Both the position numbers and the translations under genes were made by a program. Shown in pieces: positions 1 through 38,247 of a stretch of DNA of 38,247 nt. Within the stretch, counting starts at the first letter, position 1; each line of letters begins with the position of its first letter. Source of the stretch: a virus. Under the pieces are notes generated by a model. The model worked only from the letters and a program-made list of their open reading frames with translations, had not been told where the DNA came from and ran no database searches. The stretch is taken from positions 1 through 38,247 of the IMG/VR virus record IMGVR_UViG_3300046168_000008. One strand, 5' to 3'.

Positions 1-83
1 ACGCTATATACGCGGACATAAATTACCCCGTGGCTACCCTATGTTTTTTTCTACCGGGAGGGAGTACTTGCAAAAGTTGTTTC

Positions 84-105
84 GTAAGTCGTTGATTACC
101 AACAA
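84..105 (+). repeat. Terminal dyad element, copy A (half-site)
   Basis: GTAAGTCGTTGATTACC begins here and shares its core (RTAAGT followed by cgttgatt) with elements at 151, 481, 581, 37547 and 38082. Upstream at 66-80 lies ACTTGCAAAAGTTGT, which is close to the sequence following copy C (acttacagcaaaagttgt). The function is unknown; it belongs to an iterated family found only near the genome ends. Confidence 0.5.
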
Positions 106-150
106 GGTTCGTGCAATATTGATTATGTCTAATTTACACGAGTAAAGCAG

Positions 151-177
151 ATAAGTAGCTGATTACCAATGACTTAT
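151..177. repeat. Inverted-repeat dyad, copy B, with variable centre
   Basis: Perfect 6-base arms ATAAGT (151-156) and ACTTAT (172-177) enclose 15 bases, AGCTGATTACCAATG. The matching dyad in the right terminal repeat (38082-38108) has the same arms but centre CGTTGATTGTTAGGC. All eight mismatches between the two terminal repeats fall between these arms. Confidence 0.6.
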
Positions 178-370
178 GATGTTTTCGTTATTGCAATTTA
201 GTTGCATTAAGCCATTTATCCAGTAGCTTTCGCAAATCAACAGATCAGCCGTTGCAATTGCGTCAAGGGTTGCTCGTTTCGTATCGTTTCATCTTGATGT
301 GTTGATATGTATTTTTATCGCTTTCAGCCGTCGTTGTTCGCTCCGCTCTCATCGTCATTGCATGACTCAT

Positions 371-410
371 CAAAACGATCACAAACGATCACAAACGATC
401 AAAAGCAATC
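371..410. repeat. 10-bp tandem repeat, four units
   Basis: Four exactly phased decamers: CAAAACGATC, ACAAACGATC, ACAAACGATC and AAAAGCAATC. They lie 55 bases inside the left terminal repeat, where T7 carries its short-repeat array (SRL). A-tracts at 10-bp spacing could also bend the DNA. The function is inferred only. Confidence 0.75.
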
Positions 411-480
411 ATCTATCAATCTGCCATCGCTTTCCGCTTGAAACCCGCATAAACACTGAACTTTCACTTTATCTCGTGTT

Positions 481-508
481 GTAAGTTGTTTATATTGTTA
501 GTACTTAC
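481..508. repeat. Inverted-repeat dyad, copy C
   Basis: Arms GTAAGT (481-486) and ACTTAC (503-508) flank a 16-base centre. It is followed by agcaaaagttgt, a near copy of the sequence at 70-80 in the terminal repeat. It belongs to the same family as the dyads at 151, 581 and 38082. Confidence 0.6.
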
Positions 509-557
509 AGCAAAAGTTGTCGCTTTAAATGTGATTTTTGCGGTCTAATAAAAAAAG

Positions 558-566
558 TTATTCACA
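558..566 (+). promoter_or_regulatory. Consensus DnaA box
   Basis: TTATTCACA matches the consensus TTATNCACA exactly. It lies between two dyads in A-rich non-coding DNA, and this phage encodes a DnaA domain IV-like protein at 3594-3881. About one such match is expected by chance in 38 kb, so the location is the main support. Confidence 0.35.
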
Positions 567-580
567 ATCGTAAACTAGTT

Positions 581-608
581 GTAAATCGTTGTTATTCAAT
601 GCACTTAC
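581..608. repeat. Inverted-repeat dyad, copy D
   Basis: GTAAAT (581-586) and ACTTAC (603-608) flank the 16-base centre cgttgttattcaatgc. The left half, cgttgttatt, is shared with the element at 37547. It sits just downstream of the DnaA-box match. Confidence 0.55.
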
Positions 609-701
609 AAAAGCCAAAAAGTCTCAAAAGTGCCGTTAGGGGGGTTGACAATCATGTTAAACTGAAGGCTCACATTATTATCAACTTATTAAAAACTTAT
701 T

Positions 702-911
702 ATGAAAACAACTTACTTAAATAATCATCTTTCTGAATTGCCAAGCATCGGTTCAAGGATTGTTTGGTCTGCAAAGCCCGACGCTGTTTGGGTAGTAGAT
801 CATCACTTGCCACAATTGAATCAATTCGAGGCACATGTTGAAGGTAATCCTTTAGAAGGTAATCGCTTTGATTTAGATCAGTTGCAAGGTGCAGAAGTTA
901 TCAACTCTTAA
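702..911 (+). CDS. Early hypothetical protein, 69 aa
   Basis: First gene of the left early cluster. I do not recognise the protein. It is soluble and mildly acidic, rich in Asn, Leu and Glu, with no membrane segment or cysteine pattern. The start is preceded by an A/T-rich leader (cttattaaaaacttatt) with no Shine-Dalgarno site, like the next genes. Its position behind the non-coding left end suggests early expression from host polymerase, where T7-like phages place host-takeover proteins; that role is inferred from position only. Confidence 0.65.
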   Translation: MKTTYLNNHLSELPSIGSRIVWSAKPDAVWVVDHHLPQLNQFEAHVEGNPLEGNRFDLDQLQGAEVINS

Positions 912-918
912 TCACAAT

Positions 919-933
919 ACAAACAACTCACAC
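919..933 (+). promoter_or_regulatory. Repeated 15-base leader element, copy 1
   Basis: ACAAACAACTCACAC, 8 bases before the start codon at 942. The identical 15-mer occurs before three further early genes (1192, 1411, 1762). No Shine-Dalgarno site is present. It may be an unstructured translation-enhancing leader, a protein-binding site, or a promoter element (AACTCAC recalls the core of T7 promoters). Which it is cannot be told here. Confidence 0.6.
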
Positions 934-941
934 TTATTACT

Positions 942-1184
942 ATGAAACAAGATTTAAACCAAGTTATTACTTTTCTCAAAATGATTGCAACATCTACTGA
1001 TGGCGAGATTTGGGCGAATGATTATGAAGATAAACCAGTCTATATCTTTTGCTTAGAAAAGAATTTAATTGAATTAAGAGAGGAGCAAACAGATAGTGAC
1101 GGATGGTTCAATCCTGACGCCTATATTGAAAATTATGCAAGTGTAACATCCAAAGGCTTCGACCTTATTGACCTAGACTCTTAA
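942..1184 (+). CDS. Early hypothetical protein, 80 aa
   Basis: Unrecognised small acidic protein (many Asp and Glu) with no membrane segment. It follows copy 1 of the shared leader element and is followed by copy 2, so each gene of this stretch carries its own near-identical 5' leader. The even spacing of gene plus leader looks modular, as if these cassettes can be gained or lost singly. No function can be assigned. Confidence 0.65.
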   Translation: MKQDLNQVITFLKMIATSTDGEIWANDYEDKPVYIFCLEKNLIELREEQTDSDGWFNPDAYIENYASVTSKGFDLIDLDS

Positions 1185-1191
1185 TCACAAT

Positions 1192-1206
1192 ACAAACAAC
1201 TCACAC
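1192..1206 (+). promoter_or_regulatory. Repeated 15-base leader element, copy 2
   Basis: ACAAACAACTCACAC again, within a longer match to copy 1 that starts at ttaatcacaat just upstream. The start codon at 1217 follows after 10 bases (attattactt). No Shine-Dalgarno site. Confidence 0.6.
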
Positions 1207-1216
1207 ATTATTACTT

Positions 1217-1402
1217 ATGAAATCCAAATTATATTCAATCGACTTTAAAACTCTTTACTTTGTACTAAATGAAGGGGAAGAACCACAAGACAAAGTCCAT
1301 GAGCTTTTATCTCACATGCATTGCAACGATCTCGTTGAAGATGTCCTAGAATCATCTAATGACTATGTTGACATTGTAAACGAGGACGAAATCAACGCAT
1401 GA
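1217..1402 (+). CDS. Early hypothetical acidic protein, 61 aa
   Basis: A very acidic small protein, especially in its second half (runs such as NEDEIN near the end). It has no membrane segment. Small acidic phage proteins often act as inhibitors or DNA mimics of host enzymes, but nothing specific supports that here. It is preceded by leader copy 2; leader copy 3 lies directly behind its stop codon. Confidence 0.65.
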   Translation: MKSKLYSIDFKTLYFVLNEGEEPQDKVHELLSHMHCNDLVEDVLESSNDYVDIVNEDEINA

Positions 1403-1410
1403 TCACCACT

Positions 1411-1425
1411 ACAAACAACTCACAC
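1411..1425 (+). promoter_or_regulatory. Repeated 15-base leader element, copy 3
   Basis: Third identical ACAAACAACTCACAC. It lies 21 bases before the preferred start at 1447. An upstream in-frame ATG at 1399 would translate through the element, which argues that 1447 is the true start. Confidence 0.55.
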
Positions 1426-1446
1426 AAAAAAACACTTATTACTATT

Positions 1447-1749
1447 ATGAAAAACGATATTTTAAACACTGGTTGCGGTTCAAAACCAAAGCCAACTTTT
1501 AAAAGTCTATATACTAACCTTGAACGCCTTGAGCGTTTAGTCGGTAAGTATCAACATCTCTACCATAAGAACTTGGAGGCAGAACATTTTGGCTATAAAT
1601 ACACCTTGTCAAATCGTGCGCGAAGTTGGGAATTAGAATGGCTTGATCTTTACAAACTACTTTCCACTTACCACCGCGAGCAATTCAACAAAGAGCAATC
1701 AAAACGAGGCAAAGCTTTGTGTTACAATTTCGGAGACTTACTTGCCTAA
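1447..1749 (+). CDS. Early hypothetical protein, 100 aa
   Basis: Unrecognised basic, helix-rich protein with Lys, Leu and Tyr-rich segments (for example LERLERLVGKYQHLY near residues 20-35). An in-frame ATG at 1399 would add 16 residues, but that stretch is the shared leader element read as protein, so the ATG at 1447, preceded by cttattactatt as in the sister genes, is chosen. No domain is recognised; a nucleic-acid or protein-binding role would be a guess. Confidence 0.6.
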   Translation: MKNDILNTGCGSKPKPTFKSLYTNLERLERLVGKYQHLYHKNLEAEHFGYKYTLSNRARSWELEWLDLYKLLSTYHREQFNKEQSKRGKALCYNFGDLLA

Positions 1750-1761
1750 TTTAATCTAATC

Positions 1762-1776
1762 ACAAACAACTCACAC
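1762..1776 (+). promoter_or_regulatory. Repeated 15-base leader element, copy 4
   Basis: Fourth identical ACAAACAACTCACAC, 13 bases before the start at 1790, followed by an A-rich spacer. The element is absent before the genes from 2067 onward, several of which have Shine-Dalgarno-like sites instead. Confidence 0.6.
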
Positions 1777-1789
1777 AAAAACACCAAAA

Positions 1790-2065
1790 ATGAGAATTAC
1801 AATAAAACAAATTGAGGCGGTCATTGAATGGCTTAACAAAGAACTAAACCGACCACTTAAACCGTACGAAAACATAGACGGAAAGTTTACGGCTCAGATT
1901 GGCAACTTTCATCTATATCAAGCCTATGGTGCTTATGGGTTGCATGAAATGAGATCAGAAGGTGGCGGTATTCGTCAAACTATTGACTTGGGAACTAAAA
2001 AAGAGTTATTCAATTCAATTCATAGGTTACTAGATGGTATTCGCTTAGAAAGGCAGGTAGCATAA
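1790..2065 (+). CDS. Early hypothetical protein, 91 aa
   Basis: Unrecognised soluble protein of mixed charge. Its middle is Gly, Tyr and His-rich (QAYGAYGLHE near residues 44-53) and predicted helices lie at both ends. It follows leader copy 4 and is the last gene with that leader. The next gene starts two bases after its stop, so the two are probably co-translated. Confidence 0.65.
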   Translation: MRITIKQIEAVIEWLNKELNRPLKPYENIDGKFTAQIGNFHLYQAYGAYGLHEMRSEGGGIRQTIDLGTKKELFNSIHRLLDGIRLERQVA

Positions 2066-2066
2066 C

Positions 2067-2261
2067 ATGAAAACCAAAAAGACAATGGACGAACGATTAA
2101 AAACCTACGCAATGAATCAGCAACCTATGGACGACCTAGACCGACACATGCAACCGACAAAACCGCGTACCTTTATGCTCTACTTGTTAGCTAGTCCAGT
2201 GTTAGCACTTGGAGCTTGGCTTGTGCTTATTTGGGCGTGTTTGAATACTGACGCGAATTAA
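2067..2261 (+). CDS. Early small membrane protein, 64 aa
   Basis: The first 35 residues are polar and rich in Lys, Arg, Asp and Met. One hydrophobic segment follows (about residues 36-57, from TFMLYLL to LVLIWACL), then a short tail. Positive charge before the segment predicts the N-terminus in the cytoplasm and a single inner-membrane span. Early phage membrane proteins can act in superinfection exclusion or membrane takeover; the sequence does not say which. Confidence 0.6.
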   Translation: MKTKKTMDERLKTYAMNQQPMDDLDRHMQPTKPRTFMLYLLASPVLALGAWLVLIWACLNTDAN

Positions 2262-2270
2262 TAGAAAGAG

Positions 2271-2453
2271 ATGAATCAATTCATTTACAAAGTACACTTT
2301 AAAGGTAAGACTAAACCTAAGTTAATAGAAGCTAGAAACCTTGATGACTTTAGAAATAAATCAATTAAGACATTCAAACGCTTAAAGATACAACCAAGTC
2401 ATGTATGGCGTATAGAAAAGTACGAATTACAGGGGAGTATAAGCAATTACTAA
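2271..2453 (+). CDS. Early hypothetical basic protein, 60 aa
   Basis: Strongly basic (many Lys and Arg), with no membrane segment or recognised motif. The start is preceded by AGAAAGAG, a weak Shine-Dalgarno-like tract, unlike the first five genes. Size and charge would suit nucleic-acid binding; that is inference only. Confidence 0.55.
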   Translation: MNQFIYKVHFKGKTKPKLIEARNLDDFRNKSIKTFKRLKIQPSHVWRIEKYELQGSISNY

Positions 2454-2471
2454 CAAAGAAAGGAAACCGAT

Positions 2472-2888
2472 ATGAATAAAAAACCTAATTACTATAAAGA
2501 CTTTATAATTGGCTATAAGATTGCCAGTTTGTGGAGTTCAAATGATCCTGATCAAACCGATTGCGAATTTTTAGATGAAAAGTTTGATATTACTGACTTT
2601 GATGATGATGCAAACCAAACTATTATAAACGATTGCATAAAGTTCATTGAATCAAATCATGATGATCTAGTGAAGTATGCCGATAATGTTAGTTATAACT
2701 CCGAGGAACGCTTGTCACCTTATGAAGTTGCTGGTCATGACTTTTGGCTTACTAGAAATGGACATGGGGCAGGATTTTGGGATAGAAACGGAATTGACGA
2801 TGATCTAGGCAACCGATTAACCGATTCTTGCAAAGACTTTGGCGAGTGCTGGATTTATGTAAACGATGATCAAACCTTATCAATATGA
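2472..2888 (+). CDS. Conserved-type phage protein of unknown function, 138 aa
   Basis: Acidic protein with the segment GHDFWLTRNGHGAGFWDR (about residues 95-112), followed by a region ending in a phrase like FGECWIYVNDD. I recognise this segment as typical of a small protein found in many phage genomes without known function. The start follows AAAGGAAA, a fair Shine-Dalgarno site. Its stop overlaps the start of the next gene (ATGA at 2885), suggesting coupled translation of a tiny lipoprotein. Confidence 0.7.
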   Translation: MNKKPNYYKDFIIGYKIASLWSSNDPDQTDCEFLDEKFDITDFDDDANQTIINDCIKFIESNHDDLVKYADNVSYNSEERLSPYEVAGHDFWLTRNGHGAGFWDRNGIDDDLGNRLTDSCKDFGECWIYVNDDQTLSI

Positions 2889-3037
2889 AACCATTATTAC
2901 TTATCACATTACTACTCTTTACCAGTTGCAACCATTACAAGCTAACCGATCATCCAACCGACACCTGTCCGTCCGATGAAGGCTTTAGTTGTCCGATTGA
3001 CGGCTCGCCTTGTCCTTTTTGCTCAACCAATAAATAG
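2885..3037 (+). CDS. Early small Cys-rich lipoprotein, 50 aa
   Basis: Begins with a short lipoprotein signal: MKPLLLITLLLFTSC, with lipobox-like FTSC and the modified Cys at residue 15. The mature part is only about 36 residues, with four more Cys (28, 36, 43, 46) in a Pro, Asp and Ser-rich stretch. Residue 16 is Asn, so by the E. coli sorting rule it would go to the outer membrane. It starts inside the stop of the preceding gene (ATGA). Small phage lipoproteins made early, such as T5 Llp, block receptors against second infections; that role is a reasonable inference, not shown. Confidence 0.65.
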   Translation: MKPLLLITLLLFTSCNHYKLTDHPTDTCPSDEGFSCPIDGSPCPFCSTNK

Positions 3038-3050
3038 AAAACCTAATAAA

Positions 3051-3224
3051 ATGAAAGAGGAACTAGAAAAATTAATCACTAACGCTGAAACCACACAAAA
3101 CTGGAGCGATAAACAATGCTTTGAATTTACAGAGCAACTATACGCTTTTATTGAAGGTTTGTATTTGTTCGAGAAAGAAGAATTAATCAGAATAATCCAG
3201 TCAGCTTGTTACTCCGATGAATAA
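3051..3224 (+). CDS. Early hypothetical acidic protein, 57 aa
   Basis: Short, mostly helical acidic protein starting MKEELEKL, with no membrane segment. Longer in-frame reading back to 2976 would run through the lipoprotein gene in another frame, so the ATG at 3051 after the lipoprotein stop is chosen. The last codons overlap the start of the next gene at 3217. No function recognised. Confidence 0.6.
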   Translation: MKEELEKLITNAETTQNWSDKQCFEFTEQLYAFIEGLYLFEKEELIRIIQSACYSDE

Positions 3225-3375
3225 AACAATAGAGATAACCGATAAAAAAGCTTTTGTTGAATGGCTCAGTAATTGTCCTGTAGATTTTGTGTTTGAAGAT
3301 AGAGTTGACGATGATGACCAGTGGTGTGACTTTTATTATTTCAGAATACCAAAAGAGGACGATGACAACGAATAA
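3217..3375 (+). CDS. Early hypothetical acidic protein, 52 aa
   Basis: Starts MNKTIEITDKKAF and ends in acidic runs (DRVDDDDQW and KEDDDNE). It overlaps both neighbours by a few bases (ATG at 3217 before the previous stop; the next gene starts at 3362), the tight packing typical of this block. Strong net negative charge could suit a DNA mimic or enzyme inhibitor, but no family is recognised. Confidence 0.6.
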   Translation: MNKTIEITDKKAFVEWLSNCPVDFVFEDRVDDDDQWCDFYYFRIPKEDDDNE

Positions 3376-3646
3376 ACAAGAGCAGTTACCGAGCAAAGCG
3401 AGTAAGTGCGATGGGAGCAAAGCGACTGCTGTCTGCAAACACTGCGGACTAACACTTCAAGGCATGGAAAACGAAGGCGAGGACATATGCGTTGACTGCT
3501 TAACCGATCTTTGCTTTAAACCCGGCTACTCGATCATCGAAGGAATGATACGACAAGCCACTGACAACCCTATAAAACCAACCGATAAAAACAATGATAC
3601 AACCGAGAAAACTAGAAATAAACCAAATCAAGGACGCAGTAAGTAA
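3362..3646 (+). CDS. Zinc-ribbon-like early protein, 94 aa
   Basis: Two Cys pairs, CKHC and CVDC, about 20 residues apart near residues 25-48, form a zinc-ribbon pattern. The ends are Lys, Thr and Asn-rich and probably unstructured. The ATG at 3362 follows AAGAGGAC and sits 14 bases inside the preceding gene; an ATG further upstream would mostly re-read that gene. Such small ribbons often bind nucleic acid or polymerase, but no specific family is recognised. The 3' end overlaps the DnaA-like gene. Confidence 0.65.
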   Translation: MTTNKQEQLPSKASKCDGSKATAVCKHCGLTLQGMENEGEDICVDCLTDLCFKPGYSIIEGMIRQATDNPIKPTDKNNDTTEKTRNKPNQGRSK

Positions 3647-3881
3647 AGTCTTTGATACCACGCCTGAGTTAATTGATTCATCTACACGCTACCAACCACA
3701 CGCCTTAGCTAGGCAGATTTGTTACTACTACGCCATGACCGGACGGTCTTACGTGTCCGTAGCAAACCTGTTTAACAAGCACCACGGATCGATAATGCAC
3801 GGAGTCAAAAAGATACGAAGCCTTTGCGATGACGACTGGCAGATCAAAGCGTACCTAACCGAGATCGAGAAAGAGCTATGA
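3594..3881 (+). CDS. DnaA domain IV-like DNA-binding protein, 95 aa
   Basis: Residues about 9-75 follow the layout of the C-terminal DNA-binding domain of the replication initiator DnaA: an IKDAV...F opening helix, a HALARQICYYYAM helix (DnaA: ARqiamYL), TGRSYVSVANLF (TG.S...IG..F), then KHHGSIMHGVKKI, close to the DnaA signature [KR].H[ST][ST]V..A..KI. The AAA+ and other domains are absent, so it could bind DnaA boxes but not hydrolyse ATP. It may block or redirect host DnaA, or act at the phage's own end (a DnaA-box match lies at 558-566). It overlaps both neighbours. Confidence 0.7.
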   Translation: MIQPRKLEINQIKDAVSKVFDTTPELIDSSTRYQPHALARQICYYYAMTGRSYVSVANLFNKHHGSIMHGVKKIRSLCDDDWQIKAYLTEIEKEL

Positions 3882-3949
3882 GTATTACAACCGCACTCGT
3901 CATTATTATGCTGTTCCTTATGCTCATCTCCTTTTTATATGAAGACTAA
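3878..3949 (+). CDS. 23-residue hydrophobic membrane peptide
   Basis: ATGA overlap with the DnaA-like gene (ATG 3878) opens a 23-codon frame, MSITTALVIIMLFLMLISF plus LYED. Almost all of it is one transmembrane-length hydrophobic stretch. It ends inside the start of the next gene (ATG 3939). The overlap arrangement and the clean membrane profile argue for a real microprotein; its role is unknown, possibly membrane or toxin-like. Confidence 0.5.
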   Translation: MSITTALVIIMLFLMLISFLYED

Positions 3950-4136
3950 AGAACCGACACTTATGATAGAAGAACTTATGTTTTACATACACCAAAATGA
4001 GATGGGAGGGGATTGTATTGATCCGTCGAATAGATTTTTTCCCTTGTACTTAGAATTACAGAAGCTACTTGACAAGCTTAACAACGAACGCCATGACTTG
4101 TACGTGTCCGTGAAAAATGATGAGGTAAAACTATGA
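3939..4136 (+). CDS. Early hypothetical protein, 65 aa
   Basis: Helical, Leu, Met and Glu-rich protein with no membrane segment or motif. It overlaps the microprotein upstream (11 bases) and the next gene by ATGA at 4133, so translation of the chain is probably coupled. Not recognised. Confidence 0.6.
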   Translation: MKTKEPTLMIEELMFYIHQNEMGGDCIDPSNRFFPLYLELQKLLDKLNNERHDLYVSVKNDEVKL

Positions 4137-4270
4137 GAGATTACGATAGCTGGCTAACCGAGTTCCTTGACTACGAGGACGACGATTTAACCGACGAGGA
4201 ACGCGAAGAGTTAAAAGATTTGTATGATGAATGGGTAATAGATCAATACGAAAGTAACAAACTAGACTGA
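4133..4270 (+). CDS. Early hypothetical acidic protein, 45 aa
   Basis: Very acidic (EDDDLTDEEREEL near residues 15-27), 45 residues, overlapping its neighbours by ATGA (4133) and TGATG (4268-4272). The strong charge and size recall small phage inhibitors, but there is no family match. Confidence 0.55.
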   Translation: MRDYDSWLTEFLDYEDDDLTDEEREELKDLYDEWVIDQYESNKLD

Positions 4271-4488
4271 TGGACGAAACGGACGGACACGAGGACGAGA
4301 TCGAAGACATTGAAATAGACGAGTCGTTGGCGAAGCAAGTAGCGAACGGAATGGAATACTTTTGGTCACAGAATGAGTTGTGTTATGATGAGAACCTAAA
4401 GGTTGTCCGAAGTGATCGACAGCGTGTCCGTCCTAAGTCTTGTTACGATTATATTAACCGAGATAAGAAAGATGTCGAAAGCAATTGA
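4270..4488 (+). CDS. Early hypothetical protein with acidic N-terminus, 72 aa
   Basis: The first 20 residues are almost all Asp, Glu, His and Ile; the C-terminal third is basic (SDRQRVRPKS, NRDKKD). The charge split could suit a protein that touches both DNA and a protein partner; this is a guess. Its last 17 bases overlap the RNA polymerase start at 4472, linking early genes to polymerase translation. Confidence 0.6.
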   Translation: MDETDGHEDEIEDIEIDESLAKQVANGMEYFWSQNELCYDENLKVVRSDRQRVRPKSCYDYINRDKKDVESN

Positions 4489-6787
4489 GTTTGAGATGAA
4501 ACGATGGGGTCGAGCTACCTATCGCCAGTTCCAACAATTCTATAAAGAAAGTGACCGTGGTTCGGAGATGGACAGCAGTAAGCGTATCCTTAGTAAGCTT
4601 GCACCACAGTTAGCACCACCCATCGAGGACTTCTTTAACCGATTTGCCGGGGATGACAGTCCATCGATGCCGATATGGCTTTGTTATATCGCTGACTTTC
4701 ATCCACAAATGGTGGCACAGATAGCGTTGAAGACGGTGTTGGATAAGATGTACGCACAAGACCGACACTTTTCTCGGTTGGCATTGGAAATAGGCAAAGC
4801 GTTTGAAGAAGTAGCACGACAACGAGTAGCTGAACAGACCGTGCCAAAGAATAAGATGTTTGGTGTACGTGGTAAGAAGTCAAAGCGATCTAAGATGCAA
4901 AGGTTTTATACCGTTGAGAAGAATAACCGACGGTTTACGTGCTGGGAGAAACGATTGAAGGTATCGTTGGGTGCGTGGTTGTTAGGGGAGATAAAGACAC
5001 ACACGGGACTGATAGAATTTAAGATGGAACGATTTGGTAAGAAGCAACGCAAAGACGTGGTGTTGTCGGGTGAGTTTACTGATTGGGTACGACGGTTTGA
5101 CACGTGGAAAGAGATGCTTGATCCAATGCGTATGGCGTTACCATATGAACCGAAAGACTGGGTAGATTATTACAGCGGAGGGTACGAGTCGTTCGACGAT
5201 CCGTTTGTAATGAACAGACCAAGCAAAGCGAACTACGATTTCTTTTCTATCAATACTATTTACACTGCTTGTAACAACGTACAACGAGTACCTTGGCAGA
5301 TCAACAAGAAGATACTGGACATAGCTCAGAAGTGTTGGGAGTTGGAACGAGTCTTTGATTTTCACGAAGTACCACTTCAACCGTACCTTGAGAACGGAGA
5401 CGAACGACCTGAAGAGCTGAGACAATGGAAGTTTAAACAAGACAAGATTCGTCGCATGAACGAGTCCAACCGTAGCAAAAGATTACAACACGCCAAGGTC
5501 ATGCACTTGGCTAAGAAGTACAGCGAGTGGGACGAGGTATATTTTCCGGCTCGTATTGATTATCGTGGTCGTGTTTATTATATGCCCGCTTATCTGCACC
5601 CACAAGGCACTGATCTAGCTAGAGCTTTGTTGCAATTCGCTGATGGTCAACAAGTTACGGATGAAGAGGACGCTGAAAGACTACTGGTTCACGGAGCTAA
5701 CGCGTGGGGTATCAAGGGTACACTGATGGAACGAGTAGCGTGGGTAGGTGAGCATAAAAACGATATACTAGAATGTGCCTCTGATCCAATGACGAACGAC
5801 TGGTGGATGGAAGCGAGTGAACCGTTTGGATTTCTTGCGTTTTGTCTTGAGTATCAACAGTTTACGAAAGAAGGATACGGATACGTGTCACACTTTCCAG
5901 TGCGTATGGACTGTAGTAATAACGGTATGCAAATATTACACTTGTTATTACGAGACACACGTCACGCCAAGCACTGCAACTTAGTACCTGACCAACCAGT
6001 AGGAGATATGTATCAGTACATTGCTGATCTTGTATACGAACGGTTGAAGGAGCAGTCAAAGGAGAGTTACGTGGCATCTGAATGGTTCAAGTACGGAGTC
6101 ACGAGAGCTATGGCTAAGGCTGCGGTAATGAACAAACCATACGGTCAGTCGTACTATCACGTCATGTCTAGGTTTCTTACTATCATTGGAGACAAGCATC
6201 CGTTTCAAGTGGGTGAGGAGATTGACGCTATTAACTACCTGACCGAACAGTTTAACACAGTGGCAAGACAGGAACTGGAGAGTGTTGTCCGTATTCAAAA
6301 GTTCTTACGTGGGTGTGCGGATGCTGTAGGTAATTACGTGTTTGAATGGACGACACCGAGTGGGTTTAAAGTGGTACAAGGCCTGACAAAAACGAAACGT
6401 TTAGATTGTCGTACTATCGTAGGCAACGTGTCCACAATGGTACACCTGTACGATGACATTGATGAGATCGATCCGAAGCAACAACGACGTAGTGTCACTG
6501 CTAACTTTATACACGGGATAGATGCAGCTGTTGTCCATCGATTAGCATACGACATGAAGTTTGACATGGGGTTTGTTCACGATTGCTTTATATGTCACGC
6601 ATCCAACGCCCGTAAAGTACACCAAGACGTACGAAAAACATACAAGAATTTCTTTTCAATTGACTTACTAGCCGAGTTCAGATGTGAGTTATTGAATCAA
6701 CACCCGACAGCGAAACTGCCCGAACTGCCTGAACTTGGTGACCTAGATGTTACCGCAATAGATCGAGCCATGTATCTGCTGTCATAA
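4472..6787 (+). CDS. T7-like single-subunit DNA-directed RNA polymerase, 771 aa
   Basis: The single-subunit phage RNA polymerase that transcribes the replication and virion genes from phage promoters. Family motifs are clear: RIDYRGRVYYMPAYLHPQG with catalytic Asp363 (T7 D537), TRAMAKAAVMNKPYG with Lys549 and Tyr557 (T7 K631 and Y639), and VHDCF with Asp704 (T7 D812). The ATG at 4472 (MSKAIEFEMKRWG) is chosen; an ATG at 4403 would add 23 residues lying entirely inside the upstream gene. It is about 110 residues shorter than T7 RNA polymerase (883), mainly before the palm, so the N-terminal promoter-binding part is trimmed. No phage lysozyme gene is present to regulate it as in T7. Confidence 0.97.
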   Translation: MSKAIEFEMKRWGRATYRQFQQFYKESDRGSEMDSSKRILSKLAPQLAPPIEDFFNRFAGDDSPSMPIWLCYIADFHPQMVAQIALKTVLDKMYAQDRHFSRLALEIGKAFEEVARQRVAEQTVPKNKMFGVRGKKSKRSKMQRFYTVEKNNRRFTCWEKRLKVSLGAWLLGEIKTHTGLIEFKMERFGKKQRKDVVLSGEFTDWVRRFDTWKEMLDPMRMALPYEPKDWVDYYSGGYESFDDPFVMNRPSKANYDFFSINTIYTACNNVQRVPWQINKKILDIAQKCWELERVFDFHEVPLQPYLENGDERPEELRQWKFKQDKIRRMNESNRSKRLQHAKVMHLAKKYSEWDEVYFPARIDYRGRVYYMPAYLHPQGTDLARALLQFADGQQVTDEEDAERLLVHGANAWGIKGTLMERVAWVGEHKNDILECASDPMTNDWWMEASEPFGFLAFCLEYQQFTKEGYGYVSHFPVRMDCSNNGMQILHLLLRDTRHAKHCNLVPDQPVGDMYQYIADLVYERLKEQSKESYVASEWFKYGVTRAMAKAAVMNKPYGQSYYHVMSRFLTIIGDKHPFQVGEEIDAINYLTEQFNTVARQELESVVRIQKFLRGCADAVGNYVFEWTTPSGFKVVQGLTKTKRLDCRTIVGNVSTMVHLYDDIDEIDPKQQRRSVTANFIHGIDAAVVHRLAYDMKFDMGFVHDCFICHASNARKVHQDVRKTYKNFFSIDLLAEFRCELLNQHPTAKLPELPELGDLDVTAIDRAMYLLS

Positions 6788-6803
6788 CACCGATAAATAA
6801 ACA

Positions 6804-7436
6804 ATGAGTATACAAGCAAGAAAGAAACACCAAGTAATAAAAGTAAAGGGTACAGCTAAGTACTGCCACTTGAATGAACCTAACAAACGGTTTGATCCTG
6901 AGTTTGGTACGTACAGTTGTGATCTAGTTATAGATAAAGACCAAGCTGATATGTTAAAGAGCACGATACGTCCGTTGTACGAAGAGGAGTTGAAGACCGT
7001 GCAAGAACAGAATGCTGGTAAGAAGATTGAACAGAAAGAGTTCCCGATTAAAGAAGAAGAGGGAGCGTTTATTGTTAAGTCTAAACTGAAAGCAGGAGGC
7101 AGACGCAAAGACGGTAGTGTTTACACTCTATCAATTGCGTTGTTTGATTCCAAAGGTCAACCGTTACCCGAAGATGTTAAAGTATGGGGTGGTAGTAAAG
7201 TTAACATGGCATTTCGTCCTAGGTTTTGGTACACACCGATGGCAGGGTTTGGTGTATCGTTTGAGTTGCAAGCTGTTCAAGTAATAGAACTACAGAACGG
7301 TGGAGTATCTGGCGTAGCAGCTGACGCTTTCGGATTCACTACTGAAGAAGAAGGATATGTTAATGGAGGGGAAAACTTAGACACTACATTCGATGCGGAA
7401 GAAACGGACGAAACCGAAGTCACAGCGAACTTCTAA
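6804..7436 (+). CDS. Single-stranded DNA-binding protein (T7 gp2.5-like), 210 aa
   Basis: Position right after RNA polymerase and overall layout match T7 gp2.5 (232 aa), which coats single strands and contacts polymerase and helicase through its tail. Residues 1-165 fit an OB-fold type body (SCDLVIDKDQAD, VNMAFRPRFWYTPMAGFGVSFELQAVQVIEL). The C-terminus is acidic (FDAEETDETEVTANF) and ends in Phe, the residue T7 gp2.5 needs for partner contact. The 3' end overlaps endonuclease I by 44 bases. Confidence 0.9.
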   Translation: MSIQARKKHQVIKVKGTAKYCHLNEPNKRFDPEFGTYSCDLVIDKDQADMLKSTIRPLYEEELKTVQEQNAGKKIEQKEFPIKEEEGAFIVKSKLKAGGRRKDGSVYTLSIALFDSKGQPLPEDVKVWGGSKVNMAFRPRFWYTPMAGFGVSFELQAVQVIELQNGGVSGVAADAFGFTTEEEGYVNGGENLDTTFDAEETDETEVTANF

Positions 7437-7905
7437 TAATCGTTATCGTTCCGGATTTGAATCTAAATTAGCACACCAACTGAAACGTAGTGGCGTTGAG
7501 TTCAAGTACGAGACGTTAACTATTGAGTATCAGAAGGTTAGCACATACACTCCCGACTTCATACTTCCTAACGGCATCATTGTTGAGGCCAAGGGAGTGT
7601 GGACGGTGGAGGACAGGACAAAGCACTTGTTAGTACGCAAGCAACACCCGCACTTAGATATACGCATGGTGTTTCAGCGAGCAAGTAACAAGATTAACAA
7701 GAAGTCTAAGACAACGTACGCTATGTGGTGCGAAAAGAAGGGAATTAAATATGCAGATAAAGTTATACCGAAGTCATGGCTTTCACAAAAACGCATGAAC
7801 CATGCACAGAGTGCGGGAGTAGTGACGCTCTCTCCACCAACGACGACGGAAGCACCTATTGTTTCAGTTGCAACAGTTATAGTGGAGGACGAGGAAAGAC
7901 CATGA
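7393..7905 (+). CDS. Endonuclease I / Holliday-junction resolvase (T7 gp3-like), 170 aa
   Basis: Resolves branched DNA and breaks down host DNA. The core aligns with T7 endonuclease I: YRSGFESKLAHQL, YTPDFILPNGIIVEAKG, KHLLVRKQHPHLDIRMVF, KKGIKYADKVIP. Catalytic residues are kept as Glu23, Asp55, Glu65 and Lys67; the position of T7 Glu35 is Lys38. It starts inside the ssDNA-binding gene. The last 43 codons lie inside the primase-helicase gene in another frame, and its stop (TGA 7903-7905) overlaps an in-frame ATG of that gene at 7902. Confidence 0.93.
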   Translation: MRKKRTKPKSQRTSNNRYRSGFESKLAHQLKRSGVEFKYETLTIEYQKVSTYTPDFILPNGIIVEAKGVWTVEDRTKHLLVRKQHPHLDIRMVFQRASNKINKKSKTTYAMWCEKKGIKYADKVIPKSWLSQKRMNHAQSAGVVTLSPPTTTEAPIVSVATVIVEDEERP

Positions 7906-9353
7906 GTGAACCAGCACCGAGAGAGTTCTTAACTGGCGAACCCAAAGCGATACCAAGACGCAACCTGACTCAGGAAACGTGTCGGAAGTGGGGCTACTGG
8001 GTTGGTCGTTTGAATGGTGAGGATGTACAGATAGCTAACTATAAAACGCGAGACGGGAAACCTGTTGCTCAGAAGATACGATATGCTAACAAGAACTTCA
8101 GTGTTCGTGGTGAGTTGGTTGGTCTGTACGGTCAGCACCTGTGGAAAGAGGGAGGACGTCGTGTTGTTGTAGTCGAAGGAGAGATCGATGCGTTGAGTGC
8201 GTCACAGGCTATGGATAATAGATGGCCAGTAGTCAGCGTACCGAACGGAGCAAGTGCTGCAAAGAAACACGTGGCACAAGCTATTGATTGGTTAGAACGG
8301 TTTGAGAAAGTGGTGTTCTGTTTTGATATGGATGATGTTGGACGCAAGGGGGCAGCTGAATGTGCAGCACTCCTGACACCCGGCAAAGCACACATCGCAG
8401 AGCTACCACTGAAAGACCCGTCTGATATGTTAACAGGTGGCAAGTCGAAAGAGTTAGTCAGTTGTTTATATGAAGCAAGAGAGTATCGACCTGACGGAAT
8501 CGTAAACGGTAAAGACTTGTGGGAGTTAGTAAGTAATACTGACGAACACAAAGCAGTACCGTATCCGTACTATAGTTTAAACGAGTTAACCCACGGCATG
8601 AGACTAGGTGAATTAGTTACGGTATGTGCGGGTAGTGGAATAGGAAAGTCTCTGTTCTGTCGTGAGATAGCTCATCATCTACTAGGTCTTGGCGAGACGG
8701 TAGGTTATATAGCACTGGAGGAATCCGTCAGGCGTACTGCTCTTGGTATCATGGGCATCCATCTGAACAAACCATTACACCTTGAAGAGGAACAACTGGA
8801 CACGGAAGCGTTACGTCCTGCGTTTGAAGAGACAGTGGGTAACGGAATGTTCTACACTTACGATCACTTCGGCAGCATGGACAGTGACAACTTGCTGGGT
8901 AAGATACGATACCTGATAAAAGGATTCGATTGTAAATGGATATTCCTAGATCACCTATCGATTGTTGTCAGTGGTATAGCAGGAGATGACGAACGACGAT
9001 TGATTGATAACACGATGACCAAGCTACGTAGTCTTGTTGAAGAGACCGGGTGTGGCATGGTGTTGGTCAGTCACTTGAAGCGAGTGGATAGTGGTCACGA
9101 AGAAGGAGGACGAGTAAGCCTGCACCATCTACGTGGATCGCAAGCTATAGCACAGCTGTCAGACATGGTCATCGGACTGGAACGAAACCAACAAGCTGAG
9201 ACTATATCTAATGAGACACGTGTTCGTGTGTTAAAGAATAGATTCAGTGGACAGACAGGACATTGTACCACCCTTAACTACGACGGAGACACAGGCAGAT
9301 ACACAGAAGATAAGAACGTGTTCACCGATACAACAACTAACAATCCATTCTAA
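7776..9353 (+). CDS. Primase-helicase (T7 gp4-like), 525 aa
   Basis: Bifunctional replication protein: zinc-binding primase, then a hexameric DnaB-type helicase. Zinc cysteines are Cys10, Cys13, Cys29 and Cys32 (CTECGSS...CFSC). The TOPRIM primase core has VVEGEIDALSA (Glu134, Asp138) and VFCFDMDDVGR. Helicase Walker A is GSGIGKS (Lys291), with FLDHLSIVVSG and VLVSHLKRVDSG later. The protein ends ...TTTNNPF, a terminal Phe like T7 gp4. An internal in-frame ATG at 7902 (residue 43), after GAGGAAAG and fused to the endonuclease stop, could give a short helicase-only form like T7 gp4B. Confidence 0.96.
   Translation: MAFTKTHEPCTECGSSDALSTNDDGSTYCFSCNSYSGGRGKTMSEPAPREFLTGEPKAIPRRNLTQETCRKWGYWVGRLNGEDVQIANYKTRDGKPVAQKIRYANKNFSVRGELVGLYGQHLWKEGGRRVVVVEGEIDALSASQAMDNRWPVVSVPNGASAAKKHVAQAIDWLERFEKVVFCFDMDDVGRKGAAECAALLTPGKAHIAELPLKDPSDMLTGGKSKELVSCLYEAREYRPDGIVNGKDLWELVSNTDEHKAVPYPYYSLNELTHGMRLGELVTVCAGSGIGKSLFCREIAHHLLGLGETVGYIALEESVRRTALGIMGIHLNKPLHLEEEQLDTEALRPAFEETVGNGMFYTYDHFGSMDSDNLLGKIRYLIKGFDCKWIFLDHLSIVVSGIAGDDERRLIDNTMTKLRSLVEETGCGMVLVSHLKRVDSGHEEGGRVSLHHLRGSQAIAQLSDMVIGLERNQQAETISNETRVRVLKNRFSGQTGHCTTLNYDGDTGRYTEDKNVFTDTTTNNPF
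7902..9353 (+). CDS. Possible short helicase form (internal start of primase-helicase)
   Basis: ATG 7902 is in frame with the primase-helicase and sits in an ATGA overlap with the endonuclease I stop, 7 bases after GAGG. The product would lack all four zinc cysteines but keep TOPRIM and helicase, matching the gp4A/gp4B pair of T7. It is predicted from sequence only; a second protein has not been shown. Confidence 0.55.
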   Translation: MSEPAPREFLTGEPKAIPRRNLTQETCRKWGYWVGRLNGEDVQIANYKTRDGKPVAQKIRYANKNFSVRGELVGLYGQHLWKEGGRRVVVVEGEIDALSASQAMDNRWPVVSVPNGASAAKKHVAQAIDWLERFEKVVFCFDMDDVGRKGAAECAALLTPGKAHIAELPLKDPSDMLTGGKSKELVSCLYEAREYRPDGIVNGKDLWELVSNTDEHKAVPYPYYSLNELTHGMRLGELVTVCAGSGIGKSLFCREIAHHLLGLGETVGYIALEESVRRTALGIMGIHLNKPLHLEEEQLDTEALRPAFEETVGNGMFYTYDHFGSMDSDNLLGKIRYLIKGFDCKWIFLDHLSIVVSGIAGDDERRLIDNTMTKLRSLVEETGCGMVLVSHLKRVDSGHEEGGRVSLHHLRGSQAIAQLSDMVIGLERNQQAETISNETRVRVLKNRFSGQTGHCTTLNYDGDTGRYTEDKNVFTDTTTNNPF

Positions 9354-9760
9354 TGAAAATTAGTGAATACTTTGAGCAAGCTAAAGATCATCAATGTAGG
9401 CTTGATCGTTATAGGACAAATAAGGCACGAGATAAACTTAAAGAAGTGCAAGCCAGTAAGTTAAAGCGTATGTCTTTAAAACCTGATATACAAAAACTAA
9501 CACGCGAACAGAAAAAAAGCAGATTCCTATCTTTATATAAACTTGCACATGGTTGTTGTGTGTGTGGTTACAATGAGGATGCTTTAAGTTTAGACTTAGA
9601 TCACGTTAATCCATTAGATAAAAAATATTCTATAGGAGATTTAAGAAAAAAGAGTTGGGATATTTTGTTTAAGGAGATAACCAAGTGCCAAGTTCTTTGT
9701 GCTATTTGTCACAGATTAAAAACCGAGGAAGAAAGATTACTTGCAGAAATACTAGATTAA
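9353..9760 (+). CDS. HNH endonuclease, 135 aa
   Basis: A Lys and Arg-rich N-terminal half (about residues 1-62), then an HNH zinc-finger nuclease: CCVCGYNED (about 69-77), LDLDHVNPLD (about 83-92, catalytic His) and CQVLCAICHRLKT (about 112-124). Free-standing HNH genes between T7-like replication genes are usually homing endonucleases. It starts on the primase stop (TAATG) and looks more A/T-rich than its neighbours, which suggests later insertion. Confidence 0.85.
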   Translation: MKISEYFEQAKDHQCRLDRYRTNKARDKLKEVQASKLKRMSLKPDIQKLTREQKKSRFLSLYKLAHGCCVCGYNEDALSLDLDHVNPLDKKYSIGDLRKKSWDILFKEITKCQVLCAICHRLKTEEERLLAEILD

Positions 9761-9766
9761 ACAATT

Positions 9767-11641
9767 ATGAAAACACTATTCTTTGATATAGAAACAAATG
9801 CGATAGAGGACTGGTCGAACTTGTCTGACTTAAAGACGGTTCACTGTCTATCTATCTACGATCCTACCACACCTAAGATGATTACGTATCACGGTGCTGG
9901 TATACAGAACGGACTAATCGAGTTAGCTAAAGCAGAACGGATAGTCGGACACAACGTGCTTGGTTTTGATATACCTGCTCTTGGTAAACTGTACAGCTTC
10001 CATCCACCGCTTGTTAAAGTATTAGATACGATGGTCATGGCTAAGTGTATAGTACCTGATGTACGCAACGACGACTTCTTACGTAACAAGTTTGATAAGA
10101 CTCTGGTAGGTAGTCACTCGTTGAAGGCGTGGGGATTACGGTTAGACAAACTGACCAAGCTATCGTACGGAGAGGAAGACGGTGCGTTTGACGAATACAA
10201 CGAGGACATGAGAAAGTACTGCGAACGGGATACAATCGTAACCCAACTGCTGTATGATTATCTGATGAGTAGTAAACCTAGCAGTCAGATGTTAGCTATC
10301 GAGCACTGGTTTGCGTACCTGATGAGGTTACAAGAGAAGAAAGGTTTCGCCTTTGACATCGGGAAAGCAGAGAAGTTGGAGATGAAACTAGCAGGTGTTC
10401 GTGCTGATCTATTGGATAAACTACAGAAAGAGTTCCCGTCTAAACAAGAAGAGATGAAGACACCGAGTGGTTGGTCGTTGGAGATTGAGTGGGAAGATGG
10501 ACTTGAAATAATCTCAGCAGCAACCAAGACGGAACTCAAGAAGCAACTGAAGAGTCGTAACTTAAAACAAACGTTGGTCAAAGATGCAGTCAAGTTAGCT
10601 AACAAGACTAAGACGATACCATTCAATCCCGGTAGTCGTCAGCAGATAGCTGAACGCTTGTCGTCTTTAGGATACGAACTACCGATAGAACCTGACGCTA
10701 AGACACCCAAAGTAGACGAAGCGGTGTTGCGTAGTATTGAGCATCCGTTTGCCGAGGTGTTGTGTGATTACTTGTTGGTTACCAAGAGGTTAGGACAATT
10801 AGCAGAGGGTAATCAAGCGTGGTTAAAGCTACAAAAGGACGGACGAATACACGGAAGGGTCAACACAAACGGTGCAGTCACTGGTCGTTGTACACATCAG
10901 AATCCAAATGTAGCTCAAGTACCTGCTTGTCGTGCTGAGTACGGAGAAGAATGTCGTGACTTGTTTAAAGCAGGAGATGGATACAAGTTAGTGGGGTGTG
11001 ACGCAGCAGGATTAGAACTACGAATGCTTGCCCACTACCTAGCTTACTATGACGGTGGTGAGTACGCTAAGACGGTTATCGAAGGAGACATTCACACACT
11101 GAATCAGAAAGCAGCAGGACTGGAGACACGAGACCAAGCTAAGACGTTTATCTATGCGTTCCTTTACGGAGCAGGTGACGCTAAGATTGGTGAGATCGTG
11201 GGTGGTAGTGCTAAAGAAGGACAGATGTTAAAGCGTAAGTTCCTTAGCAACCTACCAGCGTTGAAGAAGTTGCAAGCAGATGTACAACAAAAGGTACAAC
11301 GAAGTAACAAGCTGATTGGATTGGATGGTCGTATACTTCCTGTTCGTTCACCACACGCTGCGTTGAATATGTTATTACAATCAGCAGGTGCTGTGTGTAT
11401 GAAGGTAGCATTGATTCAATTGTTCAATCGTCTAAATCAGATGAAGTGGCAATTCGGTAGAGAGTACAGCTTCGTTGCCAACGTACACGACGAGTTCCAA
11501 GCAGAGGTACAACCTGACAAAGCAAGTGTGTTCTGTGAGTTGGCTGTTGATGCAATACGACGTGCAGGTAAGGAGTTAAAACTAAACGTCATGTTGGATG
11601 GTGAAGCAAAGGTAGGAGAGACGTGGAAGGAAACACACTAG
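9767..11641 (+). CDS. DNA polymerase, family A (T7 gp5-like), 624 aa
   Basis: Replicative polymerase with 3'-5' proofreading. Exonuclease: FFDIETN (Asp7, Glu9), GHNVLGFDIPAL, YCERDTIVTQLL. Polymerase motif A: GCDAAGLELR (Asp412); motif B: KTFIYAFLYG with Lys459 and Tyr463 (T7 Tyr526, E. coli Phe762 position); motif C: VHDEF (Asp575). It is 80 residues shorter than T7 gp5: the thumb insertion holding the thioredoxin-binding loop is about 63 residues (221-284) with no resemblance to the T7 loop, and a fingers-side insertion is missing. The start has no Shine-Dalgarno site; the 3' end overlaps the next gene. Confidence 0.97.
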   Translation: MKTLFFDIETNAIEDWSNLSDLKTVHCLSIYDPTTPKMITYHGAGIQNGLIELAKAERIVGHNVLGFDIPALGKLYSFHPPLVKVLDTMVMAKCIVPDVRNDDFLRNKFDKTLVGSHSLKAWGLRLDKLTKLSYGEEDGAFDEYNEDMRKYCERDTIVTQLLYDYLMSSKPSSQMLAIEHWFAYLMRLQEKKGFAFDIGKAEKLEMKLAGVRADLLDKLQKEFPSKQEEMKTPSGWSLEIEWEDGLEIISAATKTELKKQLKSRNLKQTLVKDAVKLANKTKTIPFNPGSRQQIAERLSSLGYELPIEPDAKTPKVDEAVLRSIEHPFAEVLCDYLLVTKRLGQLAEGNQAWLKLQKDGRIHGRVNTNGAVTGRCTHQNPNVAQVPACRAEYGEECRDLFKAGDGYKLVGCDAAGLELRMLAHYLAYYDGGEYAKTVIEGDIHTLNQKAAGLETRDQAKTFIYAFLYGAGDAKIGEIVGGSAKEGQMLKRKFLSNLPALKKLQADVQQKVQRSNKLIGLDGRILPVRSPHAALNMLLQSAGAVCMKVALIQLFNRLNQMKWQFGREYSFVANVHDEFQAEVQPDKASVFCELAVDAIRRAGKELKLNVMLDGEAKVGETWKETH

Positions 11642-12111
11642 AGCTTGAGTTCGATTGGCACTTGAAGGTTGCAGAATTGTACGATACTGTTGACCTCAAC
11701 CTACCTATGCCGTCCTCATCATCCCAGCGAACAGGAGCAATAGCTGAACAAAAGTTTATCACTGAATGTTTAGAGAGGAACTTTGAACCGCACCTACCTG
11801 TAACACCAATGCCGTGGGACTTGATCGTCACGTGTCCAGCAGGAATCCTAAAGGTACAAATCAAAGCAACCAACACACGGGCTATTCCGGCTAAGAATTG
11901 TTATAGCTGTGTCACGTCTGTTGGTTGTAAGAACAAAGACTATATGTCAGATGACATCGATGTTGTTGGTATATATGTTGTACCTATTGATACGTGGTGG
12001 ATGATACCAAGAAATGAAATACAATCTAAAACCATAAAACTAAATCCAGCACCTGACAGTACATCGAAGTACAAGAAGTGGCAGGATAACTGGAGTATAT
12101 ATTATGAATAA
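11623..12111 (+). CDS. PD-(D/E)XK-like nuclease, 162 aa
   Basis: GTG start after TAGGAGAG, inside the polymerase 3' end. Residues about 40-90 read like a PD-(D/E)XK nuclease core: TGAIAEQKFI (helix with Glu), PWDLIV (Asp), then ILKVQIKATNT (Q-x-K in place of E-x-K). Later aromatic parts (TWWMIPRNEI) suit a substrate-binding region. The family includes intron-type and resolvase-like endonucleases; the exact role is unknown. It sits between polymerase and exonuclease, so recombination or host-DNA breakdown is likely. Confidence 0.65.
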   Translation: MEGNTLELEFDWHLKVAELYDTVDLNLPMPSSSSQRTGAIAEQKFITECLERNFEPHLPVTPMPWDLIVTCPAGILKVQIKATNTRAIPAKNCYSCVTSVGCKNKDYMSDDIDVVGIYVVPIDTWWMIPRNEIQSKTIKLNPAPDSTSKYKKWQDNWSIYYE

Positions 12112-13018
12112 AACATTATTGATTGATGCTGACGTGTTAGCGTTTGAAGCATCAGTAATAGCCGAGGAATCAATTGAGTGGAAGGAGGAGATGTGGACAG
12201 TACACGCTGACATGGCACTAGCTAAAGCTCGTATTGTTAATCGCGTCGAAGAGTTCAAACAGAAGTTACAAGCAGACGACATCGTTATGGCTTTGACTGA
12301 TCGTGCTAACTATCGTCGTGTTCTTAACCCTGACTACAAATCTAACAGATCAAAGAGTCGATTACCTATCATATTAAAACAAGTAAAGAAGTGGATAATA
12401 GAAGAAATGGACGGTCAACTATGGCCGAACTTAGAAGCAGATGACGTCATATCAATTCTGGCAACGGACAAAAAGATGGATGAAGAAACAATCATCGTCT
12501 CCATTGACAAAGACTTCAAAAGCGTACCGGGCATCTACTACGACTTCAACAAAGACGAAACGCATCACGTCAGTGAAGAGGACGCAGACCGATACCACCT
12601 GATACAAACACTGATGGGTGACGCAACAGATGGATACAGCGGTGTGCCAAGATTAGGCCCAATAGGTGCTGAGAAAATACTAGAGAAAGATGGATACACA
12701 TGGGAGACAGTTACTGCTTGTTACGAGAAAGCAGGACTCACAGAGAACGACGCTCTGATGAATGCGTGGATGGCACGACTGCTGCAAGCTGATAACTACT
12801 GCTTTAGAACTAACACAATAAAAAAACTATGGACACCGAGAAACTACCAAACCAAGGATATACTAAAGATTTCACCACAGGTGCTAGACGTGACGGGGAC
12901 ATTGGACGCGGACGACCCTCGCTTATTCCTCCAATCGCCTTACGCAGTCTCGCCAAAAGATTTGAAGATGGCGGTAAACTTTACGGAGACAACAACTGGC
13001 GAAAAGGATTCCCGTTAA
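12104..13018 (+). CDS. 5'-3' exonuclease (T7 gp6 / FEN-like), 304 aa
   Basis: Removes RNA primers and degrades host DNA. Motifs of the FEN/T7 gp6 family are clear: LLIDADVLAFE near the start, YKSNRSKSR, LEADDVISIL, VSIDKDFKSVPG, and the metal and helix-hairpin-helix region GDATDGYSGVPRLGP. The family-like core ends near residue 246 (LWTPR). The last roughly 58 residues overlap the next gene in another frame and look like read-through rather than a domain. The start overlaps the preceding gene and has no Shine-Dalgarno site. Confidence 0.93.
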   Translation: MNKTLLIDADVLAFEASVIAEESIEWKEEMWTVHADMALAKARIVNRVEEFKQKLQADDIVMALTDRANYRRVLNPDYKSNRSKSRLPIILKQVKKWIIEEMDGQLWPNLEADDVISILATDKKMDEETIIVSIDKDFKSVPGIYYDFNKDETHHVSEEDADRYHLIQTLMGDATDGYSGVPRLGPIGAEKILEKDGYTWETVTACYEKAGLTENDALMNAWMARLLQADNYCFRTNTIKKLWTPRNYQTKDILKISPQVLDVTGTLDADDPRLFLQSPYAVSPKDLKMAVNFTETTTGEKDSR

Positions 13019-13161
13019 CAAGACTGTACGACAGTATGTTCAGACATCTGTTAGCGTTGGCTGAAGGAGACGAAACGGAGGATCATGCGGGTGCGATCTT
13101 GTGGAATGCGTCAGCGTGGTTGTGGACAAAGGATCAAATAAACAAGGTAATTTACCAATAG
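12829..13161 (+). CDS. dATP/dGTP diphosphohydrolase (MazZ-like N-terminal domain), 110 aa
   Basis: The segment GARRDGDIGRGRPSLIPP and the later GDNNWRKGFPLTRLYDSMFRHL...EDHAGAILWNAS are typical of the phage dATP/dGTP diphosphohydrolase N-terminal domain (former DUF5664), which removes pyrophosphate from purine dNTPs. This is recognised from memory, not searched. The first 63 codons overlap the exonuclease gene. No PurZ gene was seen, so a 2-aminoadenine (Z) genome is not suggested; nucleotide-pool control is more likely. Confidence 0.8.
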   Translation: MDTEKLPNQGYTKDFTTGARRDGDIGRGRPSLIPPIALRSLAKRFEDGGKLYGDNNWRKGFPLTRLYDSMFRHLLALAEGDETEDHAGAILWNASAWLWTKDQINKVIYQ

Positions 13162-13179
13162 AACTGGATGATATAGAGA

Positions 13180-13380
13180 ATGACAACTGAAGAAATAGTA
13201 TTACCCGCTCTGTCAAAAGATTTGATAGATAAGCTTGACAAGCTATACCCGGATAAATGTCCCCTCTTGACAGACGATGATAGAATGGTATGGTATAAGT
13301 CAGGACAACGTAGTGTAATTAATTATCTACGACAGATTTACGACGAACAACTTCAAGATAACATAGTAACCAAACAATAG
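13180..13380 (+). CDS. Small hypothetical protein, 66 aa
   Basis: Acidic helical protein with LYPDKCPLLTDDDRMVWYKSGQRSV in the middle. Similar small proteins with this WYKSGQRSV-type phrase sit before the portal in marine T7-like phages, as far as I recall; their function is unknown. Confidence 0.65.
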   Translation: MTTEEIVLPALSKDLIDKLDKLYPDKCPLLTDDDRMVWYKSGQRSVINYLRQIYDEQLQDNIVTKQ

Positions 13381-13382
13381 TC

Positions 13383-13592
13383 ATGTGCTTTAGCTCACCA
13401 TCCGTACCCGCACCACCGCCACCACCAGCACCACCTCCTCCCCCGCTACCTACTGCGGAACGTGCTGTTACTCAACGAGCTGCACAACCACAAGCTAAGA
13501 AGCGTCGAGGCACACAACAATTGACTGTTCGTCGTCCTAGTGTTGGAATGGGTGGAGCAGCAGGTCAGACTGGCGTACAACTTTCACAATAA
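13383..13592 (+). CDS. Proline-rich small protein, 69 aa
   Basis: Starts MCFSSPSVPAP, then a poly-proline run (residues about 12-22), then a basic linker (AKKRRGTQQLTVRRPS) and a Gly-rich end. Similar short Pro-rich proteins with an RRRGT-like element occur at this place in marine T7-like phages, possibly a T7 gp7.3-type tail or assembly protein; that match is tentative. Confidence 0.65.
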   Translation: MCFSSPSVPAPPPPPAPPPPPLPTAERAVTQRAAQPQAKKRRGTQQLTVRRPSVGMGGAAGQTGVQLSQ

Positions 13593-13596
13593 AACA

Positions 13597-13610
13597 AAGT
13601 AATAATATAA
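13597..13610 (+). promoter_or_regulatory. Repeated 14-mer before gene start (candidate late promoter)
   Basis: AAGTAATAATATAA, then c, then ATG at 13612. The identical 14-mer occurs before the tail fibre gene (31743-31756), and AGTAATAATATAAC-like variants occur at 18620 and 37602. It could be a phage promoter or an A/T-rich leader; it is too A/T-rich to be sure. Confidence 0.4.
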
Positions 13611-13611
13611 C

Positions 13612-13929
13612 ATGAGCCTTCGCACACTAGATAAAAAGACACTACTCTCAGATGCTACATCAGCAGGGGCGGGTAGTTCGTTCGGGTCTGAGCGTACTAA
13701 GGGATATACATTTGTAATCTCTACTACAGTCAGCGGTACAGCAACCATAGCCATTCAGGCTTACATTGGAGGAGGATGGAGAACGATCCACTCTGAAGAC
13801 GTAACCACTGACGGAGATGTAATGATCAGAGATGACCACGGTCACTACGAAAAGATCAGAGCTAACATCACAGCTTACACCAGTGGTACACATAGTATGT
13901 TCGCTACTGGTACAGTTGATTCTCTTTAA
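13612..13929 (+). CDS. Putative beta-rich virion protein, 105 aa
   Basis: Almost entirely short beta-type segments (YTFVISTTVSGTATIAIQAYI, WRTIHSEDVTTDGDVMI) with many Thr, Ser and Gly, as in phage head or tail decoration proteins. No family is recognised. It follows the repeated 14-mer and begins the surface-protein cluster. Confidence 0.6.
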   Translation: MSLRTLDKKTLLSDATSAGAGSSFGSERTKGYTFVISTTVSGTATIAIQAYIGGGWRTIHSEDVTTDGDVMIRDDHGHYEKIRANITAYTSGTHSMFATGTVDSL

Positions 13930-14135
13930 TGTCGTTACAGTTTACATCGGACGCCCGTCCACCTAGCAACACACAGCTGCTACCCAACAGATTCCTACGT
14001 CCTGCGTTTGGTGAGTTGTACGGGTTTGATGCAGACGCTGATAGCGGTGTTACTATAGATGGAGCGTTAACAACAGAACTAGCTGAACCATTAACAGCAG
14101 AGAACGGAGACATATTACAATTTGAACCAGCATAA
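13929..14135 (+). CDS. Small hypothetical protein, 68 aa
   Basis: Acidic protein with no membrane segment (ADADSGVTIDGALTTELAEPL), overlapping the previous stop by one base. No family is recognised; the position suggests a structural or assembly role. Confidence 0.55.
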   Translation: MSLQFTSDARPPSNTQLLPNRFLRPAFGELYGFDADADSGVTIDGALTTELAEPLTAENGDILQFEPA

Positions 14136-14137
14136 AA

Positions 14138-14665
14138 ATGGCTAATAAAAAATTTACAGAACTTGATAATTTAGCGACCCCAGTAGGAGCCGATATAATG
14201 GCAATCGTGGATGACGTCGCAGGAACACCCACCACTAAGAAAGTAACAGCGACTAACCTGATGACCCTAGCACCTGTGCAATCGGTAGCAGGACAGACGG
14301 GAACGGTTACAGTATCAGCAGGAGATTTAACAGACGGCAACTTCGATGGAGAAGCTATACTAGGATTTGACGCATCCATTAACGATCAGACAGGCACTGC
14401 ATACACACTTCTTGCAAGCGATAATGGAAAAGTCGTAGTGCTTAATAACGGATCAGCAGTTACAGTAACAGTACCAAGCGGATTAGGCGTAGGGTTTAAT
14501 TGTAGTTTTATGCAAAAAGGAGCAGGGCAAGTTACCTTCAGTGCTTCTAGTACTACTATCAACAACAGACAATCTCACACTAAGATTAAAGGCCAATATG
14601 GAGTGGCAAGCATACTCGCTTATGTAGCTGATACATTTGTTTTAGCCGGGGACACAGCTTCGTAA
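14138..14665 (+). CDS. Putative tail or appendage protein, 175 aa
   Basis: The N-terminal part (FTELDNLATPVGADIMAIVDDVAGTPTTKKVT) reads like the attachment segment of phage fibre and appendage proteins. The rest is a beta-rich Gly, Thr and Val pattern (AGQTGTVTVSAGDLTDGNF, GKVVVLNNGSAVTVTVPSG). The following double LamG gene starts one base into its stop, so the pair may form one surface appendage. Confidence 0.65.
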   Translation: MANKKFTELDNLATPVGADIMAIVDDVAGTPTTKKVTATNLMTLAPVQSVAGQTGTVTVSAGDLTDGNFDGEAILGFDASINDQTGTAYTLLASDNGKVVVLNNGSAVTVTVPSGLGVGFNCSFMQKGAGQVTFSASSTTINNRQSHTKIKGQYGVASILAYVADTFVLAGDTAS

Positions 14666-16059
14666 TGACCTTTATTCTTCCAAGTATTGGTGGTGGAATA
14701 ATCGCTAGTCCCACTGCAATTCCGTACAATAACACCTATTCAGTTAGCTTCGATGGCGTTGATGATTTTGTTTCTACTTCGTCGTTCGATCTTACTTCAA
14801 ACAAGACAGTAAGTTATTGGATTAATTTGGATAGTATAAGTTCAGCCGGAATCTATCTATTTGGAAAGGGTGCATCTTACTTTAGCTACCTAACAGCGAA
14901 CGGCCAAACACTTTACATTTATGACGGAAGCAGTGTCGGGACTTTTACTTTAGGAAGTGGGAATGCAATTACAACAGGATCGTGGATTCACATCGCTATC
15001 ACAGGAAATGGAACTACCGCAAAACTGTATAAAAATGGGTCGTTTATTGATGACACTGGGGATGTTACACCAACAGGAATGGATCGATTTGCAGGAGATA
15101 GTGTCGGAGGTTCGCGTTTTGTAGACGGATTGATGGATGAAGTGGCAGTATGGGATGCGGAACTTTCGGCAAATGACATTACATCAATTTATAATAGCGG
15201 TTTACCCAATGATCTTTCAGATGCAAGTTCCTACGACACAGATAGAACTTCCAATTTAGTGCATTGGTGGCGTATGGGTGATAATGATTCAGGAACGGGA
15301 ACTACTATAACAGATCAAGGTAGCGGTGGTAACGATGGCACATTAACTAACGGCCCAACATTTTCAACAACAGTACCTCTAGGCCCACTCGTCCTTCCCT
15401 CCATAACGAACAGCTATGCACTCAGCTTCGATGGGTCAAATGATTACGCGGACTGTGGTGTGCTAACAGAATTGCATGGGGCTTCCACTATGTCGCTTAG
15501 TTTTTGGTTTAAGAGCGATACATCAGGGGAAGGGCCATCAATGGGTTCGAGAACAGGTTCAACTAATCAATGGGGATTCCTAAGAGCAGGTTCTGCAAAC
15601 TATGTGCAAATCGTGACAGGTGGTGCAGGTAAATATTTTTCATACTCCTCTCCGGCTGACACAAATTATCATCACTATTTGCTGACATTTTCATCAGGCT
15701 CAATTAATTTTTACATAGATGGAGCTGCCGTTTCAATTAGTTTGCTAAATATAGGCAGTGGCTCAGTTCCCGCCCTACATTCTGAAAGTGTTAGTTTTGA
15801 TCTCGGACGAAATGCCACATTCTATTCTCACGGATTAATAGATGAAGTGTCTCTATTCAGCACAGTTTTATCTCAGCGAGAAGTTACAGGCATCTATAAC
15901 AGTGGCACACCTAATGACATATCATCATTGAGTCCCCTAGGTTGGTGGAGGAACGGAGATAATGACTCAGGAACAGGCACTACAGTTACCGACCAAGGCA
16001 GTGGTAGTAATGACGCAACCTTAACTAACGGGCCAACTTTTTCAACAACAGTACCATGA
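14665..16059 (+). CDS. Double LamG-like (jelly-roll lectin fold) protein, 464 aa
   Basis: Two tandem LamG/concanavalin A-like domains, each starting YxxSFDG (SVSFDGVDDF, ALSFDGSNDY) and closing with GL(M/I)DEVxxW/F..LS, a short IYNSG(L/T)PND hinge, WW(R)xGDNDSGTGTT and TLTNGPTFSTTVP. The domains span about residues 25-240 and 245-464. The linker DNA repeats as two 99-base copies (15280-15378, 15958-16056). LamG domains bind sugars or proteins, so a host-surface or virion-decoration role is likely. Finding it before the portal is unusual for T7-like phages. Confidence 0.85.
   Translation: MTFILPSIGGGIIASPTAIPYNNTYSVSFDGVDDFVSTSSFDLTSNKTVSYWINLDSISSAGIYLFGKGASYFSYLTANGQTLYIYDGSSVGTFTLGSGNAITTGSWIHIAITGNGTTAKLYKNGSFIDDTGDVTPTGMDRFAGDSVGGSRFVDGLMDEVAVWDAELSANDITSIYNSGLPNDLSDASSYDTDRTSNLVHWWRMGDNDSGTGTTITDQGSGGNDGTLTNGPTFSTTVPLGPLVLPSITNSYALSFDGSNDYADCGVLTELHGASTMSLSFWFKSDTSGEGPSMGSRTGSTNQWGFLRAGSANYVQIVTGGAGKYFSYSSPADTNYHHYLLTFSSGSINFYIDGAAVSISLLNIGSGSVPALHSESVSFDLGRNATFYSHGLIDEVSLFSTVLSQREVTGIYNSGTPNDISSLSPLGWWRNGDNDSGTGTTVTDQGSGSNDATLTNGPTFSTTVP
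15280..15378 (+). repeat. Internal 99-bp repeat of LamG gene, copy 1
   Basis: Direct repeat partner of 15958-16056; most differences are third-codon changes. Together they mark duplication of the domain plus linker. Confidence 0.75.
15958..16056 (+). repeat. Internal 99-bp repeat of LamG gene, copy 2
   Basis: Second copy of the linker repeat, ending at the stop of the gene. Partner at 15280-15378. Confidence 0.75.
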
Positions 16060-16283
16060 GAAACTATGTAATAATTGACGCATCGGAAGTTAGTTCCGTA
16101 GATTTTGACCAAGTGCTTGAGACGAGTGCTGACACGCTTAGATACAACCTATCAGGTACTCAGACTTTTGTTAAGTACGAGGGCGACACTCCTAGCTTTC
16201 TAGAAGGTAAGACTGCACTTGACCGCTCTGAGATGTTGACATTACTCGCGAACGAAGAGTGGTCATCTGACGATCCTTTTTAA
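16056..16283 (+). CDS. Small hypothetical protein, 75 aa
   Basis: Starts in the stop of the LamG gene (ATGA). The acidic protein has YVIIDASEVSSVDFDQVLETSADTL and ends DDPF. I believe similar small proteins follow fibre-type genes in some marine phages; no function is known. It could be a chaperone or partner of the LamG protein. Confidence 0.55.
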   Translation: MRNYVIIDASEVSSVDFDQVLETSADTLRYNLSGTQTFVKYEGDTPSFLEGKTALDRSEMLTLLANEEWSSDDPF

Positions 16284-16288
16284 TAGTT

Positions 16289-17851
16289 ATGCACGAGACA
16301 GCACAAGGGTTATATCATTCGTTGGAGAACCAGCGGTGGTCGTTTTTAGACAGAGGACGTCAATCGTCAGAACTCACTCTACCCTATGTACTGCCTCCTG
16401 ACGGACACAACTACGCCACTAAATACTACACACCCTATCAAGGCATAGGAGCACGTGGTGTACTGAATCTATCGTCTAAGTTATTGTTGGCTTTACTCCC
16501 ACCAAACGCTCCGTTCTTTCGTCTTGTTATAGATCGTTACGAGTTAGACAAAGCAAAAGCTGAACTGGGACAAGAGGGTGCAGAGCAACTACGTACTGAT
16601 CTAGAGAAAGCACTGGCTGATGTAGAACGTAGTGTATCACAGGAAGTAGAAGTACAGAACTTTAGGAACGGTATATTCCAAGCACTCAAGAATCTTCTAA
16701 TCACAGGTAACGCTTTGTTATATCTCCCGGATGAAGGAGGTATGAGAACATTTAAGTTGGATCGTTACGTCGTAAAGCGTGATCCAATGGGTAACGTTAC
16801 ACACATAGCTGTGAAAGAAACAGTAGCACCTATGATGTTACCTGAGTCGGTACGTGAGGAAGTCTACCGCACTGAGAAAGAAAACACGTGTGATTTGTAC
16901 ACTGCTATCGTGCGTGAAGATGATGAATTTAAAGTGTATCAAGACGTAAAGGGAATGCTTATCGAGGAAAGCGTAGGACGTTATCCGTTAGAAAAGTCCC
17001 CGTGGCTACCCTTGCGTTACACTCAAATAGACGGAGAAGACTACGGACGTGGGTTTGTTGAAGAGTATATCGGAGACATCCGCTCGTTAGAGTCGTTAAC
17101 TAAATCAATCGTAGAAGCCAGTGCAGCAGCAGCTAAGGTATTGTTCATGGTCAATCCTAACGGAACGACACGAGCACGTACACTGGCTGAAGCTCCTAAC
17201 GGTGCGATTGTACAAGGGTCTGAAGGAGACGTATCCGTCTTACAACTTAATAAGTTCAACGATCTACGGACAGCACAGACTACAATGGCTGGTATAACAG
17301 ATCGATTGAGCCAAGCCTTTCTACTGACATCGGGGGTTGTTAGAGATGCCGAGAGAGTGACTGCCGAGGAGATACGGATGTTAAGCCAAGAGCTTGAAGC
17401 TGCCCTCGGTGGTCTCTACTCTCTTTTAGCTCAGGAGATGCAACTGCCTATCGTCACTCGTTTGATGGATCGTATGTCCAAAGAGAAACGACTACCTAAG
17501 CTACCCAAGGATATTGTTAAACCTACTATTGTTACAGGTGTTGAAGCATTGGGTCGTGGTAATGATCTTAATCGTCTTGATATGTTTCTTGCTGGTGCTA
17601 ATCAGATAGTGGGGCCACAAGCAGTCAATCAATATCTTAACGTATCTGATTACTTTAAACGTCGTGCTACTGCTCTGGGTATAGAAACCGAGGGACTGAT
17701 CAAGACGGAAGAAGAAATTCAACAAGCTATGCAGATGCAACAACAACAAGAGATGATGATGAAGTTGGGAAGCCCTGCCGTAGCACCCGCTATCAATGCT
17801 GCACAGGAGCAGTACATGGCAACACAACAAGAACAACCTACCGAGGAATAA
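16289..17851 (+). CDS. Portal / head-tail connector protein (T7 gp8-like), 520 aa
   Basis: Dodecameric portal through which DNA is packaged and ejected. The N-terminal part (SLENQRWSFLDRGRQSSELTLPYVLPPDG...YTPYQGIGARGVLNLSSKLLLALLP) aligns with T7 gp8 (536 aa). The C-terminus is Gln and Met-rich (EEIQQAMQMQQQQEMMMKL), as often in this family. The scaffold gene follows 3 bases later. Confidence 0.95.
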   Translation: MHETAQGLYHSLENQRWSFLDRGRQSSELTLPYVLPPDGHNYATKYYTPYQGIGARGVLNLSSKLLLALLPPNAPFFRLVIDRYELDKAKAELGQEGAEQLRTDLEKALADVERSVSQEVEVQNFRNGIFQALKNLLITGNALLYLPDEGGMRTFKLDRYVVKRDPMGNVTHIAVKETVAPMMLPESVREEVYRTEKENTCDLYTAIVREDDEFKVYQDVKGMLIEESVGRYPLEKSPWLPLRYTQIDGEDYGRGFVEEYIGDIRSLESLTKSIVEASAAAAKVLFMVNPNGTTRARTLAEAPNGAIVQGSEGDVSVLQLNKFNDLRTAQTTMAGITDRLSQAFLLTSGVVRDAERVTAEEIRMLSQELEAALGGLYSLLAQEMQLPIVTRLMDRMSKEKRLPKLPKDIVKPTIVTGVEALGRGNDLNRLDMFLAGANQIVGPQAVNQYLNVSDYFKRRATALGIETEGLIKTEEEIQQAMQMQQQQEMMMKLGSPAVAPAINAAQEQYMATQQEQPTEE

Positions 17852-17854
17852 CAA

Positions 17855-18631
17855 ATGGCAGAACTACACCGAGTAGAGATTAACGAAAAAGTATCCAGTG
17901 AGATCGAACCCGAAGAGAAGCAACAAGCTGACGAAACGGTTGAGACTCCTGAAGAACAACAATCAGAACGTCCTGAATGGTTACCTGAGAAGTTCAAATC
18001 AGCGGAAGATATGGCGAACGCTTATAGTGAGCTTGAGAAGAAACTTGGACAACCCGCAGCTGAAGAGCAACAAGAAGAAGAACAACCACAACAAGAAGAG
18101 ACCGAGAATGATAACGACAAACCAGAAGCTGGTAATTATAATGAAGCTGTTGTGGAAGCTAGTCAGGAGTTCTTTGCAAATGACGGTCAACTGTCTGACG
18201 AAACTTATCAAAAGCTTGAACAAGTAGGACTACCACGTGATCTCGTCGATAGTTACGCAGCTGGTCAACAAGCGTTGTTACAATCAGAAGAAACCCAGAT
18301 CAAAGGAGTGGCAGGTAGCGACTACGATGCAATGGCTGAATGGGCCAACGAACACTTACCATCCGAAGAGGTCGATGCGTTTGACGAAGCTGTCACGTCC
18401 GGGTCAATACAACAAGCCAAGTTAGCAGTACAAGGACTACACGCACGTTATCAAAACGCTACAGGTAGTCGTCCAAAAACTTTAGTACAAGGAGCGGTTA
18501 GTGGTTCATCAACCATGCCGTTCAAGAGTATGCAAGAATTAGCACGTGCACAGTCAGACCCACGTTATCGTAGCGGTGATAAAGCATATCATCAAGAGAT
18601 TGACAGACGGCTGGCTGTGAGTAATATATAA
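17855..18631 (+). CDS. Capsid scaffold protein (T7 gp9-like), 258 aa
   Basis: Acidic, Gln and Glu-rich, coiled-coil-like protein in the T7 gene 9 slot between portal and capsid; it guides procapsid assembly and leaves before maturation. Its N-terminal third is a long Glu/Gln run typical of scaffolds. It is 258 aa against about 307 in T7. Identified by position and composition more than sequence. Confidence 0.85.
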   Translation: MAELHRVEINEKVSSEIEPEEKQQADETVETPEEQQSERPEWLPEKFKSAEDMANAYSELEKKLGQPAAEEQQEEEQPQQEETENDNDKPEAGNYNEAVVEASQEFFANDGQLSDETYQKLEQVGLPRDLVDSYAAGQQALLQSEETQIKGVAGSDYDAMAEWANEHLPSEEVDAFDEAVTSGSIQQAKLAVQGLHARYQNATGSRPKTLVQGAVSGSSTMPFKSMQELARAQSDPRYRSGDKAYHQEIDRRLAVSNI

Positions 18632-18652
18632 CTTTCATTCATAAGTAATTAG

Positions 18653-19099
18653 GTGAACAGATGCCTTGGACGACTTGTTTTGGTTTTCTTCCTTTTATCG
18701 GTTTCAGGGAGTTTTACAGGTTGTTCCAAGGCATCATTTTATCCGGCTCTCGGAGCTACGGGTGGAGCAGCTGTAGGTAGTTTAGGAGGGCCGGGGCCAG
18801 CTGCGGGAGGTGCAGCACTTGGTTGGGGTGTAGGAGAAACAGCCAAATACATGGAAGAAAACAAACATTTAACGGAACAAGTCAAAGCGTTAAGTGAAGG
18901 AGATGTGAAGCAACTCGTTAGTAATCAACTAGATGCGTCAATGGATAACGGGTTTTTTGACGGTATGCTTACAGAAATTTATGGCTTGCTAAAGCTGTGC
19001 CTGATAGGTGTAGTCTTGTGGAATGTCATACCAATCATATATACGAGATACGTACACAAGAAAGCAAAAGATGAAATATCAAATAGAAAGATTACTTAG
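18653..19099 (+). CDS. Candidate unimolecular spanin, 148 aa
   Basis: GTG start. N-terminal lipoprotein signal MNRCLGRLVLVFFLLSVSG with lipobox-like SFTGC (Cys24; +2 Ser, so outer-membrane sorting expected). Then a Gly-rich zipper-like stretch (about 34-61), a helix-prone periplasmic region (about 62-111), one transmembrane segment (about 112-130, GLLKLCLIGVVLWNVIPII) and a basic cytoplasmic tail (RYVHKKAKDE). A lipoprotein anchor plus C-terminal span is the design of T1 gp11, the u-spanin that joins the two membranes in lysis. The only unusual part is its place between scaffold and capsid. Another lipoprotein role (exclusion) is possible. Confidence 0.6.
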   Translation: MNRCLGRLVLVFFLLSVSGSFTGCSKASFYPALGATGGAAVGSLGGPGPAAGGAALGWGVGETAKYMEENKHLTEQVKALSEGDVKQLVSNQLDASMDNGFFDGMLTEIYGLLKLCLIGVVLWNVIPIIYTRYVHKKAKDEISNRKIT

Positions 19100-19193
19100 A
19101 ATCTATAACGATCTACCACAGCGTCGGAAAGTCCTAGTGTTGACAATTGGTGCATTTGTTGGTCTTATAGTAATTGGTAACATATTTAATTAG
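19071..19193 (+). CDS. Small single-span membrane protein, 40 aa (possible holin)
   Basis: ATG 19071 inside the end of the u-spanin-like gene opens 40 codons: MKYQIERLLRIYNDLPQRRK, then a hydrophobic segment (VLVLTIGAFVGLIVI) and a short tail. Positive charges before the span suggest the N-terminus inside. Its size and pairing with a spanin-like gene would suit a holin or pinholin, but this is inference. Confidence 0.55.
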   Translation: MKYQIERLLRIYNDLPQRRKVLVLTIGAFVGLIVIGNIFN

Positions 19194-19319
19194 ACAACTA
19201 GCGACTACTAGTCCCTCGACCTACTGCGGTAGACAATCCTGTGCGAACGAACGAAGTGAAAGTCAACCAACTAATAACTACAACTATAAATAACTACAAC
19301 ATAAAGGAGAAAATATATC
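19194..19319. other. Capsid leader with hairpins and a 16-bp tandem repeat
   Basis: Holds an ACTAG...CTAGT dyad (about 19198-19213), a tight hairpin CTAC-TGCG-GTAG with a UNCG-type tetraloop, and a doubled aataactacaac unit (19273-19284 and 19289-19300). AAGGAG at 19304-19309 is a strong Shine-Dalgarno site for the capsid gene. T7 places a strong promoter here; no T7-consensus promoter is visible. Confidence 0.5.
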
Positions 19320-20381
19320 ATGGCTAATGGAGATACATCCCCCTCACGTGTAGGACAGATTAATAGTGCTGGTGATACAGATGCGTTGTTTCTTAAAAAG
19401 TTTAGCGGAGAAATTCTGCAAACCTTCGAAGAGTCTAACGTATTCAAAGCACTGCACACTGTTCGCACAATCGAAAACGGTAAATCAGCTCAGTTCCCTG
19501 TTACAGGCGTAGCTTCTGCTGCTTACCACACACCCGGTGAAAACATCGCTGACGCTGGAAACAGCTACCTTAGCGACATCAAGAAAGCCGAGAAAGTCAT
19601 CACTATCGATAAGATGCTTTTGGCTTCTACTTTCTTGTCAAACATCGACGACGTAAAGAACCACTACGACATTCGTTCAGTATATGCTAACGAGTTGGGT
19701 AAGGCTCTTGCTGTTCGTTTCGATACTGCTCTCGCTAAAGTATTCATCGCTGCTGCTCGTAGTGCTGCTGCCGTAACAGGTGGTAACACTGGTGGTATCC
19801 TTGATGTTTCTGCTAATGCAATGGGTGACGTAAGTGACTCTAGCGACGACGCAGACAACACTGATCCTACAGGTGCTGAATTAACAGCTGCTCTCTTTAC
19901 CGCAGCTCAGAAGCTCGACGAAAACGATGTTCCTAGTGACGGTCGTTTCGCAGTTCTTCGTCCTCAAGAGTACTACAAGTTAATCACTGGTGGTGCAGGA
20001 ACCCTCGCTATCTCTACTTCTGCTGTCAATAAAGACGTCGGAGGTTTAGGAAGCATCGCTTCTGGATCAATCCCACAGATTGCAGGTATCACCCTCTACA
20101 AATCCAACCACATCCCATCAACTGACTTGTCTGCTGTTTCTACAGGTGACGGAGAAGCTGCTAACGATGTGTTCGGTGCTAGTGGAGTAGGATACAACGG
20201 AAACTTTACCAACACGATTGGTCTTGTTTCTCATTCCGCTGCTGTTGGAACAGTAAAACTGCTCGACTTGGCTACTGAATCTGAGTACCAAATCGAACGT
20301 CAAGGTACGCTTTTCGTTGCGAAGTATGCTATGGGACACGGAGTTCTCCGTCCTGAGTGTGCTATCGAACTTCAGAAGTAA
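19320..20381 (+). CDS. Major capsid protein (T7 gp10-like), 353 aa
   Basis: Major head shell protein. Size (T7 gp10A 345 aa), position after scaffold, and segments such as LFLKKFSGEILQTFEESNVFKALHTVRTIENGKSAQFPVTG match the family. It is the gene with the clearest ribosome-binding site of the window (AAGGAG at 19304-19309), fitting high expression. A terminator-like hairpin follows. Confidence 0.95.
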   Translation: MANGDTSPSRVGQINSAGDTDALFLKKFSGEILQTFEESNVFKALHTVRTIENGKSAQFPVTGVASAAYHTPGENIADAGNSYLSDIKKAEKVITIDKMLLASTFLSNIDDVKNHYDIRSVYANELGKALAVRFDTALAKVFIAAARSAAAVTGGNTGGILDVSANAMGDVSDSSDDADNTDPTGAELTAALFTAAQKLDENDVPSDGRFAVLRPQEYYKLITGGAGTLAISTSAVNKDVGGLGSIASGSIPQIAGITLYKSNHIPSTDLSAVSTGDGEAANDVFGASGVGYNGNFTNTIGLVSHSAAVGTVKLLDLATESEYQIERQGTLFVAKYAMGHGVLRPECAIELQK

Positions 20382-20389
20382 CCACTCTC

Positions 20390-20433
20390 TCGGTGTTGGG
20401 AGGTCTGTGATTCGTTCCGCTCCCTTCTACCGA
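20390..20433 (+). terminator. Terminator-like hairpin after capsid gene
   Basis: Nested arms: outer TCGGT (20390-20394) with ACCGA (20429-20433), inner GGGAG (20398-20402) with CTCCC (20420-20424). A short T-containing tail (aacctttatt) follows, not a clean T-run. The place equals T7 Tphi, the phage-polymerase terminator between capsid and tail genes. Confidence 0.5.
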
Positions 20434-20446
20434 AACCTTTATTACA

Positions 20447-21025
20447 ATGGCTCTTACAACTAAACTCGAAGCGGTAAACACAATGATTGCCGTTATTGGC
20501 GAAGCACCCGTTAACACGTTAGGAGGCACTGCTGTTCCTATAACTGTGGTACAAGCAGAGAATGTGTTAGACGAAACGAGTAGAGCTATACAATCAGAAG
20601 GTTGGCACTTTAACACGGAGCACGAATACCCATTCACTCCCGACGCTACCAATAGTAAGATTACTTTACCTAGCAACGTGTTAACCATAGACTTAGACCC
20701 ACAGATATATACAGACGTCGATCCTGTACAACGTGGTAATACTTTATACGACAGGAAGAACCATACAGACGTCTGGACAAAAGAGGTAAAAGCCTCTGTT
20801 ACTTTTCAGTTAGACTTTACAGAGATACCTGAACAATTTAGAAATTACATCACTATTAAATCTGCTCGTATATTCAGTAATCGTTTTCTTGGTAGTCGTG
20901 AGATCGAAGGATTTGCACTACGGGACGAAGTGGAAGCAAAAGCAAGAGCTATTGATAGTGACTCCGAGAATGCAGACCGTACTATCTTTGATAACTACAG
21001 CGTAATGCGTGTGCTTGACAGATAA
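20447..21025 (+). CDS. Tail tubular protein A (T7 gp11-like), 192 aa
   Basis: Gatekeeper-type adaptor between portal and nozzle. Size (T7 196 aa) and position fit; the segment LDETSRAIQSEGWHFNTEHEYPFTPDATNSKI is typical of the family. The stop overlaps the start of tail tube B by one base. Confidence 0.92.
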   Translation: MALTTKLEAVNTMIAVIGEAPVNTLGGTAVPITVVQAENVLDETSRAIQSEGWHFNTEHEYPFTPDATNSKITLPSNVLTIDLDPQIYTDVDPVQRGNTLYDRKNHTDVWTKEVKASVTFQLDFTEIPEQFRNYITIKSARIFSNRFLGSREIEGFALRDEVEAKARAIDSDSENADRTIFDNYSVMRVLDR

Positions 21026-24000
21026 TGCCTCTGTTAGTAAATAGCGTACCTAACTTAGCCCAAGGTGTATCGCAGCAACCTGACAATCTGCGTTATCCCG
21101 GTCAGTGTGACGAACAGATCAATGCTTGGGCTACTGTGGTTGAGGGACTGAAGAAGCGTCCTAATACCAACTACGTAAAGAATTTAGACACAGACGGCAC
21201 GGCTAATCTATTCACACACTTTGTTAAACGAGACCAAACGAACCAGTACATACTATCTGTATCTATAGGTAACGTAAGTGCTACGATGTTATCTCTATCG
21301 AGTACAGGTGCTACAGTTGCTAGAAACGTTCCCGTATCTATATCTTCAGCTGCCAGTCAATACCTTAGTCTTGGTACGTCTGTTACTGATCCGTTGAACG
21401 ATCTGAGAGCTTTGACTGTAGCTGACTATACGTTTCTTGTTAATAAGAGGAGAACAGTACGATCACGAAAAGATTCTCTAAGCTCACCCCCGGATAAACA
21501 AGCGTTAATAGCTGTTAAATTAGGTGACTACGAAAAATCTTATAGCGTTTACATTGATGGTGTGCTTGTTAGTCCGTCTAGTTCTTTAGAAAATTTCCAT
21601 AAGTACACAGACTCGTACTGGCAAAATCACACAGGAACAGTTGTACCTACTACTTACTATAGCGGGCCTTCAAGTGGAGGTGCTAGATCAGGCGTTTATG
21701 CTGATACAGAACACATTGCGGAGGACTTAGCTACTTGTATAGAAGATCAATACGCAACAACGAGGACAGGTATAGATGATTTTGATGTAGCCACTGGAGG
21801 CACTGGATGGTTGGACGCTGATAATAAGTTATATGTAATGGTTCGGGTCAGGACTAAAAATAACTTAGGGTTTAATCAAGTAGATCGATGGGAGAAACGT
21901 TACGTAAAAGCAAGCGACCCGAAGAAACTTGAGTTTACTGTTTTTCAAAACTCCCCTGATCCCTCTGATCCTACCACTACTTATGAGAATCGATCTGCTA
22001 AAGGTTTCTGTGAAGTATCCAACGGTATCATACAGCAATTTATATTTACTAATAAAGGTTCTAATTACGATAGCGACACCACTACTTACCCATTACAACT
22101 AGAATTAGTTCAAAAAGTATATGGTAGGTATATCAATAAAGGAGGAGGTGGAGGGCCGTTTAAGGGAGCACTGAATAAATACGTAAATGGTTGGGTAACC
22201 GCTCAAAACGACGCTACATCGTTACCTGCTGATCCTACATTCAATACACCTATATCTACAGCAACTTTAAGTCCTTTGTTAGTAATCCGTGACGGAAGTC
22301 TAATAAAAGTACAAAAGACTGTAATAGTATCTAATGGTGGTTCTCATTACTCATTAATCAATCCTCACGAATCTAGTTCTATAACTGAACCCGGCACTGG
22401 GTCTGAATGGGAATCTTTTTGGACAACCACTAGCTTAACAGCAGGAGCAACAGCTTGGGCTACTAACACATTCTATGACTTTACAGAAGATATAAGAGTA
22501 AGAACTACGGATGGTTTGCAGAACCAAGGACTTGATGTTATCTACAAAGAAGTAAATAGTATAACAGATTTACCAGCTCGTTGTTATGGTGGTTTCAGAG
22601 TAAAGGTTGCCGGTGATCCAGATATAAACCAAGACGATTACTTCGTAGAGTTTGACACTAAAGATGGAGAAGACTTTGGAGAAGGGGCTTGGGTTGAAAC
22701 TGTAGGATGGAACTACGACAATTCAAGTACGCCTTTACTGACAGGAGTAACTGTTGAGTTGGATGAAACGACTATGCCTATAACACTAAAGCCTGTGTTT
22801 AATGGTACAGAGATAATATCTTTTAAATTACAAGCACCACAAGAAGATGAATTTGCACAACCTACTCAAGAAATAGGGTGGAGGACGAGGAAGGCGGGTA
22901 ATGACTTTACTAACCCGATGCCAACGTTCGTTTCCACTGAGGGGAGTTTTGTTTCGTTAGGAGGAACTGTTTATTCGTGTATTAGCGACCACTATTCTAC
23001 AGCAGCTCTCACACCATCTAGTGCTACGACTCATTGGAGAGTTGTGATAAGCGGTTATCCCGTACAAGTGGACGCTTGGGCTGAAGGTGTTGAGTACGGT
23101 AGAGAGGTAAAAAAGACCATCAACGACGTCTTCTTCTTTAAGAACCGTTTAGGGTTTGTTACTGATACATCTGTTATCTTTAGCGAAGCAGACAACTACT
23201 TTAACTTCTTTAGAACTACCACACAACAGCTGCTAGATAGTGCTCCGATAGATGTCGGACTCAGTCACACCAAGGTAGCTATCCTACAACACGCTATACC
23301 GTTCCAAGAGAAGCTGATGCTGTTTAGTAAGCAGTCCCAGTTCGTGTTGAGAGGTGCAGATATACTAAGTCCTAAGACGGTAGCTATATCTCCTGTTACT
23401 GAGTACGATATATCAGACAGTGTAGAACCCGTAGCTCTCGGCAACTATATATACTTTACATTTAAACGTAACGACTTCGAAGGACTGTATGAATACTTTG
23501 TTGATAACAATACAGAAGTCTTTGATGCAGAGGAAGTTACACAACAAGTACCCAAGTACATACCAAACAACGTACGTAAGATAGCAGGTAGCCAAGCAGA
23601 GAATACATTGTGTATCGGTGTAGACAGCGACCTGAAGACGTTGTTCGTATATAAATACTTTTGGAGCAATAAAGAAAAGATACAAAGTGCTTGGATGAAG
23701 TTTACTTTTGATCGTGACGTTGTTGGTTTTGATTTCATAGACAGTAAATTGTACATGATAACCAAGGACACGGAAGGGTTGCACCTAGAGTTCTTGACAT
23801 TGGAAGACGGACTGACAGACGGTGACTTAGGTTATTCGTTGTTGTTAGACAGTCGAGTTGATGGTTCTGAGCTGACTGTCAGCTACAGTGCTTCTACTAA
23901 GAAGTCTACTATCAGTAACTTTCTATACGATCCTGCTGATGTAGAAGTATACAGCAAGGTAGGACATAAGTACGACTTTGTTAAGACAACAACGACAGCC

Positions 24001-24426
24001 GGAGAGGTAACAGGTGATATAACATCCGTACCGTTCTTTGCTGGTAAGCCGTACGATATGTTGTACAGGTTCTCTGATCAATCGTTAAAACAACCAACGG
24101 AACGAGGAGGTCGTAGTGCTTCTGATTATACCTACCAAACAATACGTAACGGTAGTATCAACTATGCAGACACTGGACACTTTGTTGTTGAAGTAACACC
24201 TGAGTACCGGGACACCTATAAGTATGTGTTTAATCCTGACATCACAGGAGCTAATCTTTTGTTAAACGAGTTCGTACCACAAGACGGTCACTTCAGATTT
24301 GCAGTACAAGGACAACCCGACAAGGTGACTATTGAAGTAAAGAGTGATAGTGCGTTGCCGTGTAAGTTGTTAGCTGCTGAGTTTGAATCGATGGTTGTAC
24401 CAAGGAGTAAACGATATGGGTCTTAG
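21025..24426 (+). CDS. Tail tubular protein B / nozzle (T7 gp12-like), 1133 aa
   Basis: Nozzle of the tail. The N-terminus (NSVPNLAQGVSQQPDNLRYPGQCDEQINAWATVVEGLKKRPNT) and later parts (FKNRLGFVTDTSVIFSEADNYFNFFRTTTQQLLDSAPIDV) are clear gp12 signatures. It is about 340 residues longer than T7 gp12 (794). Extra segments lie between the early core and residue about 700, including Gly-rich loops and a stretch near 630-680 (VSLGGTVYSCISDHYSTAALTP..) that resembles a small carbohydrate-binding module. These may form an added surface domain. Confidence 0.93.
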   Translation: MPLLVNSVPNLAQGVSQQPDNLRYPGQCDEQINAWATVVEGLKKRPNTNYVKNLDTDGTANLFTHFVKRDQTNQYILSVSIGNVSATMLSLSSTGATVARNVPVSISSAASQYLSLGTSVTDPLNDLRALTVADYTFLVNKRRTVRSRKDSLSSPPDKQALIAVKLGDYEKSYSVYIDGVLVSPSSSLENFHKYTDSYWQNHTGTVVPTTYYSGPSSGGARSGVYADTEHIAEDLATCIEDQYATTRTGIDDFDVATGGTGWLDADNKLYVMVRVRTKNNLGFNQVDRWEKRYVKASDPKKLEFTVFQNSPDPSDPTTTYENRSAKGFCEVSNGIIQQFIFTNKGSNYDSDTTTYPLQLELVQKVYGRYINKGGGGGPFKGALNKYVNGWVTAQNDATSLPADPTFNTPISTATLSPLLVIRDGSLIKVQKTVIVSNGGSHYSLINPHESSSITEPGTGSEWESFWTTTSLTAGATAWATNTFYDFTEDIRVRTTDGLQNQGLDVIYKEVNSITDLPARCYGGFRVKVAGDPDINQDDYFVEFDTKDGEDFGEGAWVETVGWNYDNSSTPLLTGVTVELDETTMPITLKPVFNGTEIISFKLQAPQEDEFAQPTQEIGWRTRKAGNDFTNPMPTFVSTEGSFVSLGGTVYSCISDHYSTAALTPSSATTHWRVVISGYPVQVDAWAEGVEYGREVKKTINDVFFFKNRLGFVTDTSVIFSEADNYFNFFRTTTQQLLDSAPIDVGLSHTKVAILQHAIPFQEKLMLFSKQSQFVLRGADILSPKTVAISPVTEYDISDSVEPVALGNYIYFTFKRNDFEGLYEYFVDNNTEVFDAEEVTQQVPKYIPNNVRKIAGSQAENTLCIGVDSDLKTLFVYKYFWSNKEKIQSAWMKFTFDRDVVGFDFIDSKLYMITKDTEGLHLEFLTLEDGLTDGDLGYSLLLDSRVDGSELTVSYSASTKKSTISNFLYDPADVEVYSKVGHKYDFVKTTTTAGEVTGDITSVPFFAGKPYDMLYRFSDQSLKQPTERGGRSASDYTYQTIRNGSINYADTGHFVVEVTPEYRDTYKYVFNPDITGANLLLNEFVPQDGHFRFAVQGQPDKVTIEVKSDSALPCKLLAAEFESMVVPRSKRYGS

Positions 24427-24853
24427 GGTAGAGGAAGCTATGCCGGACATGGATGCGTTCGAATTGTACGACGATATGAGAGAAGAGGACATGATGGAAT
24501 GTATCGGTTTAATGCACCACCCAAAGGACGCAGTTAATATATCGTTTGAAACAAGCAGTAAGTGTTATTCACTACGAGGTAACGACGGTTTATATTGCAG
24601 CTTTGGTGTCGCTCCACACGAGAACGTTGGTGTTGTTTGGTTGTTAGGAACACGACGATTGGCTACAGCTAAGAAATACTTTCTTAAACATTCTAAACAA
24701 TGGGTAGACGAGATGATGATAGGTTTTGACTTTCTGACGAACGTCGTAATGAAGACTAACACGTTGAGTTACAGGTGGTTGCAATGGTTGGGTGCTGAGT
24801 TTAGCGATTGCCAGTACGACGGGTATATGTCATTTATATTAGAGAGGAAGTAA
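24416..24853 (+). CDS. Internal virion protein A-like, GNAT-fold (T7 gp13-like), 145 aa
   Basis: Starts at ATG 24416 after AAGGAGTAAACGAT, 11 bases inside the gp12 gene; an ATG at 24383 would add 11 residues read inside gp12. The region around GVVWLLGTRRLA...AKKYFLKHSKQWVDEM resembles the GNAT acetyltransferase-like fold of the gp13 family. In T7 gp13 acts in virion assembly. Active acetylation is not shown. Confidence 0.8.
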   Translation: MGLRVEEAMPDMDAFELYDDMREEDMMECIGLMHHPKDAVNISFETSSKCYSLRGNDGLYCSFGVAPHENVGVVWLLGTRRLATAKKYFLKHSKQWVDEMMIGFDFLTNVVMKTNTLSYRWLQWLGAEFSDCQYDGYMSFILERK

Positions 24854-24858
24854 TTGAT

Positions 24859-25509
24859 ATGTGTTTTCCATTAATAGGAGCAGCAATGTTAGGTTATGGT
24901 TCGGCCACAGCAGCAACAGCAGCTACAGGTATTACGGCTACGGGTCTTGGTATAATGGCAGGTACGACTGCGTTGGGTGTAGCTTCTCCGATTTTAAGTG
25001 CAGCAGGACAGCGTCAACAAGCTAAGGCACAGATGGCGTTTCAAGCTCAACAGCAAAAACAAGCACAGAAAAAATTAGGGTATCAACAAACCGCCTCTCT
25101 CTTAGAACAAGATCAAAAAGAGGAAGCACTTAAACAACAACAACGTATGATAGCCCTTAAAAGCCAAGCGTTGAAAGATAGAGCAGGTGTTATACTAGCT
25201 GAAAGAGGAGCTGGAGGGCGAGTAGCTGAAACTGTTTTAGGTGAGTATGACCGCGAACTTGGCGACCATCAACAAAAACTACTACGACAACAAGAGTTGT
25301 ATTCTATGCAATACGGTTTAGGATTACAACAACTAGGGTTACAGCATCAACAAGAAATGTTATCATTAAGCCAACCTGTTGATGTTCAAAGTCCTTTAGT
25401 CACAGGTGTACAAGCTTTAAGCGGTGGTTTGCAGGGGGCGGGTGCTGGTTTAACTTTAGCGAGAGCAGGGATAAAACGTAAGTCAAGTTCACCAAGAAAG
25501 GACGTATAA
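24859..25509 (+). CDS. Internal virion protein B (T7 gp14-like), 216 aa
   Basis: T7 gp14 slot. The N-terminus is Gly and Ala-rich and hydrophobic (LIGAAMLGYGSATAATAATGI), fitting a protein that enters the outer membrane during ejection; then a long Gln and Lys-rich coiled-coil region. ATG 24859 follows AGAGAGGAAG. The stop overlaps the next start (TAATG). Confidence 0.85.
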   Translation: MCFPLIGAAMLGYGSATAATAATGITATGLGIMAGTTALGVASPILSAAGQRQQAKAQMAFQAQQQKQAQKKLGYQQTASLLEQDQKEEALKQQQRMIALKSQALKDRAGVILAERGAGGRVAETVLGEYDRELGDHQQKLLRQQELYSMQYGLGLQQLGLQHQQEMLSLSQPVDVQSPLVTGVQALSGGLQGAGAGLTLARAGIKRKSSSPRKDV

Positions 25510-27269
25510 TGGCACAATTACAACAATTAGGGCCAGCTGCTCCAATTCAACCTGTTGATCTCCCCAGTTTTCAATATAGTTTAGCTAACGTAAGGGTCGG
25601 GAGAAGTAAGCTATCAAATTTAGCAGAGGCTCTTTCAGGTATAAATCCTGCACTAGAACAGTTTGGTAGATTAAGTTTAGCCAAACAACAACTTGAGCAA
25701 GAGCAAGCTGAAAGGATTGAAAAAGAAAGGGAAGAGGCAATGGCTAAAGGTAGGGAGGCGTTTTTTTCAGACCCTACTGGGATGTCAGAAAGTCTTAAAT
25801 CAGCTGCTCGTCGAGGTGCAGAAACAGGAGTAATACCTGAAGCACAGAATGTACCTTTTTTGATAGGGGGTTCTCAAGCTTTAGGAGAGGTATTAGTACG
25901 TAGAGATTATCGTGCTATGCTTAGAGACTTAGTATCCGATACTGTGGACGTAGAAGCAACCATACTGCAAAACAGAAAAGCATTTTTAGAACGGCAAGAA
26001 TTTTCTAATCCTCTTGTTAAATCTTTTATAGTAGACTCTGTATTAGATGTAGAAGACGAGTTTCGTAAAAATGTACAATCAAGATTGGATGATGTACAGG
26101 TAGAAACGAATAAAAGAAGTTGGCTTGAACTCGGTAGGGACTCTATAGGCCAAGCTATAGCAGGTGTAGTTGATATTAATGACCCTACTATTCAAAGGTG
26201 GATCAATCATCCAGTAGGTATATTCAAAAGTTCGCGAAAGTTTGCTTGGGATAATTTAATAAAAGAAGACTTAAAAGAGGGTTTGCTTACTGGTACATAC
26301 ACTCCATCGCAAGTTACAGGCTTTCTTGATAAACTAAGTGAATGGGATATAGGAGGCGGTGTTAAATACGCAGACGCTGAAACAGGAAATGCTATATTGG
26401 AGTTTCGTGGTTATGTTGAAGGTCAACGAGCTGTACTAGAAAACAAAGCTAAAGAGAAAATAAACTTAGAATACGACCAAGCACTTACTACAGCCTCTTT
26501 AGCTTTTTTTGCTGAATATAAAGAGACAGGCACAATATCAGAAGATACATTTAAAACCCAAACTGATTTGGCTATAGAAAAAGTCCCTTACCATAAACGA
26601 CAGGCTTTGTTGGCTGATATTAGGCAAAGCTATTCTAGTCAAGGCAAACTTAAAGACGAAGCTACTGTTGTTGTTTTTGATGATTTAAATGATTTAATCG
26701 AAGACGGTACTGATACAGATTTTACAAAAAGTGAAATAAAAAGAGCAGTAAACTCAGGTCAAATAACACAAGAACAATACGATAAATTAAACATACGACT
26801 AGAAAATTCCAGAAGCTTTGATGAGCGAATATTAAAAAATGCTAGTTACATTGAACTAAAAGCTGATTATAATGAAATAATTACAGGATTTAGACGTTCC
26901 AAAGGAATATACGACTTTGACCCTCAGTCTACTAAAAACTTCTTTCAAACAATTGACAGTACGGGGAAAGATATTTCAGGTGAAGTTGAAGACGTGTTGG
27001 ATGTAACAAGAACTGTATACGGTTATATTAAAAAAGAAAAAGGAGAACCAAGAGCTAAAATATTTCTTAACAGGCAGTATAGAGTGTTTGACAGAAGCCT
27101 AAGAGGTGCTCTTGAAAATAAATTTAATAAATTAATTGCTGAAGGAAACAGTACCGAACAAGCACGTGAATTCGTGTTGGAAGCCCAAGATGAGATCGCT
27201 AAAAAAATATTTGACACTTGGGTTACTGATTCCGTCAATGTAGCAAAGACTATGTACGGACTAAAGTAA
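25509..27269 (+). CDS. Internal virion protein C (T7 gp15-like), 586 aa
   Basis: Long, charged helical protein in the gp15 slot; the T7 protein (747 aa) forms the periplasmic part of the ejection channel. Shorter than T7. Identified by order and size; only weak sequence resemblance is visible. Confidence 0.8.
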   Translation: MAQLQQLGPAAPIQPVDLPSFQYSLANVRVGRSKLSNLAEALSGINPALEQFGRLSLAKQQLEQEQAERIEKEREEAMAKGREAFFSDPTGMSESLKSAARRGAETGVIPEAQNVPFLIGGSQALGEVLVRRDYRAMLRDLVSDTVDVEATILQNRKAFLERQEFSNPLVKSFIVDSVLDVEDEFRKNVQSRLDDVQVETNKRSWLELGRDSIGQAIAGVVDINDPTIQRWINHPVGIFKSSRKFAWDNLIKEDLKEGLLTGTYTPSQVTGFLDKLSEWDIGGGVKYADAETGNAILEFRGYVEGQRAVLENKAKEKINLEYDQALTTASLAFFAEYKETGTISEDTFKTQTDLAIEKVPYHKRQALLADIRQSYSSQGKLKDEATVVVFDDLNDLIEDGTDTDFTKSEIKRAVNSGQITQEQYDKLNIRLENSRSFDERILKNASYIELKADYNEIITGFRRSKGIYDFDPQSTKNFFQTIDSTGKDISGEVEDVLDVTRTVYGYIKKEKGEPRAKIFLNRQYRVFDRSLRGALENKFNKLIAEGNSTEQAREFVLEAQDEIAKKIFDTWVTDSVNVAKTMYGLK

Positions 27270-30200
27270 TGGATGACGAAGATAAAATAATTACGGAAGA
27301 GGAAAAGAAAAAGCTTACTGAACAAGTAACTAAACCTATCCTTAAAGAAGCAGAAGAACGTATGATCGCGGGTGTCCGTACTCGTAAGCCTGTTAAGCCT
27401 CTTACTAGGCAAGAACAGATAGAAGCTACACCTGAAGGACAAATACCACAAAGATTACGTCCGGGTGCTCCTACTAGCGACCGTATAGAACTGCCCACTA
27501 CTTTACCACAGCACGGAGTTAAGGCTTTATACAACGATGGAGAACGTATTCTTGAAAGAGCTTCTCACATAACCAATTTACCACCTGAGAGTCCGTTTAC
27601 TCACACTATTGCCCACCGTATAGCTAAGGGTGATCCGTTTTCGTCAGAAGCACTGGAGGAAGGTAAAAAGGAAACAATGAAGCTCGTGCGGGCTGGCATT
27701 ATTCCTAACCCTAACTACGAAGGTTTTTCAGGTAAAGTACAACAAGCTTACGAGATGTTTGCTCCGTTGGTTGTGGAAGTAGGACTACCTATGATGCAGG
27801 GTATAGCTACTTCTCCTTTACTGATCTCACCTGTACCGGGTTCTCGACCTCTTTACTTTGGCGGTTTAGGTGCAACTTCAGGTGTGGCTAATATGTGGGC
27901 ACAGCAGATGCGTATAGGATACGGGCATCAAGAAGAAACTTCGTATCAAGAAGCAGCAGCAGCGATGGCTTGGGGTATGATTCCCGGTGTTAAGACTGGT
28001 AAGGATATGTCAAAATCAGCAACCGTAGTGCTCCGTGGTTTTGAAGGTGCTGTAATGGCAGGAGGAGAAAACGCCACACACCAAGGACTTGAATTACTAT
28101 ACGGTAAAAGAGGTGAGTTTAAAGTAGGAGAACTAGGACTGACATCAGCGGGTGGTGCAGCTATCGGTGGAGTATTAGGACGTTTAGAGTCTGCTCTTGT
28201 TAAGTATGAACCAAAAGAAAAGGCAGCACCTCTACTACGAAAAGCGATTAAAGACGAACTTCGGGGGGCAAGGAAAGAACTAGCACGTTTAAAGAAAGCT
28301 GGACAACGTCGTGGTTTAAAAACATACGAAGCAAAGATAGCAAAGCTAGAGAAGAAGTTTAACGATCTAAGAGAGCCAGAAGATAAGATACTACAAAGAG
28401 CTATAGACGAACTTGAAGAGTTTGAACAACAACAAGTAGAAGCTATAGAGTCGTACGCTAAAGAGTTTCAACAAAGCAAAGCAGCTGAGGTACTGAAGGA
28501 AAGCGATGTTAAGGCTGAAGCACCTGCGATTGAAGCACCTACTCCAAAACCTGAAGGAGAAGTAAAACAACAAGCTAGAGAGGCATTGGATGACTTTATG
28601 GCTGGAGGTGGTACTCGTGATGTTGATCCTGAGACAGGCAAGATACTTGATACTGAAGACGAAGTAAAAGCACGTTTGTTAACATCTGATGCTGAAAAAC
28701 AACGACTAATAAACTCCGTACAAGATGCTATCAAGGAAGACTTGAAGAATGTAAAGGGTGGTCGTGAAGGACAAGTTGAATACTTAGCTAAAGTACAGCG
28801 TGAGTTGGACAGAAGACTAGGCACTGACATGGGTGAAGAGTTTGCACTTGTGTTAAAAGCTGCACAGTTAAGTGACAATATAGAAGTAGCGGATGCTATC
28901 AATGAGTTGTCCATTCAGATGTCAGCTAACGGTGCTATCATGGTGAAAGGTTTTGATGATTTGTTGAAGCTGACTCGTGAGAAAGATTTTAACAACCCTG
29001 AAGATTTAAACGACGCAATGGTTTCAATGCACAAGTTAATACCTCAAATGTTGGGGTGGAAGAAAGCGGGTAGTGCTGCTGGTCGTTTGTTGCAATCAAG
29101 GAAATATACTAAGGATCAGCTTGAAATGAAGGTTGAGCAGTTGGAAACCCAGATGGAGGAAAACTTGGTTAACAATTTAAAATCTTCTAAGGACATGACT
29201 CCTGAAGAACTCGATAAGCAGATAAAAACTTTTGGTGATATAGAAGCTGTTAAACGTTTACTAAAAGCTGTACAACAATCGAACGACGTTAGTGAAGTAA
29301 AAGACATTTTAATAAAACAACAACAAGCGTTTCAAAATAAGAGCACATTAAAGAAAAACTTTGAACAAGGTGCTAACTTATACACGAAAGTAAGAGATGC
29401 AGGTATGGATGTTCTGTACTCTAGTATGTTGTCTGCTCCTACCACTCTTATAAAAGTAGGTTTAGGTAATGCTGTTATGTCTCGTTACAACTCTTGGATG
29501 GGTAAAGTAGGGGCTAAATATATGGCTTTAAATCCATATGCACGACGTGGCATGACTAAGCAACAATTTGAAGAAGCTTATGACTTTTGGGCTAGAGTGT
29601 CTACGACTTACGGAGAGTTTAATGACATTGCTTTACAGGAAGCTAGAAAAGCTTTTAAGTCAGGAATATCTGATTTACGTAGTCATTTTGAAAGAGTAGG
29701 AGAGTCTGCTTTATCAATGGAGCGTACTGGATTGAATGGGGCGTTAGGTCAGTCGTTAGAGAACGTAGGTCAGTTTATAGATGTACCCGGTAAAGCGATG
29801 GCAGCTATAGATGCTCGTTCCAGAATGAGAATTGCACACGCCATGACTAAAGCTAAAGCTGTGTATGATTATCGCATAGCAAGAGCAAACGGTGAAGAAG
29901 TGCCTGATAATTTCGACGCATACTACAAAGGTTTTCTTAATAGAGTATTCACGGAAGACGGCACACGTTTAATGACTGAAGATCAAGCAAGAAGACAAGC
30001 TATTCTTAACGCTGAGAAAGAAGGTGTTAAAGCTGAGAATATGGCTTCTTATATTGAAAACTATTTAAAGAATAATTGGGATAAGAACACTAGTAATTTT
30101 GTTGATTATGTACAGCGGAATGTAAAGGAAGTTACTTTTACGGACGAGTTAGGTGAGTTTGCTAATATGACTTGGGCTGAAAAGGGAGCCTTAAAACCGA

Positions 30201-31720
30201 TAGAAAATCTACTCGCTAGTTTTCCGTTGCTTAAAACAATTATAAGTCCGTTTCAAAGAACTGGTAGGAACATTATAAGAGAAGGTTTAAGCACCACTTC
30301 AGCACTTGCAGATGTACCCGGTATAAGAAAGTTTTCAGATCAAATATGGGCAAAAACTACTCAAGATTTAAATAGTGGTGATCCAATTATTGCAGCAAGG
30401 GCTAAAGGCAGACAAATCGTGGGAGCAGGCATTATAGCAACTGCTTGGGGTATGGCTGAAGCAGGTCTATATCAAGGAATGATTGGGCAGAACTGGAAAA
30501 AGCGTGAGAATGTAGAAATAGGTACAGGATTAAGCGATTACCAACTACGGATACCAGTAGGAGATGAAGTACTAGCTCAAGATATAAACGCTCTTGAACC
30601 TTTTGCCACGGTGTTGAATATAGTTGCAGACATTCATACGCTTTCTAAAGGTAGCATGGCACAACGTAAAGAAGCTATGACAGCTCTAGGAATCCTGCAA
30701 CTTGTTGTCTCTAATAATATAGGTAATAAATCATACTTTAAAAATCTTGGGGATGCTATTGAGCTTGTTACAGCTACTAGCGAGTCAGAGGAAGCATTAG
30801 ATGCCAAAAGATCAAGACTACTAAAGGGTATGTTCGGCTCGGCTGTGCCGTCTGCTATGAACGCTATGTCAATGGCTACTGATGATTTCAGGAGGCGTAG
30901 TGATAATATGATGCAACTTTTAGGCAAACGTATTGGAGGTATAGCTAGAGAAGTACCACCGTATCGTGATATGTTTGGCGATCCTCAACCGCTTCATAAA
31001 ACAGATCGTCTAAAAGCTTTTAGTTTGTTTAATCCTTTTCGGGTCAGTAAGCAGATAATGGATGTAGAAGACTATGTTGTTACTGACGAGGACGGTCTTA
31101 GGAGTTTCAATAAAGAGAAGCTTGCGGGTATAGATTTAAAAGAAAAAGTAAACGGAAAACCTAACCCTAATTATAACGAAGAAGCTGTGCGGAACGCTGC
31201 GTGGGCTATTGCTATTGAATTAGATGGTGAGTATCACTTTAACGGAGGAACTACTACTAAAGACGGTGTAGACTTGCAAGAAATAGTACATCCTGAAACT
31301 CGTATTGATGCGTTTGAAGCGTGGCAAAAAGAGTACCAAACAATTAAACTAGACGGGTTAAATGTTAAACAAGCTACTGTATTACTCGGTAAAAAGCTTA
31401 CAACTCCTACTAAATTAAACCCAAATAAAGCACCTGAAGGTTTTAAGCAGGAGGACTTTAGATTGAAGAAGTTAAATCAGATGCTAGGTAAATTTAGAGA
31501 GGTTGCTTACAAAAAAGTAAAAATGCAATATCCTGTATTAATGGAACAAGAGAAAGAAAATAAAGTACGAAACATTTTATTAACTACTTCACCTAATGCT
31601 AAACAGTTAGAACGTATAACATCGGATATGCCTGTTGAAGAATACAAGAAGACTCAACCTAGTACAAGGTTACAGGAATTGTTAGGTAAGACTCCGTATA
31701 AAGCAGTAACCTTAGACTAA
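27269..31720 (+). CDS. Internal virion protein D (T7 gp16-like), 1483 aa
   Basis: Largest gene of the window, in the gp16 slot. Long helical regions, a coiled-coil stretch (about 320-410), Gly-rich and hydrophobic segments (for example GAGIIATAWGMAEAGLYQGMIG) that could enter membranes, matching the channel-forming role of T7 gp16 (1318 aa). T7 gp16 carries a lytic transglycosylase at its N-terminus; no such motif is seen here, so its wall-cutting step may be missing or different. Confidence 0.85.
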   Translation: MDDEDKIITEEEKKKLTEQVTKPILKEAEERMIAGVRTRKPVKPLTRQEQIEATPEGQIPQRLRPGAPTSDRIELPTTLPQHGVKALYNDGERILERASHITNLPPESPFTHTIAHRIAKGDPFSSEALEEGKKETMKLVRAGIIPNPNYEGFSGKVQQAYEMFAPLVVEVGLPMMQGIATSPLLISPVPGSRPLYFGGLGATSGVANMWAQQMRIGYGHQEETSYQEAAAAMAWGMIPGVKTGKDMSKSATVVLRGFEGAVMAGGENATHQGLELLYGKRGEFKVGELGLTSAGGAAIGGVLGRLESALVKYEPKEKAAPLLRKAIKDELRGARKELARLKKAGQRRGLKTYEAKIAKLEKKFNDLREPEDKILQRAIDELEEFEQQQVEAIESYAKEFQQSKAAEVLKESDVKAEAPAIEAPTPKPEGEVKQQAREALDDFMAGGGTRDVDPETGKILDTEDEVKARLLTSDAEKQRLINSVQDAIKEDLKNVKGGREGQVEYLAKVQRELDRRLGTDMGEEFALVLKAAQLSDNIEVADAINELSIQMSANGAIMVKGFDDLLKLTREKDFNNPEDLNDAMVSMHKLIPQMLGWKKAGSAAGRLLQSRKYTKDQLEMKVEQLETQMEENLVNNLKSSKDMTPEELDKQIKTFGDIEAVKRLLKAVQQSNDVSEVKDILIKQQQAFQNKSTLKKNFEQGANLYTKVRDAGMDVLYSSMLSAPTTLIKVGLGNAVMSRYNSWMGKVGAKYMALNPYARRGMTKQQFEEAYDFWARVSTTYGEFNDIALQEARKAFKSGISDLRSHFERVGESALSMERTGLNGALGQSLENVGQFIDVPGKAMAAIDARSRMRIAHAMTKAKAVYDYRIARANGEEVPDNFDAYYKGFLNRVFTEDGTRLMTEDQARRQAILNAEKEGVKAENMASYIENYLKNNWDKNTSNFVDYVQRNVKEVTFTDELGEFANMTWAEKGALKPIENLLASFPLLKTIISPFQRTGRNIIREGLSTTSALADVPGIRKFSDQIWAKTTQDLNSGDPIIAARAKGRQIVGAGIIATAWGMAEAGLYQGMIGQNWKKRENVEIGTGLSDYQLRIPVGDEVLAQDINALEPFATVLNIVADIHTLSKGSMAQRKEAMTALGILQLVVSNNIGNKSYFKNLGDAIELVTATSESEEALDAKRSRLLKGMFGSAVPSAMNAMSMATDDFRRRSDNMMQLLGKRIGGIAREVPPYRDMFGDPQPLHKTDRLKAFSLFNPFRVSKQIMDVEDYVVTDEDGLRSFNKEKLAGIDLKEKVNGKPNPNYNEEAVRNAAWAIAIELDGEYHFNGGTTTKDGVDLQEIVHPETRIDAFEAWQKEYQTIKLDGLNVKQATVLLGKKLTTPTKLNPNKAPEGFKQEDFRLKKLNQMLGKFREVAYKKVKMQYPVLMEQEKENKVRNILLTTSPNAKQLERITSDMPVEEYKKTQPSTRLQELLGKTPYKAVTLD

Positions 31721-31742
31721 GTGCTTGAACTCCTCGCTCAAT

Positions 31743-31756
31743 AAGTAATAATATAA
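31743..31756 (+). promoter_or_regulatory. Repeated 14-mer before tail fibre gene
   Basis: AAGTAATAATATAA, identical to 13597-13610, just before the tail fibre start at 31761. Candidate late promoter or leader. Confidence 0.4.
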
Positions 31757-31760
31757 TATC

Positions 31761-33641
31761 ATGCCAACCACGTACGTAGATTATACAGCAACAGCAGCAC
31801 AAACTGACTTTGCTTTTACCTTTCCATATTTAGAAGACGAACACGTAGTTGTTGAGATAGACGGTGTACAGAAAACACTGACCACTGACTACACTATCGT
31901 AACTTCTCCGTCCACTAAGATTGTACTTACTTCAGGAGCTACTGCCGGACAGGTTGTTAGAGTACGTCGTAAGAGTCAACCCGGTACAGACCTTGTAGAC
32001 TTTGAGAACGGATCAGTCTTAACGGAGTCAGAACTAGACAGAGCGTATCTGCACAATCGTTATCTAAACGAAGAGATAGGCGAACTAAACGATGCGTCGT
32101 TGCAGAAGGAAGCTGGAGGCACAGACTGGGATGCTGGTGGTAGTAAGATCAAGAATGTAGGCACTCCTACTCTTACCGCTGATGCTACAACAAAACAATA
32201 CGTAGACGATAAAGTAAACCAAGTATCTAGTGGTGCGTCTGCTCCTCCTACTAAGTGGGTATTTACTGGAACAGCTGGTGCTAACACAACATACAGTGTT
32301 ACAGATGCTGAAGTAAACGGAGATACAGCTTACGATGTCAGCATTGACGGATCAGTTATTGAACCAACAACAGACTATACAGTAAACCCAGACACTGATA
32401 CCCTTACTATTGTCAGTACTCTTTCAGGTGGCGAGGACATCGTAGTTATTGAACGTGGCTTTGGTGTGGCGATTACAGGTACAATCGGAGCGGATCAGTT
32501 ACAAAGCAACGCTGTTACTACTGCTAAACTTGCTGACCATTCAGTAACTGCTGTAAAGATTAGTAACACTGATTCTAAATTTAATGTACAGACGGATGGT
32601 AAAGTCGGTATTGGGACTACGAGTCCTAATACCAAGCTTAGTGTTTTTAGTGCGAGTGCAGCTTCAAGCGTAATGAGAGTTGCACGTTCGACATCTCCTG
32701 CCAATCAATCAAGTTATCTTTTTAATATTACGGAAGAATCGGATAGTCACTCAACGCTTGATATGCAAGCAGCTAATGGGATTTCAGCTATACGGATGAG
32801 AACTAGCGGTGATACCTATTTTAATGGAGGCAACGTCGGTATTGGAACGGATAGTCCTGCTGCAAAGTTAGAAGTAAACGCAGGAAGCATTGGTACAGAT
32901 GTACATACTATTCGAATGGATAGTGATTCAGGTGGGGCATATAATATAATTTGCAGCAACGCATCTATTGAGCAACCTACATGGAGACATCAAACAGGAA
33001 TTGGTGAGGATTTACAATTTATAACATCAGGCTCTAGCAATACTAATTTACACATCGACTCAAACGGCAGTGTTGGTATAGGTACAGGATCACCCTCAGC
33101 ACCCCTTGAAGTTTCCTCCACAACAGGTGGTGTAGTTTTCCCTAGATTAACAACGACCCAAAGAGATGCAATCAGTAGTCCGACTGACGGAGAAACTATT
33201 TTTAATAGCACCACTAATCAACTTGAATCTTACAATGGAACTAGCTGGGGAGCAGCGGGTAGCGGTGGTGTCTCAAAGTACGACTCTGGGTGGGTAACAA
33301 CCGATGGCACAACCACAGTAGCAAACAGTGCTACCCTTACTTTTACACACGGCTTGAGTACATCTGCTATAAACGCACAACTTTGGGTATCGGGTGCATC
33401 TGACGGTTCTAACCCCTACCTGATGGATATTCAGGACTCCTTCCAAGATACGAATATGGTTGGTGCAGGAATTACCAATATCACATCCACACAGGTAACC
33501 ATTCAATTTGGAAATAGTGGATACATCTACATGAACAGTAGCGGTCAGAATGCCACAACAACAACAAATGGGCATAACGCAGCTGCTACGGGTTTTGTTC
33601 CTTTTACTAGCAAGTATATACGTGTAGTAGCTATAGGATAA
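31761..33641 (+). CDS. Tail fibre protein (T7 gp17-like N-terminus), 626 aa
   Basis: The N-terminal segment (YVDYTATAAQTDFAFTFPYLEDEHVVVEIDGVQKTLTTDY) is the T7 tail-fibre attachment domain that fixes fibres to the nozzle. The shaft holds three spaced VGIGTxSP units (KVGIGTTSPNTKLSV, NVGIGTDSPAAKLEV, SVGIGTGSPSAPLEV), a pattern known from phage fibre shafts. The C-terminal 130 residues are probably the receptor-binding tip. No S74 chaperone domain is seen. The LamG gene at 14665 may add binding. Confidence 0.92.
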   Translation: MPTTYVDYTATAAQTDFAFTFPYLEDEHVVVEIDGVQKTLTTDYTIVTSPSTKIVLTSGATAGQVVRVRRKSQPGTDLVDFENGSVLTESELDRAYLHNRYLNEEIGELNDASLQKEAGGTDWDAGGSKIKNVGTPTLTADATTKQYVDDKVNQVSSGASAPPTKWVFTGTAGANTTYSVTDAEVNGDTAYDVSIDGSVIEPTTDYTVNPDTDTLTIVSTLSGGEDIVVIERGFGVAITGTIGADQLQSNAVTTAKLADHSVTAVKISNTDSKFNVQTDGKVGIGTTSPNTKLSVFSASAASSVMRVARSTSPANQSSYLFNITEESDSHSTLDMQAANGISAIRMRTSGDTYFNGGNVGIGTDSPAAKLEVNAGSIGTDVHTIRMDSDSGGAYNIICSNASIEQPTWRHQTGIGEDLQFITSGSSNTNLHIDSNGSVGIGTGSPSAPLEVSSTTGGVVFPRLTTTQRDAISSPTDGETIFNSTTNQLESYNGTSWGAAGSGGVSKYDSGWVTTDGTTTVANSATLTFTHGLSTSAINAQLWVSGASDGSNPYLMDIQDSFQDTNMVGAGITNITSTQVTIQFGNSGYIYMNSSGQNATTTTNGHNAAATGFVPFTSKYIRVVAIG

Positions 33642-33643
33642 CG

Positions 33644-33895
33644 ATGACTGAATCCGTCTCACACTTCCTCGACTCTGCCCTTGCCATCGTTCTTGGTGTT
33701 ATCGGGTGGATGATTAAAAAACTTACAGATCGATTGGAGAATGACGAGAGACGTTTAACCAAAATAGAAGTAGAACTGGCTGCACAACGTGAACGGGATA
33801 CTGCTGTTGAGAATCGTATGACGGGTCTTGAGAGTAGTGTTAAAGAGATTAGCCATAAACTAGACCGCATGATGGAGATGTTGATGAAACGATGA
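33644..33895 (+). CDS. Membrane-anchored coiled-coil protein, 83 aa
   Basis: One hydrophobic segment (about residues 11-24, ALAIVLGVIGWMIKKL), then a long charged coiled coil (RLENDERRLTKIEVELAAQRERD...KEISHKLDRMMEML). It lies behind the tail fibre, where T7-like phages carry lysis genes. Membrane plus coiled coil could suit an i-spanin or holin-type protein; the Lys pair after the span leaves the topology unclear. Confidence 0.65.
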   Translation: MTESVSHFLDSALAIVLGVIGWMIKKLTDRLENDERRLTKIEVELAAQRERDTAVENRMTGLESSVKEISHKLDRMMEMLMKR

Positions 33896-34026
33896 AAAAA
33901 GGATTATACTATAACATGAACAGACGTAAACGCTTAGGCATCAGCCGTAAGAAAAGCGAGTCTACTGTATCACCTAAAGCGTACGCTAATATGAAGCGTG
34001 GGTTTCCTAAGAAGAAAGGGAAATAA
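33892..34026 (+). CDS. Very basic small protein, 44 aa
   Basis: Starts in the stop of the previous gene (ATGA). MKKGLYYNMNRRKRLGISRK and a Lys-rich end (KRGFPKKKGK). I recognise this type as a common small basic protein beside terminase genes in marine phages; function unknown, possibly DNA packaging or virion DNA binding. Confidence 0.65.
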   Translation: MKKGLYYNMNRRKRLGISRKKSESTVSPKAYANMKRGFPKKKGK

Positions 34027-34028
34027 CT

Positions 34029-34130
34029 ATGCCGTACGGAACTGGAACTTATGGATCACAAGTTGGTCGTCCACCTAAGAAACAAAAGATGAAACGTCGT
34101 AAGGGTTTGATGATTAAGAAAGATAAGTGA
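34029..34130 (+). CDS. Very basic small protein, 33 aa
   Basis: MPYGTGTYGSQVGRPPKKQK followed by Lys and Arg-rich residues to the end. The MPYGxGTYGSxVGRPP start is a recurring phage small-protein type. The stop overlaps the next gene's GTG start. Possibly virion DNA-binding; unknown. Confidence 0.6.
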   Translation: MPYGTGTYGSQVGRPPKKQKMKRRKGLMIKKDK

Positions 34131-34363
34131 GTGTATCGTTATCTATAGGTAGAGGTGAGAAGTCCCGTAAGGGGGGACTCACTAAGAAGGGTCGAGACAA
34201 ATATAACAAAGCTACAGGGTCTAACCTGAAAGCTCCTCAACCCGGTGGTGGCCCTCGTAAGCGTTCTTTCTGTGCTCGTATGAGTGGTAACAAAGGCCCG
34301 ATGAAAGACAGCAAAGGTCGTCCTACCCGTAAAGCGTTAGCGTTAAGAAGGTGGAAGTGCTGA
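34127..34363 (+). CDS. Basic phage protein (DUF6321-like), 78 aa
   Basis: GTG start in the stop of the previous gene. The pattern SRKGGLTKKGRDKYNKATGSNL...KRSFCARMSGNKGPMKDSKGRPTRKALALRRWKC with paired Cys matches a small viral protein family (DUF6321-type, from memory). Very basic; could bind DNA in the virion or help packaging. Confidence 0.7.
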   Translation: MSVSLSIGRGEKSRKGGLTKKGRDKYNKATGSNLKAPQPGGGPRKRSFCARMSGNKGPMKDSKGRPTRKALALRRWKC

Positions 34364-34366
34364 CGG

Positions 34367-34549
34367 ATGGCTAAACCTTTTCGCAGAGCCAGACCCCGTC
34401 CTAATCCTTTATTCTTTCAAGCAAGGACTCTATCAGCTACCAGCGGAAGTGGTGGAGGTAGCACTGCTGATGTAGAAGTATCTATTGCGACTTTAAAGAC
34501 ACGATTGATTGCGTTAGAGTCAATAAAGGCGTTAGAATTTGAAGAGTAA
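34367..34549 (+). CDS. Small hypothetical protein, 60 aa
   Basis: Basic Arg and Pro-rich start (FRRARPRPNPLFF), Gly/Ser linker, then a helical acidic end (LKTRLIALESIKALEFEE). Four basic-type genes in a row here suggest a packaging or DNA-condensing module; unproven. Confidence 0.6.
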   Translation: MAKPFRRARPRPNPLFFQARTLSATSGSGGGSTADVEVSIATLKTRLIALESIKALEFEE

Positions 34550-34555
34550 CAATTT

Positions 34556-34813
34556 ATGAAAGATCACGTAGAAGGAGCTAAACTAGCAGACAGTTATACT
34601 GAACTGTGTAAGGGTGCAGTCGGGTACATGAAAGCGATGGAGGAGTACAACCCAGCACTAATGAATACTGTGGGTAAGTGGTTGAAAGATAACAACATAA
34701 CCGTTGACAGCCGTAGTGGTACTCCTATGGATAGTTTAGCTAACGATTTTAAAACCCTACCTTTCAGTGAAGAAGAAACACCAAGAGATACCACCGCCTC
34801 TGCGGGACTTTAG
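34556..34813 (+). CDS. terS: Terminase small subunit (T7 gp18-like), 85 aa
   Basis: Size near T7 gp18 (89 aa), directly before the large subunit. Segments such as LADSYTELCKGAVGYMKAM and NTVGKWLKDNNITV fit the family. It would recognise concatemer DNA and start packaging at the terminal repeat. The 3' end overlaps the large subunit start by 47 bases. Confidence 0.82.
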   Translation: MKDHVEGAKLADSYTELCKGAVGYMKAMEEYNPALMNTVGKWLKDNNITVDSRSGTPMDSLANDFKTLPFSEEETPRDTTASAGL

Positions 34814-36455
34814 AAACTTTCTGTACTTAGTATGGAAACATCTTAACCTACCAGACCCGACAGAATTACAGTACGATATTGCTGACTATATGCAGCACGG
34901 CCCTAAGCGGTCAACCATCATGGCGTTTCGTGGTGTTGGTAAGAGCTGGATTTGTAGTGCGTATGTAGTACATCAGCTGTTGCTAGACCCAACAAAGAAC
35001 GTACTCGTTGTATCCGCTTCTAAGAATCGTGCTGATGATTTCTCTACGTTTACGTTAAAGATCATACACGATATACCCATCCTTAAACAACTGAAACCAA
35101 CAGAGCACCAACGGTTCAGTAAGATCGCTTTTGATGTAGGCCCTGCTCCCGCCTCACACGCCCCCTCCGTTAAGTCCCTTGGTATATCATCCCAGTTAAC
35201 AGGTAGCCGTGCTGATATAATCGTAGCTGACGACGTAGAAGTCCCTAACAACTCCGCTACCCAAGGTATGCGGGATAAACTAGATGAACAAGTAAAAGAG
35301 TTTGAAGCGATCCTTAAACCACTCGATTCGTCCCGTGTGTTATTCCTTGGTACTCCTCAGTGTGAAGATAGTATCTATAACAAACTACGAGAAAGAGGCT
35401 ACAACGCCCGTATATGGCCTTCGGAGTATCCGGATGAGTCAGAAGTAATATCAAACTACGGAGGCGATCTAGCACCCCTTATAGCGGATAATATAGACGA
35501 AACAACAGTAAGTACCACTACAGAACCTCTACGGTTTACTGATATAGACTTAGAAGAACGTAAGATGTCGTACGGTCGTACCGGGTACGCTCTACAGTTC
35601 ATGTTGAATCCTAAGCTATCCGATGCTGATAGATACCCTTTAAAGATTAACGATCTGATCATCATGGACGTAGACGTGGATACAGCTCCGGAGAAAGTCC
35701 TGTGGTCGTCTGATCCAGATCAAGCAGATAGAACACTACCTAACGTGGGTCTCAGTGGGGATCGCTATAAACGTCCAGCTAAGACTGTCGGGGGTAACGT
35801 ACCCTATACAGGCTCTGTACTATCCATTGACCCGTCTGGTCGTGGTAAGGATGAAACAGGGTACGCTGTCGTCAAGATGCTTAACGGTCAACTGTTTGTA
35901 CCCGATGCTGGTGGTATCCGTGGTGGTTATGACGAGGTAACACTAAAACGTCTCGTCTCTATAGCCAAGGATAACAAAGTTAACAAAGTAGTTATAGAGT
36001 CTAACTTTGGTGACGGTATGTTTATGGAACTGATTAAACCGTTGTTTCGTACTACGTACCCAGTAACCATAGAAGAGGTAAGACATAACAAACAAAAAGA
36101 ACTACGTATTGTTGATGTTATGGAACCTGTACTAAACTCTCATCGTCTTATCTTTGATCCCAGTGTTATTAATGACGACTATAAGAGTGCTCTAACCTAT
36201 CCTATAGAACAACAAACTAGGTACATGCTTATGTATCAACTATCACGAATAACACGTGATAAAGGTTCACTGGCTCATGATGACCGTCTTGACGCTTTAT
36301 CAATAGCGATTGGTTATTGGGTGCAGCAGATGGCTGCTGACGTTAACCAAAACATGATTGATAGAAAACAAGAACTGTTAGATCAAGAGTTAGAAACATT
36401 TGTTGACAGCTTCCATAAAAGAGGTAAACGTAGTCGTTCTTTTTTATGGTCATGA
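34767..36455 (+). CDS. terL: Terminase large subunit (T7 gp19-like), 562 aa
   Basis: Packaging motor and nuclease. ATPase: Walker A FRGVGKSW (Lys59), Walker B IIVADDVE (Asp155, Asp156). Nuclease domain starts with LSIDPSGRGKDETGY (Asp355), with later AHDDRLDALSIA. T7 gp19 has 586 aa. GTG start; overlaps the small subunit, a usual coupling. Acts at the terminal repeat boundary. Confidence 0.95.
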   Translation: MKKKHQEIPPPLRDFRNFLYLVWKHLNLPDPTELQYDIADYMQHGPKRSTIMAFRGVGKSWICSAYVVHQLLLDPTKNVLVVSASKNRADDFSTFTLKIIHDIPILKQLKPTEHQRFSKIAFDVGPAPASHAPSVKSLGISSQLTGSRADIIVADDVEVPNNSATQGMRDKLDEQVKEFEAILKPLDSSRVLFLGTPQCEDSIYNKLRERGYNARIWPSEYPDESEVISNYGGDLAPLIADNIDETTVSTTTEPLRFTDIDLEERKMSYGRTGYALQFMLNPKLSDADRYPLKINDLIIMDVDVDTAPEKVLWSSDPDQADRTLPNVGLSGDRYKRPAKTVGGNVPYTGSVLSIDPSGRGKDETGYAVVKMLNGQLFVPDAGGIRGGYDEVTLKRLVSIAKDNKVNKVVIESNFGDGMFMELIKPLFRTTYPVTIEEVRHNKQKELRIVDVMEPVLNSHRLIFDPSVINDDYKSALTYPIEQQTRYMLMYQLSRITRDKGSLAHDDRLDALSIAIGYWVQQMAADVNQNMIDRKQELLDQELETFVDSFHKRGKRSRSFLWS

Positions 36456-37219
36456 TAAGAGTAGTAGATTTATTTTGTGGTATGGGTGGATTCTCTAAAG
36501 GAATGCAAAACGCTGGTTGTACAATCGTTGCTGGTGTTGATTTAAATAAACAAGCATTAGAGTCGTATCAATTAAACTTTCCTAACGCTAAAGCTATACA
36601 CGCTGATATAACAAAGTTAACGTTAAACGATCTACCTGAACACGATCTGTTAATAGGGTCGCCTCCTTGTCAAAAGTTTAGTCAAGCAAACTACTACGAC
36701 AGAACTAACAACAAAGAGCTTATAGACGCGTTTAAACGATTAGCTGTTAAGGAATGGGTATGGGAGAATGTTGTAGGTGCTAAACACGGTGAAGAAGGAG
36801 TAACACTAGATGCTCAAGACTTTGGAGTAGCACAACGACGTAAGCGTTTCTTTAGTGCTAGTTTTAACATTAACAACATACCTACTAATAACAACAAAGT
36901 CACCATTAGGGATGTTATAACAAATATTGAAGGAGAAGGACTACTAGACGGTTTTAACAGCACTGTTTACTCTTTAGATAATGTTTGTCCTACAATACGA
37001 CGTATACCGTTAAAATGGTATGATGGTAGACCTATGAGTAAACCATTTAGATTTACAGGTTTTACACACCTTACCATAGAAGATCATCTAACTCTTATGG
37101 GGTTTGATAAGGACTGGATGATAACAGGTGGTAAGACTGCTAAAATGTTACAGATAGGAAACGCTGTTGTACCCTCTGTTGCAGAAGCTCTCGCTAACGC
37201 TCTACCTTCTTTAGGATAA
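36452..37219 (+). CDS. DNA (cytosine-5) methyltransferase, 255 aa
   Basis: Motif I DLFCGMGGFS near the start, motif IV GSPPCQ with catalytic Cys73, motif VI WENV, motif VIII QRRKRFF and motif X QIGNAVVPS. ATG 36452 overlaps the terminase stop (ATGA) and is preferred over ATG 36446, which would add two residues. The target-recognition part between VIII and X is short (total 255 aa; usual enzymes are 300-400), so specificity is uncertain. It may protect phage DNA from host restriction. Rare in the T7 group at this place. Confidence 0.92.
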   Translation: MIRVVDLFCGMGGFSKGMQNAGCTIVAGVDLNKQALESYQLNFPNAKAIHADITKLTLNDLPEHDLLIGSPPCQKFSQANYYDRTNNKELIDAFKRLAVKEWVWENVVGAKHGEEGVTLDAQDFGVAQRRKRFFSASFNINNIPTNNNKVTIRDVITNIEGEGLLDGFNSTVYSLDNVCPTIRRIPLKWYDGRPMSKPFRFTGFTHLTIEDHLTLMGFDKDWMITGGKTAKMLQIGNAVVPSVAEALANALPSLG

Positions 37220-37474
37220 CAAACTCTTTAGTAGCATCTATATCTCTCTGTTATAACTGTGTTTTTGTAGTTAGTACAGATACAGGATTATTTATAATCA
37301 CACCTATCCTTAAATACTGTTGAAACAATATGACGACTATAGGATAAAAGCGTGTGAAGTCTTTCAGGAGCTTTTACAATAACTGATTATAACGACGACG
37401 ATTATAGACGTCATTCGTTGTTAGTTGTCCTAATGAAAAGCTATAGACGATAAATGTGTTTCTGTTATAAAGCA

Positions 37475-37495
37475 CTCTCACTAAAGCCGTGAGGG
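37475..37495 (+). promoter_or_regulatory. Hairpin with T3-promoter-like core
   Basis: Arms CTCTCAC (37475-37481) and GTGAGGG (37489-37495) enclose TAAAGCC. The TCACTAAAG part equals the initiation core of the T3 RNA polymerase promoter (ACCCTCACTAAAGGG), but the sequences beyond the core differ. It is either a phage promoter, an RNA hairpin, or both; no T-run follows for a terminator. Confidence 0.4.
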
Positions 37496-37546
37496 GCTAG
37501 TATAACAACATAGAGCCTAGACAGGTTGGGTGTCAATAGTAGAGTT

Positions 37547-37573
37547 GTAAGTCGTTGTTATTGAGTACTTTAT
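37547..37573. repeat. Terminal dyad-type element, copy E
   Basis: GTAAGTCGTTGTTATT with ACTTTAT after a 14-base centre, an imperfect member of the family at 84, 151, 481, 581 and 38082. Confidence 0.5.
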
Positions 37574-37601
37574 GAACCGTGACAAAACGACGCTTGAAGA
37601 T

Positions 37602-37615
37602 TGTAACAATATAAC
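37602..37615 (+). promoter_or_regulatory. Variant of late 14-mer
   Basis: TGTAACAATATAAC, differing at two bases from AGTAATAATATAAC (13598 and 31744), 17 bases before the last gene. Candidate leader or promoter. Confidence 0.3.
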
Positions 37616-37632
37616 GTACACTATTTCATGTT

Positions 37633-37833
37633 ATGGATATGAACCATCAAGTCGATTCTTTTACGTTCGATCTGGACAATTTAATACGACGATACCAGAT
37701 AGAATATGACCTGTCAGATCAAGCATTGGTCGGAGCGTTGGAGCTAGTAAAACTCACGATTCTGACCGATTCTGACATACTTTTTAGCCCCGAAGATGTA
37801 GACGAAGACGACGAAATTAGTCCGCACTTTTGA
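37633..37833 (+). CDS. Small hypothetical protein, 66 aa
   Basis: Acidic protein; central phrase DLDNLIRRYQIEYDLSDQALVGALELVKL resembles small phage proteins of unknown function that I recall with a similar DLDNL...Y...YDxxxxQxxGxLE pattern. Last gene before the right terminal repeat. Start could be the ATG at 37639. No function can be given. Confidence 0.6.
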   Translation: MDMNHQVDSFTFDLDNLIRRYQIEYDLSDQALVGALELVKLTILTDSDILFSPEDVDEDDEISPHF

Positions 37834-37931
37834 CTCGCTAACGCTCCTCATCGCACTTACTCGCTACGCTCGATAACGCTGCTCTTCTAGTCGGTCACGT
37901 TGTAAAAATGGTGAAAAAATCTGAGCGGCTT
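37834..37931. other. Non-coding spacer before right terminal repeat
   Basis: About 98 bases rich in TCGCTAACGCTC-like words (tcgctaacgctcctcatcgc, then ctcgctacgctcgataacgc). Part of this resembles the left flank at about 337-355 (cgctccgctctcatcgtc). Possibly a right-flank counterpart of terminal processing signals. No gene. Confidence 0.4.
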
Positions 37932-38247
37932 ACGCTATATACGCGGACATAAATTACCCCGTGGCTACCCTATGTTTTTTTCTACCGGGAGGGAGTACTT
38001 GCAAAAGTTGTTTCGTAAGTCGTTGATTACCAACAAGGTTCGTGCAATATTGATTATGTCTAATTTACACGAGTAAAGCAGATAAGTCGTTGATTGTTAG
38101 GCACTTATGATGTTTTCGTTATTGCAATTTAGTTGCATTAAGCCATTTATCCAGTAGCTTTCGCAAATCAACAGATCAGCCGTTGCAATTGCGTCAAGGG
38201 TTGCTCGTTTCGTATCGTTTCATCTTGATGTGTTGATATGTATTTTT
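37932..38247. repeat. Right direct terminal repeat (316 bp)
   Basis: Second copy of the first 316 bases; identical except eight mismatches within 38088-38102. It runs to the window end, so its full extent equals the left copy or more. Confidence 0.9.
38082..38108. repeat. Inverted-repeat dyad, copy F, with variable centre
   Basis: ATAAGT (38082-38087) and ACTTAT (38103-38108), centre CGTTGATTGTTAGGC. Arms equal those of copy B (151-177); the centre differs at 8 of 15 bases. Confidence 0.6.

Follow-up and report, generated by a model that had tools for sequence, protein, structure and literature searches.

The window, that is, the whole stretch of DNA analysed here (38,247 bp), is the complete IMG/VR virus record IMGVR_UViG_3300046168_000008. 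Its gene content is T7-like and includes a single-subunit RNA polymerase (with matches in 2612 phage records), a T7 SSB, endonuclease I, a helicase-primase, a small packaging protein and a large terminase. The single-subunit RNA polymerase with the T7-type replication genes, and likewise the T7-type large and small terminases (PF22530 and PF11123), place it among the T7-like phages with short direct terminal repeats. We also observed an HNH endonuclease gene at 9353-9760, between the helicase-primase and DNA polymerase genes (phrog_3106, E 4.9e-22). The nearest named relatives by large terminase are Ayaqvirus S45C18 (AP013544), with 65% identity, and Roseobacter phage CRP-125 (OR420743), with 60% identity. 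The likeness to T7 (Autographiviridae) extends to a linear genome, direct end repeats of a few hundred bp, terminases of the T7 type, the single-subunit RNA polymerase and the gene order. The repeats, the packaging genes and the two copies of the element under study (dyad B) are located as follows.

1-316, plus strand: left direct terminal repeat, the same as 37932-38247 but for 8 positions
151-177, plus strand: dyad B, left allele, ATAAGT-AGCTGATTACCAATG-ACTTAT
34556-34813, plus strand: T7-type small packaging protein (DNA maturase A / small terminase); PF11123, E 1.1e-8; phrog_891, terminase small subunit
34767-36455, plus strand: T7-type large terminase (DNA maturase B); PF22530, E 1.8e-39; identity of 60-65% to the two named relatives given above
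37932-38247, plus strand: right direct terminal repeat
38082-38108, plus strand: dyad B, right allele, ATAAGT-CGTTGATTGTTAGGC-ACTTAT

The 316-bp repeats are situated at both contig ends, and these ends look like physical genome ends because two other contigs have end points matching those of the window. A left-end contig from another sample (L003, IMG 3300046167) begins at repeat base 2, one base inside the window start, while a right-end contig (L157, IMG 3300030395) runs on for only about 2 bases beyond the homologous right end. The source is an uncultured T7-like marine phage, and we take its 316-bp direct terminal repeats to be true ones. Identical repeats are expected to be merged by the assembler into a contig running from tail through repeat to head (PMC10563150). 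Most relatives, found either by terminase or by the conserved repeat start, had this layout (59/67 distinct contigs with the repeat-start motif in one scan), unlike the window, which starts and stops at the ends of the repeat. A DNA-level search of phage records found no homologue of the terminal region or the repeat.

A sequence-only reading of the window had stated that the two 316-bp copies are identical except for eight mismatches, all lying between ATAAGT and ACTTAT. Gapless alignment of 1-316 with 37932-38247 bears this out. The copies differ only at positions 157, 159, 165, 166, 167, 169, 170 and 171 (right partners within 38088-38102), that is, at 8/316 positions as seen at the assembly level, and the remaining 301 positions outside 157-171 are identical. 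The arms ATAAGT (151-156) and ACTTAT (172-177) flank the variable span in both copies. Inside it, 8/15 bases differ, while the TGATT block and A168 are unaltered. If changes were scattered independently over 316 positions, eight of them would fall within a 15-base span with P ~5e-10; therefore, we consider the mismatches to be one replaced segment.

The expectation, voiced in the same reading, that T7-like repeats should be identical is sound, as repeats of the T7 type arise when packaging duplicates them, and all virions have the same ones (PMC10563150). The T7-type small and large terminases imply such duplication in this phage as well. The window thus departs from T7, whose type of repeats is described as identical, in one 15-base stretch. 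A literature search found no report of unequal T7-like repeats, which is weak evidence.

Both versions of the dyad were found in other samples. All 27 bases of the left copy are the same in L003, whereas outside the dyad the window repeat differs from L003 at 14/298 positions (4.7%). The right copy has a one-base variant, CGTTGATTGTTAAGC, in the right-end contig L004 (IMG 3300049916), from which the window repeat differs outside the dyad at 15/166 positions (9.0%). Since the dyads match while the rest of the repeat has diverged, the dyad alleles look older than the split between the strains. We conclude that the eight differences are two older, pre-existing natural alleles rather than a product of local mutation. 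The occurrence of both alleles in other samples also rules out base-calling or assembly noise as their origin, so that, of the assembly explanations offered earlier, plain error falls and only a mix of two strains is left to be weighed below.

The arms of the dyad taken by themselves are not remarkable: the pattern TAAGT-N11-19-ACTTA was found 3 times against 1.2 expected, and 12 of 100 shuffled sequences reached 3. The dyad is accepted as real because it is conserved in relatives. In dozens of IMG/VR relatives the same frame recurs with differing spacers. The homologous place holds 13 distinct dyad versions, and the columns variable among relatives cover 7/8 of the window differences (P = 0.011-0.021, 27 columns), a result that supports the earlier suggestion of a variable site or population variation. 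Over a set of 28 distinct versions, the invariant or nearly invariant parts were TAAGT (first base T or C), a TG.T core, one A and the final TTA; the consensus, TAAGTCGTTGATNATCAACGACTTA, is near-palindromic. The alleles were gathered with patterns that fix the upstream flank, which biases any comparison of variability between the dyad and that flank. In loci that came from the terminase search (L007, L008, L011, L006/L004), we observed a conserved flank next to a varying dyad interior. One scan of cellular genomes gave no copy of the dyad context, and the stretches examined in Ayaqvirus S45C18 and Roseobacter phage CRP-125 had neither the repeat-start motif nor a clear dyad copy.

Alleles of intermediate form lead from the left version to the right one by small steps. 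With the two parts of the interior separated by a slash, they are AGCTGATT/ACCAATG, AGCTGATT/GTTAATG, AGTTGATT/GTTAATG, AGTTGATT/GTTAAGC, CGTTGATT/GTTAAGC and CGTTGATT/GTTAGGC. The confinement of the difference between the dyad arms is then explained by constraint on the arms and the core and by freedom of the spacers. Judged by these comparisons, the dyad is a previously undescribed palindrome-like site of the form TAAGT-NN-TTGAT-NN(N)-CA-NNN-ACTTA, and each repeat carries one such imperfect palindrome of 25-27 bp, with conserved arms and TTGAT core and with spacer bases drifting among strains.

Dyad B, in the genome-junction region, probably binds a protein. Its symmetric blocks are conserved without covariation, a pattern that suits binding by a protein better than it suits an RNA hairpin. 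Covariation over the 28 natural versions, which would reveal compensatory stem changes, was below or not above that of shuffled controls; predicted folds were no better than those of shuffled sequences (z -0.09 and 0.28); and there was no Rfam match. A structured RNA element is thus rejected. The same data bear on the possibility that the dyad adopts a folded form in replication or packaging and that its interior is rewritten or inverted, leaving unlike versions at the two ends. The complementary arms speak for it, as does T7 concatemer processing, which is reported to go via a hairpin end (title of Chung et al. 1990, as cited in PMC9503643). On the other hand, folding is at shuffle level, covariation is absent, and inverting the left interior does not give the right one (8/15 matches inverted, 7/15 direct), which also disposes of a simple inversion of the dyad interior, the mark of a hairpin or flip-flop terminus. 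All allele steps are simple and in direct orientation. We regard hairpin-driven rewriting as very improbable.

Several other roles for the dyad were considered and rejected. The window codes at 3594-3881 for a 95-aa protein consisting almost only of DnaA domain IV (PF08299, E 6.3e-14), and a perfect DnaA box, TTATTCACA, is present at 558-566, shortly ahead of the first genes. Several close relatives are without the DnaA-like gene. In L100, L120, L145, L156, L158 and L162 the dyad is present and the contig reaches the RNA polymerase gene, with no DnaA-like gene detectable; this comparison of gene content excludes the phage DnaA-like protein as a general partner of the dyad. A genome-wide phage promoter is out as well, since the neighbouring ATTATGTCTAATT motif was found in the two repeats only. 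The GTTAGGC of the right copy fits the integron attC-like core GTTRRRY; we judge this to be coincidence because the left and several other alleles misfit and no integrase was present among the window proteins examined.

The dyad has relatives of its own around the genome junction, at 85, 482, 582 and 37548, in addition to the copies in the right repeat.

77-134 (also 38008-38065), plus strand: module made of element A and the ATTATGTCTAAT motif, in opposite orientation in many relatives
85-109, plus strand: element A (TAAGTCGTTGATTACCAACAAGGTT), a sister element to dyad B, present again at 38016-38040
482-507, plus strand: related dyad TAAGTTGTTTATATTGTTAGTACTTA, on the head side, shortly beyond the repeat; conserved in L003
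582-607, plus strand: related weaker element TAAATCGTTGTTATTCAATGCACTTA
37548-37573, plus strand: weaker element of the same kind, TAAGTCGTTGTTATTGAGTACTTTAT, next to the right repeat on its tail side

Consensus matches of at least 16/24 have a roughly 20-fold higher density in the terminal stretches (1-700 and past 37219) than in the rest of the window, a figure in which the two repeats count twice. The octamer CGTTGATT, with which the interior of the right dyad copy begins, does occur at 90-97 in element A, as had been pointed out in support of gene conversion within the genome from this sister element, and the right copy and element A have TAAGTCGTTGATT in common. However, the left copy shares a longer stretch with element A, TGATTACCAA, and the interior of element A is closer to the left copy (11/15 matches) than to the right (9/15). 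Moreover, a near-identical allele of the right type already exists in L004. The proposed conversion is thus not upheld, and we give it hardly any credence.

We observed that the 77-134 module lies the other way round between conserved flanks in many relatives (L028, L031, L039, L040, L058, L069, L078 and L084), with reverse-strand matches in L028, L031, L039, L058, L069, L078 and L084, from which it follows that short segments of the terminal repeat invert or exchange as units. The non-coding head region (1-700 and the homologous stretches) is a mosaic of dyad-like modules (TTATTGCAAGTTAGTTGCATTAA, TTTACACGAGTAAAGCA, TTCGCAAATCAACAG...TTGCGTCA); from relative to relative, these short modules change order, recur or give way to others. 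With such exchangeable modules next to the repeat, recombination near it appears to be frequent. Directly past the left repeat, at 373-411, there are 10-bp tandem repeats AAACGATCAC; relatives have other short iterated units at this place (TTTCCAAATATGGAA, TGTGTCAC, GAGTCTCA). By eye only, a piece of the L034 repeat region (3727-4130) was seen to look like the 3' portion of a tRNA (GCGGATTTAAAATCCGTTGCACTTAGTG); it may be an attachment site, and a gene for a XerC-type integrase is present in the related Ayaqvirus S45C18.

Taken as a whole, the unequal dyads have the look of natural variants of a recognition-type site, or of two strains merged in assembly, rather than of random error. The reading that we prefer, with a probability of roughly 60%, is that a single record unites two natural alleles that segregate in a recombining population, either as terminal heterozygosity or as an assembly mix, and that the difference is not programmed. 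In T7-type packaging the repeat is duplicated at each concatemer junction, which makes the right end of a genome and the left end of the one that follows copies from the same junction. Under this duplication model the two ends of one genome would come from two different junctions, and in a mixed, recombining population one genome could carry two dyad alleles. Alternatively, an assembler could set the alleles of two strains at opposite ends.

The preferred reading accords with the left allele occurring unchanged in L003 and the right allele one change off in L004 while other repeat positions diverge, with the intermediate alleles and with the coverage of 7/8 differences by variable columns. The local mosaic of modules makes an exchange of short pieces plausible, and the T7-type terminases supply the duplication that the mechanism would use. 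Three observations fit less well. Under a random assignment of alleles, the two independent end contigs nearest to the window would not have to agree with it end by end, but L003 (left) and L004 (right) both agree. Natural strains differ by 5-9% in the repeat, and a mixture of two of them should show other differences, yet all of the other 301/301 positions are identical. Finally, the contig starts and stops at the apparent physical ends, where most relatives run through the repeat.

Of the two versions of the preferred reading, terminal heterozygosity is quite possible, though we put it short of even odds. In Streisinger-type terminal redundancy heterozygotes, described for headful phages such as T4, one virion genome has two alleles in its redundant ends. 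The window is similar in having two alleles in redundant ends, here read from an assembled record, and differs in that the phage has fixed ends and just one short site that is unequal.

The other version, in which each of two coexisting strains has identical repeats and the assembler placed one strain's dyad at each end, is a somewhat doubtful possibility. Dyad alleles do segregate among strains, and assemblers settle such bubbles by one path or by an early contig end (PMC10563150). Since natural strains differ by several per cent in the repeat, a mixture of strains should show further differences, and none is present in 301 bases. Besides, a collapsed repeat normally yields a run-through contig, whereas the window shares apparent physical ends with L003 and L157.

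A different explanation is that this lineage keeps the left and right dyad B different while it homogenises the other repeat sequence, for example as two sites with different roles in cutting the concatemer junction. We consider this unlikely. All five lineage ends fit it, with AGCTGATT on the left (window, L003) and CGTTGATT on the right (window, L004, L157), and CGTTGATT was not found in any contig that runs through the repeat. The three independent lineage contigs all break at or in the repeat, against 59/67 running through it (rough P = 0.0007), as expected if the left and right ends differ there. At the same end, conservation of the dyad between strains is at least that of the flanks. However, there are only five ends, and the end association alone gives P = 0.1; association and breakage were both spotted post hoc, in a lineage defined by the dyad context itself. 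L157 is distant, with 30% difference in the repeat, and L004 stops 4 bases past the dyad, which could be an ordinary break. The T7-type terminase genes predict identical repeats through packaging duplication. End-specific dyads would need either two repeat copies per junction or the rewriting of the dyad in a processing step, and a tandem repeat pair was seen in no contig. The stronger statement, that left-end and right-end versions are kept across strains and mark the ends, with T7-type duplication being not the whole story, is a little less likely still.

If the end-specific explanation were true, it would contradict the notion of T7-type terminal repeats as exact packaging duplicates and would provide a natural marker telling the template repeat from the copy. 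If the difference reflects population variation, a terminal-repeat site of marine T7-like phages changes by allele replacement with its frame kept, and the terminal repeats of metagenomic records can hold strain information.
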